Assembly (NCBI GenBank): GCA_024518585.1 | Contig: JANIHI010000001.1 | Location: 1 to 64,000 of the forward strand | From: Methanolinea sp. | Lineage (GTDB): Archaea > Halobacteriota > Methanomicrobia > Methanomicrobiales > Methanospirillaceae | Length of the DNA stretch: 64,000 nt | Direction of reading: 5' to 3' | Part shown: positions 1 to 64,000 of the stretch, in pieces | Layout: every line of letters begins with the position of its first letter | Numbering within the stretch: position 1 is the stretch's first letter | The notes under the pieces: generated by a model | Seen by the model: the letters and a program-made list of their open reading frames with translations, nothing else | Told to the model about the DNA's origin: nothing | Database searches by the model: none | Position numbers and translations under genes: made by a program

Positions 1-383
1 TTTTCCAGGTCTTCGGCGTTAGGCCGGCCCCAGTTGACGAAGAGGAACTTTCCCGGGCACGAGAACTCGCCGATGACCGTTGCACCTTTCCGGAGGAGGG
101 CATCCTTCATCACTCCCATCATGTGCTTTGCCCCTTCGGGGCCTCCCGACGTGCCGAAGAGGGCGACTTTGTACCCGGAGAAATTCCCCGATTCGATGAA
201 CTTTGCCATGGGTTCACCCGGTTTTCCGCCGTACGTCCCGCTGCCGAGGAAGACGAGGCGTGCACCCTCAGGGAAGGGCGCGTTCGTGTCCTGGACGGGC
301 ACTCCCAGCTCTGCCGCGATCGCCTCCGCGACCTTCCTCGTGTTCCCGCCCCGGGAAAAGACAATGACTGCTCTGTCAGGCAT
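1..383 (-). CDS. Flavodoxin-fold protein, C-terminus outside window
   Basis: The first 127 residues of a flavodoxin-like protein are visible; the rest lies beyond base 1. The N-terminus is a beta strand (DRAVIVFSRGGNTRKVA) in which the loop SRGGNTRKVA resembles the phosphate-binding loop that holds FMN in flavodoxins. A second typical strand-loop (VFLGSGTYGGKPGEP) and a third (ALFGTSGGPEGAKHM) follow. Family knowledge: such proteins carry electrons through FMN. An in-frame TAA lies four codons upstream of the ATG and there is no Shine-Dalgarno (SD) sequence, so the start is fixed at 383 and the message may be leaderless. The electron partner cannot be inferred. Confidence 0.8.
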   Translation of the reverse strand, partial: MPDRAVIVFSRGGNTRKVAEAIAAELGVPVQDTNAPFPEGARLVFLGSGTYGGKPGEPMAKFIESGNFSGYKVALFGTSGGPEGAKHMMGVMKDALLRKGATVIGEFSCPGKFLFVNWGRPNAEDLE

Positions 384-507
384 GCCCGAGGGTTAGGGGG
401 GAGGTCTCATAAATGATGCGATGGCAAGGTGCAGATCAGCCGGTAGGAACTGTTGCCATTGAGAGAAAAAGATCTCTGAAAATTGCTGGAATGAAGAGAA
501 AAAAGAA

Positions 508-861
508 TTATTCAAACAAGATTCTCAATTTTCGCTCGATAAGCGGGGATATCCGGTAAACACCGGGCTCATATGTACCAGAGGTCCAGTAATGGACTGC
601 ACATTCCAGATCATCATCTGAAATAGCGTACTGGCCCGGTGAGATGACTTCAGTCAAAGAAGGGTATCCCTTTTTAACCTTCGTCCGGCACAGATCGATC
701 TGTCCGCCATGGACGAACAGAAAGTAAAACCATTCGCCAATCAACACCCATTGCTCTTCGGCTGCCTTCTCTGTCATTATGTCGAGAGAATCGTAGAGAT
801 GGTCCGGATCACCGGATTCAATTCGTAACCACTGCATCCTTCTCTCAACGTGTGTGTACAT
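508..861 (-). CDS. Uncharacterised 117-aa protein, lower GC than neighbours
   Basis: I do not recognise this 117-residue soluble protein. It begins MYTHVERRMQWLRIESG and has a central aromatic-rich segment (EEQWVLIGEWFYFLF), an acidic patch (AISDDDLECAVHYW) and a basic end (LIERKLRILFE). There is no signal peptide or clear membrane span. A strong ribosome-binding site (ggggtgagg, about five bases before the ATG) supports the start. Base composition is visibly more AT-rich than the flanking genes, and two inverted repeats precede it, so it may be a recent acquisition with its own control region. It is a lone gene facing the left edge of the window. Confidence 0.7.
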   Translation of the reverse strand: MYTHVERRMQWLRIESGDPDHLYDSLDIMTEKAAEEQWVLIGEWFYFLFVHGGQIDLCRTKVKKGYPSLTEVISPGQYAISDDDLECAVHYWTSGTYEPGVYRISPLIERKLRILFE

Positions 862-900
862 GTTTCCTCACCCCTTTCCCACCTTTCGCCCCGGGACCCG

Positions 901-966
901 TTACTGCTCTTCCTTGTCCTGCAGTAAGAGGAACACAAGAAGAAAGGATCCAGTCCTCTCCTGGAT
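901..966 (-). promoter_or_regulatory. Two inverted repeats upstream of the orphan gene
   Basis: TTACTGC (901-907) pairs with GCAGTAA (921-927) around a 13-nt loop. ATCCAG (948-953) pairs with CTGGAT (961-966) around a 7-nt loop. Both lie 40-105 bases before the ATG at 861, downstream of an AT-rich block (about 975-1000) that could hold the promoter. They could be operators or leader hairpins; no binding protein can be named. Confidence 0.45.
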
Positions 967-1120
967 AGAAGGAAATATCTTTCCATATTAATTAATCTTT
1001 TCTATTGCGAGAGTCGGGAGATGAATACTTTATCAAGAAACCACACAACAGGTTGTTCCCAGCGATGGTTCCTCTCTCAATGGAAAGCACCGTCGCACTT
1101 CCCGAAAAATGTCGCCCGCC

Positions 1121-1507
1121 TCAGATGAGGTTTCCGTACTTCGAGGCACAGGCGTCCGTGTAGGCCCCTTCGAGGTCAGAGTCCGGAGGTTCGTAACGCC
1201 CCGGCCTAAACGCCAATATCCTCCTGATCCTTTTGCTGATGTCGGGGCGCCGTGCCCTGGCGAGGATCTCCTGGTCAGCAACGCTGGTGCACGAGGCGTG
1301 CAGGTCTTCGTGGCACCGGGCACAGAGGACGAGCAGGGACCCCTCGAGTGCTTCCGGGGAACCGGGGGCCTCTTCGCCGGCAAAGCAATGGACTTCGAGC
1401 TCGTCCTCCGTCCCGGGACTTCCGCAGATCTCGCAGCGGCACATGGCGGCCCGCTTGATGCTGTTGGCTTTCGCCGGGTGGGAGAGCAGGAACGGTGACG
1501 TCGACAT
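1121..1507 (-). CDS. HNH-like zinc-binding protein
   Basis: A 128-residue protein with a zinc-knuckle layout typical of HNH endonucleases: CRCEICG near residues 23-29, a VH about 15 residues later, then LCARCHEDLHA near residues 61-71. In HNH families two CxxC pairs bind structural zinc and the His residues carry the nuclease metal. The classic HH pair is not obvious here, so catalysis is uncertain. A GGAG six bases before the ATG supports the start. The protein stands alone with no restriction, phage or intron partner nearby, so its substrate is unknown. Confidence 0.7.
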   Translation of the reverse strand: MSTSPFLLSHPAKANSIKRAAMCRCEICGSPGTEDELEVHCFAGEEAPGSPEALEGSLLVLCARCHEDLHASCTSVADQEILARARRPDISKRIRRILAFRPGRYEPPDSDLEGAYTDACASKYGNLI

Positions 1508-1755
1508 GGAGGCTCCTTTCTATCCTCGATGAGGGGATCATCGGGTGGGAAGAGATAAATGTTGGGCCTTCCGCCGGGCATGGGTAAAAGATTCCCGTCC
1601 CGCCGGGAAAGACGACCTCCCGGGAAAGAATCGGGCTGCTGCCCGGAAACGTCACGAAGTAGTCAGCCGGGAGAGGGGCGACCCCTGTCCCGGGGCGGCA
1701 GGCGGCGAGGCGGGACGAGAACCGGGGAATCGGACCTATTCCTACCCGGCCGGGG
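1508..1755. other. Non-coding gap between HNH gene and ArsR gene
   Basis: No convincing gene is visible on either strand. The stretch is GC-rich and contains several CCGGGAAAG-type words (around 1600-1650) but no regular array. Confidence 0.4.
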
Positions 1756-2241
1756 TCACTCGCCGGCTTCCCGGGCGGAGAGGTCCCGGAGGTATTTCCT
1801 GCCGTCTCTTAAAATCTTCTTCCCAAGCGGGGTTATCTGGTAGATGATGTAGTTGCCCTGCTGGTCTCCCCCGATGAGGCCGGCCTTTTTGAGGACCTGG
1901 AGGTGGTAGGAGAGCCTTGAGTCTGCTATTCCCGTCGCAGACTTGATCACGCAGACGCAAAGAGGTCCCTTTTCCAGGAGAAAGAGGATCTTGAGGCGGA
2001 CGGTGTCGGAACAGGCCTGGTGCAGTCCCTGGAGGGGATCAAGCGCGGAACCGGGGGGGAGGGTGGCAACGAGCCCCTCGATCCCTCCCAGCCTCCCGAG
2101 GGACTCTGCGATATCTGCAGGGATGGCGGGCTGGCCCCCCTCCTCTCCTCCCTTCCCCCTCCCACCTGCCTTCCGGGGCATTTCAAAGAAAATGGAATCC
2201 CCGTCCTCAATAAAGTATCCTGCCGGAAGGGGGGATCCCAA
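1756..2241 (-). CDS. ArsR-family winged-helix regulator
   Basis: A 161-residue regulator. The C-terminal ~90 residues form an ArsR-type winged helix: SDTVRLKILFLLEKGPLCVC, then the recognition helix region (DSRLSYHLQVLKKAGLI) and the wing (GNYIIYQITPLGKKIL). The Cys-Val-Cys at the end of helix 3 matches the metal-thiol site of classic ArsR/SmtB sensors, so metal, metalloid or redox sensing is plausible. The N-terminal ~70 residues are a Gly-rich extension not typical of the family. The TTG start at 2241 is chosen because a GGAGG lies six bases upstream; the ATG at 2181 has no ribosome-binding site. It is co-directional with groES-groEL, 216 bases downstream of groEL. Confidence 0.82.
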   Translation of the reverse strand: MGSPLPAGYFIEDGDSIFFEMPRKAGGRGKGGEEGGQPAIPADIAESLGRLGGIEGLVATLPPGSALDPLQGLHQACSDTVRLKILFLLEKGPLCVCVIKSATGIADSRLSYHLQVLKKAGLIGGDQQGNYIIYQITPLGKKILRDGRKYLRDLSAREAGE

Positions 2242-2338
2242 AGGCTCCCTCCACGGTCCCGCGGGGAGAATGAAAAAAACCAGATCATCACTTTCCCGAC
2301 GGGAACTATGGGGAGGAAAAATGGGGTGGGGCAGGTCC

Positions 2339-2419
2339 CTGCCCGGCCGGGAAAAGCGGAACAGGACACCTCGTCGGTTGCGATGTTGAACGGCTCGGCA
2401 CTGCCCGGCCGGGAAAAGC
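2339..2419. repeat. Two 19-nt direct repeats with a palindromic core
   Basis: CTGCCCGGCCGGGAAAAGC occurs at 2339-2357 and again at 2401-2419, start-to-start 62 bases. Each contains the palindrome CCCGGCCGGG. The pair lies between the end of groEL and the start of the ArsR gene, so it could be an operator for the ArsR gene or a 3' processing or termination element for groEL. Confidence 0.6.
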
Positions 2420-2457
2420 AGTGGCAGGTGCCCGGTGCCGGGTCGAAAAAGAGGGGA

Positions 2458-4083
<1,626 letters not shown>

Positions 4084-4356
4084 CTAGACGATCTTTGCGA
4101 CGATATCCTTGAAGGGGACAAAAACGTATGTCTCCCTGTCGATCTCAAACGTCTCTGCACTGTACCCCCCGTAGAGGATGTGGTCCCCGGGCTTGAGGGG
4201 GAGCGGGGAGCCGTCCTCGCGGGTCCCGACCGAGATGACAGAGCCCTGTTTTCTCTGTTCCCGTGCAGTCTCAGGGATATAGATACCACTCTTCGTCTTC
4301 TCTTCCATCTGGATTGGCTTGACAAGAACCCTTTCACCGATAGGAATGATCTCCAT
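4084..4356 (-). CDS. groES: Co-chaperonin GroES
   Basis: A 90-residue GroES subunit, the heptameric lid of the GroEL cage. It has the N-terminal strand IPIGERVLVKPI, a mobile-loop region (EEKTKSGIYIPETARE) and the roof segment PGDHILYGGYSAE. GGAGGTG about ten bases before the ATG supports the start. It is first in the groES-groEL operon, transcribed from the AT-rich region shared with the divergent regulator gene at 4500. Confidence 0.96.
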   Translation of the reverse strand: MEIIPIGERVLVKPIQMEEKTKSGIYIPETAREQRKQGSVISVGTREDGSPLPLKPGDHILYGGYSAETFEIDRETYVFVPFKDIVAKIV

Positions 4357-4499
4357 TGTGCGTCTGCACCTCCAGAGACGACGTACGTATCGGATTTAAA
4401 AATATTTAAAAATTATCTATATTGTATAAATGAATTAAATTATTTTGAATAAGTTTATATTTTATTGGGACAAATGAGATACAAAACCGGGGGGAGCAG
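4357..4499. promoter_or_regulatory. Divergent promoter region, groES and winged-helix gene
   Basis: This is the most AT-rich interval in the area. On the minus strand TTTTTAAATATTTTT (about 4397-4411) is a good archaeal TATA candidate for groES. On the plus strand TTTATATTTTA (about 4454-4464) suits the gene at 4500, which has a short leader and a GGGGAG ribosome-binding site. No CIRCE element is visible, so bacterial HrcA-type control is not supported. Confidence 0.6.
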
Positions 4500-4907
4500 A
4501 TGACGAGGCAGATCGTTCTCCGTCAGGAGGAACGCCCGGTTGCGGGCGGCGGGGAGGAGGAGGTCATGTGGCTCTGCCACTGCCTCGGGATCGGGGAAGG
4601 GCGCGATATCGACCGCGTCGCATCGCGCATCATCATCGCACTCCTCTCCCGCCAGGCAATAGAGGGGGGCCTCTCCGTGGAGACGATTGCGAATGACCTT
4701 GCAGTCACCCCCTCGCGGGTCAACCACCACATCAGGAACCTTGTTGCTGCCGGCATGGTATACCGGCAGAGAAAGAGAATATTCATCAGGGGGAGAGGTA
4801 TGCAGGCACTCGTCCGGGAGATCCGAAAAGATGCCCTGCGGATCCTCGATGACCTCGAGGCTGCCGCCATCGGGATCGACAGGGAGTTTGGGATCCCGCA
4901 CCGGTAG
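4500..4907 (+). CDS. Winged-helix DNA-binding regulator
   Basis: A 135-residue protein with a helix-turn-helix in the middle: LSVETIANDLAVTPSRVNHH, followed by a wing-like basic stretch (AGMVYRQRKRIFIRGRG). The C-terminal helix (VREIRKDALRILDDLEAAA) may dimerise. GGGGAG precedes the ATG. It is 14 bases upstream of a PsiE-like membrane gene on the same strand and divergent from groES, so it may control either neighbour. Its signal is unknown. Confidence 0.75.
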   Translation: MTRQIVLRQEERPVAGGGEEEVMWLCHCLGIGEGRDIDRVASRIIIALLSRQAIEGGLSVETIANDLAVTPSRVNHHIRNLVAAGMVYRQRKRIFIRGRGMQALVREIRKDALRILDDLEAAAIGIDREFGIPHR

Positions 4908-4921
4908 GAGGGACCACGTCC

Positions 4922-5398
4922 ATGGTAGAACGCTCGTACCACCGGATCCACGATATATTCAGGAGGATGCTTGAAAACGTCCAGGACGTAATCGTCATCG
5001 TCATCTGCATCCTCCTGTTTGCCCTGATGCTCAAGATCCTGTTTGGGCTCTTCGAGAGCTTTTCCGGACCCCTGGATTTCCAGTACATCGCCTCAGAGCT
5101 GATCTACATCCTCGTCCTGGTGGAGATCTACAGGCTCCTCATCATCTACCTGCGGGAACACCGGATCGCCGTGGATATCATGATCGAGGTCGGCATCGTC
5201 TCGATCCTCCGCGAGATCATCCTCCATGGGGTCCTTGAGATCAACCCCATGACCCTTGGAGCCATATCCCTCCTCCTGGTCGCCCTGATGCTCCTCCTCC
5301 GCTATGGTTCTATCCGCAAGGAGGAGGTGGAAAGGGACCTCCGGGACGGTTTCTTCACCGAGTTGAAAAAATCGATCAGGCGGGAGAAGAGCGAATAG
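4922..5398 (+). CDS. PsiE-family membrane protein
   Basis: A 158-residue integral membrane protein with four hydrophobic segments (about residues 22-45, 58-80, 88-104 and 112-130) and a charged cytoplasmic tail (RKEEVERDLRDGFF). The layout and the YILVLVEIYRLLIIYLREHR segment match the phosphate-starvation-inducible PsiE family, whose molecular function is not established. GGAGG ten bases upstream supports the start. It probably forms an operon with the preceding regulator. Confidence 0.78.
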   Translation: MVERSYHRIHDIFRRMLENVQDVIVIVICILLFALMLKILFGLFESFSGPLDFQYIASELIYILVLVEIYRLLIIYLREHRIAVDIMIEVGIVSILREIILHGVLEINPMTLGAISLLLVALMLLLRYGSIRKEEVERDLRDGFFTELKKSIRREKSE

Positions 5399-5488
5399 TC
5401 CCCCCGGTATCACCCTACCAGTGTCGTCACCTCCCGAAGGTCCCCCATCCATCTCATCACCTTAGCTTAATGAGGGACAAGGGGTGAC

Positions 5489-6262
5489 ATGTATTCCATG
5501 CGCATCGAAGTTGAGGGCGTTGCAGGTCTCCCGATGATCCAGAAGGGGGACGACCTCCCTGCCCTGATCGCAAAACGGGTGTCGTTCTCGGAGGGGGACA
5601 TCCTGTGTATTGCATCGTCTGTCTATTCCAAGGCAAAGGGGCACACGCGGTGCCTCCGTGATATCACCCCTTCAAAGAGGGCAGAACGGATAGCCGCCCG
5701 GACGGGTGAAGACCCCCGCTTCATCCAGGCGGTCCTCGACGCCTCGACCGACGTCCTCCTCGAGTACCCCTTCGTCCTCTCCGAGGTCCCGTGCGGGCAC
5801 GTCGGAGTCCGGGCCGGTGTTGACCAGAGCAACATCGAGGACGACATGGTCATCCTCCTCCCCCCCGACCCGATGGCAGCAGCCCGGGAGGTCCGGGAGG
5901 CACTCCGGACAATAACAGGGAAATCCGTCGGGGTCATCATCACCGATACCTGCGGGAGGTCCTTTCGCCGGGGCCAGACGGGCCATGCCATCGGGTGGAG
6001 CGGGATGCCGGCGATCCGCGACTTCCGGGGTGATACCGACCTCTTCGGCCACGTCCTCAAGATCACCGAGGAGGCGGTCGTGGACGAGATCGCAGGGTTT
6101 GCCAACTTCGTGATGGGAGAGAGCAACAACGGCGTCCCGGCCGTGGTCTTCCGCAACTGCGGGACCTGGCAGGGACACGACAACCTCTACTTTGAGGCAG
6201 ACGAAGATATCACGCGGGCCCTCCTGAAAAAGGCGCCCGGCAGCAGTACATCTCCCTGCTAA
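5489..6262 (+). CDS. cofE: Coenzyme F420-0:L-glutamate ligase CofE
   Basis: A 257-residue CofE, which uses GTP to add gamma-linked glutamates to F420-0, the hydride carrier of methanogenesis. Family hallmarks are the N-terminal IQKGDDL, the Arg/Lys-rich ITPSKRAERIAA, ASTDVLLEYP, the GVDQSN segment and the C-terminal DTCGRSFRRGQTGHAIGWSG. Family length is about 250. The ATG at 5489 follows GGGGTGA, giving the preferred start; ATG 5498 is an alternative. It is a single gene, followed by a hairpin-rich block that probably ends transcription. Confidence 0.95.
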   Translation: MYSMRIEVEGVAGLPMIQKGDDLPALIAKRVSFSEGDILCIASSVYSKAKGHTRCLRDITPSKRAERIAARTGEDPRFIQAVLDASTDVLLEYPFVLSEVPCGHVGVRAGVDQSNIEDDMVILLPPDPMAAAREVREALRTITGKSVGVIITDTCGRSFRRGQTGHAIGWSGMPAIRDFRGDTDLFGHVLKITEEAVVDEIAGFANFVMGESNNGVPAVVFRNCGTWQGHDNLYFEADEDITRALLKKAPGSSTSPC

Positions 6263-6292
6263 AAAATCACGTAGTTCTCTCCGGGATACACT

Positions 6293-6448
6293 ATGAAAAT
6301 CGCGCATGCGGTTTTCATAGGAACCGCCCATGACCGCCCTTTTTGGTCAGGCATGAAATAGTGAAAATATCAATACCATTTTCATAAAACCGCCCATGAC
6401 CGCCGGGCGGTCGAGCATAAAGCATGAAAATGGTGAGGCCATTTTCAT
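6293..6448. repeat. Three ATGAAAAT...ATTTTCAT hairpins with interspersed direct repeats
   Basis: Inverted repeats lie at 6293-6318 (11-bp stem, GCAT loop), 6361-6385 (about 8 bp) and 6424-6448 (ATGAAAATGG/CCATTTTCAT, perfect 10 bp). Between them AACCGCCCATGACCGCC occurs at 6322-6338 and 6388-6404. The block sits between the convergent ends of cofE and the small membrane gene at 6498, so it may be a bidirectional terminator or a REP-like element. A fourth copy of the hairpin lies at 60386-60411. Confidence 0.75.
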
Positions 6449-6497
6449 TGGAAAAGCACACATCTCTCTTTTTCCAGCCAGTGTCCAGTCGGAGGGG

Positions 6498-6689
6498 TCA
6501 GTATATCTTTGCGCGCACGAGGCCGAGGCTCCCGACGGCAAAGAAAAAGGTCCCGAAAACGAGGGCAAAATAGTCAATGAAACCAGGGTTTCCGGCCATC
6601 TCCATTGCACCGAGGAAGATGAGCCCCGCTCCGCCGATGACCTGGAGGGCGTTGATGAGCCAGACTGTGGAGACCATGGTCGATAGCAC
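6498..6689 (-). CDS. Small two-span membrane protein
   Basis: A 63-residue hydrophobic protein with two membrane segments (about residues 8-28 and 36-57) and a short basic end (RAKIY). The start is either GTG at 6689, with GAGG just upstream, or ATG at 6677. It resembles no characterised family that I can name. It follows the uracil-DNA glycosylase gene with no clear link and ends against the hairpin block at 6293-6448. Confidence 0.6.
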   Translation of the reverse strand: MLSTMVSTVWLINALQVIGGAGLIFLGAMEMAGNPGFIDYFALVFGTFFFAVGSLGLVRAKIY

Positions 6690-6722
6690 GTTCCTCTCTC
6701 TTGATTCCCCCGACCGGTCAAA

Positions 6723-7331
6723 TCACTTGCGGGACCCGGGAGAAGTCCGGATGACGCCGGCAAGTTTCCGGAAGTCTTCCTCGAGGTCCCGCCGGGCCGG
6801 GGGATTGTGGGTGATGACCGCCGGGTGGTAGACGGGGACGATGGTCATCTCCCGGCCGGAACGCTGATCCCGCACACCATGTCCCCGCCCCCGGACTTCC
6901 CCAAACGAAGGGAACGGGAGGCCGTACATCCCAAAGACGGTCACCGTGGCAAACCTTCCCATCGGGACAAGGACCCGGGGCGAGAGGAGGGCGATCTGAG
7001 CTTCCAGGTAGGGCATGCAGGCAGCAATCTCGTCCCTCCTTGGTGCCCGGTTTCCCGGCGGCCTGCACTTGACGATGCTCGTGATGAAGACCTCCTCCCT
7101 CGAAAGGCCGCACCGGGAAAGGAGGTCGGTCAGTATCTGTCCTGCCCTCCCGACGAACGGCCTCCCTGTCTCGTCCTCCTTCTTCCCGGGGGCCTCCCCG
7201 ATGAAGAGCAGGGCCGAAGGGACGGGTCCTTCCCCGGGAACGGTCCGCGTCCGCGAGAGGGAGAGGGGACAGAGGGTGCAGCCGGCAATCGCTGCTGCAA
7301 CCTGGTCCATGGTATCCGTGCCCGTGATCAT
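6723..7331 (-). CDS. udg: Type 4 (Fe-S) uracil-DNA glycosylase
   Basis: A 202-residue family 4 uracil-DNA glycosylase, which removes deaminated cytosine from DNA and is common in archaea. Four cysteines expected to bind a [4Fe-4S] cluster are at residues 18, 21, 89 and 105 (CTLC, KCRPP, ACMPY). The uracil-pocket motif GEAPGKKEDETGRPFVG is at 45-61, and the C-terminal YHPAVITHNP matches the second catalytic motif. The ATG at 7331 is preferred because GAGGTG lies five bases upstream; a longer reading to 7397 has no such site. Confidence 0.93.
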   Translation of the reverse strand: MITGTDTMDQVAAAIAGCTLCPLSLSRTRTVPGEGPVPSALLFIGEAPGKKEDETGRPFVGRAGQILTDLLSRCGLSREEVFITSIVKCRPPGNRAPRRDEIAACMPYLEAQIALLSPRVLVPMGRFATVTVFGMYGLPFPSFGEVRGRGHGVRDQRSGREMTIVPVYHPAVITHNPPARRDLEEDFRKLAGVIRTSPGSRK

Positions 7332-7439
7332 GCCATCACCTCTCCCCTCCAGCCGGAGCGTCTCCACAAGTCCGGGCCGGTGCAGTATCCCTTCCATGGG
7401 GAGAGGACAATCCCGAAAACGGAAGGGGATGGGGGGGAT

Positions 7440-8267
7440 TTACCGGAGGAGTTCCTCAAGGAAAACCTCCTCCCCCCTCTCCCGGTAATACCCAAAAAGC
7501 GCTTCCCCCCAGGCAACAGCCCTGGCGTCCCCGGAAAACAGGTCACAGGAGCTGTCGTACTGGGGGATATCCCGCTTGAAAAGACCAAGCGAGAGGTTCT
7601 TGTCAGTCACGGTGAGCCCAAGCCGCATGTCCTCTGAAATGACAAAGAGCGTGAAATTCGATGAGCCGTAAAGATCCTTCATGAATGTGACATAGGGGTC
7701 GCCTTTCAGGAGCTCCATCACGGTGTCACTCACCACGAGCTCGACAGGGATCCCCTCGTGGATCTTCTCTGTCAAAAACTGGGCAAGCCCGGGACTGGCC
7801 ACCGATGAGAGCCCGTGGATGTAGGATGCATCACGGAGGATGGAGATATAGTGGGTATAGACCGAGAACATGTCCATGGTCGTATCGTACTGGACATCGG
7901 CCTCGACGAGGTCCCCGATCCTGGCAATGAAAGTGCTTGGAATGCCAGAAAGGTTATGCGTTGCCCAGAACGGGAGGTGGGAACCGATCCCGCCGAGGAG
8001 GCTGACGTAATTGAAAATTTCTTCGGCGACAACCTGCCCGAGGGGTGTGAGGGCATACTGGTGTCCTTTGGACTCAACGAGTGCAAGGTTTTCGAGGCTC
8101 CGGATCTTGGGGATGAGTGCCTGCGACGTGCTCCCCGTCACGTCGCGGAGGAGAGAGAGGGGTGATGCGCTCCCTTTGAGTGCCAGGAGGACCTGGACCT
8201 TGAGACGTGAATTGAAAATGGAATGGATCAGGCGGGAATGTTTCCCATAGAGGGTGAGGGGATCCAT
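7440..8267 (-). CDS. FilR1-type methanogen transcriptional regulator
   Basis: A 275-residue protein with an N-terminal winged helix (about residues 10-90; FNSRLKVQVLLALKGSASPLS, TPLGQVVAEEI) and a C-terminal domain of the FilR1/DUF1724 type (IHEGIPVELVVSDTVMELL, VTDKNLSLGLFKRDIPQYD). Relatives are abundant in Methanomicrobia; the archetype FilR1 acts in the Fil acyl-homoserine-lactone-related system of Methanothrix. The ATG at 8267 opens the first conserved residues and leaves a normal gap to the gene at 8323; longer readings have poor N-termini. The target is unknown. Confidence 0.85.
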   Translation of the reverse strand: MDPLTLYGKHSRLIHSIFNSRLKVQVLLALKGSASPLSLLRDVTGSTSQALIPKIRSLENLALVESKGHQYALTPLGQVVAEEIFNYVSLLGGIGSHLPFWATHNLSGIPSTFIARIGDLVEADVQYDTTMDMFSVYTHYISILRDASYIHGLSSVASPGLAQFLTEKIHEGIPVELVVSDTVMELLKGDPYVTFMKDLYGSSNFTLFVISEDMRLGLTVTDKNLSLGLFKRDIPQYDSSCDLFSGDARAVAWGEALFGYYRERGEEVFLEELLR

Positions 8268-8322
8268 ATCAGTGTGGGTTTTCCCTATAGAGAAATATGT
8301 CATTCGATCGGCTCGGGAGAGA

Positions 8323-9292
8323 TCAGAGAGGGGGAGAGAATGGGAAATGGACAAGGCCAGGGAGAGACGCAATGAGGGCAAGGGGGATGAACTGTCCATC
8401 CGAAAGGACATCACAGATGAAGTGAGTATCCCCTGCCCGGTTTACCAGGAGGATGCAGGCCTGGGAGTAGGCAAGGGACGCTCCCACCGTCCAAAGGCCT
8501 GCTCCCGAAAGGGTACCCCTCCCGAGCGCAAAGATGACCAGGCCGGAAAGCAGGGTGAACGCCGTCAGGACCTGCGTCGTCCTTCGCGTCCCGATGATGA
8601 CCGGAACGGTCCTGATCCCTGCCGCCGCATCACCGGCACGGTCCCTGATATCCGGCAGGATCGATGCAATGATAGTCCAGGAAAAGATGAAGAAGAACAC
8701 AATGAGCGTCTTTTCTCCGGCGGGGGTCTCTGAGAGAGCAGCGGGGATGACCGAGAACGAAAGGCCCCAGGAGAACGAGACTGCGAGGTTCTTGACGAGG
8801 GGGATCTTTTAGGCGACGGTACCGGCACGTTTCCGGAAGGAGGGGGATACTGTAGAAGATCCCGGCTACCAGCGGGACACTGCAGGCGGCGAGGGCCAGG
8901 AAGCCATGCAGTGCTGATAGCCCCATGGCAAGGGCATATGCCCCGATCGCACAGGGAAAGAGCAGCGATGTGTACCGGGAAGTGACCTTGAAACGGTCCA
9001 CGTGATTGAGGCTGTCTTCTGCCTGGTCTGTCTTCCTGTTCATGGTATACACGGAGAAGACAACGAGGGAGAGGACGGTTGCAATGGTCAACGAAAAGTC
9101 GAGACCCTGGAGGGAACAGGAAACAAAAGCCATTCCGACGGCAGCTGTCGCAAGGAAGAGGGAGCTGTACAGGTAGAAATGCCAGAATTCCCCAAACCCG
9201 ATGACCAGCCCCTCCCGGACTGTCATCCAGTCCACAAACGGAAACCGGGAATATGCATAGCCCATGCAAAAAAAGTACCCGGAGGAGTTCAC
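8323..9292 (-). pseudogene. UbiA-family prenyltransferase, frameshifted
   Basis: One UbiA-like polytopic prenyltransferase of about 320 residues is split between two frames. The upstream part (9292 to about 8810) has the Asp-rich region MNRKTDQAEDSLN, shaped like the prenyl-diphosphate motif. The downstream part (about 8808 to 8323) continues with IPLVKNLAVSFSWGLSF and the second Asp motif LPDIRDRAGD. The break falls at about 8805-8810, in a TTTT run (AAAA on the coding strand); a 2-base loss or 1-base gain there would explain it. UbiA enzymes attach isoprenoid chains to aromatic or polar-lipid acceptors in the membrane. It is either a recent pseudogene or a sequence error. The start may be GTG 9292 or ATG 9265. 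Confidence 0.8.
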
Positions 9293-9513
9293 ATTCGTTG
9301 TGATGATGAATGTTCATCGCAGCGATGAATGTGAAAATGCGTGATAAATAACTACGTTGCCCATGTAATACATGACTGGAGCCAGGGATTCTCCGGTGAG
9401 AGTATGTTTCATTCAAAATGGAGAGAGAGTAACACTATCAACCATCCAGAATCGGAATTTTATCCTGATACGTTTCCCTCCATTCCTGCGTATCTCGGAG
9501 GGGGGATACGGAA

Positions 9514-9960
9514 TTGAATGGAAGGGACCATACCCGGACAGGAGAGTTCCTGCTCCAGTTTCTCCTCGCCGACCAGGTATGTTCCACGAGAGATCCGCCT
9601 CTCTCCCCCCGGTTCCTGCAGGAGTTCATCTCCCCCTATGGTATCCGGGTCGGAGAGATCGACATCCATGTCCTGGAAAAGAATACTTTCATGCAGGACA
9701 AGGTGACAATCGGGACGTTTTTCCTGACTTTTGAGAGGGAGGGAGACGAGCCCGGGAGGAAGGTTGATGCCCAGGGTATCTTTACCGTCAGGGATTCGGG
9801 GAAAGAGACCTGGATAAAGTTTACATCGTCGGCCTATTCCTTCAAGGTCCATCTCCGGAAGGGCGCTATTCCCCTTGCAACCCTCACCGGGCAGGACAGG
9901 GTCATCCAGCTGGGCCCCCCGGGGCCGGGTCGCGACCTCATTCATGAAACGCAGGTTTAA
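9514..9960 (+). CDS. Uncharacterised 148-aa protein (TTG start)
   Basis: I do not recognise this soluble 148-residue protein. Its middle is beta-rich (IRVGEIDIHVLEKN, DKVTIGTFFLTFERE, GIFTVRDSGKETWIKFTSSAYSF) and looks like one small beta-sandwich or barrel. The TTG start is favoured because GGAGGGGGG ends eight bases upstream; the nearby ATG at 9518 is out of frame. It lies 48 bases before the methyltransferase gene on the same strand and may be co-transcribed. Confidence 0.6.
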   Translation: MNGRDHTRTGEFLLQFLLADQVCSTRDPPLSPRFLQEFISPYGIRVGEIDIHVLEKNTFMQDKVTIGTFFLTFEREGDEPGRKVDAQGIFTVRDSGKETWIKFTSSAYSFKVHLRKGAIPLATLTGQDRVIQLGPPGPGRDLIHETQV

Positions 9961-10008
9961 ATAAGACGGGCTCCGTATACAGGGCTACCAGGCAGGGACA
10001 CAGGCCCC

Positions 10009-10833
10009 ATGGCATGGAGGAGATCGCTCTTTTCGGGGGTGCCGGAACACCTCCACAGACTGGTTCCTTCCGGTTACCAGGTAATCGGGGACATCGCCGT
10101 CATTTCCCTTCCGGACGAACTTTGGGCCTACGACGACGCAATCGCAGAAGCAATATTTTCCCGGCACCAAAACGTCCGCACCGTCCTGAAACGAAGACCC
10201 ATCCCGCGGGGTGAGCGCCGGGTCCCGGAGGTCCAGGTGATTGCAGGAAAAGGGACGACAACGACGTGCCGGGAATTTGGGTTTTCCTACACGTTGGACC
10301 TCTCCCGCGTCTTTTATTCTTCACGCCTTGCCTCCGAGCGCCAGAGGATAGCGAGGCTTGTCCGCCCGGGAGAACACGTCCTTGTCCCCTTCGCCGGGGT
10401 CGGGCCGTTCGTCGTCCCCATCGCAGCCCGCGGTGCACGGGTCACCGCCATCGAGAACAATCCCGATTCTGCCATCTTCCTTCGCGAAAACCTCGAAATC
10501 AACCGTGTTGCCCGGATGGTATCCGTGCTCGAGGGAGATTTCTATGACGTCGCCCCCGCTCTTTCCCCCAGATACGACAGGGCCGTGGTCCCGGCCCCGT
10601 ATGGCAGGGACGATGCCGTGTGGGTCGTTTCAGACCTGGTCAAAACCGGCGGGACGATCCACCTGTACACGTTTGAGAGACGGAGAGCAGAAAACGATCT
10701 TTCCCGGAATTTCGGGGTACGGGGCTTTGACGTGGAGGGGGTCCGGCGGTGCGGGAACGTGGCCCCGGGTATCTGTCGCTACGCGCTCGACCTGGTCAGG
10801 ACGGCGAAACCGACGGTGCGGGAACACCCGTGA
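10009..10833 (+). CDS. Met-10+/Trm5-like SAM-dependent methyltransferase
   Basis: A 274-residue class I methyltransferase of the Met-10+ group, which includes Trm5 (m1G37 of tRNA) and Taw2 (aminocarboxypropyl transfer in wyosine synthesis). The N-terminal part has PEVQVIAGKGTTTTCREFG; then the family segment DLSRVFYSSRLASERQRIA (about 104-122) and the SAM loop VLVPFAGVGPFVVPIAARGA (about 125-144) and acidic ENNPDSA. The catalytic loop expected as NLP-type reads VVPAPYGRDD, so the exact reaction is uncertain. The protein is short for Trm5. A T-rich terminator follows at 10910-10920. Confidence 0.82.
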   Translation: MAWRRSLFSGVPEHLHRLVPSGYQVIGDIAVISLPDELWAYDDAIAEAIFSRHQNVRTVLKRRPIPRGERRVPEVQVIAGKGTTTTCREFGFSYTLDLSRVFYSSRLASERQRIARLVRPGEHVLVPFAGVGPFVVPIAARGARVTAIENNPDSAIFLRENLEINRVARMVSVLEGDFYDVAPALSPRYDRAVVPAPYGRDDAVWVVSDLVKTGGTIHLYTFERRRAENDLSRNFGVRGFDVEGVRRCGNVAPGICRYALDLVRTAKPTVREHP

Positions 10834-10909
10834 CCGTATTTTCTCCCGGATGACGTGCACGGGGGAACTTTTTGGCCCTGCACGTCCCGGAGAAAAACGC
10901 GAACGCAAA

Positions 10910-10920
10910 TTTCTTTTTTT
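10910..10920 (+). terminator. T-rich terminator after methyltransferase gene
   Basis: A run of seven T after TTTC lies 77 bases past the stop at 10833, as expected for archaeal termination on the plus strand. Confidence 0.5.
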
Positions 10921-10939
10921 GCTTTCGTCGTTTCAGGTG

Positions 10940-11027
10940 GTAGTGTAAGGATCTTACTGTAAAAACGAAACTCCGATCCTACACAGTCACTGTATACTCC
11001 CTATAGGAAAAACCAACCGAATTATAT
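10940..11027. repeat. Dispersed repeat A, copy 1
   Basis: This 88-nt element is about 87 percent identical by eye to 12369-12457. Conserved words are AAGGATCTTACTGTAAAAAC, the perfect inverted repeat ACAGTCACTGT, and AAAAACCAACCG followed by ATTATAT. GGATC and GATCC can pair across the first half. No reading frame is preserved between the copies. Confidence 0.8.
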
Positions 11028-11115
11028 CCATCAGCTTAAGCACTATTTCCAGTGGAACTTTCAGACATTAATCCCTCAAAACAAGATCTTCGGCAGTCAT
11101 TGTGAACAGTCACTG

Positions 11116-11190
11116 AACCGCCGCGGGGGCGCCCTTTTGGGGGGCGGCGGGTCCATCCTTATCAGGGGGTGAGGGGACGAGGCAGCCCCC
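11116..11190. repeat. Dispersed repeat B, copy 1
   Basis: A GC-rich palindromic head (AACCGCCGCGGGGGCGCCC pairing with GGGGGGCGGCGG) is followed by GGTCCATCCTTATC and GGGGGTGAGGGGACGAGGCA. The last 48 bases differ from copy 2 (12569-12641) at one position. It is a strongly structured non-coding element. Confidence 0.8.
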
Positions 11191-11232
11191 ACTCTCCCCC
11201 TCTCCAGCCTCCATCCATACAGTTATCCCTGT

Positions 11233-12231
11233 ATGTCACACAGATACTCCTCCATGAAACAGCCAAACAACCTCCAGGTTGCAGTCTTCCTCGTCCTGTT
11301 TGCAATCGGTCTCTTTGCGTCCTACTCCCTCTATACCGCGACCGGAGAGGCAGCATTCCTCGTCCTTGCCCTGGTCGCACTCCTCGTCGCCCTCTTCCTG
11401 TCAGCTGCTATCCAGCTCGCAAACCAGTGGGAGAAGGCAGTTGTCCTCCACCTCGGTACATACAAGGGACTCTTTGGCCCCGGGATCTTCACGATTGTTC
11501 CCCTCATCGAGACAGTAGCCTACTGGATTGACACGCGGATCATCACGACCTCGTTCACCGCCGAAAAGACCCTCACGAAGGACACGGTGCCAGTCGACGT
11601 CGAAGCTGTCCTCTTCTGGAAGGTCGTTGACCCTGAACGGGCAGCCCTCCTCGTCGAGGACTACAGGGCGGCCGTAAGCTGGGCGGCCCAGACAGCACTC
11701 CGCGAGGTGATCGGGAGGTCCCTCCTTGCCGAGATGCTCGAGGGAAGGGAGAAACTCGACCTCGAACTCCAGAGGATCATCGAGGAGAGGGCGGAACAGT
11801 GGGGCATCCACGTCTCATCCGTCGAGATCCGAGACGTCCTCATCCCGGCAGAGCTCCAGGACGCGATGTCCATGCAGGCCCAGGCCGAGAGGGAACGGCA
11901 GGCCCGCGTCATCCTCGGGGACTCGGAGAGGCAGGTCGCCGAGAAATTCGAGGAGGCTGCCCGCACCTACCAGAACAACCCCACGGCCCTCCACCTCCGG
12001 GCAATGAACATGCTGTACGAGGGCCTCAAAGAGAAGGCGACTCTCGTCATCGTCCCCTCGACCGTCCTTGACACGATGACACTCGGGGACACATCCGGCG
12101 TCATCGCCCTGGCACGGACCTTCCCCGGACAGGAAGCAGCACCATCCCCCGGCGAGGGGGCCACCCCTAAGAAGACCCAGAATAAACCGGCTTCTCCCCC
12201 CGAATCGGGCCCGCGAGGCGGTGCACTCTAG
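11233..12231 (+). CDS. Slipin/stomatin-like SPFH (band 7) protein
   Basis: A 332-residue membrane-anchored SPFH protein. Two N-terminal hydrophobic segments (about residues 14-32 and 38-56) form a membrane hairpin. The SPFH domain follows (NQWEKAVVLHLGTYKGLFGPG, then DTRIITTSFTAEKTLTKDTV and VEAVLFWKVVDPERAAL). A helical region (DAMSMQAQAERERQARVILG) should mediate oligomerisation, and the tail is Pro/Gly rich. Family members scaffold membrane microdomains and regulate proteases. The usual NfeD partner gene is absent. The start may be 11233 or ATG 11254; neither has a good ribosome-binding site. It is flanked on both sides by repeats A and B. Confidence 0.9.
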   Translation: MSHRYSSMKQPNNLQVAVFLVLFAIGLFASYSLYTATGEAAFLVLALVALLVALFLSAAIQLANQWEKAVVLHLGTYKGLFGPGIFTIVPLIETVAYWIDTRIITTSFTAEKTLTKDTVPVDVEAVLFWKVVDPERAALLVEDYRAAVSWAAQTALREVIGRSLLAEMLEGREKLDLELQRIIEERAEQWGIHVSSVEIRDVLIPAELQDAMSMQAQAERERQARVILGDSERQVAEKFEEAARTYQNNPTALHLRAMNMLYEGLKEKATLVIVPSTVLDTMTLGDTSGVIALARTFPGQEAAPSPGEGATPKKTQNKPASPPESGPRGGAL

Positions 12232-12330
12232 GGCAAAAGGGGTGGGAAGCACGGTGCAGGTCGCCCCGGTGGGGTGTTTCTCCCCCACCTTCGGATGTGA
12301 TGCACGGTGATAATCTTTTTTAAAAAAGCC

Positions 12331-12498
12331 CTCTTCGTCACTTCACATGGGTTTGTTGTACGAATGGGGTAGCGTTAAGGATCTTACTGTAAAAACGAAA
12401 CTTCGATCCGACACAGTCACTGTCCACTCCCGATGGGAAAAACCAACCGGATTATATTTCCCTCTTCATCATTTCAAATGGGTAAGTCGTATGAATGA
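12331..12498. repeat. Repeat C pair bracketing repeat A copy 2
   Basis: CTCTTCGTCACTTCACATGG (12331-12350, extending to GAATG near 12366) recurs as CTCTTCATCATTTCAAATGG (12462-12481, extending to GAATG near 12495). Repeat A copy 2 (12369-12457) sits between them. A degenerate C-like stretch (TTTCGTCGTTTCAGGTGG, about 10923-10940) precedes repeat A copy 1, so C and A form a composite unit. Confidence 0.7.
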
Positions 12499-12568
12499 GT
12501 ACTAGCCTCTCACCCGATAGAGCTGGTTGATTCAAAAAAATGCCGACTTAATACGAAATGAATGGTGA

Positions 12569-12681
12569 ATCCGCCGCCGGGACGCCCTGTCGGGGGCGGC
12601 GGGTCCATCCTTATCCGGGGGTGAGGGGACGAGGCAGCCCCACTTTTGGTTTTCATCCACCCACTCAAAATAGCGAAGAGC
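12569..12681. repeat. Dispersed repeat B, copy 2 with tail
   Basis: The structured head (CCGCCGCCGGGACGCCC and GGGGGCGGCGG) and GTCCATCCTTATC plus GGGGGTGAGGGGACGAGGCA match copy 1 almost exactly. A further tail (CCACTCAAAATAGCGAAGAG, 12661-12680) is shared with copy 3 at 45285-45307 but missing from copy 1. Confidence 0.8.
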
Positions 12682-12690
12682 AAAAAAAAA
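12682..12690 (-). terminator. T9 terminator for the gene at 12719
   Basis: Nine consecutive A on the plus strand give a T9 tract 29 bases past the stop of the minus-strand gene. Confidence 0.5.
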
Positions 12691-12718
12691 GGTAATGGAA
12701 AAGCTCTTTTTCCCCTGT

Positions 12719-13171
12719 TTACCTTTCCAGGAGCCCGATGTGCTCCTTTGCAGACTGGGAGAGGGCGGGCCTGTCCATGAGGCGCGCGATATCCTCGATT
12801 GCCTCGAGGACATGGACCGAGTCCTCGAGAAAGCTAAGGATGTCCGCGGGATAGATATCGATCCCGTACTCCTCGAGGAGGTACTGGCTGATCTGCCGGT
12901 GGTCAAGGCCGTTCTCGCGCAGTTCGAGGATCTCCCGCGAAAATTTCTTCTCCGGGCACCCGCAGAGGGGGGCATGCCGGCACGAACACCGGAGGAAAGC
13001 ATGGATGAAATTGACCAGCTGGTCGTGGAGGGTATGGTCGAGCCGGTCGAAATTGAGCCGGGACGAGATCGCCTCGAGTGTTGCCCCGTGGAATGCCTGG
13101 TCAGGGATACGGTACCCTGCCAGCCTTTCCAGTTTGCGTGCATGCCGGAAACGGGCCTTCTCAGCGATCAC
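12719..13171 (-). CDS. Uncharacterised Cys-rich helical protein (150 aa)
   Basis: A 150-residue mostly helical protein. A cysteine cluster in the middle (FLRCSCRHAPLCGCPEKKFS, about residues 59-78) could bind zinc or an Fe-S cluster. The C-terminal half (ILELRENGLDHRQISQYLLE, then YGIDIYPADILSFLED) resembles a helix-turn-helix-like domain seen in methanogen proteins, but I cannot name the family with confidence. The GTG start at 13171 overlaps the stop of the DUF2150 gene by four bases (GTGA), so the two are translated together. A role with DUF2150 is likely but unknown. Confidence 0.72.
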   Translation of the reverse strand: MIAEKARFRHARKLERLAGYRIPDQAFHGATLEAISSRLNFDRLDHTLHDQLVNFIHAFLRCSCRHAPLCGCPEKKFSREILELRENGLDHRQISQYLLEEYGIDIYPADILSFLEDSVHVLEAIEDIARLMDRPALSQSAKEHIGLLER

Positions 13172-13800
13172 TCTTCGCCTGCCTCTTCGTCGAAATTCTT
13201 AAGGGAAGAGACTGCTTCTGCCATGCTCTCGATCTCGATCAGCCACTCGTCAAACAGTGTTGGCTGGTCCAGGTCGTCCTTGACATACCGCCCGCAGCAG
13301 GCTGCACCATCGATTACGTTTGCGGCAATGTCGGCTGCAATGTCGAGTGCCTTTTCCATGTCGGATTCAATGACTTTCCTGCCCTCCTTGACGAGGGCCT
13401 TGATGTCCCGGGAATACTGACCATCCAGGTACTTGCGGCACCCGGCAAAGAGGACGAGGAGGGAGAGCTGGAGAGACTCGACGTAGTCTTCGAGCTCGTC
13501 GGAGGGTGCCTCGCCCATGACGATGGCTTCGACTTCGTTGAGTTTTTCGAGGGCCTCCTCCTTGGAAAACCGGCCATTCTGGTAGAGCCTGATGATCTTG
13601 AGGACGGAGATGGTGACGTCCATTGAGAAGTTATAGAGGGTCGTAAACCCTTCGGGCATCTCCTCGCTCCCCGGTTCCGTCTCGAAACGGGATTCCCGGA
13701 GGGTCTTTATCCAGTTGTCCCACCTTTCCTGGTTGTAAAAGATGTAAAACAGCTTGAGCGGCTCTTCCCTGGCTGCCGCCTTTTCCTTCTTTTTCGCCAT
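13168..13800 (-). CDS. DUF2150-family protein
   Basis: A 210-residue acidic, helical protein of archaeal family DUF2150, of unknown function. It opens MAKKKEKAAAREEPLKLFYI and contains YNQERWDNWIKTLRESRFET, FSMDVTISVLKIIRLYQNGR and CCGRYVKDDLDQPTLFDEWL. The ATG at 13800 (or 13806) is chosen over a reading extending to 14121 because a TATA-like TTTATGATA lies about 25 bases upstream and the extension is low-complexity. It is the first gene of a two-gene unit with the Cys-rich protein at 12719. Confidence 0.85.
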   Translation of the reverse strand: MAKKKEKAAAREEPLKLFYIFYNQERWDNWIKTLRESRFETEPGSEEMPEGFTTLYNFSMDVTISVLKIIRLYQNGRFSKEEALEKLNEVEAIVMGEAPSDELEDYVESLQLSLLVLFAGCRKYLDGQYSRDIKALVKEGRKVIESDMEKALDIAADIAANVIDGAACCGRYVKDDLDQPTLFDEWLIEIESMAEAVSSLKNFDEEAGEE

Positions 13801-14035
13801 TGTCATACAGGTATTTCCGGGTATCATAAAGGTGTATCGGAATAGTGCGGGGAAAAGACCAAAGATCGGGGGTATTTCATGGATAACCCGGAAGAGGAGG
13901 GGAGTTGACCGGGATAGCCCGAGAGTTGTCAGCGACTGCCGGAACCCCGGGTGACGGGGGACGAAAGCGGGGGACTGCCGCCCCCATTGAGGATGGCCCC
14001 GCCACTCCCCCAAAAGCCCTGTGCCCCAGCGAGAA

Positions 14036-14887
14036 TCACGTGGCTTTTCTGAAGATGATGACAGGGACCCGGGCGTTTCGTGCGACCTGCGCCGTTGTGG
14101 TCCCAAGGAAACTTGGGACAAAACCCCTCTTTCCTGCCGATTTCATGGCGATCAGGGAGACGTTCTTTTCTCCCGCGTATTTGAGGATCTCCTCGGGTGC
14201 ACTCCCGACCCGGACCGCTATCTCGGCCGGGATATGGCGGGTAGAGAAGTCTCCTTTGAGTTTTTCGAGGGCAACCCACGCAGAGTCCGAGGACTCCCGT
14301 ACTTCCTTCTCGGAGTCGCCGTGGGTAACGACGTGGATGAGGGAGACCCGCGTTATCGAGGGGAGCTTTTCCCTGCACAGGGTGGCGATATCAGGCTCGG
14401 AAAAGTCTGTGCACACCAGCACGTGGGAGAAGAGGGCAAGGCAGGGGGGTTTTTCCCCGGTCCCGGCGGGCGCGGGTGTGCCGATGAGCAGGAGGTCGGT
14501 CTCCCCGTACCGCAGCACCTCGCTTGCCACGCTCCCGAGGAGAACCGTCTCGATGATCCCGCGGCCCCTCCTGCCGATGACGACAAGGTCCGTCTTCTCC
14601 TCCCGGCCGACTGCATTGATGACGTCAGAGATATTTCCCCCGGTGACCTCTGCGACCCGTGTGACGATGGCTGCTCCCCCGGCGCTGACACCCCGTGCGT
14701 ATTCCTCGAGTCGGAGCCGGGCATAATCGGCCTCGGGATTGACAAAACCGTTTGTGTCGGAGGGGTACCGCGTGTACACCACGTGGAGGAGGACAATCTT
14801 CCTGATTCCAGGGACGGTGGACAGGCACGAGACGGCGTTGCGCGAGTCATCGGAAAAATCGAAAGGGACAAGGACGTTTTGGTACAT
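14036..14887 (-). CDS. Tandem UspA-domain universal stress protein
   Basis: A 283-residue protein with two UspA folds. Domain 1 (about residues 1-138) starts MYQNVLVPFDFSDDSRNA and ends with a near-consensus nucleotide loop (VVIGRRGRGIIETVLLGSVA), so it probably binds ATP. Domain 2 (about 148-283) starts FSHVLVCTDFSEPD, and its loop (AMKSAGKRGFVPSFLGTTTA) departs from the GxxG consensus, so it may not bind nucleotide. The ATG at 14887 has GGGGGA upstream and TTATATAT 54-61 bases upstream, fixing the start. Confidence 0.9.
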   Translation of the reverse strand: MYQNVLVPFDFSDDSRNAVSCLSTVPGIRKIVLLHVVYTRYPSDTNGFVNPEADYARLRLEEYARGVSAGGAAIVTRVAEVTGGNISDVINAVGREEKTDLVVIGRRGRGIIETVLLGSVASEVLRYGETDLLLIGTPAPAGTGEKPPCLALFSHVLVCTDFSEPDIATLCREKLPSITRVSLIHVVTHGDSEKEVRESSDSAWVALEKLKGDFSTRHIPAEIAVRVGSAPEEILKYAGEKNVSLIAMKSAGKRGFVPSFLGTTTAQVARNARVPVIIFRKAT

Positions 14888-15061
14888 GGCATGTTCCCCC
14901 GTGCGGATTCGTTCCACTGTATAGTACAGGGAGAACGGGGATATATAACCCGTCTCTATCGGGCCACTTCCAGGGACAAATGAACCATACCATTCTTTCC
15001 CCACCCCCGGCAATTATAAAGAGAAAGCCCCCAAAGACTAAAAAAAGGGAGAATCTTTCTC

Positions 15062-16309
15062 ATGAGCCAGGGGACAGGGGAGACCGGGGCAGCGGTCATG
15101 CTCCGGTACGGCGAGATTTTTCTCAAGAGCGAGCCTGTCAGGCGGCAGTTCGTTTCCCTCCTCCTCCGGAACTGCGAGGCTGCCCTCGCCCAGAAAGGAA
15201 TCCTGTCACGGCCAGAGGTTTACCGGGGCCGCATTTTTTTCCGGGGCGGTCCCCCGGACTCGCTGGCGGGGGTCCTCTCCCGCGTCTTTGGGGTCGTTGA
15301 CGTCTCTGTCTGCAGGCTGACGCCCCCCGACCCGGACCTCCTCCTCGACGCAGCGGTGTCCCAAGCCCGTTCCCGCCTCTCTCCGGGGATGCGCTTTGCC
15401 GTGCGGGCCCGGCGCGAGGGCGTGGAGGGGATAACGAGCCAGGAACTTGCGGCGAGGGTCGGGGAAGCTATTCTCCATGCCTGCCCGGGTGTCCGGGTAG
15501 ACCTCGGGGACCCGGACTACGAGATATTTGTCGAGTTGCGCGAATTCGGAGGGGTCGTGTACGACACCCAGCTTCCCGGTCCCGGGGGGTTACCGTGGGG
15601 GACCCAGGGCAGGGTCCTTGCACTCCTCTCGCCGGGCATCGACTCCCCGGTGGCAGCCTGGCTGATGATGAAAAGGGGGTGCGAAATTGACGCCCTGTAC
15701 GTGAGCCCCGGTGCGCTGGGTGGCCGGGGTGCGCTTTCCGGCGTCCTGCGGAACATCTCCGCCCTCTCGACGTGGTGCCCCGGGTTTTCCATTCGCCTCT
15801 CTGTCGTCGATGCCCAGCCCTTCTACGAAAACCTCATGGACAGGGCAGAGCCACGTCTCCGCTGCGTCATCTGCAAGAGGTTCATGATGATGCTGGCAAG
15901 CCGGTTTGCCGAGAGGGAAGGCTTCCTTGCCCTCTGCACGGGGGACAACCTGGGCCAGGTGGCGTCCCAGACGCTGGCAAACCTGGTCGTTGTATCCCGG
16001 CCTGCAACCCTCCCCGTCCTTCGGCCCCTTGTCACCTGCGACAAGCAGCAGATCGTGGCGCTGGCAAAAAAAATCGGGACTTTTAATCCACAACCCGGTG
16101 ACCTCTCGTGTTCGGTCGTTCCCCGCACCCCTGCAACGACCTCCCGGGAAGAGAACGTGAAAAAGAGCGAAGAACGGGTCGGGGTCGGGACATTCATCGA
16201 CCTCTCCCTGGAGAGGGTGACGGTCTATACTGCACTCAACGGAAAAGTGGAGAGAGAGGAGACCTCGCACCCCGGGCTTTCCCGCCTTACTCACCGGGAG
16301 GGGGGGTGA
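15062..16309 (+). CDS. thiI: tRNA 4-thiouridine/thiamine sulfurtransferase ThiI
   Basis: A 415-residue ThiI. The N-terminal ferredoxin-like and THUMP part runs to about residue 165 (LRYGEIFLKSEPVRRQFV, ARREGVEGITSQELAARVGE). The PP-loop ATPase domain follows, with LALLSPGIDSPVAAWLMMKR in place of the usual SGGxDS. It activates U8 of tRNA for sulfuration. A cysteine in CVICKRFMM matches the catalytic-Cys region of the core enzyme. There is no C-terminal rhodanese domain, as is usual in archaea. TATA (ATTATAAAG, about 15012-15020) gives a short leader. Its 3' end overlaps the convergent NERD gene by 23 bases. Confidence 0.92.
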   Translation: MSQGTGETGAAVMLRYGEIFLKSEPVRRQFVSLLLRNCEAALAQKGILSRPEVYRGRIFFRGGPPDSLAGVLSRVFGVVDVSVCRLTPPDPDLLLDAAVSQARSRLSPGMRFAVRARREGVEGITSQELAARVGEAILHACPGVRVDLGDPDYEIFVELREFGGVVYDTQLPGPGGLPWGTQGRVLALLSPGIDSPVAAWLMMKRGCEIDALYVSPGALGGRGALSGVLRNISALSTWCPGFSIRLSVVDAQPFYENLMDRAEPRLRCVICKRFMMMLASRFAEREGFLALCTGDNLGQVASQTLANLVVVSRPATLPVLRPLVTCDKQQIVALAKKIGTFNPQPGDLSCSVVPRTPATTSREENVKKSEERVGVGTFIDLSLERVTVYTALNGKVEREETSHPGLSRLTHREGG

Positions 16310-17531
16310 TCGGGGAAGGGGAGGGCGCGGCCTGCTGTCCCCGGACCCCGATGTACGAGCAGTACCCACCCTTGCAGGCTACTGCTGCAGCAGTCTGGTT
16401 AAAGAAGAGCCGTTTCCTGTTACCGGCGTCAGTGATCCATGAATCGATTGCCGCCTGCTCGATCCCTGGTGTATAGCCCGACCACTGGCCATAGACCGCC
16501 TCGATCAGGGTCTCGTTGCGGGAAAAACCGTATGCCCCCTTGAGGGCGAGGGCCGATGACCCGGTGGAGGGATTCGTGAAGTTGACATACGTGTAATCCG
16601 CCATGTCCCCGGCCCGTGCGAGGGCCAGTTCGTAGGCACGCTCATCGAATTCCAGCGGAACCTGGCCCTCGGCGAGCCGGAGCCTGTTGAGGTATACGAT
16701 TGACTGTTTGCTGTCATCGACCGTCGAGTTTGACTTGAATGACCCCCTGGCCAGGACCTGGCCCCATCCCCCCACGAGGGTGGCAATGCCCTGGATGGCA
16801 CTCGCGGCAGCGATCCGTGCCCCCGGGACGGTGACGACGATAAATATCGCAATGGTAAAGACGGCAAATATCACGAGGAGGACGATGAGTGTCGTCCGCG
16901 AGAGGAGGGGTCTCTTCCTCCGGCGGGTTGCGGGGAAGAGGGGGGTCTCCTGTTCGAACGAGTACTCCTCGAGGTGAAGGCCTTCCACGATGGCATCCAT
17001 GTCCTGGATGCGGAGCGTGTACCCGGAATTCACAAAGTTCATCCTCTCGACGAGGTCATCGGCCGTCACGATGCGGAACCACTTGACCTTCCGGAAATCG
17101 ATCTGGCCATCGGGATAGGTGCTTTTCCGGCAGAAGTAGAGCCAGGACGCCATTTTCCGCAGGTTCTGTTCCCCGATGTGGGGGAAATTCCGGCGACAGA
17201 TAGGGATGAGGCGGTCGATGAAGTCCTGGCGATGGATCTTTGCCTGGAGGAAGAGGTTGGGGAGCGGGATAGGGCCATCTTTCGTGGTCACCTCCCAGTT
17301 CCCGTTTTCAAGCCCCCTGATCTCCCCCCGGAATGCCTTGAGCTCGAGGAGGATGGGACCGTTCTTCGTCAGGATGACGCAGTCGATCTGGCCATTGGCC
17401 ACGAGGACTCCTGTGAGGACATACACGGGTTCCTGGGGAAACTCCTTCCTGAGTATTTCCACGATCTCCTGGAGTTGGCGGAACTCATGCTCGAACTTGA
17501 TCTTCTGGCCCCTGAAAAACCGGATTCCCAT
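16287..17531 (-). CDS. NERD nuclease-like, membrane span, CAP-like fusion
   Basis: A 414-residue protein with an unusual order of domains. Residues 1-130 are a NERD (nuclease-related) domain with D50, E63 and K65 (GQID, then LLELKAFRG) matching the D...ExK core of restriction-like folds. A basic stretch (ATRRRKRPLL, 201-210) precedes one membrane span (about 214-240). Residues 283-402 look like an extracellular CAP/SCP domain (LNRLRLAEGQVPLEFDERAY, AGDMADYTYVNF, SWITDAGNRKRLFF, ACKGGYCSYIGV), but the CAP histidines are replaced. The tail is Pro-rich. The start has GGGGAC upstream. The predicted topology puts the nuclease-like part inside and the CAP part outside. Confidence 0.85.
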   Translation of the reverse strand: MGIRFFRGQKIKFEHEFRQLQEIVEILRKEFPQEPVYVLTGVLVANGQIDCVILTKNGPILLELKAFRGEIRGLENGNWEVTTKDGPIPLPNLFLQAKIHRQDFIDRLIPICRRNFPHIGEQNLRKMASWLYFCRKSTYPDGQIDFRKVKWFRIVTADDLVERMNFVNSGYTLRIQDMDAIVEGLHLEEYSFEQETPLFPATRRRKRPLLSRTTLIVLLVIFAVFTIAIFIVVTVPGARIAAASAIQGIATLVGGWGQVLARGSFKSNSTVDDSKQSIVYLNRLRLAEGQVPLEFDERAYELALARAGDMADYTYVNFTNPSTGSSALALKGAYGFSRNETLIEAVYGQWSGYTPGIEQAAIDSWITDAGNRKRLFFNQTAAAVACKGGYCSYIGVRGQQAAPSPSPITPPPGE

Positions 17532-17685
17532 CGCCCGTCCCCACGCGCACCGTCAGTGTACGTAAAATATATGCCGTTCATTTTTGATATAACTTGCCTG
17601 GATATCCCAAAAAAGGGAAAGGGTGTGTCTTCTCCAGGGAACTATGGAGCCGCACAACGGGAAGGGGAGGGGGAGAAGAGAGAGA

Positions 17686-18714
17686 ATGTTTCGTGGTTGG
17701 GAAAAGGTCACTATCCGCGATGACCAGGGGGTCCCCCGGGACGCAGTCGCCCCCGTTATCGTCTCTGCGAGCCGGTCAACAGATATCCCGGCATTCTACG
17801 GGGACTGGTTGATACAGCGACTGTCGCGGGGCCATGCCGCGTGGGTCAACCCATGGAACGGGGCTCTCACCTACGTCTCGTTCGCCAGGACCCGGGCCAT
17901 CGTGTTCTGGTCCAAGAACCCCCTGCCATTCCTCGGGCAGATCCCTGCCCTCGAAGAGATGGGCTACTCGTTTTACTTCCTCTACACCCTCAACGACTAC
18001 GAAAGCGAGGGGCTCGAGCCCGGTGTCCCGGACCTGGATTCCCGGGTCAGGACATTTTCGCATCTTGCATCCCTCGTCGGTCCCGACCGCGTCGTGTGGC
18101 GCTGTGACCCGCTCCTCCTCTCGGACTCTCTCCGCGTCGATGACCTCCTCTCCCGCGTTGAGGCCATTGGGAAGCGTATCCACCGCAACACGCGGCGGCT
18201 GGTCATCAGTTTCGTGGACATCGGGCGATACCCCCGCGTCAGGCACCGGCTGGATGCAACGGGTCACGGGGACGTCAGGGAATTCTCCGGGGAGGAGATT
18301 GGGGAGTTCTGCAGGGGCCTTGCAGAGATCAACAGGGACTGGGGGCTTTTTCTCTCGGCATGCGGTGAGCCTGCAGACCTTTCACCGTTTGGAATAGCGA
18401 GGGGAGAGTGCATCAACGCGGGCCTGATGCGGGAGGTTTTTTCCACGGACGCGGCCCTCATGGAATTCCTCTCCCCGGCGGAGGGTTGGTCCCGGGCAGG
18501 GAAGGGCAGGTTTTCCCACCCCCTCAAGGACCCTGGCCAGAGGAAGGAATGCGGCTGCATTGCGAGCAAGGATATCGGCCGGTACTCGACCTGCCCCCAC
18601 CTGTGCACCTACTGCTATGCAAACACGTCCCGGGAGACCGTCGAGAAGAACTGGCTCCAGACCCGGCAGGCCCTCGCTTCGGGGCACGTCCCGGAGTGGA
18701 TCGGGGGTCCTTGA
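17686..18714 (+). CDS. DUF1848-family protein with radical-SAM-like cysteines
   Basis: A 342-residue member of DUF1848. It opens with VIVSASRSTDIPAFYGDWLI, has WSKNPLPF, a TIM-barrel-like middle (VVWRCDPLLLSD, VISFVDIG) and a C-terminal cysteine set (KECGCIASKDIG, CPHLCTYCYAN). The last motif, Cx3CxxC, resembles the Fe-S site of radical SAM enzymes and may bind a cluster, though the family reaction is unknown. ATG 17686 is preferred because the conserved part begins there; ATG 17644 is possible. A TATA-like TGATATAAC lies near 17585. Confidence 0.82.
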   Translation: MFRGWEKVTIRDDQGVPRDAVAPVIVSASRSTDIPAFYGDWLIQRLSRGHAAWVNPWNGALTYVSFARTRAIVFWSKNPLPFLGQIPALEEMGYSFYFLYTLNDYESEGLEPGVPDLDSRVRTFSHLASLVGPDRVVWRCDPLLLSDSLRVDDLLSRVEAIGKRIHRNTRRLVISFVDIGRYPRVRHRLDATGHGDVREFSGEEIGEFCRGLAEINRDWGLFLSACGEPADLSPFGIARGECINAGLMREVFSTDAALMEFLSPAEGWSRAGKGRFSHPLKDPGQRKECGCIASKDIGRYSTCPHLCTYCYANTSRETVEKNWLQTRQALASGHVPEWIGGP

Positions 18715-18754
18715 GGGGGAAGGAATATAACCGGTCCCCAAAAGAAAGCAGTGT

Positions 18755-19273
18755 ATGGCACGAAGGGACCCCCTCTCCCCGGAACAGAAGTGGCAGGCCG
18801 CAACCCGGCTCGTTACGGCCCTCCCGGTCCTCTACGACATCACGTTCAGGGACGCCGTGGGAGAGGACTACGACCGCCTCGAACAGCAGATCTGGGCCCA
18901 CCTTGCGACCGAAGCCCGGGACCTCGCCCGGAGTAACAACCTGCCGGTGCGGGACGCAGGCGAGATCATGGAGACCCTGGGCGTCATCCTGCTGACTTTC
19001 TTTGGGCCTGAGATCCGGACCGAGGAGGTGAGGATCGACGCGGAAAAGGCCGTCCTCATGGTCAAGAAGTGCCCCTTCACGTTCCGGGAGAGTGCGATGC
19101 GGGCCGAGACAGAGAAACTACTCGGCCGATGCCTGGCCTTTTGCATCGCCACCGTGGAGGCACTCAACCCCGAATTCACTCTCCGGTTCGTCCGGTGCAT
19201 GTGCACCGGTGACCGGGCCTGCGAGTTCAAGGTCCTGACCCGCACAGAGGCCGAGAAGGGCGATCGCCTGTAA
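18755..19273 (+). CDS. V4R/ATC-hydrolase-like small sensor protein
   Basis: A 172-residue protein. The helical N-terminal half (RLVTALPVLYDITFRDAVGE) is followed by FGPEIRTEEVRIDAEKAVLM and the Cys motifs KKCPFTFRES and FVRCMCTGDRACEFKVL. The last resembles the end of 4-vinyl-reductase (V4R) and related ligand-sensing or metal-binding domains. The assignment is by motif only. The gene is probably leaderless: AATATAAC (about 18724-18731) lies 24-31 bases before the ATG. It stands alone between DUF1848 and the MFS exporter. Confidence 0.6.
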   Translation: MARRDPLSPEQKWQAATRLVTALPVLYDITFRDAVGEDYDRLEQQIWAHLATEARDLARSNNLPVRDAGEIMETLGVILLTFFGPEIRTEEVRIDAEKAVLMVKKCPFTFRESAMRAETEKLLGRCLAFCIATVEALNPEFTLRFVRCMCTGDRACEFKVLTRTEAEKGDRL

Positions 19274-19397
19274 AGAGAGACTGCCGGGCAGAAACGGCCC
19301 GGGAGAGAGGGATAAAGGGGGAAGAGTCCTATCGTATCCCCTCTCCTGCCACGCGGGACGGGCTTTTTTCGGATACCCGCCTTTCCTGTCCCGGTTG

Positions 19398-20858
19398 TCA
19401 CGGCCTCGTTCGAAAAAAAGGGCACTTCTCGCGTGTTTTTGGGCCACCCTTTTTCGTCCTCACGAGGGAGAAGGCGATCCCCAGGAGACAGAGGGCAAAA
19501 AAGAGGAGGAAGGCCATGTGGATACCTGCAAGAAAGAGGGGGAGGACAGTCTCCCCCAGTTCCTGCCTCCCGATGAAGATGGCAAAGACCGTCAGTGCAA
19601 GGCCCATGGAAAACATCTGGCCGAGGAGACGCATCGTCCCCACCATGCCGGAAGCAACCCCGTACACCCTTTTTTCCACGCTGCTCAGGATGGCGTTCGT
19701 GTTGGGGGATGAAAAGATGCCAAAACCCATACCGAGGATGGCGAGGCAGGCAAGCAGGAACGGGATCGTCGTGTCGTGTCCGATCGTGGTGAGCATCAGG
19801 AGCCCTGCCGCGGTCAGACCCATGCCCACCGATGCCACGATTCCCGGGTCAATCCGGTCCGAGAGCCTGCCGGCAAGGGGGGAGAATAATGCCTGGGTGG
19901 CAGGCTGCGCCACGAGGATGAGCCCTGCGTAATCGGCCGAAAACCCCTTTGCGACCTGGAGGTAGAGCGAGAGGAGAAACGTCACAGCATAGGTCGCACT
20001 ATAGTTGATCAGGGCCGCGAGGTTCGAGAAGGCAAAGACCCTGTTCTTCGCGAAGAGCTGGACGGGGAGGACGGGGAAGGGGACGCGCAGCTCCACTGCG
20101 AAAAAGAGGGCCATGACCAGGACGCCGGTGGCAATCGCAAGGATCCCGGTTACACCGGGGAGGAGAGAGAGTCCATAGATGGTGGCGACGAGCGATGCCG
20201 CCCAGAGGACCGATCCCAGGACGTCGAACCGTTCACCGGCCGCATCCCGCCATTCCATCGGGACCTTTCCAAGGACCAGAAGGATGCAGGTCACGCCGAG
20301 AGGGATATTGACAAAGAAGATGCTCCTCCACCCAATCGTCTCGGTCAGGAGCCCACCGAGGAATGGGCCAAGGGAAAGGCCGAGGTACACCGCCGCAATG
20401 GTGATGCCCAGTGCCTTCCCCCGCTCTCCCGGCATGTACGCGGCCGAGAGGATGGCAAGGCTCGTGCCAAAGATCATGGCACAGCCTGCACCCTGGAGGA
20501 GCCGGAAGGAGATGAGCATTTCCGCCGTCGGGGAGAATGCAACCATCAGGGACGCCACAGAAAAGACCGATATCCCGAGGAGGAAGGTGCGTTTTCGACC
20601 GCGGATGTCGGCAAATTTTCCGAAGGGGACAAGGAGGATCGATATGGCGAGCAGGTAGGACGTCGTGATCCAGGAGAGCGTGATGGCGTCCAGGGAGAAC
20701 TCCTCGCCGATGGTGGGCAGGGCGATGGTGACCGAAGAGCCATCAAACGGGGTGATGAAACTGCTGATGATGGCAATGACAAGGATAATCCTCTTCGTTT
20801 GGAGGGGTACTGTCCCCGCGTCTTTCTTTCCCTCTCCTACCCCGTGGCCGGCCCGCAT
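19398..20858 (-). CDS. DHA2-type MFS drug exporter (14 TM)
   Basis: A 486-residue major facilitator of the 14-span EmrB/QacA type, expected to export small molecules by proton antiport. It has ITPFDGSSVTIALPTIGEEF with the acidic residue in span 1, the loop 2-3 motif GKFADIRGRKRTFLLG, and the exporter motif C region LGLSLGPFLGGLLTETIGWR. AGGA precedes the ATG. It is divergent from dph6, and the two share the 137-base gap 20859-20995. The tail after the last span is basic. Confidence 0.93.
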   Translation of the reverse strand: MRAGHGVGEGKKDAGTVPLQTKRIILVIAIISSFITPFDGSSVTIALPTIGEEFSLDAITLSWITTSYLLAISILLVPFGKFADIRGRKRTFLLGISVFSVASLMVAFSPTAEMLISFRLLQGAGCAMIFGTSLAILSAAYMPGERGKALGITIAAVYLGLSLGPFLGGLLTETIGWRSIFFVNIPLGVTCILLVLGKVPMEWRDAAGERFDVLGSVLWAASLVATIYGLSLLPGVTGILAIATGVLVMALFFAVELRVPFPVLPVQLFAKNRVFAFSNLAALINYSATYAVTFLLSLYLQVAKGFSADYAGLILVAQPATQALFSPLAGRLSDRIDPGIVASVGMGLTAAGLLMLTTIGHDTTIPFLLACLAILGMGFGIFSSPNTNAILSSVEKRVYGVASGMVGTMRLLGQMFSMGLALTVFAIFIGRQELGETVLPLFLAGIHMAFLLFFALCLLGIAFSLVRTKKGGPKTREKCPFFRTRP

Positions 20859-20995
20859 CGCAATTCCTGCAATGTCCCTGTATGACCGGGCAGGAGAAGA
20901 GAATTGTGAGGGTGCCCCGGCAGCGGAGACGAGGGGGGGAGATGGTTATTTCACGTCATTTGACACTGATCTGGTAAGAAACGGCGTATCCATCC

Positions 20996-21676
20996 ATGAG
21001 ACTCGGTGTCCTGTGTTCGGGGGGGAAGGACTCTCTCTATGCCTGTTTCCGCGCGATGCAGGCAGAAGAGGTCGTCTGCCTCATCACCATTGTTCCGGCC
21101 AACCCCGAGAGCTACATGTTTCACACCCCCAACCTGCACGTCGTGCCCCTCCAGGCCACGGCCGCAGGCCTCCCTCTCGTTTCCCGGGAGAGCCGGGGGG
21201 AGAAGGAGGAAGAACTCATCGACCTGGCAGGGGCGATTTCCGCGGCACGGGAGAGCCACGGGATCGAGGGGGTCGTTTCGGGGGCGCTCATGTCGGTGTA
21301 CCAGTCGTCACGGGTCCAGCGGGTATGCCGGGAGCTTGACCTGTGGTGCTTCAACCCCCTGTGGTACTATGACCCCCGACGGTACATGGGAGATCTTGTC
21401 GCGAGCGGGTTTTCTGTCGTCATCTCCGCGGTCTGTGCCGAACCCTTCGACGAGTCGTGGCTCGGGCGGAGACTGGACCGGGACGCTCTCTCCACCCTTG
21501 AGGCGTATTCCCGGGACTTTGGGATATCCCTCGCGGGGGAGGGGGGAGAGTATGAGACCCTCGTCCTCGATACCCCGTTTTTTCGGAAACGGATCGTGAT
21601 CGAGGAGTCAGATACCCGGTACGGGAACTTCCGGGGGTCTCTCTGCGTGACACGAGCACGCCTGGAGGAGAAATGA
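20996..21676 (+). CDS. dph6: Diphthine-ammonia ligase Dph6
   Basis: A 226-residue PP-loop ATP pyrophosphatase of the Dph6 family, which amidates diphthine on elongation factor 2 with ATP and ammonia. The PP-loop LCSGGKDSLYACFRAMQ is at residues 6-22. Family motifs are GALMSVYQSSRVQRVCREL (about 90-108), FNPLWYYDP and GEGGEYETLVLDTPFF. The archaeal length (about 225) is normal. Its last four bases (ATGA) are shared with the next gene, a class I glutamine amidotransferase, which could supply the ammonia. Confidence 0.93.
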   Translation: MRLGVLCSGGKDSLYACFRAMQAEEVVCLITIVPANPESYMFHTPNLHVVPLQATAAGLPLVSRESRGEKEEELIDLAGAISAARESHGIEGVVSGALMSVYQSSRVQRVCRELDLWCFNPLWYYDPRRYMGDLVASGFSVVISAVCAEPFDESWLGRRLDRDALSTLEAYSRDFGISLAGEGGEYETLVLDTPFFRKRIVIEESDTRYGNFRGSLCVTRARLEEK

Positions 21677-22242
21677 TCCTCCTCGTCGACCTCTCCGACA
21701 AAAAACGGCCCCTCCTCCGCGACGAGTTCGTCCGGCCCGTCGCCCAGATCGTCGGGAGGTCCGGGGCGGAATGGACGTGCTGCCACTTCACGGAGGTGGA
21801 CGGCCAGGCACTTGCCGGGTGCGGGGCAGTCATCCTGTGCGGGACTGCCCTCAAGGACAGGTCGTACCTCGATGCCCGGGAGCATTTCTCCTGGCTCAGG
21901 GACGCAGTGAACCCCGTCCTTGGGATCTGTGCCGGCATGCAGGTCATTTCCCTTGCATGTGGGGGGATCGTGTATGACTGCTGCGAGATAGGCATGGTTG
22001 AGGTAAAAACGCTCGTCCCTCACCCCCTCCTCCCACCAGGCCCCCAATTTTCTGCCTTTGAACTCCATTCCATTGGGTGCACCGCACCCCCCGGCTGGAG
22101 GGTGCTTGCCCTCTCGCAGGCCTGCATCCAGGCGTTCTGCCACCCGGTGCGTCCCCTGTTCGGCGTCATGTTCCATCCAGAGGTGAGGAACGAGGGGGTC
22201 GTGGAAAGGTTCCTCTGCCGTGCGGGGGAAGGGACGTCGTGA
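21673..22242 (+). CDS. Class I glutamine amidotransferase-like protein
   Basis: A 189-residue GATase1-fold protein. The nucleophile elbow is VLGICAGMQVISLACGG with Cys86, and the His-Glu dyad is VMFHPEVRNE (His168, Glu170), so the catalytic triad is complete. No synthetase domain is fused, so it should pass ammonia to a separate protein. It overlaps dph6 by four bases, which implies coupled translation and makes Dph6 the obvious candidate partner (inference). The resemblance to GuaA/PabA-type subunits is in the fold only; it is not next to their partners. Confidence 0.85.
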   Translation: MILLVDLSDKKRPLLRDEFVRPVAQIVGRSGAEWTCCHFTEVDGQALAGCGAVILCGTALKDRSYLDAREHFSWLRDAVNPVLGICAGMQVISLACGGIVYDCCEIGMVEVKTLVPHPLLPPGPQFSAFELHSIGCTAPPGWRVLALSQACIQAFCHPVRPLFGVMFHPEVRNEGVVERFLCRAGEGTS

Positions 22243-22296
22243 CGGTGGTGCTGCCTCTTTCCTGTACGATGAGAAGGGGGGAGGAGAAAGCCCTTT

Positions 22297-23475
22297 TCAC
22301 GAGACGGAAAGCCCGTTTTCCCGGGCTATCTCGAGGAACGCCTCTGCAACGTAACCCGCCTGGGCATCGGTCAGGCCGTAGGTATTGAACTTCCAGACCT
22401 TCGTTGCCCCCGGGATGATGCCCACGATCCCCTTCGCCTTCAGGGAACTCGAGAAGAAGAACCCCTTCTTCTTGTGTTTTTCCGCGACGAGATCGAACGA
22501 GCGGGTCGTGTCGACCCGGGTCAGGGTATGGGCCCGGGGATACTGGCTCTGGATGACCGTCCCCTCGATCCTTCGCAGGGCGTCGACGACGCGTTGTGCG
22601 TTTGAAAGCTCCCTGTCCCAGTGGTTGACACGTTCCCGCACGGCCGGGAACGATGCCATCATGCCGAGCAGGGTGACACCCATCAGGGTACACCCCATCA
22701 TCTCCACCTCCTTGATGCCAAATGTCCGGCCCGTGACGTCAGTCCGCGCCGAGGTCGTGCGGAAGACCTCCCCGGCACGCTCCTGCCGGACGGCCAGCAC
22801 ACCGGAGGGCGCTGGTGCTGCCATACTCTTGTGCCCGGAACCGACGACGAAATCGGCCCCGATCTCCCTGCCGTCGACCGGCATGATCCCCACGGTATAG
22901 GCCCCGTTGAGGAGGACGGGGATATCATACCCGTGCGCGACTTTCGTGATCTCTGCCACGGGGTGGAGGTTGCCGTAAGCGTAGTCAACATGGTCGAGGA
23001 AGAGGAGCGGGGGGGTCTTCCCCGTCTCCCTGATGACCTCCTCGATCTTTTCTGCGGTCGCGTCGGGAGTGATGAGGTTGTCGCGGGACCGCGGGATCTC
23101 CCGGGGGATTCCCCCGCACCCTTCGATTGCCAGGATCTCGGTATAGTGGGAGAGGGCTGTCACGAGGACCGGGTCTCCCTTTCCCACGTACGTGCCTGCC
23201 ACCGCCTGGAAACCCCGGCGGGCGCCGGGGACTACCCTCGCCACGTCCAGGTTGAGGAACCGGGCGAGGTCCCTGTGGAACACGTCGATGGGTGGTGTCC
23301 TGATGTAGTCCAGGCGGAACGGTTTGCGGCAGTTGTCACACACCGAGTACCCGTCGCCGTAAGCGATGATCGCCTTCATGGCCTCGGGTGTGAGTCTCCC
23401 GCCTGCCTGGATCGGGTCGATGTTGATGCTCGACTCCTCGACGTCCCGGACCTCGATGTTTCCTGCACACTTCAT
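22297..23475 (-). CDS. pscS: Sep-tRNA:Cys-tRNA synthase SepCysS
   Basis: A 392-residue PLP enzyme that converts phosphoseryl-tRNA(Cys) to cysteinyl-tRNA(Cys), the tRNA-dependent cysteine route of methanogens. The N-terminal INIDPIQAGGRLTPEA is typical. The PLP lysine is K216 in VVGSGHKSMAAPAPSG. The conserved catalytic cysteines are C46 and C49 (CDNC) and C262 (MMGCTLMG), all present, so it should be active. It overlaps the upstream 64-residue gene by four bases. SepRS is not in this window. Confidence 0.96.
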   Translation of the reverse strand: MKCAGNIEVRDVEESSINIDPIQAGGRLTPEAMKAIIAYGDGYSVCDNCRKPFRLDYIRTPPIDVFHRDLARFLNLDVARVVPGARRGFQAVAGTYVGKGDPVLVTALSHYTEILAIEGCGGIPREIPRSRDNLITPDATAEKIEEVIRETGKTPPLLFLDHVDYAYGNLHPVAEITKVAHGYDIPVLLNGAYTVGIMPVDGREIGADFVVGSGHKSMAAPAPSGVLAVRQERAGEVFRTTSARTDVTGRTFGIKEVEMMGCTLMGVTLLGMMASFPAVRERVNHWDRELSNAQRVVDALRRIEGTVIQSQYPRAHTLTRVDTTRSFDLVAEKHKKKGFFFSSSLKAKGIVGIIPGATKVWKFNTYGLTDAQAGYVAEAFLEIARENGLSVS

Positions 23476-23666
23476 GCGAGGAGCTCCCGCCTGAGAACCT
23501 CGACCTGTTTTTCAAGCCCCGCGAGAAGTGCCTCTGCTTCCCCCTTCTGGGCGGGGTCAAGCACGTGGTGGGGAGCAGTCTTCCGGAGCAGGACACGGAT
23601 ATCGGTGAGGATGAACATCGCCCCGAAAACTGCATCGATCGCTGGTTTGGACACCAAAATCACCAT
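23472..23666 (-). CDS. 64-aa helical protein coupled to SepCysS
   Basis: A 64-residue protein beginning MVILVSKPAIDAVFGAMFIL and ending in a probable coiled coil (EAEALLAGLEKQVEVLRREL). The reading frame continues far upstream, antisense to mre11, but only this part is supported: TCTTATAG (about 23688-23695) sits 22-29 bases before the ATG, suggesting a leaderless start. It overlaps pscS by four bases. I cannot name a family. In class I methanogens SepCysE bridges SepRS, SepCysS and tRNA; a small scaffold analogue here would fit, but that is inference. Confidence 0.65.
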   Translation of the reverse strand: MVILVSKPAIDAVFGAMFILTDIRVLLRKTAPHHVLDPAQKGEAEALLAGLEKQVEVLRRELLA

Positions 23667-23777
23667 ACTAATATGTGAAAACCCGACTATAAGATACCTG
23701 ATGGACTGCACCCCGACACATTCACCCTGCACGGTCAGGTCTTTTTGGGACACGATGGCACACCTCCGTGATGAGCA

Positions 23778-24941
23778 ATGAAGATCGTCCATATTGCCGA
23801 CACGCACCTTGGACTCGCGCAGTTCCAGAAGGTTGACCCCGACACCGGGATGAACCTTCGGGAAAAGCTCATCTACGACAACTTTCTTGCGTCCATCGAC
23901 AGGATCGTCGCGTTGCACCCCGACGTCGTGGTCCATGCCGGCGACCTCTTTGACCAGGTAAGGCCAAAGACGATGGCCTACACCACTGCCCTCGAAGCCC
24001 TCGGGAGGCTTTCGGGTGCCGGGATCCCGCTCGTCCTGATCGCAGGCAACCACAGCATGCCCAAGACACGCTATACCCCCTCTCCCTTCCGCGTGCTTGA
24101 ATTCCACCCGGCAGACCTCCACGCCGCCTACCGGTACCGGTACGAACCCGTGGAGATCGGGGAATGCGTCTTTCACCTCATCCCGAACATGCTCCGGCCC
24201 GAGCACTACCGGCAGGCCTACGACCAGATCACACCGGCAAGGGGACGATACAACGTCCTTGTCACCCATGGACTTGCCTCGAGCCTGGTGGAGAAGAGAC
24301 TGAACACGGTCGCAGAGCACGAGATCGATACCACCATGGTGTCAGGGGGTGACTGGCTCGATTATGTCGCCCTCGGGCATTACCATGGGCAGGTGCCGGT
24401 CGGGGAGCGGGCCTGGTACTCGGGGTCACTGGAATTTCTGACCTACGGCGAGGTCGATGATACGAAGGGGGGGCTCTCCATTGACCTGGCCCGCCGGAGT
24501 GTCAGTCACGTCCCCCTCCCGCGGACACCCATGGTCGACCTCGGCACAATCGACGCACGCGAGGTGACGCCGGGAGAGGTGCCCGGGCTCATCCGCCAGA
24601 GGATCGACGAGAGATCGGTCTCCCCCCTCGCGATGGCCCGGGTCACCCTCCTCTTTGCGGGGAGGGAGCACCAGCGCCAGGTGAGCACAAAGGACCTCGA
24701 CAGGGAGCGGTCCCACCTCCTCGACTTAAAAGTCCAGGTCCGGGTCCCGGGGGAACACCAGGCGGCAGGGGAGCCCAGGGATATCAGGAGTATCGATTTC
24801 CTCGCGGAATTCGACAAGTTCCTCTCGGGAAAGAACCTTGATGCGGCCGAGATGGACCGGGTCCGGAGGGCAGGGAGAGAGGCGCTCTCCCTCGCCCTCC
24901 AGGGAGAAGAGGGAGAGGGGGGTGAGGGGGGTGCTTGTTGA
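23778..24941 (+). CDS. mre11: DNA double-strand break nuclease Mre11
   Basis: A 387-residue Mre11, the Mn-dependent nuclease of the Mre11-Rad50 complex that opens and trims broken DNA ends. All phosphoesterase motifs are present: HIADTHLG (5-12), VVHAGDLFDQ, IAGNHSMPK, LVTHGLASS and GHYHGQ. The C-terminal tail should bind the Rad50 coiled coil. It is the first gene of the mre11-rad50-nurA-herA operon, and its end overlaps the GTG start of rad50 by 11 bases. Confidence 0.95.
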   Translation: MKIVHIADTHLGLAQFQKVDPDTGMNLREKLIYDNFLASIDRIVALHPDVVVHAGDLFDQVRPKTMAYTTALEALGRLSGAGIPLVLIAGNHSMPKTRYTPSPFRVLEFHPADLHAAYRYRYEPVEIGECVFHLIPNMLRPEHYRQAYDQITPARGRYNVLVTHGLASSLVEKRLNTVAEHEIDTTMVSGGDWLDYVALGHYHGQVPVGERAWYSGSLEFLTYGEVDDTKGGLSIDLARRSVSHVPLPRTPMVDLGTIDAREVTPGEVPGLIRQRIDERSVSPLAMARVTLLFAGREHQRQVSTKDLDRERSHLLDLKVQVRVPGEHQAAGEPRDIRSIDFLAEFDKFLSGKNLDAAEMDRVRRAGREALSLALQGEEGEGGEGGAC

Positions 24942-27639
24942 ACGGCTCATCCTCCGTCACTTCAAGCGCTTCGACGACGTCGAGATCCACTTCCGTGACG
25001 GGATCACCGGCATCATCGGGAACAACGGGACCGGGAAGAGCAGTATCGTGGAGGCGATCCTCTTTGCCCTCTTCGGGGTCCAGGGGACGGGAGTCGCCAG
25101 CGAATTCGTGGTCTCCTCCTTCGCCGGCCAGAAAGGGAAATGCGAGGTGCGGCTTGACTTCCAGGTCGGGGGGGTCCGGTACTCGGTGACTCGGACCTTC
25201 CGGCGGGGGGCACAGGTCCACCACGAGGCCCGTCTCCACATGGGAGAGAGACTCCTTGCAACCGGGGTCTCTGAAGTCGCAGCCGAGATCGAGAGGTTGT
25301 GCGGCATGGGTGCCGGCGACTTCCGGAACACGGTGTATGCCGCCCAAAAAGACCTCCTGGCCCTCCTCGAGACCCGGCCCGGCGTCCGGAGGGAGTGGTT
25401 CATGAAGGCGCTCGGTATCGAGCGCCTCCGCGACGGGAGCGACCGCGTCCTCAAGGTGTGGATCGATGCCGCAGAGACCGCGGTGCAGCGGGAGAAGGTG
25501 CGGATAGAGGCCCTCCTGGCCCAGGGAGACGTCTCCGCCATCCCCACCCTCACCATCGAAGCGACCCGGATCCGGGCGGAACTGGAACAGAAGGAGAGGG
25601 AGAGGAAGGACCTTGCTGCCATCCAGGACGTCCTCCAGAGGAAAAAGGCAGCGACAGAGGCCCTGCAGAAGGTCCAGGACCGCGTCTGTGCCGCCGATGC
25701 TGCCCTCGCAGAGATGCAGGAGGCCCGATCGAGGCTAAAAGACCTCCAGCCGGCGCTCTCCCGGCTCGAGACAGTTACCGGTGAACTGGCAGACCAGCGG
25801 GGCCGGGAAGAGAAGTCCCGGGAGATCGAGAACAGGATGGGAAGGTCCGAGGCAGCAATCCAGGCGGGAAAGAAACGATTGCTCGACCTCTCCGAGGAAA
25901 TAGAGGCATACCAGGAGGAGGAGGAAGAGTTCAGGTCGCTTGAGGGTGTCCCCGGTCTGCTGGCACAGGCAAATGAGAGGGAGGCCGTGCTCGCAAAAGC
26001 GGCATTCATCTGGGAGTCCCTTGAAAAACTCCGTTCACAGCGGGAAAAAACGGGCGGGGATATCCGGCAGTGCAAGGGACGCGAAAGCGATCTCGAAGAA
26101 AAGGTCCGGGCGGGCCTCGCGGCACGGCAGAGATTGGCCGACCTCGAAGGGCTCGTCCAGGACCTGCAGAGGGAACGGGCAGTCCTCGAGTCGAAGATAG
26201 CGGGGCTGGCCCGGGAGAGGGAAAGTGTCCTGGCCGACTGGGAACGTATACGCGGGACAGGGCGGGACGGGACCTGTCCCCTCTGCCACCAGGTTCTCGG
26301 TGACCACTACCCCTACATCGAGGAGGAGTACAGGGAGAGGCTCTCCCGGACAGGGGAAGAACACGAGACCCTCACCCGCGAGGTTACGTCGCTCTCAGCC
26401 CGGCTGGCCTCCGCAGAGTCGGAGCGTGCCTCGCTTGTCCGAGAGGTCGAGGAACTCTCCCGGCTCGAGCAGCAGCTGCGGGACACCCGGGCGTTGCGGG
26501 GGACACTCGAGGCAAGGCAGGCAGAGACCGACAAGGAGATCAGCCGCGTGCAGGCCTCGCTCGATGAAATCGGTGTGCCCCGCTATAGCAGGTCTGTCCA
26601 CGAGGAGGCCAAAAAGCTGGTCCAGTCCTTCGAGAGGCAGTATGAGAGGTTCTGCACGCTCAATTTCCACCGGGAGAGGCTCTCCGTGATCACGCGGGAG
26701 CGGGAGGAACTGCTGGAGACCATGGAGAGGGAGGTCGAGCACTTCCAGTCCCTGAAAGAGGAGAGGGACCGTCTCGGGTACGACCCCGGGAAAAAGAAGG
26801 CCCTGGAAGAAGAATTTTCGGGGCTCCAGGCCGCAAGGGACGAGGCACTCCGTCTGCAGGAGAGGCTCTCCCGGGAACCGTCGATACGGGAAGAGAGGGA
26901 GAACGCCGCACGGGAGCGTGGAAGGTTAGAGAAGGAGCTCGTCTCGTACCAGGCATTTCTCGAGGGGGCGGGTTTTGCAGGGAGCGCGGCAGAGACCCTC
27001 CCGGCCCGGGTGGAGTCCCTCGCAGGAGAGATATCCCGCCTCCATGTTGCGCTCGGCAGCATCCAGGAGAAGATCGCCCTCCTCGTGAGGGTCGCCTCTG
27101 AACTGGAAGATGCTAGATCGAGGCTTGCCGACCAGGAAAAAAACCTTGTCACCCTCAGGATCGCGCGAAAGACTGTCGCAGAATACATCACCTACCTCAT
27201 CCAGGTCGTGCGGGCTGATATCGAGGACGAGGTCAGCCGCATCATCTCGGAGATCACGGCCGGGCGGTACGACCGGGTCCTCCTGGACGAAGACTTCAAC
27301 CTCTTCATCCGGGACATCGACGGGGACTACCCGCTGGCACGCTACTCGGGCGGAGAACAGGACGCGATGGCCGTGGCACTCCGGATAGCCCTGTCTCGCT
27401 ACCTTTCAGAGCTCCACGGGATAAAGGAGAACATGTTCCTCGTGTTTGACGAGATATTCGGGAGCCAGGATGAGGAACGCCGGGCAAACCTCCTCCAGGC
27501 GCTCCGTTCCCAGGAGTCCCACTTCCCCCAGATCATCCTCATCTCCCATATCCCCGAGATGCAGGGGGAGTTTTCGCACACCCTCCTCGTGGAGATGGGG
27601 GGAGGACCCTCGAGCAGGGTTGTCGAGGTGACCGAATGA
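24931..27639 (+). CDS. rad50: DNA repair ATPase Rad50
   Basis: A 902-residue SMC-like ATPase. Walker A (IIGNNGTGKSSIVEA) is near residues 28-42; two long coiled-coil arms follow. The zinc hook is GTCPLCHQVLG, CxxC near 449-452, which dimerises two complexes. The ABC signature (RYSGGEQDAMAVALRIALSR) lies near 803-822 and Walker B (MFLVFDEIFGSQDEE) near 833-847. The GTG at 24931, inside the mre11 end, is preferred: it starts VLVERLILRHFKRFDDVEIH, the normal family N-terminus, after a G-rich ribosome-binding site. It shares ATGA with nurA. Confidence 0.95.
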   Translation: MLVERLILRHFKRFDDVEIHFRDGITGIIGNNGTGKSSIVEAILFALFGVQGTGVASEFVVSSFAGQKGKCEVRLDFQVGGVRYSVTRTFRRGAQVHHEARLHMGERLLATGVSEVAAEIERLCGMGAGDFRNTVYAAQKDLLALLETRPGVRREWFMKALGIERLRDGSDRVLKVWIDAAETAVQREKVRIEALLAQGDVSAIPTLTIEATRIRAELEQKERERKDLAAIQDVLQRKKAATEALQKVQDRVCAADAALAEMQEARSRLKDLQPALSRLETVTGELADQRGREEKSREIENRMGRSEAAIQAGKKRLLDLSEEIEAYQEEEEEFRSLEGVPGLLAQANEREAVLAKAAFIWESLEKLRSQREKTGGDIRQCKGRESDLEEKVRAGLAARQRLADLEGLVQDLQRERAVLESKIAGLARERESVLADWERIRGTGRDGTCPLCHQVLGDHYPYIEEEYRERLSRTGEEHETLTREVTSLSARLASAESERASLVREVEELSRLEQQLRDTRALRGTLEARQAETDKEISRVQASLDEIGVPRYSRSVHEEAKKLVQSFERQYERFCTLNFHRERLSVITREREELLETMEREVEHFQSLKEERDRLGYDPGKKKALEEEFSGLQAARDEALRLQERLSREPSIREERENAARERGRLEKELVSYQAFLEGAGFAGSAAETLPARVESLAGEISRLHVALGSIQEKIALLVRVASELEDARSRLADQEKNLVTLRIARKTVAEYITYLIQVVRADIEDEVSRIISEITAGRYDRVLLDEDFNLFIRDIDGDYPLARYSGGEQDAMAVALRIALSRYLSELHGIKENMFLVFDEIFGSQDEERRANLLQALRSQESHFPQIILISHIPEMQGEFSHTLLVEMGGGPSSRVVEVTE

Positions 27640-28661
27640 CGGGGGACGCCTACCGGGAATCAATCAGCAGGATAGCACACCGGGTCCGCGAGGCCATTCC
27701 CCGTGAAATGGGCAGGAAGTTTGGCGAACACGCAGGGCTTTCCCGTTCGGACTTCTCCCCCGTCCCGCCTGTCCCCCCGGTACCCGTCTCGGCCGTGGAC
27801 GGGAGTAATGCGATGGTGCTCGAATCGGGGAGCATGGCCATTGCCGCGGTCAGGGCAGGGTACTCGGCGTTCCACGGGGAGAGGAGGCTTTCGGTTGCAC
27901 TCACTCCCGTCCTCCTCCAGGAGGTCGGTCCCCTCGGTGCCGCGGCGGAATTCTCGGCCCTGTACACCGAGTGCTTCGGGGTAGCACCGCATAGTCCCCT
28001 CCAGGTGGACGATGCCTCGCGGGCGGCGTCCGCCGTCCGGGATACCCTCGAGTACTGGGTCGCCCACGTGTGTGCCGAAAGGATGCCTGCCGGCGGGCTC
28101 CTCCTGCTCGACGGGTCCCTGCGGGTATCTGAGGAGAGCCACGACTCTGTCCTCCTGGCCCTCATCAGGGAATGCGAGGCCCGCGGGGTCTTCCTTGGCG
28201 CCGTCGCAAAGAGGACGGCAGCCACGTGGGGAGGGGGGTTTCCCCTCCTCCCGGCCGCACGGGCCCTGGCCCGGGACCTCGGACTCCGGGGGCCCTGGTG
28301 GCTCCGTATCGATGAAGAAGTCCTCGACAGGACACGGTTCGCGCAGTGGGAACACGGCGATATCTATGTCTGTTCCCTCAATGCCGCACGATCGGCCGTC
28401 CTCAAGGTCGAGCTCCCCCGCCGGACGAATGAGGACAGGGCGGGAGAGACCTTTGCCCGGATGGCAGGCTATACCGGTGATGCACGGCTCGAGGGGTACC
28501 CCCACCCCCTCATCGATGTCCACCGGAACGTCGTGATATCGCAGGACGTCCTTTCCAAGATCCGGTCAGACCTCATGGACCACTGTGCGGGCGAGGGCCT
28601 GACGGAACAGGATATCCAGGGACTCTTTGGTGACTACCATGATACGTTTGGAAGATATTGA
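27636..28661 (+). CDS. nurA: 5'-3' nuclease NurA
   Basis: A 341-residue NurA, which together with HerA resects DNA ends after Mre11-Rad50. The Mn-binding acidic sites are VSAVDGSNAMVLESG (near residue 54) and LLLLDGSLRVSEES (near 155), and the C-terminal ends in YPHPLIDVHRNVVIS and a short tail. The ATG overlaps the rad50 stop (ATGA), and the 3' end overlaps herA by 23 bases, so production of the two partners is coupled. Confidence 0.93.
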   Translation: MTGDAYRESISRIAHRVREAIPREMGRKFGEHAGLSRSDFSPVPPVPPVPVSAVDGSNAMVLESGSMAIAAVRAGYSAFHGERRLSVALTPVLLQEVGPLGAAAEFSALYTECFGVAPHSPLQVDDASRAASAVRDTLEYWVAHVCAERMPAGGLLLLDGSLRVSEESHDSVLLALIRECEARGVFLGAVAKRTAATWGGGFPLLPAARALARDLGLRGPWWLRIDEEVLDRTRFAQWEHGDIYVCSLNAARSAVLKVELPRRTNEDRAGETFARMAGYTGDARLEGYPHPLIDVHRNVVISQDVLSKIRSDLMDHCAGEGLTEQDIQGLFGDYHDTFGRY

Positions 28662-30258
28662 AGGGGAAGACCACTCGAAGTGGCGCCTGATTGGGACGAA
28701 CGTTCTGTCCTACCGGTTCATCGTGCCCCACGACGAGGCGGTCTACGTCGGGGACGTCATCCGGATTGATGACAACCGGAAGGGCTTTGTCTTCTTTGCA
28801 AAGGTCACTGACCTCGTCCACGAGAGCAACTTTGCGGACGAGAGGTGGGACACCCGGCCGTATGCCGGCCGGTTCTACACGCTGGGAGAGGACGTCTTCC
28901 TCGGGGTCGAGGCCGTCCCGCTGGGGTACGTGGACGCGGGGGGAGTGTTCCGCAAACCCCGGACTGTCCCGACCAAGTTCTCGCCCGTGGACTTCCCCGA
29001 CGAAAAGGACCTCTCTTTCCTGACGTGCGTGATGGGGGACATCGAGGTCGGCGTCATGCGGACCGGCCAGGACGTCCTCCGCGGCGTCCCGGTCAGGATC
29101 CACAGCGATGTCCTCCCCCAGCACATGGGCGTCTTTGCAACGACCGGGATGGGGAAGAGCAACTTCATGAAGGTCTTCTGCGCATCCTGCATGTGTGCCC
29201 GCAAGTTCGGGCTGCTCATCGTGGACCCCCACGGGGAATACCTTGCCGGGGGCCGCAGTTCCACGGGTGAACCGACCAAGGGGCTCGTCCATGTCCCGGG
29301 TCTCCGGGACGGGCTCTCGATCTTCACCACGCGGTCCGAGGACCAGAGGAAGAAATACGGGGCCAACAGCCTGTCGCTTGAGTTCGACGACCTGCGCATG
29401 GGGGACCTCTCTGTCCTCTATGACCTCTCCGACCCGCAGCGGGACATCCTCGAGGCACTGGGTGACTACCGGGGGAGCACGATTATCGGCTTTTTCTCCC
29501 GCCTCGACCCCGAGGAGTTTACACCTGCCACGTACCAGTCCCTCCAGGGTCCCGACCGGGAGATCGCGTACCGCCTCCGGACATCGAATCCCGGGCCCCT
29601 CCGGGTGATCAAGAGGCGCCTCGAGAACCTGGTCAAGGGGAACCGGAAGTTCTTCCGGGAGAGGGGCTCGTGCATCCCGGACCTCCTCGCGGCATTGAGG
29701 GACCAGAAAGTCGTCCTCGTGGACATCCCGGGGATGAGTGAACGCAGCGAACTCTTCGTCCTCTCTGTCCTCTCGCGGGTCATCCTCGAGCACCAGAAGG
29801 AGGGATCAGAAAAGTTCGGGACCGGGGACGACAGCGGGGACCTCCCCCGCATCCTCATCACCATCGAGGAGGCCCAGCGCGTCCTCGGCATGGGGGGCCA
29901 GTCAACGCAGGTCTTCCGGGAATGCGCCATGGAAGGGAGGAAGTTTGGTGTCGGCCTCTGCGTGATCACCCAGCAGCCAAAGAACATCGACCCGAAAGTC
30001 CTCGCCCAGGTCAACACCTTCGTCATCATGGGCCTCGGTGACCGGGGAGACCGGGAGACCATCGCGAGCTCGGCAAAACAGGACCTCTCGCGCATGGATG
30101 CCGAGATCCAGACACTCGACCGGGGAGATGCCATCATCAGTTCCTTTGCCATCCCCTTCCCGGTGAGCACCCGGATCCACAGGTTCGAGGACTACATCGC
30201 AGGATTGCCGGGAAGGGAGAAGAGACCCCTCTCGGAGGGGCTGGAGACGTCCTTCTGA
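28639..30258 (+). CDS. herA: Bipolar DNA translocase HerA
   Basis: A 539-residue HerA-FtsK family hexameric ATPase. The N-terminal HAS beta-barrel covers about residues 1-140 (KWRLIGTNVLSYRFIVPHDE). Walker A is GVFATTGMGKSNFMKVF near 165-181, Walker B is RILITIEEAQRVL near 403-415, and the arginine-rich C-terminal region (FVIMGLGDRGDRETIA) follows. It threads DNA through NurA. ATG 28639 is preferred, with GGTGA six bases upstream; TTG 28627 and GTG 28630 are alternatives. A hairpin plus T-runs (30256-30299) follow the stop. Confidence 0.94.
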   Translation: MIRLEDIEGEDHSKWRLIGTNVLSYRFIVPHDEAVYVGDVIRIDDNRKGFVFFAKVTDLVHESNFADERWDTRPYAGRFYTLGEDVFLGVEAVPLGYVDAGGVFRKPRTVPTKFSPVDFPDEKDLSFLTCVMGDIEVGVMRTGQDVLRGVPVRIHSDVLPQHMGVFATTGMGKSNFMKVFCASCMCARKFGLLIVDPHGEYLAGGRSSTGEPTKGLVHVPGLRDGLSIFTTRSEDQRKKYGANSLSLEFDDLRMGDLSVLYDLSDPQRDILEALGDYRGSTIIGFFSRLDPEEFTPATYQSLQGPDREIAYRLRTSNPGPLRVIKRRLENLVKGNRKFFRERGSCIPDLLAALRDQKVVLVDIPGMSERSELFVLSVLSRVILEHQKEGSEKFGTGDDSGDLPRILITIEEAQRVLGMGGQSTQVFRECAMEGRKFGVGLCVITQQPKNIDPKVLAQVNTFVIMGLGDRGDRETIASSAKQDLSRMDAEIQTLDRGDAIISSFAIPFPVSTRIHRFEDYIAGLPGREKRPLSEGLETSF

Positions 30259-30299
30259 CCGATGGAATGCCGGTCAGCCGGCCTTTTTCACTCTTTTTT
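30256..30299 (+). terminator. Hairpin and T-runs after herA
   Basis: TGACCG (30256-30261) pairs with CGGTCA (30271-30276) and is followed by T5 (30283-30287) and T6 (30294-30299). It overlaps the herA stop and the 3' end of the convergent gene at 30288. Confidence 0.5.
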
Positions 30300-30818
30300 A
30301 TCCTTCGGGCGCGTAGAAACAGTCTTGTCGATGGGTGCGATGGAGACGGCGTTGACCACCGGGTCGCCCCCCACGACGTACCTCTTCATCACCTGCCCGT
30401 AGACTTCCACGACGTCCCCCTTCCTGACTGTCTGACGGGGAGTCGTGAACATCTTGACAGATATCTCCCCGCTCCGGTCAGCAACGAGGTACTGGGGCCG
30501 GTTGAGGAACTGGAAGTAAACCCTCTCGACGACACCCTCGATCCGGACGATATCGCCCAGCATGTTGGGGTTGATCATCTTGATCCGGACGGGGCGGGCC
30601 TTCTCCCTGTACATGGGCTCGAGAGTCGCGTACTCGCTCTGGCTCATGTAATTGAGGGCAAGGGGGATGACGAGCAGGAGAATGACCGTCGGGATACCCC
30701 AGATGAGGTAGATCCTGTCGTTCGTGATAAGGAACGTGTAAATTAAAAGGATTGTGAAGATCCCGACCACCACGAGGGCAAGGATCGAGACCTTCGCGTT
30801 GACTTCTCCGATCTTCAT
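30288..30818 (-). CDS. Membrane-anchored OB-fold protein
   Basis: A 176-residue protein with two N-terminal membrane spans (about residues 10-32 and 37-57) followed by a soluble OB-fold-like domain (INPNMLGDIVRIEGVVERVY, FLNRPQYLVADRSGEISVKM, VRKGDVVEVYGQVMKRYVVG). The fold resembles the tRNA-anticodon or nucleic-acid-binding OB group, but ligand-binding residues cannot be assigned. It begins ten bases after fdhC and should be co-transcribed with it, so a role in formate uptake or its regulation is possible. Confidence 0.78.
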   Translation of the reverse strand: MKIGEVNAKVSILALVVVGIFTILLIYTFLITNDRIYLIWGIPTVILLLVIPLALNYMSQSEYATLEPMYREKARPVRIKMINPNMLGDIVRIEGVVERVYFQFLNRPQYLVADRSGEISVKMFTTPRQTVRKGDVVEVYGQVMKRYVVGGDPVVNAVSIAPIDKTVSTRPKDKKE

Positions 30819-30827
30819 TCGGTCACG

Positions 30828-31706
30828 TTACTTCAGGGCTGCGATCTCTTTGCGGAAGGCAACCCAGTAGATGACACCGACGAAGAACATGCCACCCACG
30901 ATGTTTCCAATCGTGACGATGATCATGTTGTTCGTCCAGAAGGTGACCCAGTTCAGACCGGCATTGATCTTGGCAGGGTCGGTGATGAAGCCCTGGGTGA
31001 GGATACCGGCGGATATGAAGTACTGGTTGGCAATCGAGTGTTCGAACCCGGAGGAAACGAAGCACATGATCGGGAACCAGATCCCAAAGAACTTACCCAC
31101 GGCATCATCGGCACAGATACCGAGAAGGATGGCCAGGTTGACGAGCCAGTTACAACCGATACCTTTCAGGAATGCAGACCACATTCCCATCGTGCCGACA
31201 TAACTCACCTTTGCGGACGCTATGGCTATGGCCCTGGTACCAAAGGCAGTCACCGTTGCGGCTCCTGCTGCATCGAACGTCACGAACGGACCATTTGCCA
31301 TGATGTAGGCATAGACAATAGACCCGATCAGGTTTCCGATGTAGACCCAGACCCAGAGGTTGGCGACCTGTGCCCAGGAGACCTTGTGGATGAATGCAGC
31401 CATCGGGGCGAGCATCGCGTCACCGGTGAAGAGTTCTGCACCGGTAAGCACGGTGATGATAAGCCCGACAGGGAACACTGACCCCAGGATGAGCTGCGAG
31501 AAACCGGCACTTGCTGTTCCATAACGGAGAGCAGTATCGGTCGCAAGGATCCCTGTGCTGCACACTGTTGCAAGACCGCCACCCATGGCGATGTAGGCAC
31601 CGGACATAAATCCACGCATGATCATGTTCCAGGCTGGCAGTCCGACCTTATATTTCCCGGCATCGCCCGCTTTCGCGACGATTGCTACAGGGGGATGAAA
31701 CACCAT
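30828..31706 (-). CDS. fdhC: Formate/nitrite-family channel FdhC
   Basis: A 292-residue six-span FNT channel, expected to take up formate for methanogenesis. Family motifs are NMIMRGFMSGAYIAMGGGLA near residue 27, LTGAELFTGDAMLAPMAA, KGIGCNWLVNLAILLG and GFEHSIANQYFI. FNT proteins form pentamers in the membrane. In many methanogens fdhC precedes the formate dehydrogenase genes; here it stands with only the OB-fold gene. GAGGTG before the ATG supports the start. The upstream region carries repeated sites. Confidence 0.94.
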   Translation of the reverse strand: MVFHPPVAIVAKAGDAGKYKVGLPAWNMIMRGFMSGAYIAMGGGLATVCSTGILATDTALRYGTASAGFSQLILGSVFPVGLIITVLTGAELFTGDAMLAPMAAFIHKVSWAQVANLWVWVYIGNLIGSIVYAYIMANGPFVTFDAAGAATVTAFGTRAIAIASAKVSYVGTMGMWSAFLKGIGCNWLVNLAILLGICADDAVGKFFGIWFPIMCFVSSGFEHSIANQYFISAGILTQGFITDPAKINAGLNWVTFWTNNMIIVTIGNIVGGMFFVGVIYWVAFRKEIAALK

Positions 31707-31905
31707 TTGTTACACACCTCTCGAATGTCTACCTATACTATACCCACTGACTCACTTTGCGTATAGGTTCAAAATTAAAATCCTTTCTGGTCTTATTAAA
31801 ACCTTTCTAAATGATTTTTGCATTGCATTGACGTTTTGCAATAATTTAAATGAAAATGGACGTAAAGGGAAACATTTTTGTCCTACAAAAACTTTCTCCT
31901 CCCCC
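31707..31905 (-). promoter_or_regulatory. fdhC control region with repeated sites
   Basis: This region is markedly AT-rich. On the plus strand ATTAAAATCCTTTCT (31774-31788) is repeated as ATTAAAACCTTTCT (31795-31808). TTTTGCATTGCATTG and GTTTTGCAATAAT (about 31816-31844) form a second repeat with a TTGCA/TGCAA inverted pair. TATA candidates (TTTTAATA, ATTTTAAT) lie inside the first repeats, so a bound regulator could block or assist TBP. Confidence 0.55.
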
Positions 31906-32670
31906 CTAGACCCGGTGCCGCCTCCCGGACGCATCCCGGAAATAGCGGCCAAACTCGCTCTTTACGAGGGTCGTCCCGGGAAAGACAGGGCCTTCGCGGC
32001 AGACACGGAGGCCGCCGGGGTCGATGCAGCAGGAACCGCACACCCCAATCCCGCACTTCATGTACCGGTGGAGGCTGAAGTAGCCCTTGTCCGGGCATCC
32101 CCGGTCCACGAGGATGCCGAGGACGGCGGCCATCATCCTCTCGGGGCCGCAGACGAGGACGGCGTCGTACGACGGGACGTCCTCCTCCCCGAGCAGTTCC
32201 GGGACAAAGCCATGGAAACCGAGTGACCCGTCATCGGTCGCGATGGAAAGGTCTGCAAGTGACTCGAACCTCTCCCGGAACAGGAGTTCCTCGCGCGACC
32301 GGGCACCGAGGAGGACTCTTTTTACTCCCCCGGCCACGACTGCCGGGAGGATTGGTGCCGCGCCGACCCCGCCGGCAACCGCAAGCATCCGCCCGCCGGC
32401 GGGAAACCCGTTCCCGAATGGTCCCCTGATGCCGATGCGGTCTCCCGGGCCCAGGCGGAAGAGGGCGGCGGTCGCATCGCCGACGCGCTGGACTGTGATC
32501 GATGATGCCGAGGAGAGTGCCATCGGGACCTCGTCGACTCCCGGCACCCAGACCATCACGAACTGGCCGGGACGAAAGGGGATCTTCCTGTCGAATTCAA
32601 ACGTCGAGACTGTCGGGGTCTCGCGGGTTACCCGGGTGAGCTGGACGGGCACGGGGAGACCTTCAGTCAT
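31906..32670 (-). CDS. pyrK: Dihydroorotate dehydrogenase electron-transfer subunit PyrK
   Basis: A 254-residue PyrK, the FAD and [2Fe-2S] subunit that passes electrons from PyrD to NAD. It has the FAD-binding segment FRPGQFVMVWVPGVDEVPMA, the NAD-binding AVAGGVGAAPILPAV and the iron-sulfur cysteines KCGIGVCGSCC plus VCREGP. ATG 32670 is chosen: GGTG lies just upstream, and the next upstream in-frame start is GTG at 32676. It overlaps the pyrD end by eight bases. The pair makes a class 1B enzyme of pyrimidine synthesis. Confidence 0.93.
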   Translation of the reverse strand: MTEGLPVPVQLTRVTRETPTVSTFEFDRKIPFRPGQFVMVWVPGVDEVPMALSSASSITVQRVGDATAALFRLGPGDRIGIRGPFGNGFPAGGRMLAVAGGVGAAPILPAVVAGGVKRVLLGARSREELLFRERFESLADLSIATDDGSLGFHGFVPELLGEEDVPSYDAVLVCGPERMMAAVLGILVDRGCPDKGYFSLHRYMKCGIGVCGSCCIDPGGLRVCREGPVFPGTTLVKSEFGRYFRDASGRRHRV

Positions 32671-33550
32671 GGGCACACCCCACTATCTCGCGGGCAGGGA
32701 CTCCATCGGGGGAATAGAGTTCACCCGCTATCGTTGAAAAGGGGGAGATGCTGTCGATCACCGCTGACCCGATCTCGACGGCAACGGCTCCCGCCATCAT
32801 CATCTCGAGCACGTCCTCTGCACAAGAGACCCCCCCGCACCCGATGATCGGGATGGAACAGGCCTCGTAGAGTTCGTAGATGCACCTGACTGCAATGGGG
32901 AAGACGGCCCGCCCGGAGAGCCCACCCACCCGGTTTCCGAGCACCGGCCGCCGGAGCCCCACCGATATCCGCATCGCCTTCACGGTGTTGATGGCAACGA
33001 TGGCCGATGCCCCGCCACGCTCCGCCGCCCTCCCTATCTCGCAGATATCTGTCACGTTCGGTGTCAGCTTCACCCAGGTGGGGAGGCCGTGGCCTGCCAC
33101 GGCCCTCGTGCACTCCTCGACGAGGACAGGGTCAGTCCCAAGCGCCGCCCCGTACCCCTCTGCGTGGGGACACGAGAGGTTCAGTTCCACGCCGGCGGCC
33201 CGTCCCCGGAACCACCCGGCAACGGTTGCACACTCCTCCGGGGAGCCCCCAAAGATACTCACGATGACAGGCTCCCCGCCGAGGGGTCCCATCTCGTCGA
33301 GAAACTCCATCGAGGGGTTCGGCAGTCCCATGGCATTCAGGAGCCCCCCCTCGACCGGGACGAGGCAGGGACCGGGGTGTCCCTCCCGGGGGACAGGGCC
33401 GATGGACTTGGTCACGACGCCCCCGGCACCACTCCGGAGGATTCGGGCAAGGGAGGCCCCTGTCGTCCCAAGGATGCCGGCTGCAAGAACGAGGTGGTTC
33501 CGGAGCGTCACCCCCCCGGCAGGGACCGGGCCAGGCTGGAGTGTGAGCAT
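32663..33550 (-). CDS. pyrD: Dihydroorotate dehydrogenase PyrD (class 1B)
   Basis: A 295-residue TIM-barrel FMN enzyme that oxidises dihydroorotate in UMP synthesis. Motifs are VVTKSIGPVPREGHPGPCLV, ELNLSCPHAEGYGAALG with the catalytic Cys of class 1B near residue 126, WVKLTPNVTDI and IPIIGCGGVSCAEDVLEMMM. It pairs with PyrK. The start lacks a ribosome-binding site, but an AT-rich TATA region (33578-33590), shared with the divergent mdh gene, sits about 30 bases upstream, so the mRNA is probably nearly leaderless. Confidence 0.95.
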   Translation of the reverse strand: MLTLQPGPVPAGGVTLRNHLVLAAGILGTTGASLARILRSGAGGVVTKSIGPVPREGHPGPCLVPVEGGLLNAMGLPNPSMEFLDEMGPLGGEPVIVSIFGGSPEECATVAGWFRGRAAGVELNLSCPHAEGYGAALGTDPVLVEECTRAVAGHGLPTWVKLTPNVTDICEIGRAAERGGASAIVAINTVKAMRISVGLRRPVLGNRVGGLSGRAVFPIAVRCIYELYEACSIPIIGCGGVSCAEDVLEMMMAGAVAVEIGSAVIDSISPFSTIAGELYSPDGVPAREIVGCAHD

Positions 33551-33612
33551 GTGTAAGAGAGGTCGCCCCGGTTGTAATTATTTATTCGTAAGGGCGAAGA
33601 ATGATAGAGGGT

Positions 33613-34479
33613 ATGGCACGGATTTCGGTGCTCGGGACGGGCAGGGTCGGAGGCGAAGTCGCCTACCTTGCGGCAGTGCTGGGAATTGCAGATGAACTTG
33701 TCATGTACGATGCCGCGTCTGCGTTCCTCCAGGCCCAGGTCCTCGACCTCCGGCACACGGGGATCGACGTCCCGGTCAGCACAGACTGGAGGGAGGTCGC
33801 GCACACGGATATCTGTATATTCTCGGCCGGCATTCCGCGGAACCCCTCGATAAAGACGCGGGCAGACCTCCTCCATGCAAATTTACCCGTGGCCTCCGAG
33901 TGCGGCCAGGCGATCCGGCGTTTCGGCGGGGTCCTGATAACAGTCACGAACCCGATGGATGCAAACAATTACTACCTCTGCCGGAAGAATGGCCTGGAAC
34001 CCCGCCGGTGCATTGGGTTCGGGGGTCAGCTGGACTCTGTCCGGTTCGGGCTCGAACTCAAGGAACACACCATCCGGGGCAGGCCGTTTGTCATCGGCGA
34101 CCACGGCGAGAACCAGGTCCCGCTCTTCAGTCACCTCGAGGATCCCGTGGATATCCCATTGAGGGAGGAGATCCTGGACCGCCTGCGCGGGGCGAGCATG
34201 GAGATCATCAAGGGGAAGGGCGGGACGGTTTTTGGCCCGGCCTACCATATCGTAAACCTCGTCAGGGCCATCCTTTCAGATGCACGGACCGTCCTCCCGT
34301 GCTCCTGCATCGTGGACGGCGAGTATGGAACATCCGGGTGCTCGATCGGCGTCCCGGCCGTCATCGGGAGGGAAGGGGTCCTTGCCATCGAGGAATGGTC
34401 CCTTGACCCCTGGGAAAAAGAAAAGTTTGGCCTGGCACGCGACGCGGTGAGAGGCCTCTGCAGGGAACTGGGAGTCTGA
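33613..34479 (+). CDS. mdh: Malate/lactate dehydrogenase-family enzyme
   Basis: A 288-residue NAD(P)-dependent 2-hydroxyacid dehydrogenase. The Rossmann motif is ISVLGTGRVGGEVAYLAAV, the substrate-binding parts are ITVTNPMDANNYYLCRK and GGQLDSVRFGLEL, and the catalytic His is in FVIGDHGENQVPLFS. Oxaloacetate/malate is the likely pair, in the partial citrate-cycle branch of methanogens. ATG 33613 starts the usual N-terminus and lies 23-36 bases after TAATTATTTATTCG, suggesting a leaderless mRNA; ATG 33601 is an alternative. Confidence 0.92.
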   Translation: MARISVLGTGRVGGEVAYLAAVLGIADELVMYDAASAFLQAQVLDLRHTGIDVPVSTDWREVAHTDICIFSAGIPRNPSIKTRADLLHANLPVASECGQAIRRFGGVLITVTNPMDANNYYLCRKNGLEPRRCIGFGGQLDSVRFGLELKEHTIRGRPFVIGDHGENQVPLFSHLEDPVDIPLREEILDRLRGASMEIIKGKGGTVFGPAYHIVNLVRAILSDARTVLPCSCIVDGEYGTSGCSIGVPAVIGREGVLAIEEWSLDPWEKEKFGLARDAVRGLCRELGV

Positions 34480-34488
34480 AAGGAAGTC

Positions 34489-36957
34489 ATGGAGAGAGGG
34501 CAGGACAGCAGCGGAGGAGGACGCAGCGGGGTGTCTGCGGGGGGAAAACCTGGGATCCGGCTATCCCTGACGCAGATCGAGTACTCCAATGCACCGGGCG
34601 GCCCCATCATCCACGTGTTCGGGAGGGACGAAGAGCGGCGGGGCATTCACCTCCAGGTCACGGGGTTTCGCCCGTACTTTTACGTCCCGGCCGATATAGC
34701 CGCTTCGACACCCCCGTCGGAGAGGGTGACCCCCGAGGCAGGCAGGGAGTACCTGTCGATCCGCGGGGAAAAGCTCGTGCGGCTGTATACAGAAAGGCCG
34801 ACCGATGTCAGGGAGGAGAGGGAGAGGTACAGGGTCCACTACGAGGCAGATATCCCCTTTGCCACGCGGTTTGCCATCGACTGCGGGATACGCGGGGGAC
34901 TCTTCTCCCCCTCCCTCTCCGTGGACTACACACAGGTCAGGCCGGACGACGTTGACGTCCCCCCGCGGGTCTGCATGGTGGACATCGAGTGCGAGGACGA
35001 ACGCGGTTTCCCGGAACCCGGGCGGGATGCCATCATCTGCATCACGGCATGGGACTCGTACCAGGACCGGTACAGGACGTTCATCAGCCTCCCCCCGGGG
35101 AGTGACGGGTCAGAACCAAAGATCCGGGGGGCCGCACCCCGGCCCTCCGGGTGTTTTGACCCGGCCCGGCACGAGGTCCGGGTCTGCCGCAGCGAAGTCG
35201 AGATGCTCACCGCCTTTGCAGCGTACATCAGGGAGACAGACCCCGACATCCTCTCCGGCTGGAACTTCCTTGACTTCGACCTCCCGTACCTCTCGCGCCG
35301 GATGGACACCCTCTCTATTCCCTTCAGCGGCCTCTCCCGGCTCGAAGGGCAGGGGGAACGGCTCGCCATCCGGGGGAGGGCCCAGTTCGACCTGCTCCCT
35401 GCCTACCGGCGGATGCACGCGACCCAGAAGGAGTCGTACCGGCTGGACGCCGTTGCCGAGGCGGAACTCGGTGACACAAAGGTCAGGTACAGGGGGACCC
35501 TCTCGGACCTCTGGCGAAACGACCCATGCCTCCTGGTTGAGTACAACTACAAGGACGTCGCCCTGTGTGTCGCCATCAACGAGAAGAACAAGATCATCGA
35601 GTTTTACCGGGAGATCGCCCGGTACGTGGGGTGCCCGCTCGAAAAGACCCTGAACTCTTCCAACGTCATCGATATCTTCGTCCTGCGCAAGGCCCACGGG
35701 AAGTTTGTCCTGCCCTCCAAGGGGTATGCCCCGGCAGAAGAGTTCGAAGGGGCCACGGTCTTTGACCCAAGCAAGGGGATACGGGAAAACGTCGTCGTCC
35801 TTGACCTCAAATCCCTCTATCCCATGGCCATGATGACCATCAACGCCTCGCCCGAGACCAAGGACCCCGCAGGAGAATTGCGGGCTCCCAACGGTGTACG
35901 GTTCAAAAAGCAGCCCGATGGACTGACGCGGAGCATCATTCGCGACCTCCTCGCCGAGAGAGACGAGAAAAAGGCCATGCGGAACACCTTCCCCTTCGGC
36001 TCGCCCGGGTATACTGTGTACGACATGCAGCAGAATGTCATCAAGGTCATCATGAACACCTACTACGGCGTGAGCGGGTATGCCCGGTTCCGACTCTATG
36101 ACAGGGAGATCGGGGCCGCCGTTACGTCTGTTGGGAGGGCTATCATCGAGCATACGCGCCGGGTCATCGAGGGACTCGGGTACCACGTCATTTACGGGGA
36201 CACCGACTCCTGCATGGTTGCACTCCCGGGCCTCGGTCTGGAGGAGACGATTCGGACATCGCGCGGGATTGAGGCTGCCCTCAACGCAAGTTACGCGGAT
36301 TTTGCAAAGAAGGAATTGAACGCAGACGTCCACTTCTTTTCCATCAAGTTCGAGAAGGTCTACCGGAGGTTCTTCCAGGCCGGCAAGAAGAAGCGGTACG
36401 CCGGTCACCTCATCTGGAAGGAGGGAATGACGGTTGACGAGATCGATATCGTCGGCTTTGAGATCCGGCGCAGCGATTACCCCCAGATCACAAAGACAGT
36501 CCAGCACCGTGTCATCGAGCTCATCCTCCGGGGGGAAGGGTACGCGGCGGTCCGCCAGTACCTGGGCCAGGTCATCAGGGACTTCCGGGCGGGGAAGTAC
36601 TCGCTCGACGAGATTGGCATCCCGGGCGGGATAGGCAAGGAACTTGGTGATTACCAGACGGACGACGCCCACGTCCGGGGGGCCCGTTACGCAAACGAGC
36701 ACCTGGGAATGGACTTCTCGCGCGGGAGCAAGCCCAAGCGGGTCTACATCAGGAACGTGACGGCGCGGTTCCCCAAGACCGACGTCCTCTGCTTTGAGTA
36801 CGGGGACCAGGTCCCGGCCGAGTTCCAGGTCGACTGGGAAGTCATGATGGAAAAGACCATCCGGCAACCGATCTCCCGGATCATCGAGGCACTGGGGTGG
36901 AGCTGGTCAGATATCGACCCCTCGCGGACGACCCTGGCCCAGTGGGGGATCGGGTGA
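34489..36957 (+). CDS. polB: Family B DNA polymerase (PolB)
   Basis: An 822-residue archaeal replicative or repair polymerase with proofreading. The N-terminal domain is followed by the 3'-5' exonuclease: ExoI VCMVDIECED near 160-169 and ExoII ILSGWNFLDFDLPYL near 253. The polymerase motifs are A VVLDLKSLYPMAMM near 434, B QNVIKVIMNTYYGVSGYA near 515 and C VIYGDTDSCMV near 566. AGGA precedes the ATG. It overlaps the next gene (cfbB/cobB) by four bases. No intein is present in any motif. Confidence 0.96.
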   Translation: MERGQDSSGGGRSGVSAGGKPGIRLSLTQIEYSNAPGGPIIHVFGRDEERRGIHLQVTGFRPYFYVPADIAASTPPSERVTPEAGREYLSIRGEKLVRLYTERPTDVREERERYRVHYEADIPFATRFAIDCGIRGGLFSPSLSVDYTQVRPDDVDVPPRVCMVDIECEDERGFPEPGRDAIICITAWDSYQDRYRTFISLPPGSDGSEPKIRGAAPRPSGCFDPARHEVRVCRSEVEMLTAFAAYIRETDPDILSGWNFLDFDLPYLSRRMDTLSIPFSGLSRLEGQGERLAIRGRAQFDLLPAYRRMHATQKESYRLDAVAEAELGDTKVRYRGTLSDLWRNDPCLLVEYNYKDVALCVAINEKNKIIEFYREIARYVGCPLEKTLNSSNVIDIFVLRKAHGKFVLPSKGYAPAEEFEGATVFDPSKGIRENVVVLDLKSLYPMAMMTINASPETKDPAGELRAPNGVRFKKQPDGLTRSIIRDLLAERDEKKAMRNTFPFGSPGYTVYDMQQNVIKVIMNTYYGVSGYARFRLYDREIGAAVTSVGRAIIEHTRRVIEGLGYHVIYGDTDSCMVALPGLGLEETIRTSRGIEAALNASYADFAKKELNADVHFFSIKFEKVYRRFFQAGKKKRYAGHLIWKEGMTVDEIDIVGFEIRRSDYPQITKTVQHRVIELILRGEGYAAVRQYLGQVIRDFRAGKYSLDEIGIPGGIGKELGDYQTDDAHVRGARYANEHLGMDFSRGSKPKRVYIRNVTARFPKTDVLCFEYGDQVPAEFQVDWEVMMEKTIRQPISRIIEALGWSWSDIDPSRTTLAQWGIG

Positions 36958-38342
36958 CGCCCCCTGCTCCCCTCCCCCCGAAAGCCGGATGTCCCGGCGG
37001 AGATTCGGCAACGGTGACCATCCCGCGTCTCGTCGTTGCCGGGACACACAGCGGGTGCGGCAAGACGACGGTCGCACGCGGTATCATGGAGGCGCTCGTC
37101 CGGAGGGGATTCGTCGTCCAGCCCTTCAAGGTCGGGCCGGACTTCATTGACCCGACCCACCACACCGCGGTGTGCACGAGGGTCTCGCGCAACCTCGACC
37201 CGTTCATGATGGGCGAAGATGAGACGAAGAGGACGTTTGCCCGGGCCGCCCGGGGAGCCGACATCGCGGTCATCGAGGGGGTGATGGGGATGTACGACGG
37301 CCTCGACGGCGGCGACGTCTCGAGCACCGCACACGTGATGCGCCTCCTCTCCGCCCCCGGCATCCTCGTCGTCGATGCCCACGGGATGTCCCGCAGCGTG
37401 CACGCCCTGCTCCAGGGGTACACCACGTTTGATCCGTCCATCCGGGTTGCAGGCGCCATATTCAACATGGTAGGCGGCGAAAGGCACAGGGACCTCATCG
37501 GGAAGGGGATGACGGTTCCGGCACTCGGGTATATCCCCCGCGAAAAGGGTCTCGAGGTAGAGAGTCGACATTTGGGCCTCCGGATGGCACACGAGCTGAA
37601 AGGAGGGCCGGGATGGGGCAGAATCATCGAGGAGCACTGCGATGTCGCGGGGTTGATCGGCGTTGCGGAGTCTGCACCGCCCCTCGAGGTGCCCCAACCA
37701 CTTGACCGTCCCGTCCCGAAGCCATCTGCCCTGATCGGGATCGCGATGGACCCGGCATTCTGTTTCTATTACCAGGACAACCTGGACAACCTGAAAGCCA
37801 GCGGGGCTGACCTCTGTTTCTTCTCGCCCCTTGCCGATCCCCTGCCACCCGCCGATGCCCTCTACTTCGGGGGGGGATACCCCGAACTGCACGCCGAGCG
37901 CCTCGCAGCCTCACCGTGCACGGCAGCGCTGCGCAAGGCGGCATCCGGGGGAATGCCCGTCTTTGGCGAATGCGGGGGTCTCCTCTACCTCTGCGGGACC
38001 CTTGAGGCGGGCAGGACGTGGCCGATGGCAGGGGTGCTCCCCGCCGATGCCGAAATGACCCCCCGTATCCAGGCCCTCGATTACGTCGAGGGGGAATGGA
38101 CCGGCGGTCCGGCACTCGTCCCGACCGGGGGTTTTCTCCGGGGTCACGAGTTCCACTACTCGCGGGTCACCTGCCACAGGGATGCCCGGTTTGCGCTTTG
38201 GCTCTCCCGCGGAAAGGGGATCGAGCGGGGCAGGGACGGGCTCTTCGAGGGGGAGACGGTGGCAACGTATACCCATTCCCCCTTTTCGGCAGAGTTCTGC
38301 AGGGCTTTTGTCCGTGCCGCCACGGCTTTTCGCAAGTCCTGA
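36954..38342 (+). CDS. cfbB: CfbB/CobB a,c-diamide synthase
   Basis: A 462-residue two-domain amidase. The N-terminal P-loop is VVAGTHSGCGKTTVARGIME near 26, followed by VQPFKVGPDFIDPTHH. The C-terminal glutaminase part has ALYFGGGYPELHAERLA and the nucleophile VFGECGGLLYL. It amidates the a and c acetates of Ni-sirohydrochlorin (F430 route, CfbB) or cobyrinate (CobB); the sequence alone does not separate these, and methanogens often use one enzyme. The GTG at 36954 overlaps the polB stop (GTGA); GTG 37013 is an alternative nearer the conserved part. Confidence 0.9.
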   Translation: MTPPAPLPPKAGCPGGDSATVTIPRLVVAGTHSGCGKTTVARGIMEALVRRGFVVQPFKVGPDFIDPTHHTAVCTRVSRNLDPFMMGEDETKRTFARAARGADIAVIEGVMGMYDGLDGGDVSSTAHVMRLLSAPGILVVDAHGMSRSVHALLQGYTTFDPSIRVAGAIFNMVGGERHRDLIGKGMTVPALGYIPREKGLEVESRHLGLRMAHELKGGPGWGRIIEEHCDVAGLIGVAESAPPLEVPQPLDRPVPKPSALIGIAMDPAFCFYYQDNLDNLKASGADLCFFSPLADPLPPADALYFGGGYPELHAERLAASPCTAALRKAASGGMPVFGECGGLLYLCGTLEAGRTWPMAGVLPADAEMTPRIQALDYVEGEWTGGPALVPTGGFLRGHEFHYSRVTCHRDARFALWLSRGKGIERGRDGLFEGETVATYTHSPFSAEFCRAFVRAATAFRKS

Positions 38343-38418
38343 AAGCCGGGTGGTGGCCCTGGGAATCCATTTAAGGCTTATGGGGCAAGAACTCTAATCC
38401 AAAGACAGGCGATTGCCA

Positions 38419-40068
38419 ATGATGCGAAGCACGAGGGTAAAGGCAGGGTACCAGAGGGCACCAAACAGGTCGCTCCTCCGGTCCCTCGGGGTGACCGACC
38501 GCGAGATGGACCTCCCGTTCATCGGGGTTGCAAATGCCTGGAACGATATCGTGCCGGGCCACGTGCACCTGCGCATGCTTGCAACGCGGGTCCGGGAGGG
38601 GATTGCTGCTGCTGGCGGTGTTCCCTTCGAGTTCGGTGTGATAGGGATATGCGACGGCATCGCGATGGGCCACGAGGGCATGCGCTACTCCCTGCCGTCC
38701 CGCGAGAACATCGCAGACTCGGTCGAGCTGATGGTCGAGTCCCATGCCCTGGACGGTATCGTCCTCCTCGGGACGTGCGATAAAATCGTCCCGGGGATGC
38801 TGATGGCCGCCGCTCGGTGCAACGTCCCTGCCATCGCCGTAACAGGGGGGCCCATGCTGCCCGGGTACCTCGAGGGAAAGGACCTCTCCCTGATCGATGT
38901 CTTCGAGGGGGTCGGGAAGGTCGCGGCCGGAACGATGTCAGAGGGAGAACTCCATGACCTCGAGTGTGCAGCAATGCCCGGGTGCGGGAGCTGCCAGGGG
39001 CTCTACACCGCCAACACGATGGCCTGCATGACGGAGGCGATGGGGATGTCCCTGCCGGGGTGTGCCGCAACCCCGGCAGTCGACGCGGAAAAACTCCGCC
39101 TGGCACGCCTCTCGGGAGAGAGGGCCGTTGAACTCGTCAGGGAGGATCTCCGTCCCCGGGAGATCATCACCCGCGCAAGCCTCGAGAACGCGATCCGGGT
39201 TGATATGGCCCTCGGCGGGTCCACGAACACCGTCCTCCACCTGATGGCCATCGCGTCAGAGGCCGAGGTCGACCTTTCCCTTGACTCATTCCGAAAGATT
39301 GGCCGGGAGATCCCCCACCTCTGCCACATGCAACCGGCAGGACCCCACTCCATGCTCGACCTTCACCGGTCGGGGGGCATCCCCGCGGTTTTGAGAGAAC
39401 TCCTGCCCACCCTCGAGGACGCAAAGACGGTATCGGGAAAGACAATCCGGCAGATCGCACGGGAGGCAAAGGTCCCGCAAAAGCGGATCATCCACACGAT
39501 GGAAAAACCCGTCAGCCCTGCAGGAGGGCTGCGCATCCTCTCCGGCAGCCTCGCACCCGGTGGGGCGGTGATCAAATCTGCTGCCGTTTCCCGGGAGATG
39601 TGGAGATATGCCGGGCCGGCAAGGGTCTTTGACGGCGAGGAGGAGGCCATGTCTGCCATCGTCTCGCGCCAGGTCCGGGAGGGAGACGTCGTGGTCATCC
39701 GGTACGAGGGCCCGGCCGGGGCCCCGGGGATGCCGGAGATGCTCTCACCCACGTCGGCCATCGTCGGCTTTGGGTATACGAAGGTCGTCCTCGTGACAGA
39801 CGGCCGGTTCTCGGGCGGGACACGGGGGCCGTGCATCGGCCACGTCACACCCGAGGCTGCCGCCGGTGGCCCCATCGCCCTCGTCCGGGAAGGAGATACA
39901 ATAGCCCTCGACCTGGAAGCCGGCACCCTGGACCTCCTCGTTGACCCGGGCGAACTTGCCCGGAGGAGGGCGGAATGGAAGCCCAAGAAGAAGCTTCTGC
40001 GCGGAGTGCTCGCACGGTACGCCGAGATGGTCGGCCAGGCCGACAGGGGAGCAGTCCTCAGGAGATGA
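38419..40068 (+). CDS. ilvD: Dihydroxy-acid dehydratase IlvD
   Basis: A 549-residue IlvD, the Fe-S dehydratase of valine, isoleucine and pantothenate precursor synthesis. Cluster cysteines lie in [15 protein letters not shown] and [17 protein letters not shown]. Other hallmarks are [34 protein letters not shown] and [21 protein letters not shown] 38419 is preferred over TTG 38413; TTTAAGGCTTA (about 38380-38390) is a TATA candidate giving a short leader. The 66-residue zinc protein follows 47 bases later. Confidence 0.95.
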
Positions 40069-40115
40069 AGGGGCCGGCAGGTGGACGCGGGCAATACCGG
40101 GACAGGAGCGCGAAG

Positions 40116-40316
40116 ATGGAGGAAAAAAAGCATTCACGGTATGAAAAAGCCCTCTGCACGCACTGTGAAGGGGCAGGGTGCATCTACTGCGACCGGACGG
40201 GATACGTCCTCGTCCTTTCCCCGGCGCGGAGGTGCCGGCACTGCGGTGGGGACGGCTGCATCTACTGCGGTTTTGCGGGGTGGGAAGGCCTGAAGGGGAA
40301 GTACGACGAAGAATAA
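40116..40316 (+). CDS. Mini DnaJ-type zinc-finger protein (66 aa)
   Basis: A 66-residue protein with two CxxCxGxGCxxC units: CTHCEGAGCIYC (about 15-26) and CRHCGGDGCIYC (about 41-52). These are the cysteine repeats of the DnaJ central zinc domain without any J domain. Similar stand-alone domains assist folding or bind partner proteins. GGAG before the ATG at 40116 fixes the start; the in-frame extension to 39975 lies inside ilvD. It may be co-transcribed with ilvD. A T8 terminator follows at 40327. Confidence 0.78.
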   Translation: MEEKKHSRYEKALCTHCEGAGCIYCDRTGYVLVLSPARRCRHCGGDGCIYCGFAGWEGLKGKYDEE

Positions 40317-40326
40317 TTCTGATACC

Positions 40327-40334
40327 TTTTTTTT
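40327..40334 (+). terminator. T8 terminator after the ilvD unit
   Basis: Eight T begin ten bases past the stop of the mini zinc-finger gene on the plus strand. Confidence 0.55.
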
Positions 40335-40431
40335 CAACCGCCGCGGCGGCCCCGCCCCCTTTCTTCCCGATAACCACGTGCTGCAGATAACCCGGAAACA
40401 TGTGATCCGGATTCCGCCAGACACGGTCGCG

Positions 40432-41070
40432 TTACTCCTCCTGGAGGAAGATCAGTGTCCCGGCAACGATATCGTGGAGACCCTGCTTGGTGCGCGTGAA
40501 CGCCGGGATGAGAAATCCGATACCGAGCGTCAGGACAGAGAGGAAGAGAGAGAAGAACCGGAGCGTTCCCCGGGCAAAGGTGATGCGGTTGCCCTTCATG
40601 TCCGTGACGGCAAGCCTCATGACCATCTTGCCGAGGGTGGCCTGGTTGCGGGAGCTCTCCAGGTACGCGAAATAGAGCCACGGCACGATGAGGATAAAGA
40701 CACCGACAAAGAGGAGCACCTGGGAGGGGACGAGTGCGTTGACAACGTTCCCGGAACTGTCGGTCCGCGGGAGACGGCGGTAGTACTGGTAGAGCATGAG
40801 GACGGCCTCCGTGAGGGGACTGGGACTCCGTGCAAGCCATGCCACGATGGTGATGAACCCCGCAACGATGAGGTCAAAGAAGATGAGGAAGAGTATGTCG
40901 ATGAGGCCGGCGCCCACCCGGCGGGGGAGGCCCGCATACTTCTCGGTGGATATCTCTCCCACTTTCCTGCGGAGAACCGCGCGCGGTGGCGCGGTCTTCA
41001 GATCAGCGCCGCACCACTGGCAGAACCTTCCCCCGCTCTCCGTTTCCCTCCCGCACCTGGGACAATACAT
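40432..41070 (-). CDS. Zinc-ribbon RDD membrane protein
   Basis: A 212-residue protein. An N-terminal zinc ribbon (MYCPRCGRETESGGRFCQWC) is followed by an RDD domain with three or four spans (LPRRVGAGLIDILFLIFFDL with the Arg and Asp of the family, ATLGKMVMRLAVTD, then GIGFLIPAFTRTKQGLHDIV). RDD proteins are often transport accessory proteins; their role is poorly known. GGAG nine bases upstream supports the start. It lies downstream of the ABC-2 permease genes on the same strand, 148 bases away. Confidence 0.85.
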   Translation of the reverse strand: MYCPRCGRETESGGRFCQWCGADLKTAPPRAVLRRKVGEISTEKYAGLPRRVGAGLIDILFLIFFDLIVAGFITIVAWLARSPSPLTEAVLMLYQYYRRLPRTDSSGNVVNALVPSQVLLFVGVFILIVPWLYFAYLESSRNQATLGKMVMRLAVTDMKGNRITFARGTLRFFSLFLSVLTLGIGFLIPAFTRTKQGLHDIVAGTLIFLQEE

Positions 41071-41218
41071 CCGTACGAGCTCCTGACTTTTAGGTAGTAA
41101 TCGACCGGTAAAACTTCAATCTATCGAAATTCGCTCCATTTGGCACCACTCGATCCATGCCTGGAAATTGCGTATTTTCCCTGTCGCCAGTAAAAAATGG
41201 GACATTGGGGGATCCTTC

Positions 41219-42298
41219 TCACCCTCCCCATTCCCGGGGAGAGACCCGCCGGGCATACAGCTCAACGAGGAGGACGAGGGCAATGCAGGCTGCAAACAGC
41301 ACCCCCAGGACCGGGAGAGCCTCCCCCGCCCCCTGGCCGGTTGCAAGCCGGGTGATGAGGTTGAGCGGGTTTCCCGGGACTGAGAGGACAAACAGCATGA
41401 GGACGACGACTGCCGTGGAAAAGATGAACTGGGCAGCGGTCCTCTCGCGGTAGTACAGGGCACAGACCGTTGCGATGAGGATGAGGACGAGGGACACGGC
41501 TAGGACGAGGAGGAGAATGGGGACGGGATGCGCAATGAAGATCCGGTTGAGCGAGAGGAGGACAAGCCAGGTCCCTGCCTGGACCGGGACGAGCAGGAGA
41601 CACGCAGCGACCTTGCCCCAGACGATATCCGGCATCGTCACCGGCGTGGAGAGGAGAGTCTCGAGGGTGTGGTGCTGGTATTCCTCGCAGATAAGGTCGA
41701 TGACGAGGGCTGCCGAGATGATTGCCGGCATGAAAAGGAGGAGGGGGACGAGCAGGCCGTAAATGAACTCGTAAAATCCTGGGAGCGGCCCGCTCCGCGG
41801 GAATTCGAGGGGGATGGGGAGGACGTCCAACCGCGACGCCCGGGCTTCTCTCAACCTCTCTTCGTAGTCCAGGAACACTTCTTTGAGCTTGACGTTGACA
41901 ATCGTTGACTGGATATCGTTCTGGAGACTATAGAGGGTCACCTTGACCGGGTCCTGTGCCCCCGGCGGCGTTGGCGGGACGTAGAGGACCGCCGATAACT
42001 TGCGCTCTTTGAGGGCCGCGACAGAAGTCGAGAGGTCCATCCGGTAGACCTGGAACTGGCCGCTCGCCTGGAGGAGGTCCAGGAGGTCATCGGACTCTCC
42101 CGCGTACCCCACGGGATACTTCACCCCCGGGAACCGGGCGAGCGAGGACGGGTCGTACATGGACGTCAGCCCGACCATGAGGAACGACGAGAAAAGGGCG
42201 ACAAAGAGCTGGAGCAGGATGGCGAGCAGTATTGTCCGTTCGTTCCCAAGGCTTTTTAAGTCCTTTTTCATGACGAGGACGATGTTTCGCGCATTCAC
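41219..42298 (-). CDS. ABC-2 type permease (NatB-like)
   Basis: A 359-residue ABC-2 permease. The first span is LGNERTILLAILLQLFVALF. A long extracytoplasmic loop (about 50-180; YMDLSTSVAAL-like region with KLSAVLYVPPTPPG) follows, then five C-terminal spans and the ABC-2 segment LICEEYQHHTLETLLSTPVT. The GTG at 42298 shares GTGA with the upstream permease gene; GTG 42307 is an alternative. With the fused permease at 42295 and the divergent ATPase at 44195 it forms an export or Na+-type efflux system of unknown substrate. Confidence 0.88.
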   Translation of the reverse strand: MNARNIVLVMKKDLKSLGNERTILLAILLQLFVALFSSFLMVGLTSMYDPSSLARFPGVKYPVGYAGESDDLLDLLQASGQFQVYRMDLSTSVAALKERKLSAVLYVPPTPPGAQDPVKVTLYSLQNDIQSTIVNVKLKEVFLDYEERLREARASRLDVLPIPLEFPRSGPLPGFYEFIYGLLVPLLLFMPAIISAALVIDLICEEYQHHTLETLLSTPVTMPDIVWGKVAACLLLVPVQAGTWLVLLSLNRIFIAHPVPILLLVLAVSLVLILIATVCALYYRERTAAQFIFSTAVVVLMLFVLSVPGNPLNLITRLATGQGAGEALPVLGVLFAACIALVLLVELYARRVSPREWGG

Positions 42299-44112
42299 GG
42301 GAACCACCCGAGGATGAGGGAGGCGTTGTACAGGCAGTGGACGAGTGTTGCACCAAGGAGACCGGGGATGTACCCCCTGCGACCCCCGACTTTCACGGCT
42401 GCCGCGAGGGAGAGGGCGCCGGCGAAATGGAGGAGGAGGGGGGGGATGAGGGCCCCGAGCGAGAGGAAGAGGATGCTGCCAAAGATACTCTCGGTCACCT
42501 GGGCAAGCGTGACGAAGAGGAGGAGCTTTTCAGCAAAGAGGAACCCGGCTGCCGTGCAAAACGACGCGAGGACCACGAATGGCCACGGGAACCGGTCCGG
42601 ACCCTGGAGGAGGAAGGTCGCAATGCCGACTGACTTGGCCAGTTCCTCGACGAGAGCTGCAAAGACCAGGAGCAGAACAAGGGAGAGGGGCATCGGGAGG
42701 TTGAAGAAGAGGACGAGCAGGAGCATCTGGACCATGAAGACAAACGGGACGGCAAGGGAACTGACGGCAAAGAGCGAGAGGTAGGGGTGACTCTCCGAGA
42801 GGGAGGCCTGCACGAATTCCCGTACCCTGCGGACCAGTCCCGACTGCGAAAAGAGCCTCTCCTCCCTGAAGTTCACGATCCCGACATAGAAGAGGATGCC
42901 GCTCGTCAGGTAGAAGAGGGCAGTGGAGTAGAGGTATTGGCTCAGCGTGTAGGTATCACCCTGGAGAGAGAGCACGACAAGGGTCAGCGGGGAGATGATG
43001 GAGATCACGTGGACGTTGGCAAAAATGCTCGGGAAGAAGAGGTAGGAGGTTGCGACCGTGGAAAAGAATATGGAGACAAACGAGAGCTCCTTGAAACTCC
43101 GTGATACCATCCCGATGACAAGGGCATTTGCCAGGAAGAAGAGGATGACTGGAAAGAGGGGCAGGAGGATCGTCAGCGGCGCCCGGATGTACAGGGCAAT
43201 GACCGTCGATATACCGAGCATCCCCGCAAGGTAGGGGAGTGCCTTTCCGATCACGATGGCGACTGCCCCTGCCGGCGTGGAGAGGAGGACCTCCCCCCTC
43301 CTCTCCACGCGTTCCTGCATGATACTCATCATGTAGAACTGTGCCGAGAAGTAGAGGGGGAATATGAAGAGGAACACGAGGATGATGGAGTCAAAGGGGA
43401 GGGGAGGGGAGAGCTGGGAGGGTGTCCTGAACGTCCCGAACGGGTTGCCCGGCCCGATGAGCTCCGAATACCGTGCAATCTGGCTCTGTTCCTTGGATGC
43501 CTGCTGGAGGCCCTGCCGGAGTTCCTCGGGAGAGAGGGGGATCCCGGGTTCGGGGAGGGGGACTTCTTCGGGGGGCGTGTCGGGAACGGGGGGCAGGGAC
43601 GGTGCAGGTTGGGCAGAGATCTGCCTCCCCTGCTGCGTCGCAGAGAAGTCTAGCTCGCTCCTGATCTCCTGGAGGTCTATCCAGAGGGGGTATGCCGCAA
43701 AGAGGTCCTGCTGCCTGCTGTAGACCGAGTCAAGGTAGTGCTGGTAATCCCGCTCGAGGGTCCGGAGGGCCGACCTCCCCCTCTCGGTGTCCTGGACATA
43801 GACATCGTGGCCGAAAATGAGGATGTCATACTCGCTCCGTCCCTGGATGAGGGCCCCCCGCTCGCCGAGGGAGACGGAAAACCGGTTATCGCCCCCGATG
43901 ACCTCGGGGATCCGTGGATTGTCGGTGCCCAGGCGGTAGATGCCGTCCTGGAGGTGGAGGCCGCGTTCGGCAGCAAAGCCCGTTGCAACGACGAGGAGGA
44001 CGAGGAGGAGGAGGGCTATGGGAAGGACGTTCCTCCCCATGACTCCGAATGTGCGTTTCACCTCCCACCGGGCAATTGTCGCGGTGTGCGAGAGGGGGGC
44101 GGGGACTCTCAC
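42295..44112 (-). CDS. ABC-2 permease fused to PrsW-like membrane protease
   Basis: A 605-residue fusion. Residues 1-420 are a NatB-type ABC-2 permease: one N-terminal span, a large Pro-rich extracytoplasmic region (about 45-235), then six spans with IMQERVERRGEVLLSTPAGA. Residues 445-605 are polytopic and carry protease-like motifs: VEELAKSVGIATF (about 486), FLFAEKLLLF (about 521), LLLHFAGALSLA (about 556) and LVHCLYNASL (about 588). The Glu-Glu-x-x-Lys, Glu and two His pattern matches PrsW/CPBP intramembrane proteases. The GTG start lies 24-33 bases from the TATA at 44136-44145, so it is probably leaderless. Confidence 0.85.
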   Translation of the reverse strand: MRVPAPLSHTATIARWEVKRTFGVMGRNVLPIALLLLVLLVVATGFAAERGLHLQDGIYRLGTDNPRIPEVIGGDNRFSVSLGERGALIQGRSEYDILIFGHDVYVQDTERGRSALRTLERDYQHYLDSVYSRQQDLFAAYPLWIDLQEIRSELDFSATQQGRQISAQPAPSLPPVPDTPPEEVPLPEPGIPLSPEELRQGLQQASKEQSQIARYSELIGPGNPFGTFRTPSQLSPPLPFDSIILVFLFIFPLYFSAQFYMMSIMQERVERRGEVLLSTPAGAVAIVIGKALPYLAGMLGISTVIALYIRAPLTILLPLFPVILFFLANALVIGMVSRSFKELSFVSIFFSTVATSYLFFPSIFANVHVISIISPLTLVVLSLQGDTYTLSQYLYSTALFYLTSGILFYVGIVNFREERLFSQSGLVRRVREFVQASLSESHPYLSLFAVSSLAVPFVFMVQMLLLVLFFNLPMPLSLVLLLVFAALVEELAKSVGIATFLLQGPDRFPWPFVVLASFCTAAGFLFAEKLLLFVTLAQVTESIFGSILFLSLGALIPPLLLHFAGALSLAAAVKVGGRRGYIPGLLGATLVHCLYNASLILGWFP

Positions 44113-44135
44113 GGCTGCTTCCCTGAGTGGTAGGT

Positions 44136-44147
44136 TCAGTACTTATA
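44136..44147. promoter_or_regulatory. Symmetrical TATA serving two divergent ABC genes
   Basis: ACTTATAATATC reads as a TATA box in both directions. It is about 25 bases before the GTG at 44112 (minus) and about 50 bases before the ATG at 44195 (plus), so one site may drive both permease and ATPase transcripts. Confidence 0.5.
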
Positions 44148-44194
44148 ATATCTTACAGGTGGAGGAATTGGGATCGGGAGACCTGTTCCATTTC

Positions 44195-45082
44195 ATGATA
44201 ACCGCCCGGAACATTTCAAAGGCCTACAATGGGACTTCTGCGCTGAAGGATGTCAGTTTTACCATTGAACGCGGGAAGATATTCGGTGTCATCGGACACA
44301 ACGGGGCCGGGAAGACGACACTCCTCAAGATCCTCGCCGGGCTCGTGGAACCATCGGCAGGAGAGCTCTTCTTTGACGGCCGGGAGGTCCTGTATGACGC
44401 GGCGTGGGTCAGGCACCTGATCGGGTACCTGCCGGAAGAGTCCCGCCTCTACGAGACCATGAAGGTTTCCGAGTACCTCAGCTTCTTTGGCGAGATTTAC
44501 GGGATGGACCGGCAAACAATCCGCGAGAGGTCACGCTCCCTCCTCGACTGGCTCGCCCTCGAAGAGAACGGAAAGAAGATCGGGGAGTTCTCGAAGGGCA
44601 TGAAGAGGAAAGCCGCGATCGCCCGTTCCCTGATCCATGACCCGTCCATCCTCATCTACGACGAGGCAACCTCGGGTCTTGACCCCATGACGTCGCGGCA
44701 TATCGTTGAGTTTCTCAAGGACCTCCGCAAAGAGGGAAAGACCATCGTCCTCTCTGCCCACAACCTCTACCAGGTCGAAGCAATCTGCGATACCATCCTC
44801 ATCCTCCGGCGGGGAGAACGCGTTGCCCTCGGGAGCATGGCAGAGCTCCGCGAGATGTTTGGGTCAATCACCTACTCGGTGGTCTTTTCCATCCGGGACC
44901 CGGCCACCCTCCCCGGTATCGCGGGCCTTGAGGCGGACGGGGGATATTTCCGGGTGGTGGCGTCCAGTATCGGAGAGATGAACGGGATAACCCAGGAGAT
45001 CGTCCGGGCCGGCGGAACGGTCGAGCGCGTGGAATCGCACTACCCGACCCTCGAAGAGATGCTGGTCAAGATCGGGGCCTGA
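44195..45082 (+). CDS. ABC transporter ATPase
   Basis: A 295-residue ABC ATPase of the NatA/CcmA type. Walker A is FGVIGHNGAGKTTLLKILAG, the Q-loop region IGYLPEESRLYETM, the signature FSKGMKRKAAIARSLIHDPS, Walker B ILIYDEATSGLDP and the switch His VLSAHNLYQVE. A C-terminal ~70-residue accessory part follows. It should energise the two divergently encoded permeases. The ATG at 44195 has no strong ribosome-binding site; upstream in-frame sequence is antisense to the permease and was discarded. Confidence 0.94.
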   Translation: MITARNISKAYNGTSALKDVSFTIERGKIFGVIGHNGAGKTTLLKILAGLVEPSAGELFFDGREVLYDAAWVRHLIGYLPEESRLYETMKVSEYLSFFGEIYGMDRQTIRERSRSLLDWLALEENGKKIGEFSKGMKRKAAIARSLIHDPSILIYDEATSGLDPMTSRHIVEFLKDLRKEGKTIVLSAHNLYQVEAICDTILILRRGERVALGSMAELREMFGSITYSVVFSIRDPATLPGIAGLEADGGYFRVVASSIGEMNGITQEIVRAGGTVERVESHYPTLEEMLVKIGA

Positions 45083-45192
45083 ACAAATTTTTGGTTGTGT
45101 CACACGATCGGGTACGCTCTCACCAGGACAACAGAGAGTCTGAGGTATCCAATCTGCCAGGTATTTCGGTCACCAGAAAAGTGAGCCAGTTA

Positions 45193-45308
45193 AACCGCCG
45201 CGGGGGCGCCCCGTCGGGGGGCAGCGGACGTATCCTCGAGGGGGGTGCGGGGGCGAGGCAGCCCCCCTCTTTTCGTTCCTATCCCCCCGCTCAAAATAGA
45301 GAAGAGCC
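45193..45308. repeat. Dispersed repeat B, copy 3
   Basis: AACCGCCGCGGGGGCGCCC, then GGGGGGCAGCGG, TATCCTCGAG, GGGGTGCGGGGGCGAGGCAG and a tail CCGCTCAAAATAGAGAAGAG (45288-45307). Head, body and tail have the same order as copy 2 (12569-12681), with more sequence divergence. It lies between the ABC ATPase gene and tRNA-Lys, followed by T6 (45309-45314). Confidence 0.72.
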
Positions 45309-45314
45309 TTTTTT
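45309..45314 (+). terminator. T6 run after repeat B copy 3
   Basis: A plus-strand T6 run at the end of repeat B copy 3, 227 bases past the ATPase stop. It would end read-through before the opposing tRNA gene. Confidence 0.35.
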
Positions 45315-45354
45315 GTAGGACACGTACAGAGACCATGAGGCAGTGACAAGAAAG

Positions 45355-45428
45355 CGGGCCTGAAGGGATTTGAACCCTTGACCTACGGATTAAGAGTCCG
45401 TCGCTCTTCCGAACTAAGCTACAAGCCC
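45355..45428 (-). tRNA. tRNA-Lys (anticodon CUU)
   Basis: A 74-nt cloverleaf on the minus strand. The acceptor stem GGGCTTG pairs with CAGGCCC (one G-T pair), discriminator G. The anticodon stem ACGGA/TCCGT encloses the loop CTCTTAA, giving anticodon CTT for lysine. The T arm is AGGG-TTCAAAT-CCCT. No intron is present in the anticodon loop and CCA is not encoded. A TATA element (ATATATAAA) lies at 45441-45449. Confidence 0.95.
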
Positions 45429-45440
45429 TCGAAAACGGCC

Positions 45441-45449
45441 TTTATATAT
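45441..45449 (-). promoter_or_regulatory. TATA box of tRNA-Lys
   Basis: ATATATAAA on the minus strand, ending 13 bases before the mature 5' end of the tRNA, consistent with a short 5' leader removed by RNase P. Confidence 0.6.
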
Positions 45450-45540
45450 GGAGCTGAATCAAGTATAAACCTTTTGATTTCCCTTATCCATCCCCCTCTT
45501 TCCATTTGGCACGTCCTTTTCACGGCTTCAGGGAGTTGTA

Positions 45541-45552
45541 ACCTTAAATACC
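45541..45552 (+). promoter_or_regulatory. TATA box of the RCK-DHH operon, leaderless start
   Basis: ACCTTAAATACC is centred about 27 bases before the ATG at 45573, the spacing expected if transcription starts at or next to the start codon. Confidence 0.6.
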
Positions 45553-45572
45553 TGCCACAATAACATTTGAGC

Positions 45573-47036
45573 ATGCCAGAGGCTGGTGGATTCGGAAAGA
45601 CCGGCACAGTCAGGTATGCAGTCCTGGGGTGCGGGAGCACGGGGTACCACGTGGCCCGGGAACTCGCCAACCGCGGGGAGAAGGTCCTTGTCTGTGACAA
45701 TGACGAGGCGCGGGTCCGGGAACTGCGCGACCAGAAACTCGATGCTATCGCCCGTGACATCCGGGACCCGTCTTTCCTCTCGGGACTCCCCGGTTTTGAG
45801 ATAGCCTTCATCCTCTCCGGGGACCACCAGACCAACCTCGCTGCAGTCACGACACTCCGCAAGGCAATGCCTTCTGTCCACATCGTCGCCCGTGCCACGG
45901 ACCCGCTCGGGGCAGGGCTGCTCGAGTCCATGGGGGCCGACCTGGTCCTCTACCCCCAGCAGGTGGTCGCCCGGGCTGCCATCCACCAGGTCGACAAGCT
46001 CCACGTTGCAGGACTCGCAAAGAGGCTCCATGACCTCCTGGCCGGGTGGGAGGGGACGCTCGGTATCATCACGCACAAGAACCCCGACCCTGACGCGATC
46101 GGAAGTGCCATGGCTCTTGCAGCCATTGCCCGTCACGCCCATCCCAGGAAGCTGGAGTGCAGGATCTTTTACGACGGGATCATCGGCCACCAGGAGAACC
46201 GCACAATGGTCAACCTCCTCGAGATCAAGATGGAGAGGCTCGACCCCCAGGTTATCCAGGACTGCACCTACCTCGCCCTCGTGGACTGCCCCGGTCCCGG
46301 GATGAACAACTCCCTCTCCCCCCGCACGCGGGTCCACGTCATCATCGACCACCACCAGGACGGGCATGGCCCTGAAGGGACGGCATTTTGCGATGTCAGG
46401 CCGGGTATCGGGGCAACCGCAAGCATCCTTACCCAGTACCTCCAGGAGCTTGACATCCCCGTCGAGAGGAACGTCGCCACCGGTCTCCTCTACGGCATCC
46501 GGTCTGATACCCGGGACTTCCGCAGGAACGTCACCCCGCAGGACCTCCTCAACGCCGCATTCCTCCTCCCCCTCACGGATGCTGACCTCCTCGACCAGAT
46601 CATGTCCCCGTCCCTCTCCCAGGAGACGCTCGATGTCCTCGGGAATGCGATCCGGAACAGGCGGATCCACAGCGGGTACCTCTTCTCGAACGTGGGATAC
46701 ATCCACAACCGGGATGCCCTCCCCCAGGCAGCAGACCTCCTCATCTCTCTCGAAGGGGTCAACACTGCACTGGTCTACGGGATATCTGATGATGCCATCA
46801 TCATCTCCGCACGCAACAGGGATATCCGGCTCCACATCGGCAACGTGCTCGACGAAGCCTTCGGGGATATCGGCGATGCCGGTGGTCACCCGAACATGGC
46901 GGCCGCGACCATCCCCCTCACCTACTTCCGCCGCGTCAAGAATAAAGATGCCCTCCTGGCCCTGGTCATGGAGCCCCTCCTCAAGAAGTTCATGGACCTC
47001 GTTGGAATCGATTCAGAGGCAGGAAATGGAGTTTGA
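45573..47036 (+). CDS. RCK_N-DHH-DHHA1 phosphodiesterase (c-di-AMP type)
   Basis: A 487-residue fusion. Residues ~13-130 are an RCK/TrkA-N Rossmann domain (VLGCGSTGYHVARELANRGE). The DHH part follows: ITHKNPDPDAIGSAMALAAI, LVDCPGPGM and the signature VIIDHHQDGHG, then the DHHA1 motif GDAGGHPNMAAATIP. Such proteins cleave phosphodiesters; c-di-AMP or pApA is the best-known substrate of this architecture, but nanoRNA is possible. ATG 45573 is supported by a TATA about 27 bases upstream. It overlaps mptE by 11 bases. Confidence 0.9.
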   Translation: MPEAGGFGKTGTVRYAVLGCGSTGYHVARELANRGEKVLVCDNDEARVRELRDQKLDAIARDIRDPSFLSGLPGFEIAFILSGDHQTNLAAVTTLRKAMPSVHIVARATDPLGAGLLESMGADLVLYPQQVVARAAIHQVDKLHVAGLAKRLHDLLAGWEGTLGIITHKNPDPDAIGSAMALAAIARHAHPRKLECRIFYDGIIGHQENRTMVNLLEIKMERLDPQVIQDCTYLALVDCPGPGMNNSLSPRTRVHVIIDHHQDGHGPEGTAFCDVRPGIGATASILTQYLQELDIPVERNVATGLLYGIRSDTRDFRRNVTPQDLLNAAFLLPLTDADLLDQIMSPSLSQETLDVLGNAIRNRRIHSGYLFSNVGYIHNRDALPQAADLLISLEGVNTALVYGISDDAIIISARNRDIRLHIGNVLDEAFGDIGDAGGHPNMAAATIPLTYFRRVKNKDALLALVMEPLLKKFMDLVGIDSEAGNGV

Positions 47037-47640
47037 GGAGTGGGAGCCAACATACCGGGAAATACTGGATTACTTTGGCTTTGACAGGGGGGAGGACGAG
47101 AGGGCCGCCGAAGTACTCCAGGGGCTGCTTTCGCGGGACGACCTTGACCTCCTTGAGAGGGAGATTTCGGGAAAAGACGTGTGCGTGTGCGGGAATGCCC
47201 CGTGCCTCGCACGGGAGCTCCCGCTCGTTGGCGGGTGCGTCCTTGCAGCCGATGCTGCGGCCCTCGTCCTTTCCTCCCACGGTATCCGGCCCACGGCGAT
47301 CTTTTCTGACCTTGACGGGGCAACGGACGACTTCATCGGGATGAACAGGGAGGGGACGATCATCGTCGTGCATGCGCATGGCGACAATATACCTCTCCTC
47401 CGGTACTGGGTGCCCCGCTTCCCCGGTCCCCTGGTGGGAACGACCCAGGCCCGGCCGATCCCTCACGTCCACAACTTTGGTGGATTCACCGACGGGGACC
47501 GCGCCGTCTTTGCCGCCCTGGCCCTTGGAGCGGCAAGCATCACGCTCGCAGGGTTCGACTTCCATGACACACGCGTCGACCGGGTGAAACGAGCCAAGCT
47601 CCTCTGGGCAGAAAGGCTCATTTCCCGGGTCCTTCCATGA
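47026..47640 (+). CDS. mptE: 6-hydroxymethyl-dihydropterin pyrophosphokinase MptE-like
   Basis: A 204-residue protein of the archaeal MptE/DUF115 group, which makes 6-hydroxymethyl-7,8-dihydropterin diphosphate for methanopterin. Motifs are VCGNAPCLARELP, IFSDLDGATDDFIGMN, VVHAHGDNIPLL, NFGGFTDGDRAVFAALALGA and GFDFHDTRVDRVKRAKLLWA. The ATG at 47026 lies inside the end of the DHH gene; the longer in-frame reading from 46366 is a shadow. It shares ATGA with the radical SAM gene, so the three genes form one coupled operon. Confidence 0.9.
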   Translation: MEFEEWEPTYREILDYFGFDRGEDERAAEVLQGLLSRDDLDLLEREISGKDVCVCGNAPCLARELPLVGGCVLAADAAALVLSSHGIRPTAIFSDLDGATDDFIGMNREGTIIVVHAHGDNIPLLRYWVPRFPGPLVGTTQARPIPHVHNFGGFTDGDRAVFAALALGAASITLAGFDFHDTRVDRVKRAKLLWAERLISRVLP

Positions 47641-49313
47641 GTCCGAAGAGTGCGTATATCCTCGACGGTTACGTGGACGAACCCGCGTGCCTCGGCGTAT
47701 CTCCCTTCATCTCGCCATACGTCCGGACACTTGCCGGTGTCCTTAGGGAGAACGGGTACACCGTGGAGTACCTCACGATTGACCAGGTCCGGGGTGACCC
47801 GTCCTCTGTCCTGCGGATGCGGGAGGCGCAGCTCGTCGTCCTGATCGCGGGCGTCACGGTCCCGGGAAAGTATCTTGGGGGGACACCGGCGACGCTCCCG
47901 GAGATCTACCAGCTCGGGTCCGCCCTCACGGGACCGGTCACTCTGATAACCGGTCCCATCGGTTTTGGGTACTCGCCGGGTGGGGGACAGAGGGCAAAGA
48001 GAAAAGAGTTCCCCGGGTTCGACGCGTTCCTTTCCGGATCCCCGGCCTCTGCCCTTGACAATTTTCTTCGCGAGGGAAAGACCTCGGGCACGTTCGATTA
48101 CAAAAGGGAAGACCCCTGGAGTGTCCTTGGTTCTGACATTATCCGGAAGCACCCCCGCTTTCCCTGGGTCATGTGCGAGATCGAGACCGCACGGGGGTGT
48201 GCCCGTTCACTCTCGGGGGGGTGCTCGTTCTGCACCGAACCCTTCTACGGCCGTCCGGTCTTTCGTTCCATCGAGGGTATCGCCGCCGAGGTCCGGGCGC
48301 TCTCGCGTGCCGGTGGCAGGCACTTCCGGCTCGGGCGTCAGCCCGATATCCTGGTCTTCGGGGCATCTCCTGCCGGGGAATACCCGTCTCCCGTCCCCGA
48401 AAAAATCCGGGAACTTTTTTCTGCCGTCAGGGACTCGTCGCCTGACCTCGCAACGCTCCACATCGACAACGTCAACCCCGCGACAGTGGCCCGTCACCCG
48501 GACGAAAGCCGTGCCGCCCTCGAGGCGATCGTCTCCTTCCATACCGCAGGTGACGTCGCTGCATTCGGGATGGAGTCAGCAGACCCTGCTGTCATCGCGA
48601 AGAACAATCTGAAGGCCGGACCAGACGAGGTCATGGAGGCCATCCGGATCGTCAACGAGGTCGGGGGAAGACGGGAAGGGGGTATCCCCCACCTCCTCCC
48701 CGGGCTCAACTTCATTGCCGGGCTGCCGGGCGAGACCCCCCGAACCTACGTCCTGAACCGTGATTTCCTCATGCGGGTCCTGGCATCGGGTTACCTGGTC
48801 CGGAGGGTGAACATCCGCCAGCTGATGCCCTTTGAGGGGACACGGGCCTATACCGATAACACCCTCGGGGTGTACCAGTCACACTTCCGTCGTTTCAAGG
48901 ACGAGGTACGCCGGACGTTCGACTTTCCCATGCTCCAGCGTGTCTTTCCCGTCGGGACGGTGATCCGGGACGTCGTTATCGAGGAGCCGGGCACCACCTC
49001 GTTTGGGCGCCCCATGGGGTCGTACCCGATCCTGGTCGGTATCCCTCTCCCCCTGCGTCCCCCTGCGGTCATCGACGTGGTCATAGTGGACCATGGGATG
49101 CGATCGGTCACGGCCCTCCCCTGCCCCATCGAGGTCAATTCGCTGCCCCTTTTTGCCCTCTCCTGGATACCCGGGGTCGGCAGGCGCCTGGCAGGAAAGA
49201 TTGCAGCGAAAAGGCCCTTTTCCGACATTGCCGCATTCCGCGCGGTTGCCGGCGTGACCCCGCTTGAACACCTCTTCAGCTTCGTCAGATCTCCCGAAGC
49301 TCAACGACCTTGA
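47637..49313 (+). CDS. Radical SAM protein with C-terminal helix-hairpin-helix
   Basis: A 558-residue radical SAM protein. The N-terminal domain (to ~170) resembles a B12-binding-like Rossmann region (YVRTLAGVLRENGYTVEYLT). The Fe-S cysteines are spaced Cx7CxxC (GCARSLSGGCSFC) rather than Cx3CxxC. The TIM-barrel core follows (HIDNVNPATVA, AAFGMESADPAVI, LNFIAGLPGETPRTY), then a beta domain and a helix-hairpin-helix (WIPGVGRRLAGKIAAKRPF) that may bind nucleic acid. The substrate is unknown; an RNA or cofactor-modifying role is possible. Its 3' end overlaps the convergent M50 protease gene by 29 bases. Confidence 0.88.
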   Translation: MSPKSAYILDGYVDEPACLGVSPFISPYVRTLAGVLRENGYTVEYLTIDQVRGDPSSVLRMREAQLVVLIAGVTVPGKYLGGTPATLPEIYQLGSALTGPVTLITGPIGFGYSPGGGQRAKRKEFPGFDAFLSGSPASALDNFLREGKTSGTFDYKREDPWSVLGSDIIRKHPRFPWVMCEIETARGCARSLSGGCSFCTEPFYGRPVFRSIEGIAAEVRALSRAGGRHFRLGRQPDILVFGASPAGEYPSPVPEKIRELFSAVRDSSPDLATLHIDNVNPATVARHPDESRAALEAIVSFHTAGDVAAFGMESADPAVIAKNNLKAGPDEVMEAIRIVNEVGGRREGGIPHLLPGLNFIAGLPGETPRTYVLNRDFLMRVLASGYLVRRVNIRQLMPFEGTRAYTDNTLGVYQSHFRRFKDEVRRTFDFPMLQRVFPVGTVIRDVVIEEPGTTSFGRPMGSYPILVGIPLPLRPPAVIDVVIVDHGMRSVTALPCPIEVNSLPLFALSWIPGVGRRLAGKIAAKRPFSDIAAFRAVAGVTPLEHLFSFVRSPEAQRP

Positions 49314-50418
49314 GGATGTCGGTCCGCGTCACGATACCGACGAGCCTGCCGTCCACTGTCACGGGTATCCGGCCGATGTTGTGGGCAGACATCAGCCGGA
49401 GGGCGTCCATGACCGGAGCCTCCGGCGGGAGAGTGACCACGTCCCGCGTCATCACGTCCCTGACCTGCATGGCCTCGCGGTCCGGAGGAGGTACCTTGTG
49501 GAGGTCGGCAAGCGTGACCATGCCCACGATCTGCCCGCGGTCGGTGACCGGAAAACCCAGGTGCTTGGTGACATACATGAGGTCGACAATCTCCCTGACC
49601 GGTGTCTGGGGGGAGACGGTCATGACGGGGTGGGCCATGATGTCCCCGACCGTGACGTCCCGGAGCAGAAACGCGTACCGGACAACAGCAGATTCCTGGG
49701 TTGCGCCGATGTAGATGAAAAATGCAATGAGGATGAGGATCGGCGAGAAGAGAAGTATCCCGACGATGCCAAAGATGACAGCAAATCCCTTCCCGACGTC
49801 TGCCGCGATCCGGGTCGCCCGGTGCAGGGGCATGCGTTTTGCCAGGTACGCCCGCAGGACCCGGCCGCCGTCCATCGGGAACGCAGGGATCAGGTTGAAG
49901 GCAAACAGGAAGACATTGAGGAGACCAAGGTAGGCAAAGGCAAAGACGAGGAGGCCCGCCAGGGGCCCTGCCGCCATTGATGCCTGGACACCGTAGACAA
50001 GGATGATGAAGGCCAGCCCGACGGCAAGGCTCGTGAGGGGACCGACGAGGGCCATCGGGAGCTCGACCGCCGGGTCCGGGGTGCTGTCTTCCATTGACGA
50101 GACGCCTCCAAAGACCAGGAGTGTGATGCTGTGGATGGGAACACCACTCCTCTTTGCCACGATGCAATGGGCGATCTCGTGGAGGAGTACCCCTGCAAAC
50201 AGGCCGAACGCGACAAAAGTGCCCAGGATGTAGGGGTTCCACCCCGGCGTCAGGTAGGTCGTGTCAATCGGGACCCCAAAAGTGTTGGAGAGGAGGTCAA
50301 CAGTTAAGGTGATCTGGTTCCCGATGATCCAGGCAAAGATGGGAATGATGACAAGGAAAGTCCAGTGGATGAGGATAGGGATACCAAAAATGGACCCGAT
50401 TTTGAACGACCCTTTCAT
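49285..50418 (-). CDS. Site-2 protease (M50) with two CBS domains
   Basis: A 377-residue membrane metalloprotease. The zinc motif VLLHEIAHCIVAK is at 77-89 and the third ligand motif FNLIPAFPMDGGRVLRAYLA near 175-194; about six spans. The C-terminal ~130 residues are paired CBS domains (VGDIMAHPVMTVSPQTPV, VRDVMTRDVVTLPPEAPV), which usually sense adenine nucleotides. The family cleaves membrane-embedded substrates such as anti-sigma or regulatory proteins. It is divergent from a PRC-barrel gene with a small shared AT-rich promoter region (50419-50467). Confidence 0.94.
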   Translation of the reverse strand: MKGSFKIGSIFGIPILIHWTFLVIIPIFAWIIGNQITLTVDLLSNTFGVPIDTTYLTPGWNPYILGTFVAFGLFAGVLLHEIAHCIVAKRSGVPIHSITLLVFGGVSSMEDSTPDPAVELPMALVGPLTSLAVGLAFIILVYGVQASMAAGPLAGLLVFAFAYLGLLNVFLFAFNLIPAFPMDGGRVLRAYLAKRMPLHRATRIAADVGKGFAVIFGIVGILLFSPILILIAFFIYIGATQESAVVRYAFLLRDVTVGDIMAHPVMTVSPQTPVREIVDLMYVTKHLGFPVTDRGQIVGMVTLADLHKVPPPDREAMQVRDVMTRDVVTLPPEAPVMDALRLMSAHNIGRIPVTVDGRLVGIVTRTDILKVVELREI

Positions 50419-50467
50419 AGAAAGAGTATCTTTTTAACCATCATCGTATATATCTTCCCTGATTAGG

Positions 50468-50740
50468 ATGAGAACCCAGATTACAGAGCTGTTCGGCTTA
50501 CAAATCTACACCGAGAAAAGTGTCTTTGTCGGGGAAGTTGAAGATGTCCTTCTCGATATCGAGGGAAAGAAGATGGAGTCTCTCATTGTGGGCAAGCTCA
50601 ACCAGAACCTCGTCGATATCAAGAATTACAAGGGTCTCAAGATCCCCTTCCGCATCATCCGCAGCATCGGGGACATCGTCATCATCCGTCACCTCCCCGG
50701 CGCCTTCAAGACAAACCCCCCCGGGGAAGGTGCCTCTTAA
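50468..50740 (+). CDS. PRC-barrel domain protein
   Basis: A 90-residue single PRC-barrel (TELFGLQIYTEKSVFVGEVE, DVLLDIEGKKMESLIVGK, IPFRIIRSIGDIVIIRH). Archaeal PRC-barrel proteins include CdpB-type partners of the cell-division machinery and RNA-linked proteins; which group this one belongs to is not clear. The TATA (CGTATATATC, about 50445-50454) is only 14-23 bases before the ATG, so the mRNA is very short-leadered or leaderless. Confidence 0.85.
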   Translation: MRTQITELFGLQIYTEKSVFVGEVEDVLLDIEGKKMESLIVGKLNQNLVDIKNYKGLKIPFRIIRSIGDIVIIRHLPGAFKTNPPGEGAS

Positions 50741-50802
50741 ATTTCGTGTGCCCTGCCGGTCACCGTGCAGGCAGAGGCTCCCGGTAGGGTGAGCGGGGAC
50801 GT

Positions 50803-51534
50803 ATGAAAGACCGGGAACTTTTCAGTAACCTGACCGCACTCCCACCCCTTTTTATCCGGCTTGACGGTCGCACGTTCCACCGGCTGGCGGAACTGTGGAA
50901 CCTCGAGCGGCCTTTCGACGAGAGGTTTGGCAGTGCCATGGCCCGCGTGGGGGAACAGCTCGTCCGGGAGAGCGGCCTCTCCCCCGACATTGCCTATACG
51001 TTCTCAGACGAGATCAACCTGTACTTCTCCCGCCTCCCCTTCAACGGGCGCGTCGAGAAACTCGATTCTGTCTCGGCCTCTTTTGCGGCAAGTGCCCTTA
51101 CCATCGAGATGGAGAGTGAAGTCCCCCTCTCCTTTGACGCACGGATCATCCATGTCACACCCGACCTGGCCCATGAATACCTGATCCGGCGGCAGGGTGA
51201 AGCGTGGAGAAACCACCTCAACGCCTATTGCCAGTCCGTCCTCATGGACGGGGGGATGAGCAGGAAAGAGGCGGCCTCGTTCCTCAAGGGTAGAGCGGCA
51301 ACAGAGATGCACGAGATTGCGTTCTCCCACGGCGTGAACCTTGCCCATACCCCCGCATGGCAGAGGAGGGGGATCCTCGTGGCGCGGAGGGCCCGGGAGA
51401 TCCGGGGGTTCAACCCCCGTGCCGGGAGAGTCGTGGAGAGCTGCCGGAGCGAGGTTGTCACCAACCGGGATCTCCCCGTCTTTTCCTCGCCGGAAGGGCG
51501 GGCACTGCTCGCTTCAGTGATCCCCTGCCCGTGA
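50803..51534 (+). CDS. thg1: tRNA(His) guanylyltransferase Thg1-like
   Basis: A 243-residue Thg1-family enzyme, which adds nucleotides in the 3'-5' direction to tRNA 5' ends. The catalytic metal residues are in PLFIRLDGRTFHRL (about 15-28) and YTFSDEINLYF (about 66-76). HINN-like and C-terminal parts follow (WRNHLNAYCQSVL, GRAATEMHEIAFSHGVN). Archaeal members either add G-1 to tRNA-His or repair truncated 5' ends. The start follows GAGCGGGGA. Its 3' end overlaps the convergent ileS by 21 bases. Confidence 0.92.
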   Translation: MKDRELFSNLTALPPLFIRLDGRTFHRLAELWNLERPFDERFGSAMARVGEQLVRESGLSPDIAYTFSDEINLYFSRLPFNGRVEKLDSVSASFAASALTIEMESEVPLSFDARIIHVTPDLAHEYLIRRQGEAWRNHLNAYCQSVLMDGGMSRKEAASFLKGRAATEMHEIAFSHGVNLAHTPAWQRRGILVARRAREIRGFNPRAGRVVESCRSEVVTNRDLPVFSSPEGRALLASVIPCP

Positions 51535-54500
51535 AAGCGAGAGGGTCATGGGGACCCCCTCGACATCCCAGTCCCGCGCCAGGTCTGCACCCTGTCCCGC
51601 CGGGGTCTGGTCGCAGAAAAAGTCCAGGGAAACGGCCCTGATCTCGTCCATGATCCCCTTCTTCCAGGACCCTTCGACCATCCGGCAGATCCGTTCGTCG
51701 GGGATGCGGGCCGTGGCACGGACGAAGTCCTCGACCCGGAGGTCGAGCTGCCGCCGCATCTCCTGGAACCTCCGTATGATCTCGCGGGCGTACCCCTCGG
51801 CCTCGAGGTCAGGGGTAAGCGTGGTATCGACGTACACGGTCCCGCCCTGCATCGGTGCGGAACAGACGCCTTCGGGCAGCTGCTCGACAAATGTGACCTG
51901 CCCGGGCGTAATTTCGTAACTCCCGGTCGCATCGGCGAGGACAAAGACTCCCCTGGATTCGAGGGCTTCCTTCATGGCATTCCCGTCGGCCGCGAGGATA
52001 AGCTCGCGCACACGCGGGGCATTCTTTCCGAAAGCGGGGCCGAGTGCCTTCATCACGGGTTCGGCCTTCCACCCGATCCGGTCCCAGTGGCCAAGGACTG
52101 ATCGGACGTCCCGGGCATTTGCCCTTTCCCGGCAGATGGGGGCAAGTTCCTCAATGGCCGCGGCGACACCGGGACTGTCCGTGACGACAACGCATTCCTT
52201 CACGGGCCAGCGGAGTTTCCGCTTCCCGGCCTGCCGTGCATTCGCCTGTGCCTCGTCAAAGGACCGGACAGTCTCCATCCTCTCCTCGAGCTGCCGGTCG
52301 ACGAGTGCGGGGTCTCCTCCCTGCCAGGAGAGCATGTGGACGCTTTCGGGGTCTTTGGCAAGCTTCAGGTTCTGGTACATCGCCTCGGTGACGTGGGGGA
52401 TGAAGGGGGCCGCAACAGTGATGAGGACCCGCATCACGTAGTACACCGTCTCGTAGGCAGCGGTCTTTTCCCGGGACTCTCCCTCGAGCCACATCCTCTC
52501 GCGGACCAGCTGGATGTACCACCGCGAGAGGTCTTCGAGGACGAACTGGACGATGGCACGCGAGGCACGGTGGAGGTTGCACGAGGAGATATCCGCGGTC
52601 ACCTGGGCCGCGAGGTTGTTAACCCTCGAGACGATCCACCGGTCCACGGGCTCAAGGGAGGCAAAGTTCTCCTCAAGGAACGTCCCCTTCCAGGTCCCGC
52701 CCTCCGACGAGGGTCGAAACCGGTCCAGGATCATGTAGGGGAGGGGGAACCGGTACACGTTCCAGAGGATGTTGACGGCCCGTGCAATGTTCCTGACGCC
52801 CTCCCAGTTGAAGCGGAGGTCGTCCCACGGCGCATTCTGCGAGAGGACGTAGAGGCGCAGGACGTCTGCACCCTGGGTTTTGATGACTTCCTCGGGTGTC
52901 ACGACGTTGCCGAGGCTCTTGCTCATCTTCCGTCCCTCTGCATCGAGCGCAAAACCGTGCATGAGGACGCTCTTGTAGGGCGCTTTCCCAAACGCGATCA
53001 CGCTTGCCCCGAGCTGGCTGTAGAACCAGCCCCTCGTCTGGTCCTGCCCCTCAGTGATGAAGTCCGCAGGCCACAGGCGCTCGAAATCCTCCTTCCTGCC
53101 CGGGAACCCGAGAGTCGCCCACGAGGCCACGGCAGAGTCGAACCAGACGTCGAAGATGTCCTCCACGCGGTGCATCACCCCGCCGCAGGAACACGGGATC
53201 TCCACCTGGTCGACCCACGGGCGGTGCGGGTCGGTGACCTTCATCCCGCTTGCATCTTCCAGTTCCCGGAAAGTCCCGATCACCCGGTACGTCCCGCACG
53301 AGCCGCAGGTCCATATGGGGATCGGGATACCCCAGTACCTCTGCCGCGATATGCACCAGTCGCGGGCCTCCTTGATCCAGTCGTGGAACCGTGCGCTCCC
53401 GGCCCAGTCGGGGTACCAGGTCACCTTCGCGACCTCTTCCAGCATCCGGTCCCTGATCTGGGACGCCTTGAGGAACCACTGTTCCGTTGCCCTGAAGATG
53501 ATGGGAGTCTTGCACCGCCAGCAGTGCCCGTACCGGTGGACAACGCTCTCGTGTGCGAGCAGGTGGGGACCGAGGTCCGCCATGACCACGGGGTCTGCCT
53601 CCTTGACAAAGAGGTTCGCGTACTTCCCCCCCTGCCCGGTGAAACGACCGTGGATGTCAACCGGGCAGAGGATGTCAAGGCCCTCGCGGCACCCAAGCAC
53701 GTAGTCGTCCCACCCGTGCCCGGGCGCGATGTGGACGATCCCTGTGTTTTCGGGCGCAACGAAATCAGCCAGGACGACCCGGTGCCTGACCGTTCCCTGG
53801 ACCGGGACCTGGTCTTTGAGGGGGGACGTATACGAGAGGGCCTGCATGTCCGTTCCCTGGCATGTCGAGAGGACAGTGTAGTCCTGGTACCGCCCTTTCT
53901 TCAGGACGTTCTCGATGAGTCCCTCCGCCATCCAGAGGATCTCCTTTCTGCCACCCTTCGTGGCTTCGACCCGGGCATACGGGAAATCAGGGTTGACAGC
54001 GACTGCAACGTTTGCAGGCAGTGTCCAGGGAGTTGTCGTCCATATCACGATGTACTCGTTATCCCTGCCCGTGATGGGGAACTTGACGAAGATTGAGGGG
54101 TCGTTCTCGTCCCAGTACTCGACCTCGGCGTCGGCGATGGCAGTGGCGCAGCGGGGACACCAGTTGACGACGCGGAAACCACGTTCGAGCATCCCTTCCT
54201 CGTCGGCCCTCCGGAGGGTCCACCACGCCGCTTCGATGTAGCCGGGGTGCATCGTCTGGTAAGGGTCATCGAAGTCGAGCCATGCCCCGAGGCGGAGGAA
54301 CTGCCTGCTCATGACGTCCTTGTTTGTTGCGGCAAACTCCCTGCAATGCTCGATGAATTTTCCGATCCCGAAGCGCTCGATATCCTTCTTTGAGGAGAAC
54401 CCGAGCTTCTGCTCGACCCTCACCTCGATGGGCAGGCCGTGCATGTCATAGCCTGCCCTCGCGATCACGTTCCTGCCGCACATCCGGTGGTACCGGAGGA

Positions 54501-54699
54501 TGCAGTCCTTGATGATCTTGTTCCATGCCGTCCCCAGGTGGATGTGGCCGGTCGTATAGGGCGGACCATCGACAAAGAAAAAGTCTTCACCGCCCCTGCG
54601 CATCTCTTCAACCTGCCCAAATATGTTTTTCTCCGTCCAGAAGGTCTGGACGGCCTCCTCGATCTCACCTGCCTGGTAACTGCTCTTTTCCTCTTTCAT
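51514..54699 (-). CDS. ileS: Isoleucyl-tRNA synthetase
   Basis: A 1061-residue class I synthetase. The HIGH-type motif is PPYTTGHIHLGTAWNKI (about 46-62) and the KMSKS loop is GRKMSKSLGNVVTPEE (about 592). The CP1 editing domain (WTTTPWTLPANVAVAVN) clears mischarged Val. The zinc ribbons are WRCKTPIIF and WTCGSCGTYRVIG. The C-terminal anticodon-binding part is normal for the long archaeal form. GAGGT lies seven bases before the ATG. It is probably transcribed from a promoter well upstream, leaving a leader of up to about 200 bases. Confidence 0.96.
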   Translation of the reverse strand: MKEEKSSYQAGEIEEAVQTFWTEKNIFGQVEEMRRGGEDFFFVDGPPYTTGHIHLGTAWNKIIKDCILRYHRMCGRNVIARAGYDMHGLPIEVRVEQKLGFSSKKDIERFGIGKFIEHCREFAATNKDVMSRQFLRLGAWLDFDDPYQTMHPGYIEAAWWTLRRADEEGMLERGFRVVNWCPRCATAIADAEVEYWDENDPSIFVKFPITGRDNEYIVIWTTTPWTLPANVAVAVNPDFPYARVEATKGGRKEILWMAEGLIENVLKKGRYQDYTVLSTCQGTDMQALSYTSPLKDQVPVQGTVRHRVVLADFVAPENTGIVHIAPGHGWDDYVLGCREGLDILCPVDIHGRFTGQGGKYANLFVKEADPVVMADLGPHLLAHESVVHRYGHCWRCKTPIIFRATEQWFLKASQIRDRMLEEVAKVTWYPDWAGSARFHDWIKEARDWCISRQRYWGIPIPIWTCGSCGTYRVIGTFRELEDASGMKVTDPHRPWVDQVEIPCSCGGVMHRVEDIFDVWFDSAVASWATLGFPGRKEDFERLWPADFITEGQDQTRGWFYSQLGASVIAFGKAPYKSVLMHGFALDAEGRKMSKSLGNVVTPEEVIKTQGADVLRLYVLSQNAPWDDLRFNWEGVRNIARAVNILWNVYRFPLPYMILDRFRPSSEGGTWKGTFLEENFASLEPVDRWIVSRVNNLAAQVTADISSCNLHRASRAIVQFVLEDLSRWYIQLVRERMWLEGESREKTAAYETVYYVMRVLITVAAPFIPHVTEAMYQNLKLAKDPESVHMLSWQGGDPALVDRQLEERMETVRSFDEAQANARQAGKRKLRWPVKECVVVTDSPGVAAAIEELAPICRERANARDVRSVLGHWDRIGWKAEPVMKALGPAFGKNAPRVRELILAADGNAMKEALESRGVFVLADATGSYEITPGQVTFVEQLPEGVCSAPMQGGTVYVDTTLTPDLEAEGYAREIIRRFQEMRRQLDLRVEDFVRATARIPDERICRMVEGSWKKGIMDEIRAVSLDFFCDQTPAGQGADLARDWDVEGVPMTLSLSRAGDH

Positions 54700-55046
54700 T
54701 GATCAGACCTCAAAAAACTCCTCCGCACCCCGGGAACAAAACGAGTCCCGGAATGGTGTCCCTGTCCCCCGGTGGTCCACGCGGGGCGTCGGACGGGGAA
54801 GGTGCCCGTAAAATGCATCGGTTTTCCCGCGGAAAAGAACCGTAATCCCGGACCGGGATCCCGCGGGAAGTGACAGTGCACGTCCTATCAGGGAATAAAA
54901 CGATCTGTCATGGAATTATTCCACCACGAAGATATACATGGGACAGCAGTGTATAAAAATCCCCTCTTTTCCCCCAGGTTTTCCGGGCAAGGTTTCCTCG
55001 TGCACTCACAAAGACCCTTAATGCCGGCCGGACAAAACATCCTCCC
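54700..55046. promoter_or_regulatory. Divergent region between ileS and aldehyde dehydrogenase
   Basis: No gene is supported in these 347 bases. Minus-strand TATA candidates for ileS are TTTTTATACACT (about 54949-54960) and CGTTTTATTCCC (about 54891-54902); both predict a long ileS leader. The stretch 54780-54880 is GC-rich and rich in inverted words (CCCGGACCGGGATCCCGCGGG), so the leader could fold. GTGTATAAAAAT on the plus strand (about 54951-54962) is a TATA candidate about 90 bases before the dehydrogenase start. Confidence 0.5.
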
Positions 55047-56513
55047 ATGGATACAAAAGGGAACAGGGAGGAGCCGGACCTCCCCTGCCATGGTTGTATC
55101 GTCGGTGGAGAAGAACGTTTCACGGGGGATGTCAGGACCGTCCGGTTCCCTTTCACGGGAGAGCCCTTTGCACGGGTGCACCAGGCAACGCAAAGGGATC
55201 TCGAGGATGCCGTCGAATCGGCAGCCCGGGGGTTCTCCGAGACCCGCGAACTCTCCAGTGCAGAGCGGTACCGCATCCTCGTGGACCTCGCCGGCATGGT
55301 CCGGCAGGAATCAGAGAATCTCGCCCGGGTCCTCGTCATGGAAGGGGGAAAGACGATCACCTTCGCCCGGGCCGAAGTCCAGCGCGTCATCGAGACGCTG
55401 CGGGTATCTGCAGAGGAGGCCAGGCGGATTGGCGGCGAGGTGATCCCCCTTGACTGGACTCCCGGCAACGAGAAGCGGTTTGGGATCACGCGCCGCATGC
55501 CCCTTGGAGTCGTCGTTGGGATCGTCCCCTTCAACTTCCCCCTGAACCTCGCCTGCCACAAGCTCGGCCCGGCGGTCGCCTCCGGGAATGCAATCGTCCT
55601 CAAACCGGCATCGGCAACACCGGTTTCCGCCATTTTGCTTGGAAAAATGCTCCTTTCGGCAGGTTTTCCCGCACCGGCCTTCAGTGTCGTCCCCTGCCCG
55701 GGTAACCGTGCGGAGAGGCTTGTTGGGGACGACCGCGTCTCGTTTGTCTCGTTCACGGGGAGTGCCGGTGTCGGGTGGACCCTCCGGGAAAGGGCATGCA
55801 AAAAGAGGGTCTCGCTCGAGCTCGGGGGGAGTGCCCCGGTCATCGTCCACGAAGACGCAGACGTCGCGTATGCCGCATCCCGGATCGTCCAGGGCGGGTT
55901 TTCAAACGCCGGCCAGGTCTGCATCTCGGTCCAGAGGGTCCTGCTCCACGAAGCGGTGTATGACCAGGCATGCCGCGAGATATGCCGGGGTGCCGAAAGC
56001 CTTGTCACCGGCGACCCGCGGCGCGAGGAGACCACCGTCGGGCCCCTAATCAGCAGGGAGGCAGTGGAAAAAGCCCTCGCGATGGTCCGGGAAGCACAGG
56101 CAAAGGGCGCAAAAGTCGTCACCGGCGGGCATGCCGAGGGGACACTCATGGTCCCGACAGTTGTCACCGGGGTGACCCCGGGCATGAGACTCTTCCAGGA
56201 AGAGGTTTTTGCCCCCGTCGTTGCCCTCTGCCCGTATCGTGACTTTGGCGAGGCCATCTCCCTTGCCAACGCCACTCCCTGGGGGTTACAGATGGGACTC
56301 TTTACCCGGGACATCAACCTGATACTCGAGGCCTTTTCGGGGGGCGAGTTCGGGGGCATACAGGTCAACGACGTCCCGACGTTCCGGGTCGACCACATGC
56401 CATACAGCGGCGAGAAGGCATCGGGACTCGGGAGGGAGGGGCCACGGTATGCCATCGAGGAGATGACGGTGCTCCGCCTCCTCGCTTTCAACCCGAAGGG
56501 AGGTATTCGATGA
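55047..56513 (+). CDS. NAD(P)-dependent aldehyde dehydrogenase
   Basis: A 488-residue ALDH-superfamily enzyme. It has the cofactor and active-site motifs GVVVGIVPFNFPLNLACHK, FTGSAGVGWTL, the general base in SLELGGSAPVIV and the catalytic Cys in FSNAGQVCISVQRVL; FGGIQVNDVPTFRVDHMPYS is typical. Related archaeal enzymes include lactaldehyde dehydrogenase CofA, which feeds F420 synthesis, and non-phosphorylating glyceraldehyde-3-phosphate dehydrogenases; the substrate cannot be fixed here. It shares ATGA with the following SLOG gene. Confidence 0.88.
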   Translation: MDTKGNREEPDLPCHGCIVGGEERFTGDVRTVRFPFTGEPFARVHQATQRDLEDAVESAARGFSETRELSSAERYRILVDLAGMVRQESENLARVLVMEGGKTITFARAEVQRVIETLRVSAEEARRIGGEVIPLDWTPGNEKRFGITRRMPLGVVVGIVPFNFPLNLACHKLGPAVASGNAIVLKPASATPVSAILLGKMLLSAGFPAPAFSVVPCPGNRAERLVGDDRVSFVSFTGSAGVGWTLRERACKKRVSLELGGSAPVIVHEDADVAYAASRIVQGGFSNAGQVCISVQRVLLHEAVYDQACREICRGAESLVTGDPRREETTVGPLISREAVEKALAMVREAQAKGAKVVTGGHAEGTLMVPTVVTGVTPGMRLFQEEVFAPVVALCPYRDFGEAISLANATPWGLQMGLFTRDINLILEAFSGGEFGGIQVNDVPTFRVDHMPYSGEKASGLGREGPRYAIEEMTVLRLLAFNPKGGIR

Positions 56514-56971
56514 ACGGCCGGGCGAGGCCCGTGCAGGTCGCTGTGGTCGGGGCAGGTGACTGCAGCGAGGAAGAGGGACGTGCTGCCGAAGAGATCGGGA
56601 TGACCCTTGCAGAAAACGGTGCAATCCTCATATCGGGCGGCCTCTCCGGGGTCATGGAAGCCTCCTGCCGCGGGGCTGCAGCGTCCGGGGGTTTTGCGGT
56701 CGGGATTCTCCCGGGAACGGGGGATGGAAACCCGTACCTCTCCGTCCGGGTCAGGACAGGGATGTCCCATGCACGGAACTACATTGTCGTCGCGAGTGCG
56801 GACGCCGTCATCGCCGTCGGGGGAGGATACGGGACCCTGTCAGAGATAGCCTTCGCACTAAAGGAGGGAAAACCGGTCTTTGGGTTCCGGACCTGGGACA
56901 TCCCGGGGGTCACTCCCTGCCCGACCCCGCGGGATGCCTGTTTTAAGGCACTCTCCGCCGTGCCCCGGTAA
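56510..56971 (+). CDS. SLOG-fold protein of the TIGR00725 group
   Basis: A 153-residue Rossmann-like LOG protein (QVAVVGAGDCSEEEGRAAEE, ILISGGLSGVMEASCRGAA, GGGYGTLSEIAFALKEGKPV). The GGGxGTxxE motif is typical of LOG/lysine-decarboxylase-like nucleotide-binding proteins. The TIGR00725 subgroup has no assigned reaction. It is translationally coupled to the aldehyde dehydrogenase. Its 3' end overlaps the convergent moeA-PBP gene by 29 bases. Confidence 0.85.
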   Translation: MNGRARPVQVAVVGAGDCSEEEGRAAEEIGMTLAENGAILISGGLSGVMEASCRGAAASGGFAVGILPGTGDGNPYLSVRVRTGMSHARNYIVVASADAVIAVGGGYGTLSEIAFALKEGKPVFGFRTWDIPGVTPCPTPRDACFKALSAVPR

Positions 56972-58793
56972 GTTCCGTCCTGTACCCCCCCATCCTTTCG
57001 AGGGCAGCGCGGAAACCCGGGGACGAGACGGCAGCAACGAGCGCCTGCACCCTCTGGTCGTCCAGGGCAGGGACAGGGATGGCAAGTTCGTACCTCTCGC
57101 TCGCCACGGGGACAAAGGAGAGTCCAAAAGCCCGTGCTGCAGAAGCGACCCCCATCCCTGCCTCGGCCTCCCCGCTTAGGACCGCGAGGGCGACGGCAGT
57201 GTGGGTAGGGACTTCGCGCTCGTACCCCGGGATGTCCCGTGGCGAAATCCCCCTCTTGTGCAGTTCATGGTCGAGGAGCATCCGGGTTCCCGAGCCCTTC
57301 TGGCGGTTGATGAACCTCTTCCCGGGCAGATCCTCGAGCGAAAGCCCTGTTTTTGACATGATCCCCTGTTCCCTCCCGGCGACACAGACCAGTTCGATCC
57401 CGGTTCCCTGCAGGTACTTCCCGATGAACGGAACGTTGTAGTCGCCGTTCTCGGCGAGCAAATGCATGGGCGCTGCATGGCAGTCACCCTTGCGGAGGGC
57501 AAGGAGCCCTCCCATGCTCCCGACATGGGACGAGAAGAGGCCGATTCCCCTCGCGTTCAGGATGTCTGCGAGCAGGTCGAGGGCAGGATCGTGGCTCCCC
57601 GTGACAACGAGCGCGGAGGCTGCCCTGTCCATGCCATCCGAAAGCCGGACGGGGACCTTTTCACCGGCCAAAAACCCTTCCACCGATGCGGGGATGCAGA
57701 TATACCCGTTCGAGCGGACCGCGCTCATCTGGACCCCCGACCCCCGGGAGAGGGGTGTTGCAACCCACTGCCCGCCGACGTTCCCGCAGGAGACAAGCAC
57801 GAACTCGTCCACCCCGGCCTCGGAGTGGAGGGTTGTTGTCAGCCGGGCATCGACCATCGAGTACCCAAAGACCGGTATACCCGATACGGAGAGGAGATGA
57901 CTGACGAGTTCGCGGAGCACCGTGAGTGCCGAGAGCGGGTAGCCGGGCATCCCGATGACGGGGACCTCCCCTACGGCACCGATGATGACCGGTTTTCCCG
58001 GCTTCATGGCAACCCCATGGACGTCGACCCGGCCCACGTCTGCAAGGACATCCGCCGTGTAGTCCCTGGTCCCTGCAGAGGAGCCGGCCGAGACGATGAC
58101 GAGATCGTTTTCCCGGACGGCCGAGAGGATTGCCTCGCGGATGAGGGCCGGGTCGTCCCTGACGGGGGGATACCGCGTGCATTCACCACCGTGACCTGCC
58201 AGCCATGCTTCTGCAAGACGGGTGTTGCTCTCGACTACCTGCCCCGGGCCCGGCCTTGTCCCCGGGACAACAAGTTCGCTCCCCGTCGGGATGAGCCCGG
58301 CACGGAAGTACCGGACCGGGACGTGGGTGATCCCGTAGGTCGCGAGGGCCCCGATATCCTGGGGACGCACGCGGTGGCCGGAGGGGAGCACCATCTCGGA
58401 CTCGGCGATGTCTTCGCCGGGAGGCCGGACGTGCTGCCAGGGACTCGCGGGTCTCCGGATCAGGAAGGCGTCGCCCTCCTGCCAGACCTCCTCGATCATG
58501 ATGACCGCATCGTACCCGGGAGGGACGACGTTCCCCGTGTTGACCGGGACGGCATCCTTCAGGATAACCGGGGACTGCTCTCTGGCCCCGGATGTATCGG
58601 CGCTCCGGACGGCAATCCCGTCCATTGCAGCAATGTGTTCCCCGGGGACGGAGTACGGGGCAAAGAGGGGCCGTGCAGTGACCCGCCCGCAGGCCTCCGG
58701 GAGGGGCACGGACTTCTCCCTGCAGGGGACCGGCGTCCTGGCAAGGGCGGCCCTCGCTTCCGATAGGGAGACGACCGAGAGGTACCTCTTCAC
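56943..58793 (-). CDS. MoeA fused to a periplasmic-binding-like domain
   Basis: A 616-residue fusion. Residues 1-400 are MoeA (AMDGIAVRSADT, PPGYDAVIMIEEV, IPTGSELV, SAGSSAGTRDYTADVL, GVAMKPGKPVIIG, GMPGYPLSAL), which inserts Mo or W into adenylated molybdopterin. Residues ~410-616 resemble the PBP-like (LysR-substrate/ModE-associated) domain (VTGSHDPALDLLADILNARG, RFINRQKGSGTRMLLDHEL, GEAEAGMGVASAARAFGLSF). The GTG at 58793 shares GTGA with the upstream moeA; GTG 58796 is an alternative. The extra domain may bind oxyanion or a small ligand. Confidence 0.92.
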   Translation of the reverse strand: MKRYLSVVSLSEARAALARTPVPCREKSVPLPEACGRVTARPLFAPYSVPGEHIAAMDGIAVRSADTSGAREQSPVILKDAVPVNTGNVVPPGYDAVIMIEEVWQEGDAFLIRRPASPWQHVRPPGEDIAESEMVLPSGHRVRPQDIGALATYGITHVPVRYFRAGLIPTGSELVVPGTRPGPGQVVESNTRLAEAWLAGHGGECTRYPPVRDDPALIREAILSAVRENDLVIVSAGSSAGTRDYTADVLADVGRVDVHGVAMKPGKPVIIGAVGEVPVIGMPGYPLSALTVLRELVSHLLSVSGIPVFGYSMVDARLTTTLHSEAGVDEFVLVSCGNVGGQWVATPLSRGSGVQMSAVRSNGYICIPASVEGFLAGEKVPVRLSDGMDRAASALVVTGSHDPALDLLADILNARGIGLFSSHVGSMGGLLALRKGDCHAAPMHLLAENGDYNVPFIGKYLQGTGIELVCVAGREQGIMSKTGLSLEDLPGKRFINRQKGSGTRMLLDHELHKRGISPRDIPGYEREVPTHTAVALAVLSGEAEAGMGVASAARAFGLSFVPVASERYELAIPVPALDDQRVQALVAAVSSPGFRAALERMGGYRTELTGARRRVP

Positions 58794-59995
58794 CACAGCA
58801 CCACCTCGACGGTCGTTCCGGCCTCAAGCCCCTCGCTCCCTGCCGGGACACGGACCATCCCGTCAGACTCAGCGAGCGTGTTGAGGAGACCCGACTTCCC
58901 GAAGAGGGGGACTGCCCGCCCGCCGTCGAGCCGCACCCTGATGTAGTCTTCCCTGCCCCGGGCGGACGGGATGTTCTCTGCAAGGACCGCGAGGATCATA
59001 GGCCTTATGCGTGTCTCTTCCCCGCACAGTGCACGGAGGAGGGGACGTGCGACCGTATCGAGAACGACGAGTGCAGAGGCCGGGTGACCGGGGAGCCCGA
59101 TGACAGGTTTTTTCCCGCACCTGCCGATGATGGTTGGCTTCCCCGGCGAGATGGCTATCCCATGGACGAGGACTTCCCCCAGTTCGGCGATGAGGTCAGC
59201 CGTAAGGTCGCGCTCGTCCTTGGAACTTCCCCCCGAGAGGAGAACGGCATCGTTTTCGTCGAGGGCCCGCCGGAGTGCCAGGGCAAGTGCCCCGCGGTCG
59301 TCCGGGACGATACCGTAGGTTTTCTCCCGGCAACCGCACGTGCGGAGGTATGCTGCTATCATCGGCCCGTTGCTGTCCCTCACCCTTCCCTCTCCCGGGA
59401 CCTCGCGGGCATCGACAAGCTCGTTTCCCGTGGAGATCACGCCGACCCGTGGCATCGGGAAGACCGGGACAACAGAGCACCCGATGGCTGCAAGGACCCC
59501 GCAGTCTGCAGGCCGGAGCCTCCGGCCGGCACGGAGCGCGGGCCTGTCCCGGGAGAAGTCCTCTCCCCTGCGGACGATGTTCTCCCCGCTCCCAACCGGT
59601 CTCCTGACGAGGACCTGGTCCCCGATGACCTCGCAGTCCTCGACCATGACAACGGCATCGGCACCCGGCGGAACCGCCCCGCCGGTCGGGACGTAGGCAC
59701 AGTGACCCGCCCTGACTTCGGACCCCGCCCCTTCCCCCATCCTGACAGTGGCAGAGAGGGTGAGGAGCGAGGGGATAGCCTCCCCTGCCCCGGCGGTATC
59801 AGAGGCAACGACAGCATAGCCATCCACCACGGAGCGATCAAAGCCCGGGATATCGAGATCGGGGTAGACGTCCCCGGCCAGCACCCTGCCGACAGCCTCG
59901 TTGAGGGGTACTTCTTCCGGGGGGAGAGGGCGTGCAATGCCAGCCGCGATGCCTATTGCCTCTTTCACGGGGATGGTTTTAAGAAAAATGCTCAT
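58790..59995 (-). CDS. moeA: Molybdopterin molybdenumtransferase MoeA
   Basis: A 401-residue MoeA. Motifs are FDRSVVDGYAVVASDT, PPGADAVVMVEDCEV, VGVISTGNELVDAREV, LLSGGSSKDERDLTADLIAE, GIAISPGKPTIIG and GLPGHPASALVV. It is a paralogue of the following fused MoeA. In methanogens the products feed formylmethanofuran dehydrogenase and formate dehydrogenase. The ATG overlaps the stop of the 59-residue peptide gene (ATGA), so the three genes form one coupled operon. Confidence 0.94.
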   Translation of the reverse strand: MSIFLKTIPVKEAIGIAAGIARPLPPEEVPLNEAVGRVLAGDVYPDLDIPGFDRSVVDGYAVVASDTAGAGEAIPSLLTLSATVRMGEGAGSEVRAGHCAYVPTGGAVPPGADAVVMVEDCEVIGDQVLVRRPVGSGENIVRRGEDFSRDRPALRAGRRLRPADCGVLAAIGCSVVPVFPMPRVGVISTGNELVDAREVPGEGRVRDSNGPMIAAYLRTCGCREKTYGIVPDDRGALALALRRALDENDAVLLSGGSSKDERDLTADLIAELGEVLVHGIAISPGKPTIIGRCGKKPVIGLPGHPASALVVLDTVARPLLRALCGEETRIRPMILAVLAENIPSARGREDYIRVRLDGGRAVPLFGKSGLLNTLAESDGMVRVPAGSEGLEAGTTVEVVLW

Positions 59996-60171
59996 TTAAA
60001 GCAGCCCAGCTGGCATGCACGGATCTTGATGCCGTGCACATTGCAGTACCGGGCAATGTCCATCTTCGGGATACCGTACTTCTCTGAGAGTGCAAATGCC
60101 TGGGGGCACTTGATCTCATTGACGATTCCTTCCGCTTCAAAAGCCTTCCGTACTTTCTCTTCGTCCATCAT
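59992..60171 (-). CDS. 59-aa cysteine peptide heading the moeA operon
   Basis: A 59-residue protein beginning MMDEEKVRKAFEAEG. It has a helix-turn-helix-like middle (ALSEKYGIPKMDIARYCNVH) and four cysteines: C22, C43, C53 and C57, the last two in ACQLGCFK. It could bind metal or a sulfur ligand. Its TGA overlaps the moeA ATG by four bases. A TATA (TTTTTTTATAC, about 60198-60208) lies 27-37 bases before the ATG, giving a leaderless message. I do not recognise the family. Confidence 0.72.
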   Translation of the reverse strand: MMDEEKVRKAFEAEGIVNEIKCPQAFALSEKYGIPKMDIARYCNVHGIKIRACQLGCFK

Positions 60172-60461
60172 ACCATATATGGGACAGGAGTGGTATAAAA
60201 AAAATTGACATTTGCCCTCATGTTAAGCTAATAATTTAAACTCTTCCCAGGAGTCCGGGTCCTTCGTCCGGTCAGGTCGTGGCTGGGGACACAGTCGTAT
60301 GCCCCTGGATTGGCATGGCCGAGAAGGTCTAGGGCCTTCCAACGAAAAAAACCACCTGATTCTCTCTGAAACACAAGGATACAAAATGAAAATCGCGGGT
60401 GCGATTGTCAATGGAAAAAGGAAATTGGGGGGAGGCCCCGTAGAGGGGGCTTATCCACCGG
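60172..60461. other. Gap with promoter, possible small RNA and hairpin
   Basis: No protein gene is supported. It holds the minus-strand TATA of the moeA operon (60198-60208), a plus-strand TATA-like AATTTAAAC (about 60233-60241), a structured GC-rich stretch (about 60250-60345) and the fourth ATGAAAAT-type hairpin (60386-60411) near the end of the surface-protein gene. Confidence 0.5.
60386..60411. repeat. ATGAAAAT-type hairpin, fourth copy
   Basis: ATGAAAATCGC-GGGT-GCGATTGTCAT-like inverted repeat followed by GGAAAAAGG, as in the block at 6293-6448. It lies about 50 bases beyond the 3' end of the minus-strand surface-protein gene, so it is again at a gene end. Confidence 0.65.
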
Positions 60462-61148
60462 TTACTCCTTCCGCCGGACGGCAAGGAGACCGGCAGCACC
60501 GACAGCGACGGGGACCAGGATGGCCACCAGGGGTGACTTCGTGGGAGTCGGCGTGGGTGCGGGGTTGAGGGTCGCATACAGGTCGACGGTCTCACCCTTC
60601 CCGGGGTACCGGTCGATCGTGCCCGTATAGACCTGGTACCCCGGCTTCGTGACGGTGTATGTCCGGAAAGGTGTTGCAGTCGTGTACACCTGGACCGTCA
60701 GGACGCCGTTCGTGATGACTCCCTGGGGGGAGTTATCGAACGAGACAGAGGCACCATCGACATTGCAGTGGACGGTGAACCACCCGACGTCCCCGCCGAT
60801 AAGGGGGGGCTGGGTCGGCTGCATGGGGTTCAGGGTTGCATACAGGTCAAATGTCTCCCCTTTCCCGGGAACACCGGGAATCGTGTCACTGAATGTCGTG
60901 TAGCCCTCTTTCTGGACGGAATAGGTCTTGTACGGGGTCCCGGTGGTGTACACCGGGACATTCAGGACACCGCCCTGGATGTCCCCCTTGTATTCCCCGT
61001 CGAAGAATACCTTTGCACCATCTTCATTGCAGTGAACGGCATACCACGCCTGGTCGCCGCCGATAGGGGCCTCTGCCCCGGCCGGGAGGACTGCAAGGAT
61101 GACCCCTGTGACCAGCACGGCCATGAGAAATCGCATCGGAATTTCCAT
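60462..61148 (-). CDS. Exported surface protein with two PEGA-like repeats
   Basis: A 228-residue secreted protein. The signal peptide covers about residues 1-27 (FLMAVLVTGVILAVLPAGAEA). Two tandem ~73-residue beta-rich repeats follow: WYAVHCNEDGAKVFFDGEYK ... KGETFDLYATLNP and WFTVHCNVDGASVSFDNSPQ ... KGETVDLYATLNP, each with one Cys. They resemble PEGA-type carbohydrate- or surface-binding repeats. A Thr/Pro linker (PAPTPTPTKSP) leads to a C-terminal membrane span and RRKE, like a sorting or anchor signal. ATG 61148 or 61136 may be the start. TATA TTTTAAATG (about 61190-61198). Confidence 0.85.
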   Translation of the reverse strand: MEIPMRFLMAVLVTGVILAVLPAGAEAPIGGDQAWYAVHCNEDGAKVFFDGEYKGDIQGGVLNVPVYTTGTPYKTYSVQKEGYTTFSDTIPGVPGKGETFDLYATLNPMQPTQPPLIGGDVGWFTVHCNVDGASVSFDNSPQGVITNGVLTVQVYTTATPFRTYTVTKPGYQVYTGTIDRYPGKGETVDLYATLNPAPTPTPTKSPLVAILVPVAVGAAGLLAVRRKE

Positions 61149-61157
61149 CTCAATCAC

Positions 61158-61493
61158 TTTCTCTCTGCTGCCAGTTCCTATGATATCTCTTCATTTAAAA
61201 GGGATCCGAAAAGGAGTTGGCTGAAGGTGGGATTACTTTTTCTGCGGGCTGACCGCGATGCCCGCCGGCGGAAAAAACGGGGAGGAGAGAGATTTGGAGG
61301 TCACGTCACCGTAATATAGCCAGTCTTTTTCACCTTGCGGGTAACTTGGTATCGTATCCGGTCCCACGGTCAGGGCGGTGAGCGTGACACTGCACGTCCC
61401 GGCCCGTTGCACCGGTCAAAGCACTACCCTGTACTTATTGGAGCGGGGACATCGCATTTTATCAAAACAGACGGCACCATTTTAACGTGAAAG
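61158..61493. other. Divergent gap before dtdA
   Basis: No convincing gene in 336 bases. TTTTAAATG (about 61190-61198, minus) should be the surface-protein promoter; GCATTTTATCAAA (about 61453-61465, plus) is a candidate for dtdA. The middle (61210-61440) shows no repeat or tRNA. Confidence 0.45.
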
Positions 61494-62807
61494 ATGAAGA
61501 TCGCCCTTGTCAGCTCTCTCCAGGACCCCGGTGGATGCACCATCCACGATGCCCTCCTCGCCCTTCTCGGGGAACCTCACGGGGCATATCCCCTGGAACG
61601 ACACGACCTCTCCCACCACAGGGTAAAGGACCGCCTCATCTACCAGGACCATATCGACCGGGACATTGACGCAGACCTCATCATCTTCCTCTCCCGCCAT
61701 TCATCGAAGAATCCCGTCCCGGTCCTGACCGTCCACGTAACCGGTAACTTCACGACCGCTGACTTCGGAGGGAGAGAGGGAACTCTCGCGCCCTCCGCAC
61801 CCGCCTGGATGCAGGCGGTGCTGCGGGAACTGGCAAAGAACGCTCCCTCCCCGTTCCGCGTCGCGTACGAGGTGACGCACCACGGTCCGACCGAGCTCTC
61901 CACCCCCTCCCTGTTTGCCGAAGTCGGGAGCACCGAGCGGGAATGGAGTGACCGGGCTGCGGGCCTGGCGGTTGCACGGAGTGTGCTCTCTGCCGACCAT
62001 GCTGACTGTATTCCCCTGATCGGGTTTGGCGGAACGCACTACGCAGCCCGGCAGACCCACATCGCACTCACGACACGGGGGGCGTTTGGGCACATTGCGC
62101 ATTCCCGGGAGGTGCCCTCGCTCGATGCCGGGATGGTCCGGCAGATGCGGGAGAAGTCCGGGGCCATTGCAGCCTTCATCGACCGGAAATCACTCCCGTC
62201 CGGTGAACTGGCAAGGCTGCTCGAGATCCTCGCCCGGGAGGACATCCCGGTCGTCCCGGAAGAACACCTCGTCCACATGGGGAGACTTTCGTGGGATTCC
62301 TACCGAAAGATCCTTTTCCTTGCCGAGGGGCTTTCTCCCGGGGGACGTGTTGTTCTCTGCGGAGACTGGCCGGACGGGACCCCCCACGTCATCGACATCT
62401 TCCCCGGGCTCCTCGAAGAGGCCCTGCGGTGCAACATGGCAGAGTTCCTGAAGGGAACAGACGTCGTCCCGGTTGCCCGGGTCTCTACCCCCCGAATACC
62501 GGTATTGTCCCGTTTCATAACTATACGGGAACAGAGGGACGAAGTACTGCATCATTTAATAAGCTTATGTGTAAACATCTTACGTAAAGGGGAAAGTACG
62601 TTCATGGAAAAGGACTGCCTGACCATCCGGAGGAGGGTTTTTGACCCGGAAAAAGCCCGGGAACTTGGTGTTCCCCGTGGACCCTGTTTCGGCCGGCTGA
62701 TGAAGGGCGAAACCGTGCTCGTGGCAGGGAGGGAGATCACCCCTGAGATGGTGACAACGGTGGCAGAGAGACGCATTCACATCCCGGGACTGGAGAAGTT
62801 CATATGA
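61494..62807 (+). CDS. dtdA: D-aminoacyl-tRNA deacylase DtdA, long form
   Basis: A 437-residue archaeal DtdA (GEK1 type), which removes D-amino acids from tRNA using zinc. The N-terminal ~285 residues hold the family motifs [58 protein letters not shown] and [17 protein letters not shown]. The C-terminal ~150 residues ([20 protein letters not shown] onward) extend beyond the short form and end with a compact domain ([20 protein letters not shown]). It overlaps ftsZ by four bases. Confidence 0.93.
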
Positions 62808-63895
62808 GGTCGATTGTCGAGGAGGCCCTGACCAGGGCGGACCAGAATTTGCCTGGAACAACAAAGAACAACGAGGATCTTGACCAGATTCTCAAAGAAC
62901 TCAGGACCGAGATCGCCGTTATCGGGTGCGGGGGGAGCGGGTCCAATACCATTACGAGGATGAAGGAGGAGGGCATCCACGGAGCCCGGTTAATTGCCAT
63001 CAATACCGACGCACAACACCTCTCCCGCACGGTTGCCGACCAGCGAATCCTCATCGGGAGACAGAGAACACGCGGCCTCGGGGCAGGGTCAATACCCCAG
63101 ATCGGGGAAGAGGCGGCACTCGAGAACGAGGAAGAGATCAAGAAGGCCGTTGCAGGCTGCGACATGGTCTTCATCACGGTCGGCCTCGGGGGAGGCACGG
63201 GGACGGGAGCTGCCCCGATCGTCGCCAAGGCAGCGAGGGATGAGGGGGCCCTCACCATCGGGGTCGTCACCCTTCCCTTCACGGCAGAGGGTGTCATCCG
63301 GATGGAGAACGCCGAGGCAGGCCTCGAAAGGCTCCGGGACGTGGCAGACACGGTCATCGTCGTCCCGAACGACCGCCTCCTAGAAGTCGTGCCCAAGTTA
63401 CCCCTGTATGCAGCGTTCAAGGTTGCCGACGAGGTCCTGATGCGAGCCGTTAAGGGGATCACGGAGCTCATCACCCTGCCCGGTCTTGTGAACCTCGACT
63501 TTGCCGACGTCCGCACCGTCATGGAACGGGGAGGCGTCGCGATGATCGGGGTGGGCGAGAGCGAGAGCGAGGAAAAAGCAGCCGACTCGGTCAAGAAGGC
63601 GATCCGTTCCCCCCTGCTCGATGTCGATATTTCCGGGGCCCATGCTGCCCTCGTCAACGTCGTCGGTGGCCCGGACATGACGATGGAGGAGGCCGAAGGT
63701 GTCCTCCAGGAAGTCTACAACCGGATATCTCCTGATGCGCGGATCATCTGGGGAGCACAGATAGACCCCAATATGCAGAACAAGATGCGTACCATGCTCG
63801 TGGTAACCGGGGTACGGTCGCCACAAATATATGGTAGGAATGAAAAAATTACCCCCAAAGTCCAGAAGCAGTTCGAGATCGACTTTTTGAAGTGA
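62804..63895 (+). CDS. ftsZ: Cell division GTPase FtsZ
   Basis: A 363-residue FtsZ, the tubulin-like ring protein of cell division. It has a ~35-residue N-terminal extension, then [20 protein letters not shown], the tubulin signature [20 protein letters not shown] near 120-139, the synergy loop region [15 protein letters not shown], and a short C-terminal tail. The start overlaps dtdA (ATGA). It is followed after five bases by secE, a common archaeal order. Confidence 0.96.
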
Positions 63896-63900
63896 GTACC

Positions 63901-64000
63901 ATGGAAATTGCAAAACCGGATGTGAAATTCAATATCAACGAGGAACTCTTCCGCAAGTACTGGAGAGTCATCAAGCTTGCCAGGACGCCCAAGCGGGAAG
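63901..64000 (+). CDS. secE: Protein translocase subunit Sec61 gamma (SecE), partial
   Basis: The first 33 codons (MEIAKPDVKFNINEELFRKY, then WRVIKLARTPKRE) match the N-terminal amphipathic helix of archaeal SecE/Sec61-gamma, a small membrane subunit of the protein-conducting channel. GTGAG lies six bases before the ATG. The rest, including the membrane span, is outside the window. Confidence 0.85.
   Translation, partial: MEIAKPDVKFNINEELFRKYWRVIKLARTPKRE

Follow-up and report, generated by a model that had tools for sequence, protein, structure and literature searches.

Why is a single gene flanked on both sides by similar intergenic repeats? We analyzed the first 64,000 nucleotides of a contig from Methanolinea sp. 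(GenBank assembly GCA_024518585.1, contig JANIHI010000001.1; hereafter "the window"). The window includes a gene for slipin, an SPFH-domain protein (11233–12231, + strand; Band_7 PF01145, E = 7e-35), and a first-pass annotation had noticed repeats on either side of it. These were read as a duplicated cassette, a non-autonomous mobile unit, or a pair of regulatory RNA loci. We conclude that they are the worn remains of small mobile elements that landed by insertion, and not a special system for controlling slipin. More precisely, we consider it very probable that slipin is flanked by two degenerate MITE insertions that are chimeric, with the end of an IS and half of a MITE joined at a hairpin, and that any effect on the gene would be incidental.

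Repeats on both sides of slipin

We confirmed that the repeats known as A and B are present on both sides of slipin, with similarity far above chance. The copies of repeat A (10939–11027 and 12368–12457) are 90% identical over 90 nt (BLASTN within the window, E = 2e-29), and the ungapped core is 91% identical over 82 nt. The copies of repeat B (11114–11189 and 12566–12641) are 91% identical over 77 nt (E = 6e-24), with 40 of 41 positions identical after the hairpin. A third repeat, C, was said to precede each copy of A. This is true downstream of slipin (12329–12366), but upstream there is just a 20-nt remnant (10921–10940). The order C-A-B is the same on both sides, as reported, with an additional C between A and B on the downstream side (12460–12497; 82% identical to the outer C over 38 nt). 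The repeats are also spread more widely than had been implied: the upstream unit matches 42 places in the genome.

A MITE with ISL3-type ends

Repeats B and C belong to the same element. B is the right half and C is the left end of a ~221-bp ISL3-type MITE, which we call type I. Reading copies together with their flanks gave its TIRs, which are about 24 bp long (CCCTCTTCGTCATTTCAAGTGGGT and ACCCACTCAAAATAGCGAAGAGCC). The type I MITE is 221 bp, is multi-copy, and has no transposase ORF. The full MITE has 43 matches in its own genome, of which about 15–17 are full length; two are 100% identical, and a third is listed as 100% after rounding. A degenerate pattern for the TIRs matches the genome 55 times, as compared to once for a reversed-pattern control. 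Six copies (four in this genome and two in a sister genome, G010) have perfect 8-bp TSDs: CTAAATAT, GAAATTCA, AAAATAAA, TATTTTTA, a T-run, and TTCAATCT. Across 18 copies of the MITE, the mean TSD score was 5.3 out of 8, versus 4.0 for shuffled flanks, and none of 2,000 shuffles scored as high.

The near-identical copies imply recent activity, despite our finding no ISL3 transposase (PF01610) in the 96.5%-complete assembly. The sister genome G010 does contain a fragment of an ISL3 transposase (PF01610, E = 3e-34; L190), and this fragment terminates in ACTTACCCACTTAAAATGACGAAGAGGG, which is the reverse complement of the left end of G010's own MITE (L032). Another genome, G023, has a complete ISL3 element (L053) whose TIRs are of the same type and whose TSD is 8 bp (TCCAGATT). 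An ISL3-family transposase probably mobilized the type I MITE in trans. Judged by their ends, the units are non-autonomous ISL3 derivatives. We did not find a convincing TSD at either of the two copies that flank slipin. (The upstream copy is missing its right TIR; the downstream composite has both ends, and an A-run is its sole possible TSD.)

Archaeal MITEs have been described as short elements that lack ORFs, have TIRs that match an autonomous IS, sometimes have direct repeats, and are often present in more than 10 copies; beyond their borders, they show little likeness to the IS (Kamoun et al. 2013, PMC3852290). The type I unit fits this description, but it contains a hairpin that is common to unrelated IS families, and it also forms chimeras with another IS's left end. 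As in ISL3-family elements, the TIRs are of the GGCTCTTCG... type and the TSD is 8 bp, and relatives have a matching DDE_Tnp_ISL3 element. In contrast to those elements, the units here lack a transposase; they also have a hairpin that we did not see in the two ISL3 elements we read, of which one was complete and the other partial.

Repeat A is the end of an IS256-family element

Repeat A comes from an IS256-family (Mutator-like) IS, of which it is the transposase-distal end; contig C24 carries one copy of this IS. In that element, A and the hairpin are followed by a Transposase_mut reading frame and then by a related inverted end (CGATAGTGTAAGGA..CTGTAAA), and CGTTTTA repeats flank the whole. 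The reading frame adjoins the A end and has a strong match to PF00872 (E = 2e-56), which places the element in the IS256 family. (This transposase, at G000:C24:444-1632 in L002, is split into two overlapping frames and looks inactivated or frameshifted.) Two other genomes, G011 and G008, have the parts of the IS256 element in the same order. In this lineage, the hairpin and the TIR lie in a non-coding tail of ~200 nt. The hairpin is missing from IS256 homologues with about 50–57% protein identity, which stop ~60 nt past the gene, so the tail looks to have been acquired, although loss in the homologues is an alternative.

Of the 42 matches to the upstream unit, about thirty are copies of B that lack A. 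The others include A together with B on contigs C18, C1, and C22; A with the hairpin on C24; and two further places on C14 that hold partial A-bearing units, of which one is the unit 3' of slipin. (A dispersed repeat, ACCACCCATGACCGCCGGGCGGTCGAGCA...AAGCATGAAAATGGCGAAGCCATTTTCAT, adjoins several elements; it is at L002:40-180 and in the flanks of L021 and L011.)

Close relatives have empty sites

We compared the slipin locus to that of the closest relatives by slipin identity, G010 and G003 (88–89%). In both, the arrangement of TYW2, slipin, and DUF5814 is conserved in order and orientation, the spacers are short, and neither element is present. Therefore, both of the units that flank slipin are insertions. 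The copy number, the TIRs, the 8-bp TSDs, the matching end of the sister genome's ISL3 transposase fragment, and these empty sites all favor the non-autonomous mobile unit among the original proposals.

The sequence CCTCCATCCATACRGTTATCC, immediately 5' of slipin, is kept in both relatives. In the window, this ancestral sequence (CCTCCATCCATACAGTTATCC; L176 and L177 in the element-free relatives) occupies 11200–11232 (+ strand), and it is the probable promoter of slipin. The upstream insertion abuts it and leaves it intact. In another genome, G004, an unrelated hairpin-bearing unit is downstream of slipin. (Within the window, a long inverted repeat at 10839–10896, just past TYW2, reads TTTTCTCCCGGATGACGTGCA ... 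TGCACGTCCCGGAGAAAA and is not obvious in the relatives' spacers. It could be a terminator or another small element.)

The first-pass annotation also suggested that slipin could be lost by recombination between the flanking direct repeats. This is possible in principle, and we did not observe any deletion of this type. Two genomes of the same genus, G006 (76% complete) and G007 (99% complete), have no match to slipin at the cut-off that we used. The exact hairpin is absent from G007, so these repeats do not account for the lack of slipin there.

Chimeric elements that switch ancestry at a hairpin

Several of the elements are chimeras, and the ancestry of their halves switches at the hairpin. 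The element upstream of slipin (all on the + strand) begins with a decayed left TIR of the MITE (10921–10940; GCTTTCGTCGTTTCAGGTGG, as compared to CTCTTCGTCATTTCAGGTGGG for the left TIR). This is followed by module A (10939–11117), which is 98.9% identical over 175 nt to the IS256 end on contig C24 (L002) and just 90% identical to the downstream A. Next come the shared G+C hairpin, which is the breakpoint of the chimera (11118–11150), and the second hairpin of the MITE's right half (11151–11193). This right half matches the downstream copy at 40 of 41 positions, and every other copy is less alike, which fits local conversion or copying between the two.

The downstream composite (also on the + strand) has an outer left TIR with sub-terminal MITE sequence (12329–12366), the first half of module A (12368–12457), and then, nested after A, a full-length type I MITE (12460–12681) that is 84% identical to positions 1–220 of the 221-nt consensus. 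Matches to the TIR patterns delimit its left TIR (12460–12484) and right TIR (12659–12680), with its hairpin at 12571–12602.

A-bearing chimeras (type III) are found at six places in this genome. At another six, the MITE's right half is joined to the end of a third type of IS, which we call IS-II. One of these is in the window at 45088–45306 (+ strand), with an IS-II-type left end, the hairpin, and the right half of the MITE. (It is ~50 bp from a tRNA gene at 45355–45428 on the minus strand.) A complete copy of IS-II, flanked by AAAAATTT, is in L120, and its transposase is weakly Mutator-like (E = 0.008; L219). Also, an element in G004 (L041) combines a left end that is IS1595-like with a right end of the ISL3 type; we assigned the GGGTATAGTG ends to IS1595 tentatively, by resemblance and not by a profile.

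Did each class of chimera arise once? Within a class, the similarity among right halves does not exceed the random level (0.74 for type II, 0.69 for type III, and 0.79 for random), so the chimeras probably formed repeatedly. A caveat is that right halves of just ~75 nt give this comparison low power. Gene conversion of the right halves is an alternative and predicts the same pattern. Repeated recombination at the hairpin is the simplest reading.

Or the composite of A and B could transpose as one mobile unit whose left end is of the IS256 type and whose right end is of the ISL3 type. Several copies do combine the same left end with the MITE's right half (the six A-bearing chimeras, and the six of IS-II with ISL3). 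But we saw no TSD around any of the IS-II chimeras or type III copies that we read, and the left halves cluster by class while the right halves do not. Movement as one unit would also need two unrelated transposases to cooperate. We consider this explanation unlikely.

A proposed order of events

If the flanking units are chimeric insertions joined at the hairpin, then their history might be as follows. The starting point would be the type I element, a non-autonomous unit of ~221 bp with ISL3-type ends and a central G+C hairpin. An IS256-family element, which carries the same hairpin at its transposase-distal end, would insert into a MITE or just ahead of it, with both in the same orientation. 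Homologous recombination between the two direct copies of the hairpin would then delete the intervening DNA and leave the IS end, the hairpin, and the right half of the MITE. This would yield type III, that is, the transposase-distal end of the IS256 element with its hairpin, joined there to the right half of the MITE (the A and B of the first-pass annotation). Downstream of slipin, the A segment would additionally have received a type I MITE, and the lost right part of A would be due to a second deletion, between two copies of B. We infer this order of events, the loss of DNA by homologous recombination, and the incidental nature of any effect on slipin. We did not see an intermediate with an intact IS256 element beside an intact MITE.

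Other explanations for the paired repeats

We also considered whether the repeats might be structured RNAs (a small RNA or a 3' or 5' regulatory element) that control slipin. They contain two strong hairpins, and the upstream copy adjoins the start region of slipin. The first hairpin is nearly invariant across copies and is therefore uninformative about pairing. The second hairpin has more paired changes than expected (30 double changes versus 10 in shuffles, with a maximum of 20), which is partly a difference between clades. Such covariation is confined to the family's second hairpin, and the copies in the window fold no better than shuffled sequences do (z = -0.03 and 0.22). Furthermore, the unit recurs at numerous loci that are unrelated, and it is missing from the slipin locus of close relatives. 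A scan of Rfam with gathering and permissive thresholds found nothing for the repeats, just a tRNA and a chance match to U6atac. Overall, control of slipin by paired RNAs seems very unlikely.

A local duplication of one intergenic cassette around slipin is similarly improbable. It would explain why the order is the same on both sides and why the right halves of these two copies are so similar to each other alone (40/41). But the two A halves are 10% divergent, with the upstream one far more similar to the copy on C24, and the downstream unit has an extra full MITE. A and B are separable modules that occur across the genome, and just 2 of the ~40 places flank slipin.

Finally, REP/BIME-type repeats, which are moved by RAYT (Y1 tyrosine) transposases, are also dispersed, high-copy intergenic G+C hairpins that often come in pairs, but this reading is largely refuted and is the least credible of all: we found no RAYT gene, as the Y1_Tnp domain is absent from this genome and from all 25 genomes of the family that we searched (control genomes were positive), and the units here are bounded by long TIRs, with 8-bp TSDs in the family.

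A hairpin shared by unrelated transposons

The ~33-bp G+C hairpin inside the MITE is also present in IS256-type elements, in IS1595-like elements, and in a third type of IS. The exact pattern for the hairpin matched 21 of 49 genomes from the same archaeal family and none of 32 genomes from five other families in the order; control patterns had no matches. In a scan of a collection of ~85,000 species, the matches listed were from Methanoregula, Methanolinea, and related archaea, and the sole outlier among them was one low-complexity contig from Rubrivirga. We found no earlier description of the hairpin in the part of the literature that we covered.

To group the flanks of the hairpin, we used stricter clustering and patterns for the ends, since single-linkage clustering merged unlike families. 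(A few of the left ends were assigned with permissive patterns.) We discarded the classes with an ISL3 end on one side only at ~38 nt, and the mixtures with GTAGAAA, as they probably reflect spurious hits on other G+C repeats of Methanoregula. A blind search for TIRs and TSDs around all of the hairpins was weak, since the majority of copies are degenerate; the top score among real pairings was equalled by one control. A different G+C hairpin (CCCCGCCTCAGGGCCCCTCCGGGGCACGGCGGGG; L062, L061, L070, and others) often lies ~40 nt ahead of this one in Methanoregula, where there are also some ~470-bp units with TGCTCTGTAGAAA ends and 8-bp repeats (L122 and L156).

More speculatively, the hairpin might be a cassette, apparently confined to this family, that was taken up by unrelated transposons (ISL3-type MITEs, IS256, IS1595-like MITEs, and the third type of IS). 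It could serve as a joint for exchanging ends, which would make new chimeric non-autonomous elements, and it may itself be mobile. We view this broader proposal as tentative.

Implications

What appeared to be a regulatory repeat around a gene becomes a history of insertions, with empty sites in relatives. Automated RNA finders could misread the hairpin as a conserved RNA, and it is specific enough to mark mobile DNA in the genomes of Methanoregula and Methanolinea. These archaea also provide a natural case of how non-autonomous elements may gain foreign ends, with a hairpin that is common to unrelated transposons as the recombination joint.

Follow-up and report, generated by a model that had tools for sequence, protein, structure and literature searches.

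The gene at 59992-60171 of the window, the whole 64,000-nucleotide stretch of Methanolinea sp. DNA analysed here, encodes, to judge from comparative data, a real protein rather than a chance frame. Its product is a member of an order-wide, apparently undescribed family of mini-proteins tied to the maturation of Mo/W cofactors. A frame of 59 residues with four cysteines, claimed by the sequence-only reading, is indeed present; it runs from 60171 to 59992 on the minus strand and reads MMDEEKVRKAFEAEGIVNEIKCPQAFALSEKYGIPKMDIARYCNVHGIKIRACQLGCFK. The peptide counts 59 residues from the first methionine and 58 from the second, the latter start being the one mostly kept among relatives, and its cysteines occupy residues 22, 43, 53 and 57 of the window protein. 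The gene lies among the following features.

56510-56971, plus strand: TIGR00725-type gene, convergent with moeA2 (Moco carrier protein 2iz5, E 6e-18)
56943-58796, minus strand: moeA2 fused to a PBP_like domain (PBP_like 9e-64), overlapping the moeA1 stop
58790-59995, minus strand: moeA1, molybdopterin molybdotransferase (MoeA_N 5e-44, MoCF_biosynth 3e-33, MoeA_C 7e-18)
59992-60171, minus strand: Cys4 mini-protein gene (conserved frame, purifying selection, HTH-like AlphaFold model)
60194-60199, minus strand: TTTATA box, its centre about 25 nt 5' of the first ATG

The TGA stop of the peptide frame (59994-59992) overlaps the ATG of moeA1 (59995-59993) as ATGA, in line with the earlier claim. 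The GTGA overlap claimed for moeA1 and the fused moeA2 depends on the start codon of the latter, for which two consecutive GTG codons are candidates: the second (58793) gives GTGA, the first (58796) an overlap of 7 bases. The fused protein matches NF011068 with 671.8 bits against a cut-off of 534. The portion of PMC13328260 drawn on here regards the presence of two MoeA copies as a sign that Mo and W are both used. The TIGR00725-type gene, whose relatives include the Chlamydomonas Moco carrier protein (PDB 2iz5), has a homologue in 15 of the 58 long loci and could belong to an island of Mo/W cofactor genes.

Homologues of the peptide are present in 98 of the 100 genomes of the order when single-sequence and profile searches are combined. 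The single-sequence search matched 59 of 61 relatives at E 0.01 or better. The profile (41 rows), applied to a sample of 392 genomes of the phylum (83 in the order, 309 other), matched 81 of the 83 same-order genomes, with 39 new beyond the first 61, and two of the 309 others, both weakly; 289 genomes absent from its match list were assumed to lie outside the order, the list being ordered by kinship. The two weak matches (G108, G366) were judged to be chance, as neither reaches the C-terminal cysteine pair and that of G108 also contains a stop. The two genomes of the order without the peptide are G016 and G020. We take the order to be Methanomicrobiales from the names of the peptide loci in the genome collection, the contigs of which were scanned with exact 8-residue patterns from the window peptide; named loci belong to Methanolinea, Methanoculleus, Methanoregula and Methanofollis, as well as to other Methanomicrobiales or Methanoregulaceae. 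Nothing convincing was found among the viral contigs or plasmids searched. An ending resembling IKIxxCxLGCF may also occur in bacterial hypothetical proteins.

Comparison with the two nearest sequences yields dN/dS values of about 0.07 (0.034/0.469) and about 0.13 (0.038/0.301), indicating purifying selection. Pooled pairs with unsaturated synonymous sites give a pS of 0.52 and a pN of 0.30, a weaker contrast that is expected because these pairs are distant. A chance open frame or an antisense shadow could be suspected at this position, since a plus-strand frame of 374 residues (59084-60208) overlaps the peptide, as is expected in GC-rich coding DNA. However, the breadth of the homologues, the excess of synonymous changes and the fixed promoter spacing already refute this explanation, whose probability we regard as negligible. 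The long frame, antisense to moeA1 and the peptide gene, is itself probably a shadow that arises from the GC-rich coding sequence.

The genomic neighbourhood was scored by one script for 101 peptide places in 98 genomes. Conservation of the frame upstream of moeA in relatives, the lack of which would have refuted the sequence-only reading by its own terms, is seen at 86 of these places, where the peptide gene lies directly upstream of a same-strand moeA. The junction is ATGA at 79 of them, TGATG at three and a short gap at four (G025, G047, G330, G401). The remaining 15 places are of several kinds. At four the gene lies between a divergent tupABC and a convergent fdhA (G056, G246 and the second copies of G356 and G361), and at three it is convergent with fdhA (G198, G335, G241). 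At two places fwdBAC and a sulfite-reductase-like gene precede the peptide gene, which faces mobB (G288, G406); one further place lies near fwdA/fwdC (G018). In G033 and G310 the peptide gene stands between the TIGR00725 gene and dtd2-ftsZ, with the moeA pair missing from the site; in G033 a moeA pair is now the first element of a run that also includes a ferredoxin-like gene, fwdD (by family scan) and a fwdB-like gene. Two places adjoin the sulfur assimilation genes metX/metY (G013, G029), and the last (L141, 4989-5165, minus strand) is the second copy of G288, which is degenerate and has lost Cys57 and the GCF ending. Neighbours were named by family scans for L142, L146, L096, L102, L104, L095 and L196, and by frame inspection for the other loci. 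The relocations are few and mostly fall in one genus (g29), so their counts are not independent.

Several details of these loci were recorded alongside. The G241 copy (L139, about 3963-4126, minus strand) contains an in-frame stop and is probably a pseudogene beside fdhA. In L140 and L146 the sulfite-reductase-like gene comes directly after the fwd genes, followed by the peptide gene and then by mobB on the opposite strand. A HepT-like protein (L104, 4108-4668, minus strand; NF047751 at 56.5 bits, just below the 60-bit cut-off) adjoins the peptide in a metX/metY locus.

Persistence of the peptide gene without a moeA neighbour, together with its tendency to adjoin other Mo/W genes, indicates that the peptide works in trans and is more than a switch for MoeA levels. 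The earlier proposal had been a small regulator or metal-sulfur carrier that sets MoeA levels in response to Mo or W. Its link to Mo/W gains strength from the places away from moeA yet beside fdhA, tupABC, fwdBAC and mobB, whereas the setting of MoeA levels is not supported, the gene being retained where the moeA pair is missing and elsewhere away from moeA.

A small set of residues is nearly invariant: over the 101 copies, Cys22 is kept in 101, Cys43 in 99, Cys53 in 100 and Cys57 in 99, next to Lys49 (99), Gly56 (99) and Phe58 (100). The truncated G241 copy accounts for one miss in these counts, and the peptide of G030 carries leucine in place of Cys43. The spacing of the cysteines is C-x20-C-x9-C-x3-C; in some lineages the stretch from the second to the third is longer by two residues. 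Zinc-ribbon mini-proteins carry two CxxC knuckles; the peptide has no such CxxC-CxxC pattern. Near-invariance of the cysteines and of Lys49 matches a reactive or ligand site better than a protein that reads DNA.

AlphaFold predicts a small HTH-like fold with a CxxxC tail (mean pLDDT 84, pTM 0.64), in which helices span residues 4-14, 22-32 and 36-46, strands span residues 19-21 and 49-51, no wing is seen and the cysteine tail has lower confidence. Foldseek returns no match under E 0.001, and VIA-align ranks homeodomain-like folds and other small helical ones highest, with Z up to 4.5, a range typical of common arrangements. The helix-turn-helix-like core read earlier from the sequence hence agrees with the AlphaFold model, but its matches to solved structures are weak. 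No convincing sequence family was found in Pfam, NCBIfam or the PDB for the window peptide, nor in Pfam for 41 members scanned at E up to 1. DUF438, matched by the window peptide at E 0.22 and by the best member at 0.036, and NF006251, which 17 of 41 members match (best E 3.4e-4; cut-off 212 bits), were both put down to chance.

Comparison with known small proteins helps to place the family. DsrC/TusE proteins are small HTH-type scaffolds with one or two cysteines in a C-terminal arm, which work with cofactor or sulfite-reductase machinery. The peptide likewise has a small scaffold, predicted to be of HTH type, with cysteines in the C-terminal arm (Cys57, the third residue from the end of the window protein), and two of its copies follow a sulfite-reductase-like gene. 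In contrast, it is about half the size and has four near-invariant cysteines, and it shows no match to the DsrC family in Pfam (41 members, E up to 1) or in the PDB profile search (E up to 10). FeoC-like proteins are tiny winged-helix proteins with four cysteines, encoded beside iron transport machinery. The peptide is also a tiny four-cysteine protein, of predicted HTH type, encoded beside the machinery of one metal, although its cysteine spacing differs, its link is to Mo/W rather than iron transport, and it matches FeoC neither in Pfam nor by PDB profile. FeoC and DsrC chains are absent among the Foldseek and VIA-align matches listed, an absence that proves nothing. ModE and Tfx are HTH-type regulators of Mo/W genes. 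The peptide is predicted to share the HTH-type shape, and a Tfx-like gene lies near one of its loci (L102), but it has no match to ModE, TOBE/molbindin or TFX_C (Pfam; ModE and TOBE also in NCBIfam).

The region upstream of the gene offers information about its expression. Among 82 distinct regions upstream of moeA-adjacent peptides, the motif RTAAAYnMTAT occurs at -36 to -39 in 36, against 0.15 in shuffles. The exact motif is absent from the other 46, including those of the window's own genus, where a TTTATA-type box lies nearer to the start. Shine-Dalgarno-like 4-mers occur in four of the 82 regions, compared with a shuffled mean of 6%. Promoter spacing and the absence of a ribosome-binding site thus support a message that is leaderless or nearly so; the claim of a leaderless start gains from the box about 25 nt before the first ATG and from the scarcity of Shine-Dalgarno-like 4-mers, and falls short of proof. 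A regulon marked by RTAAAYnMTAT was rejected, as the motif is rare across 12 genomes and its other exact sites mostly do not precede recognisable Mo/W genes. In the Methanoregula-like loci L071-L076 and L094, an imperfect inverted repeat (GTAAACAC...AT / ATAGTGTTAC), considered as a dyad operator, was seen by eye over the promoter and start codon; it was not seen in the Methanoculleus loci. No Rfam element was found near the peptide gene, the window containing a single tRNA.

The explanation we favour, with confidence somewhat short of even, is that the peptide may be a trans-acting Cys4 protein that assists the maturation of the Mo/W-pterin cofactor, perhaps by carrying sulfur or metal. It is favoured because of the co-translation with MoeA, the near-invariant cysteines and Lys49, and the drift of the gene towards loci of other Mo/W enzymes. 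The two places beside metX/metY also speak for it, as do the Cys-less FdhD and the NifS/SufS-class enzyme of the window's genome (see below). The comparative data establish conservation of the peptide and of its cysteines, the coupling to moeA and the Mo/W neighbourhoods, whereas we infer the leaderless message, a joint action with MoeA and the handling of sulfur or metal. In the proposed mechanism, the peptide would be translated together with MoeA from a leaderless message, so that both would be made in matched amounts. Its HTH-like scaffold would bear a Cys4 site (Cys22, Cys43, Cys53, Cys57), the near-invariant Lys49 and a C-terminal CxxxCF tail, and could pass on either persulfide sulfur or a metal bound by thiolates while formate and formylmethanofuran dehydrogenases are being built; the recipient would be the MoeA-bound cofactor or, as the next carrier, FdhD. 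Against such a carrier, the Cys4 site may be purely structural, holding Zn or Fe-S, and the conserved promoter and the HTH shape also suit a regulator. Furthermore, the family was not found in the rest of the phylum, whose members likewise make Mo/W cofactors, and the peptide is thus no universal need. G020, with formate dehydrogenase genes but neither FdhD nor the peptide, and the genomes that combine the peptide with a Cys-type FdhD count against the favoured role as well.

The main rival to an accessory protein is a metal-sensing regulator, which we consider unlikely though well worth weighing. A single domain would bind DNA through its HTH and an Fe-S cluster, Zn or a Mo/W-thiolate through its four cysteines, and would control its own operon along with other Mo/W genes. 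The HTH-like model with its weak homeodomain-like matches, the well-conserved promoter and the divergent arrangement with tupABC in some loci would all agree with such a role. However, the promoter motif marks no regulon and is replaced by a different sequence in the window's own genus, and the face of the second HTH helix carries a conserved D-I-x-x-Y-C-N rather than variable basic residues. Regulators are also seldom coupled 1:1 with an enzyme, which would make the present coupling unusual.

The conserved coupling itself (ATGA or TGATG at 82 of 101 places), combined with the near-invariant cysteines, could also be read as the mark of a small partner of MoeA, either a structural subunit or an aid to its folding, whose Zn or Fe-S site would be structural and which would perform neither sulfur nor sensing chemistry. 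We hold this to be improbable: the gene is retained at the 15 places not beside moeA, two of which lack the moeA pair at the site, and G016 and G020 have MoeA pairs without the peptide. The conserved ATGA overlap might also reflect a cis-acting leader frame, the translation of which merely drives re-initiation at moeA while the peptide itself is functionless. A dN/dS of about 0.1 and near-invariant Cys, Lys and Phe residues speak against this, retention away from moeA already opposes it, and hardly any weight is left for it.

A more specific form of the accessory role is that the peptide would be the missing sulfur donor, or the sulfur/metal relay, for the Mo/W bis-pterin cofactor. It would take sulfur from a cysteine desulfurase or from sulfide, deliver it to the cofactor while this is bound to MoeA or to a Cys-less FdhD, and represent a new, 59-residue kind of carrier; we rate this as decidedly improbable. 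According to the sections of PMC10609526 drawn on here, FdhD serves to sulfurate the bis-PGD cofactor that formate dehydrogenase uses, and the FdhD of Methanococcus maripaludis also lacks transfer cysteines, for which section 7 of this 2023 review suggests a different sulfuration mechanism. The peptide is proposed to serve the same step as FdhD, a sulfurtransferase and Moco chaperone, but is unrelated to it in sequence and has no FdhD-NarQ domain in Pfam scans. In the window genome, the only FdhD match (L213, G000:C24:7200-8100) lacks the sulfur-carrying cysteine of the E. coli loop; its own loop reads STGAIG, versus SGCGG in other FdhDs and GCGVCG in E. coli. Complete absence of a cysteine desulfurase from this genome is opposed by an Aminotran_5 protein (E 1.7e-114) of the NifS/SufS class, a match that shows the class and not the substrate.

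Replacement of FdhD by the peptide can be rejected, because FdhD is present in 59 of 61 genomes. Among 45 distinct FdhD loops inspected, which are part of all FdhD matches (L188 repeats L218), Cys-type and Cys-less forms both occur, sometimes within one genome. All 16 genomes whose single FdhD match is Cys-less have the peptide (G000, G003, G004, which is 67% complete, G007, G009, G010, G012, G017, G018, G019, G024, G035, G039, G044, G054 and G059). Of the peptide-less genomes, G016 has a Cys-type FdhD and G020 has none. This pattern is consistent with a role in sulfur supply; with just two peptide-less genomes, the correlation is not significant. In several genomes, e.g., G022, G027 and G038, the peptide occurs alongside an FdhD that has the loop cysteine, and the peptide is hence not a simple FdhD substitute. 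G020 (L149) has formate dehydrogenase genes over the cut-off, yet neither FdhD nor the peptide. In G016 (L148, L152), about 35 kb separate moeA1 from moeA2, and formate dehydrogenase alpha was not found at the cut-off.

None of the papers listed on MoeA in methanogens, Moco sulfur carriers, Moco carriers and winged-helix Cys proteins deals with the peptide, to judge from titles and abstract openings. If the accessory role holds, a methanogen order dependent on formate and formylmethanofuran dehydrogenases has a specialised factor, as yet without a name, that serves to mature the Mo/W cofactor and that length cut-offs and family databases miss. Cofactor sulfuration with a Cys-less FdhD, a question left open in section 7 of PMC10609526, would then become testable, and the factor might aid heterologous production of archaeal W enzymes.

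On the far side of the peptide gene, a PEGA-domain protein (60462-61157, minus strand) adjoins it in the window. Beyond this, at 61494-63895 on the plus strand, a D-aminoacyl-tRNA deacylase gene overlaps ftsZ by 4 bases, a pair that lies near the peptide in 31 of the 58 long loci.
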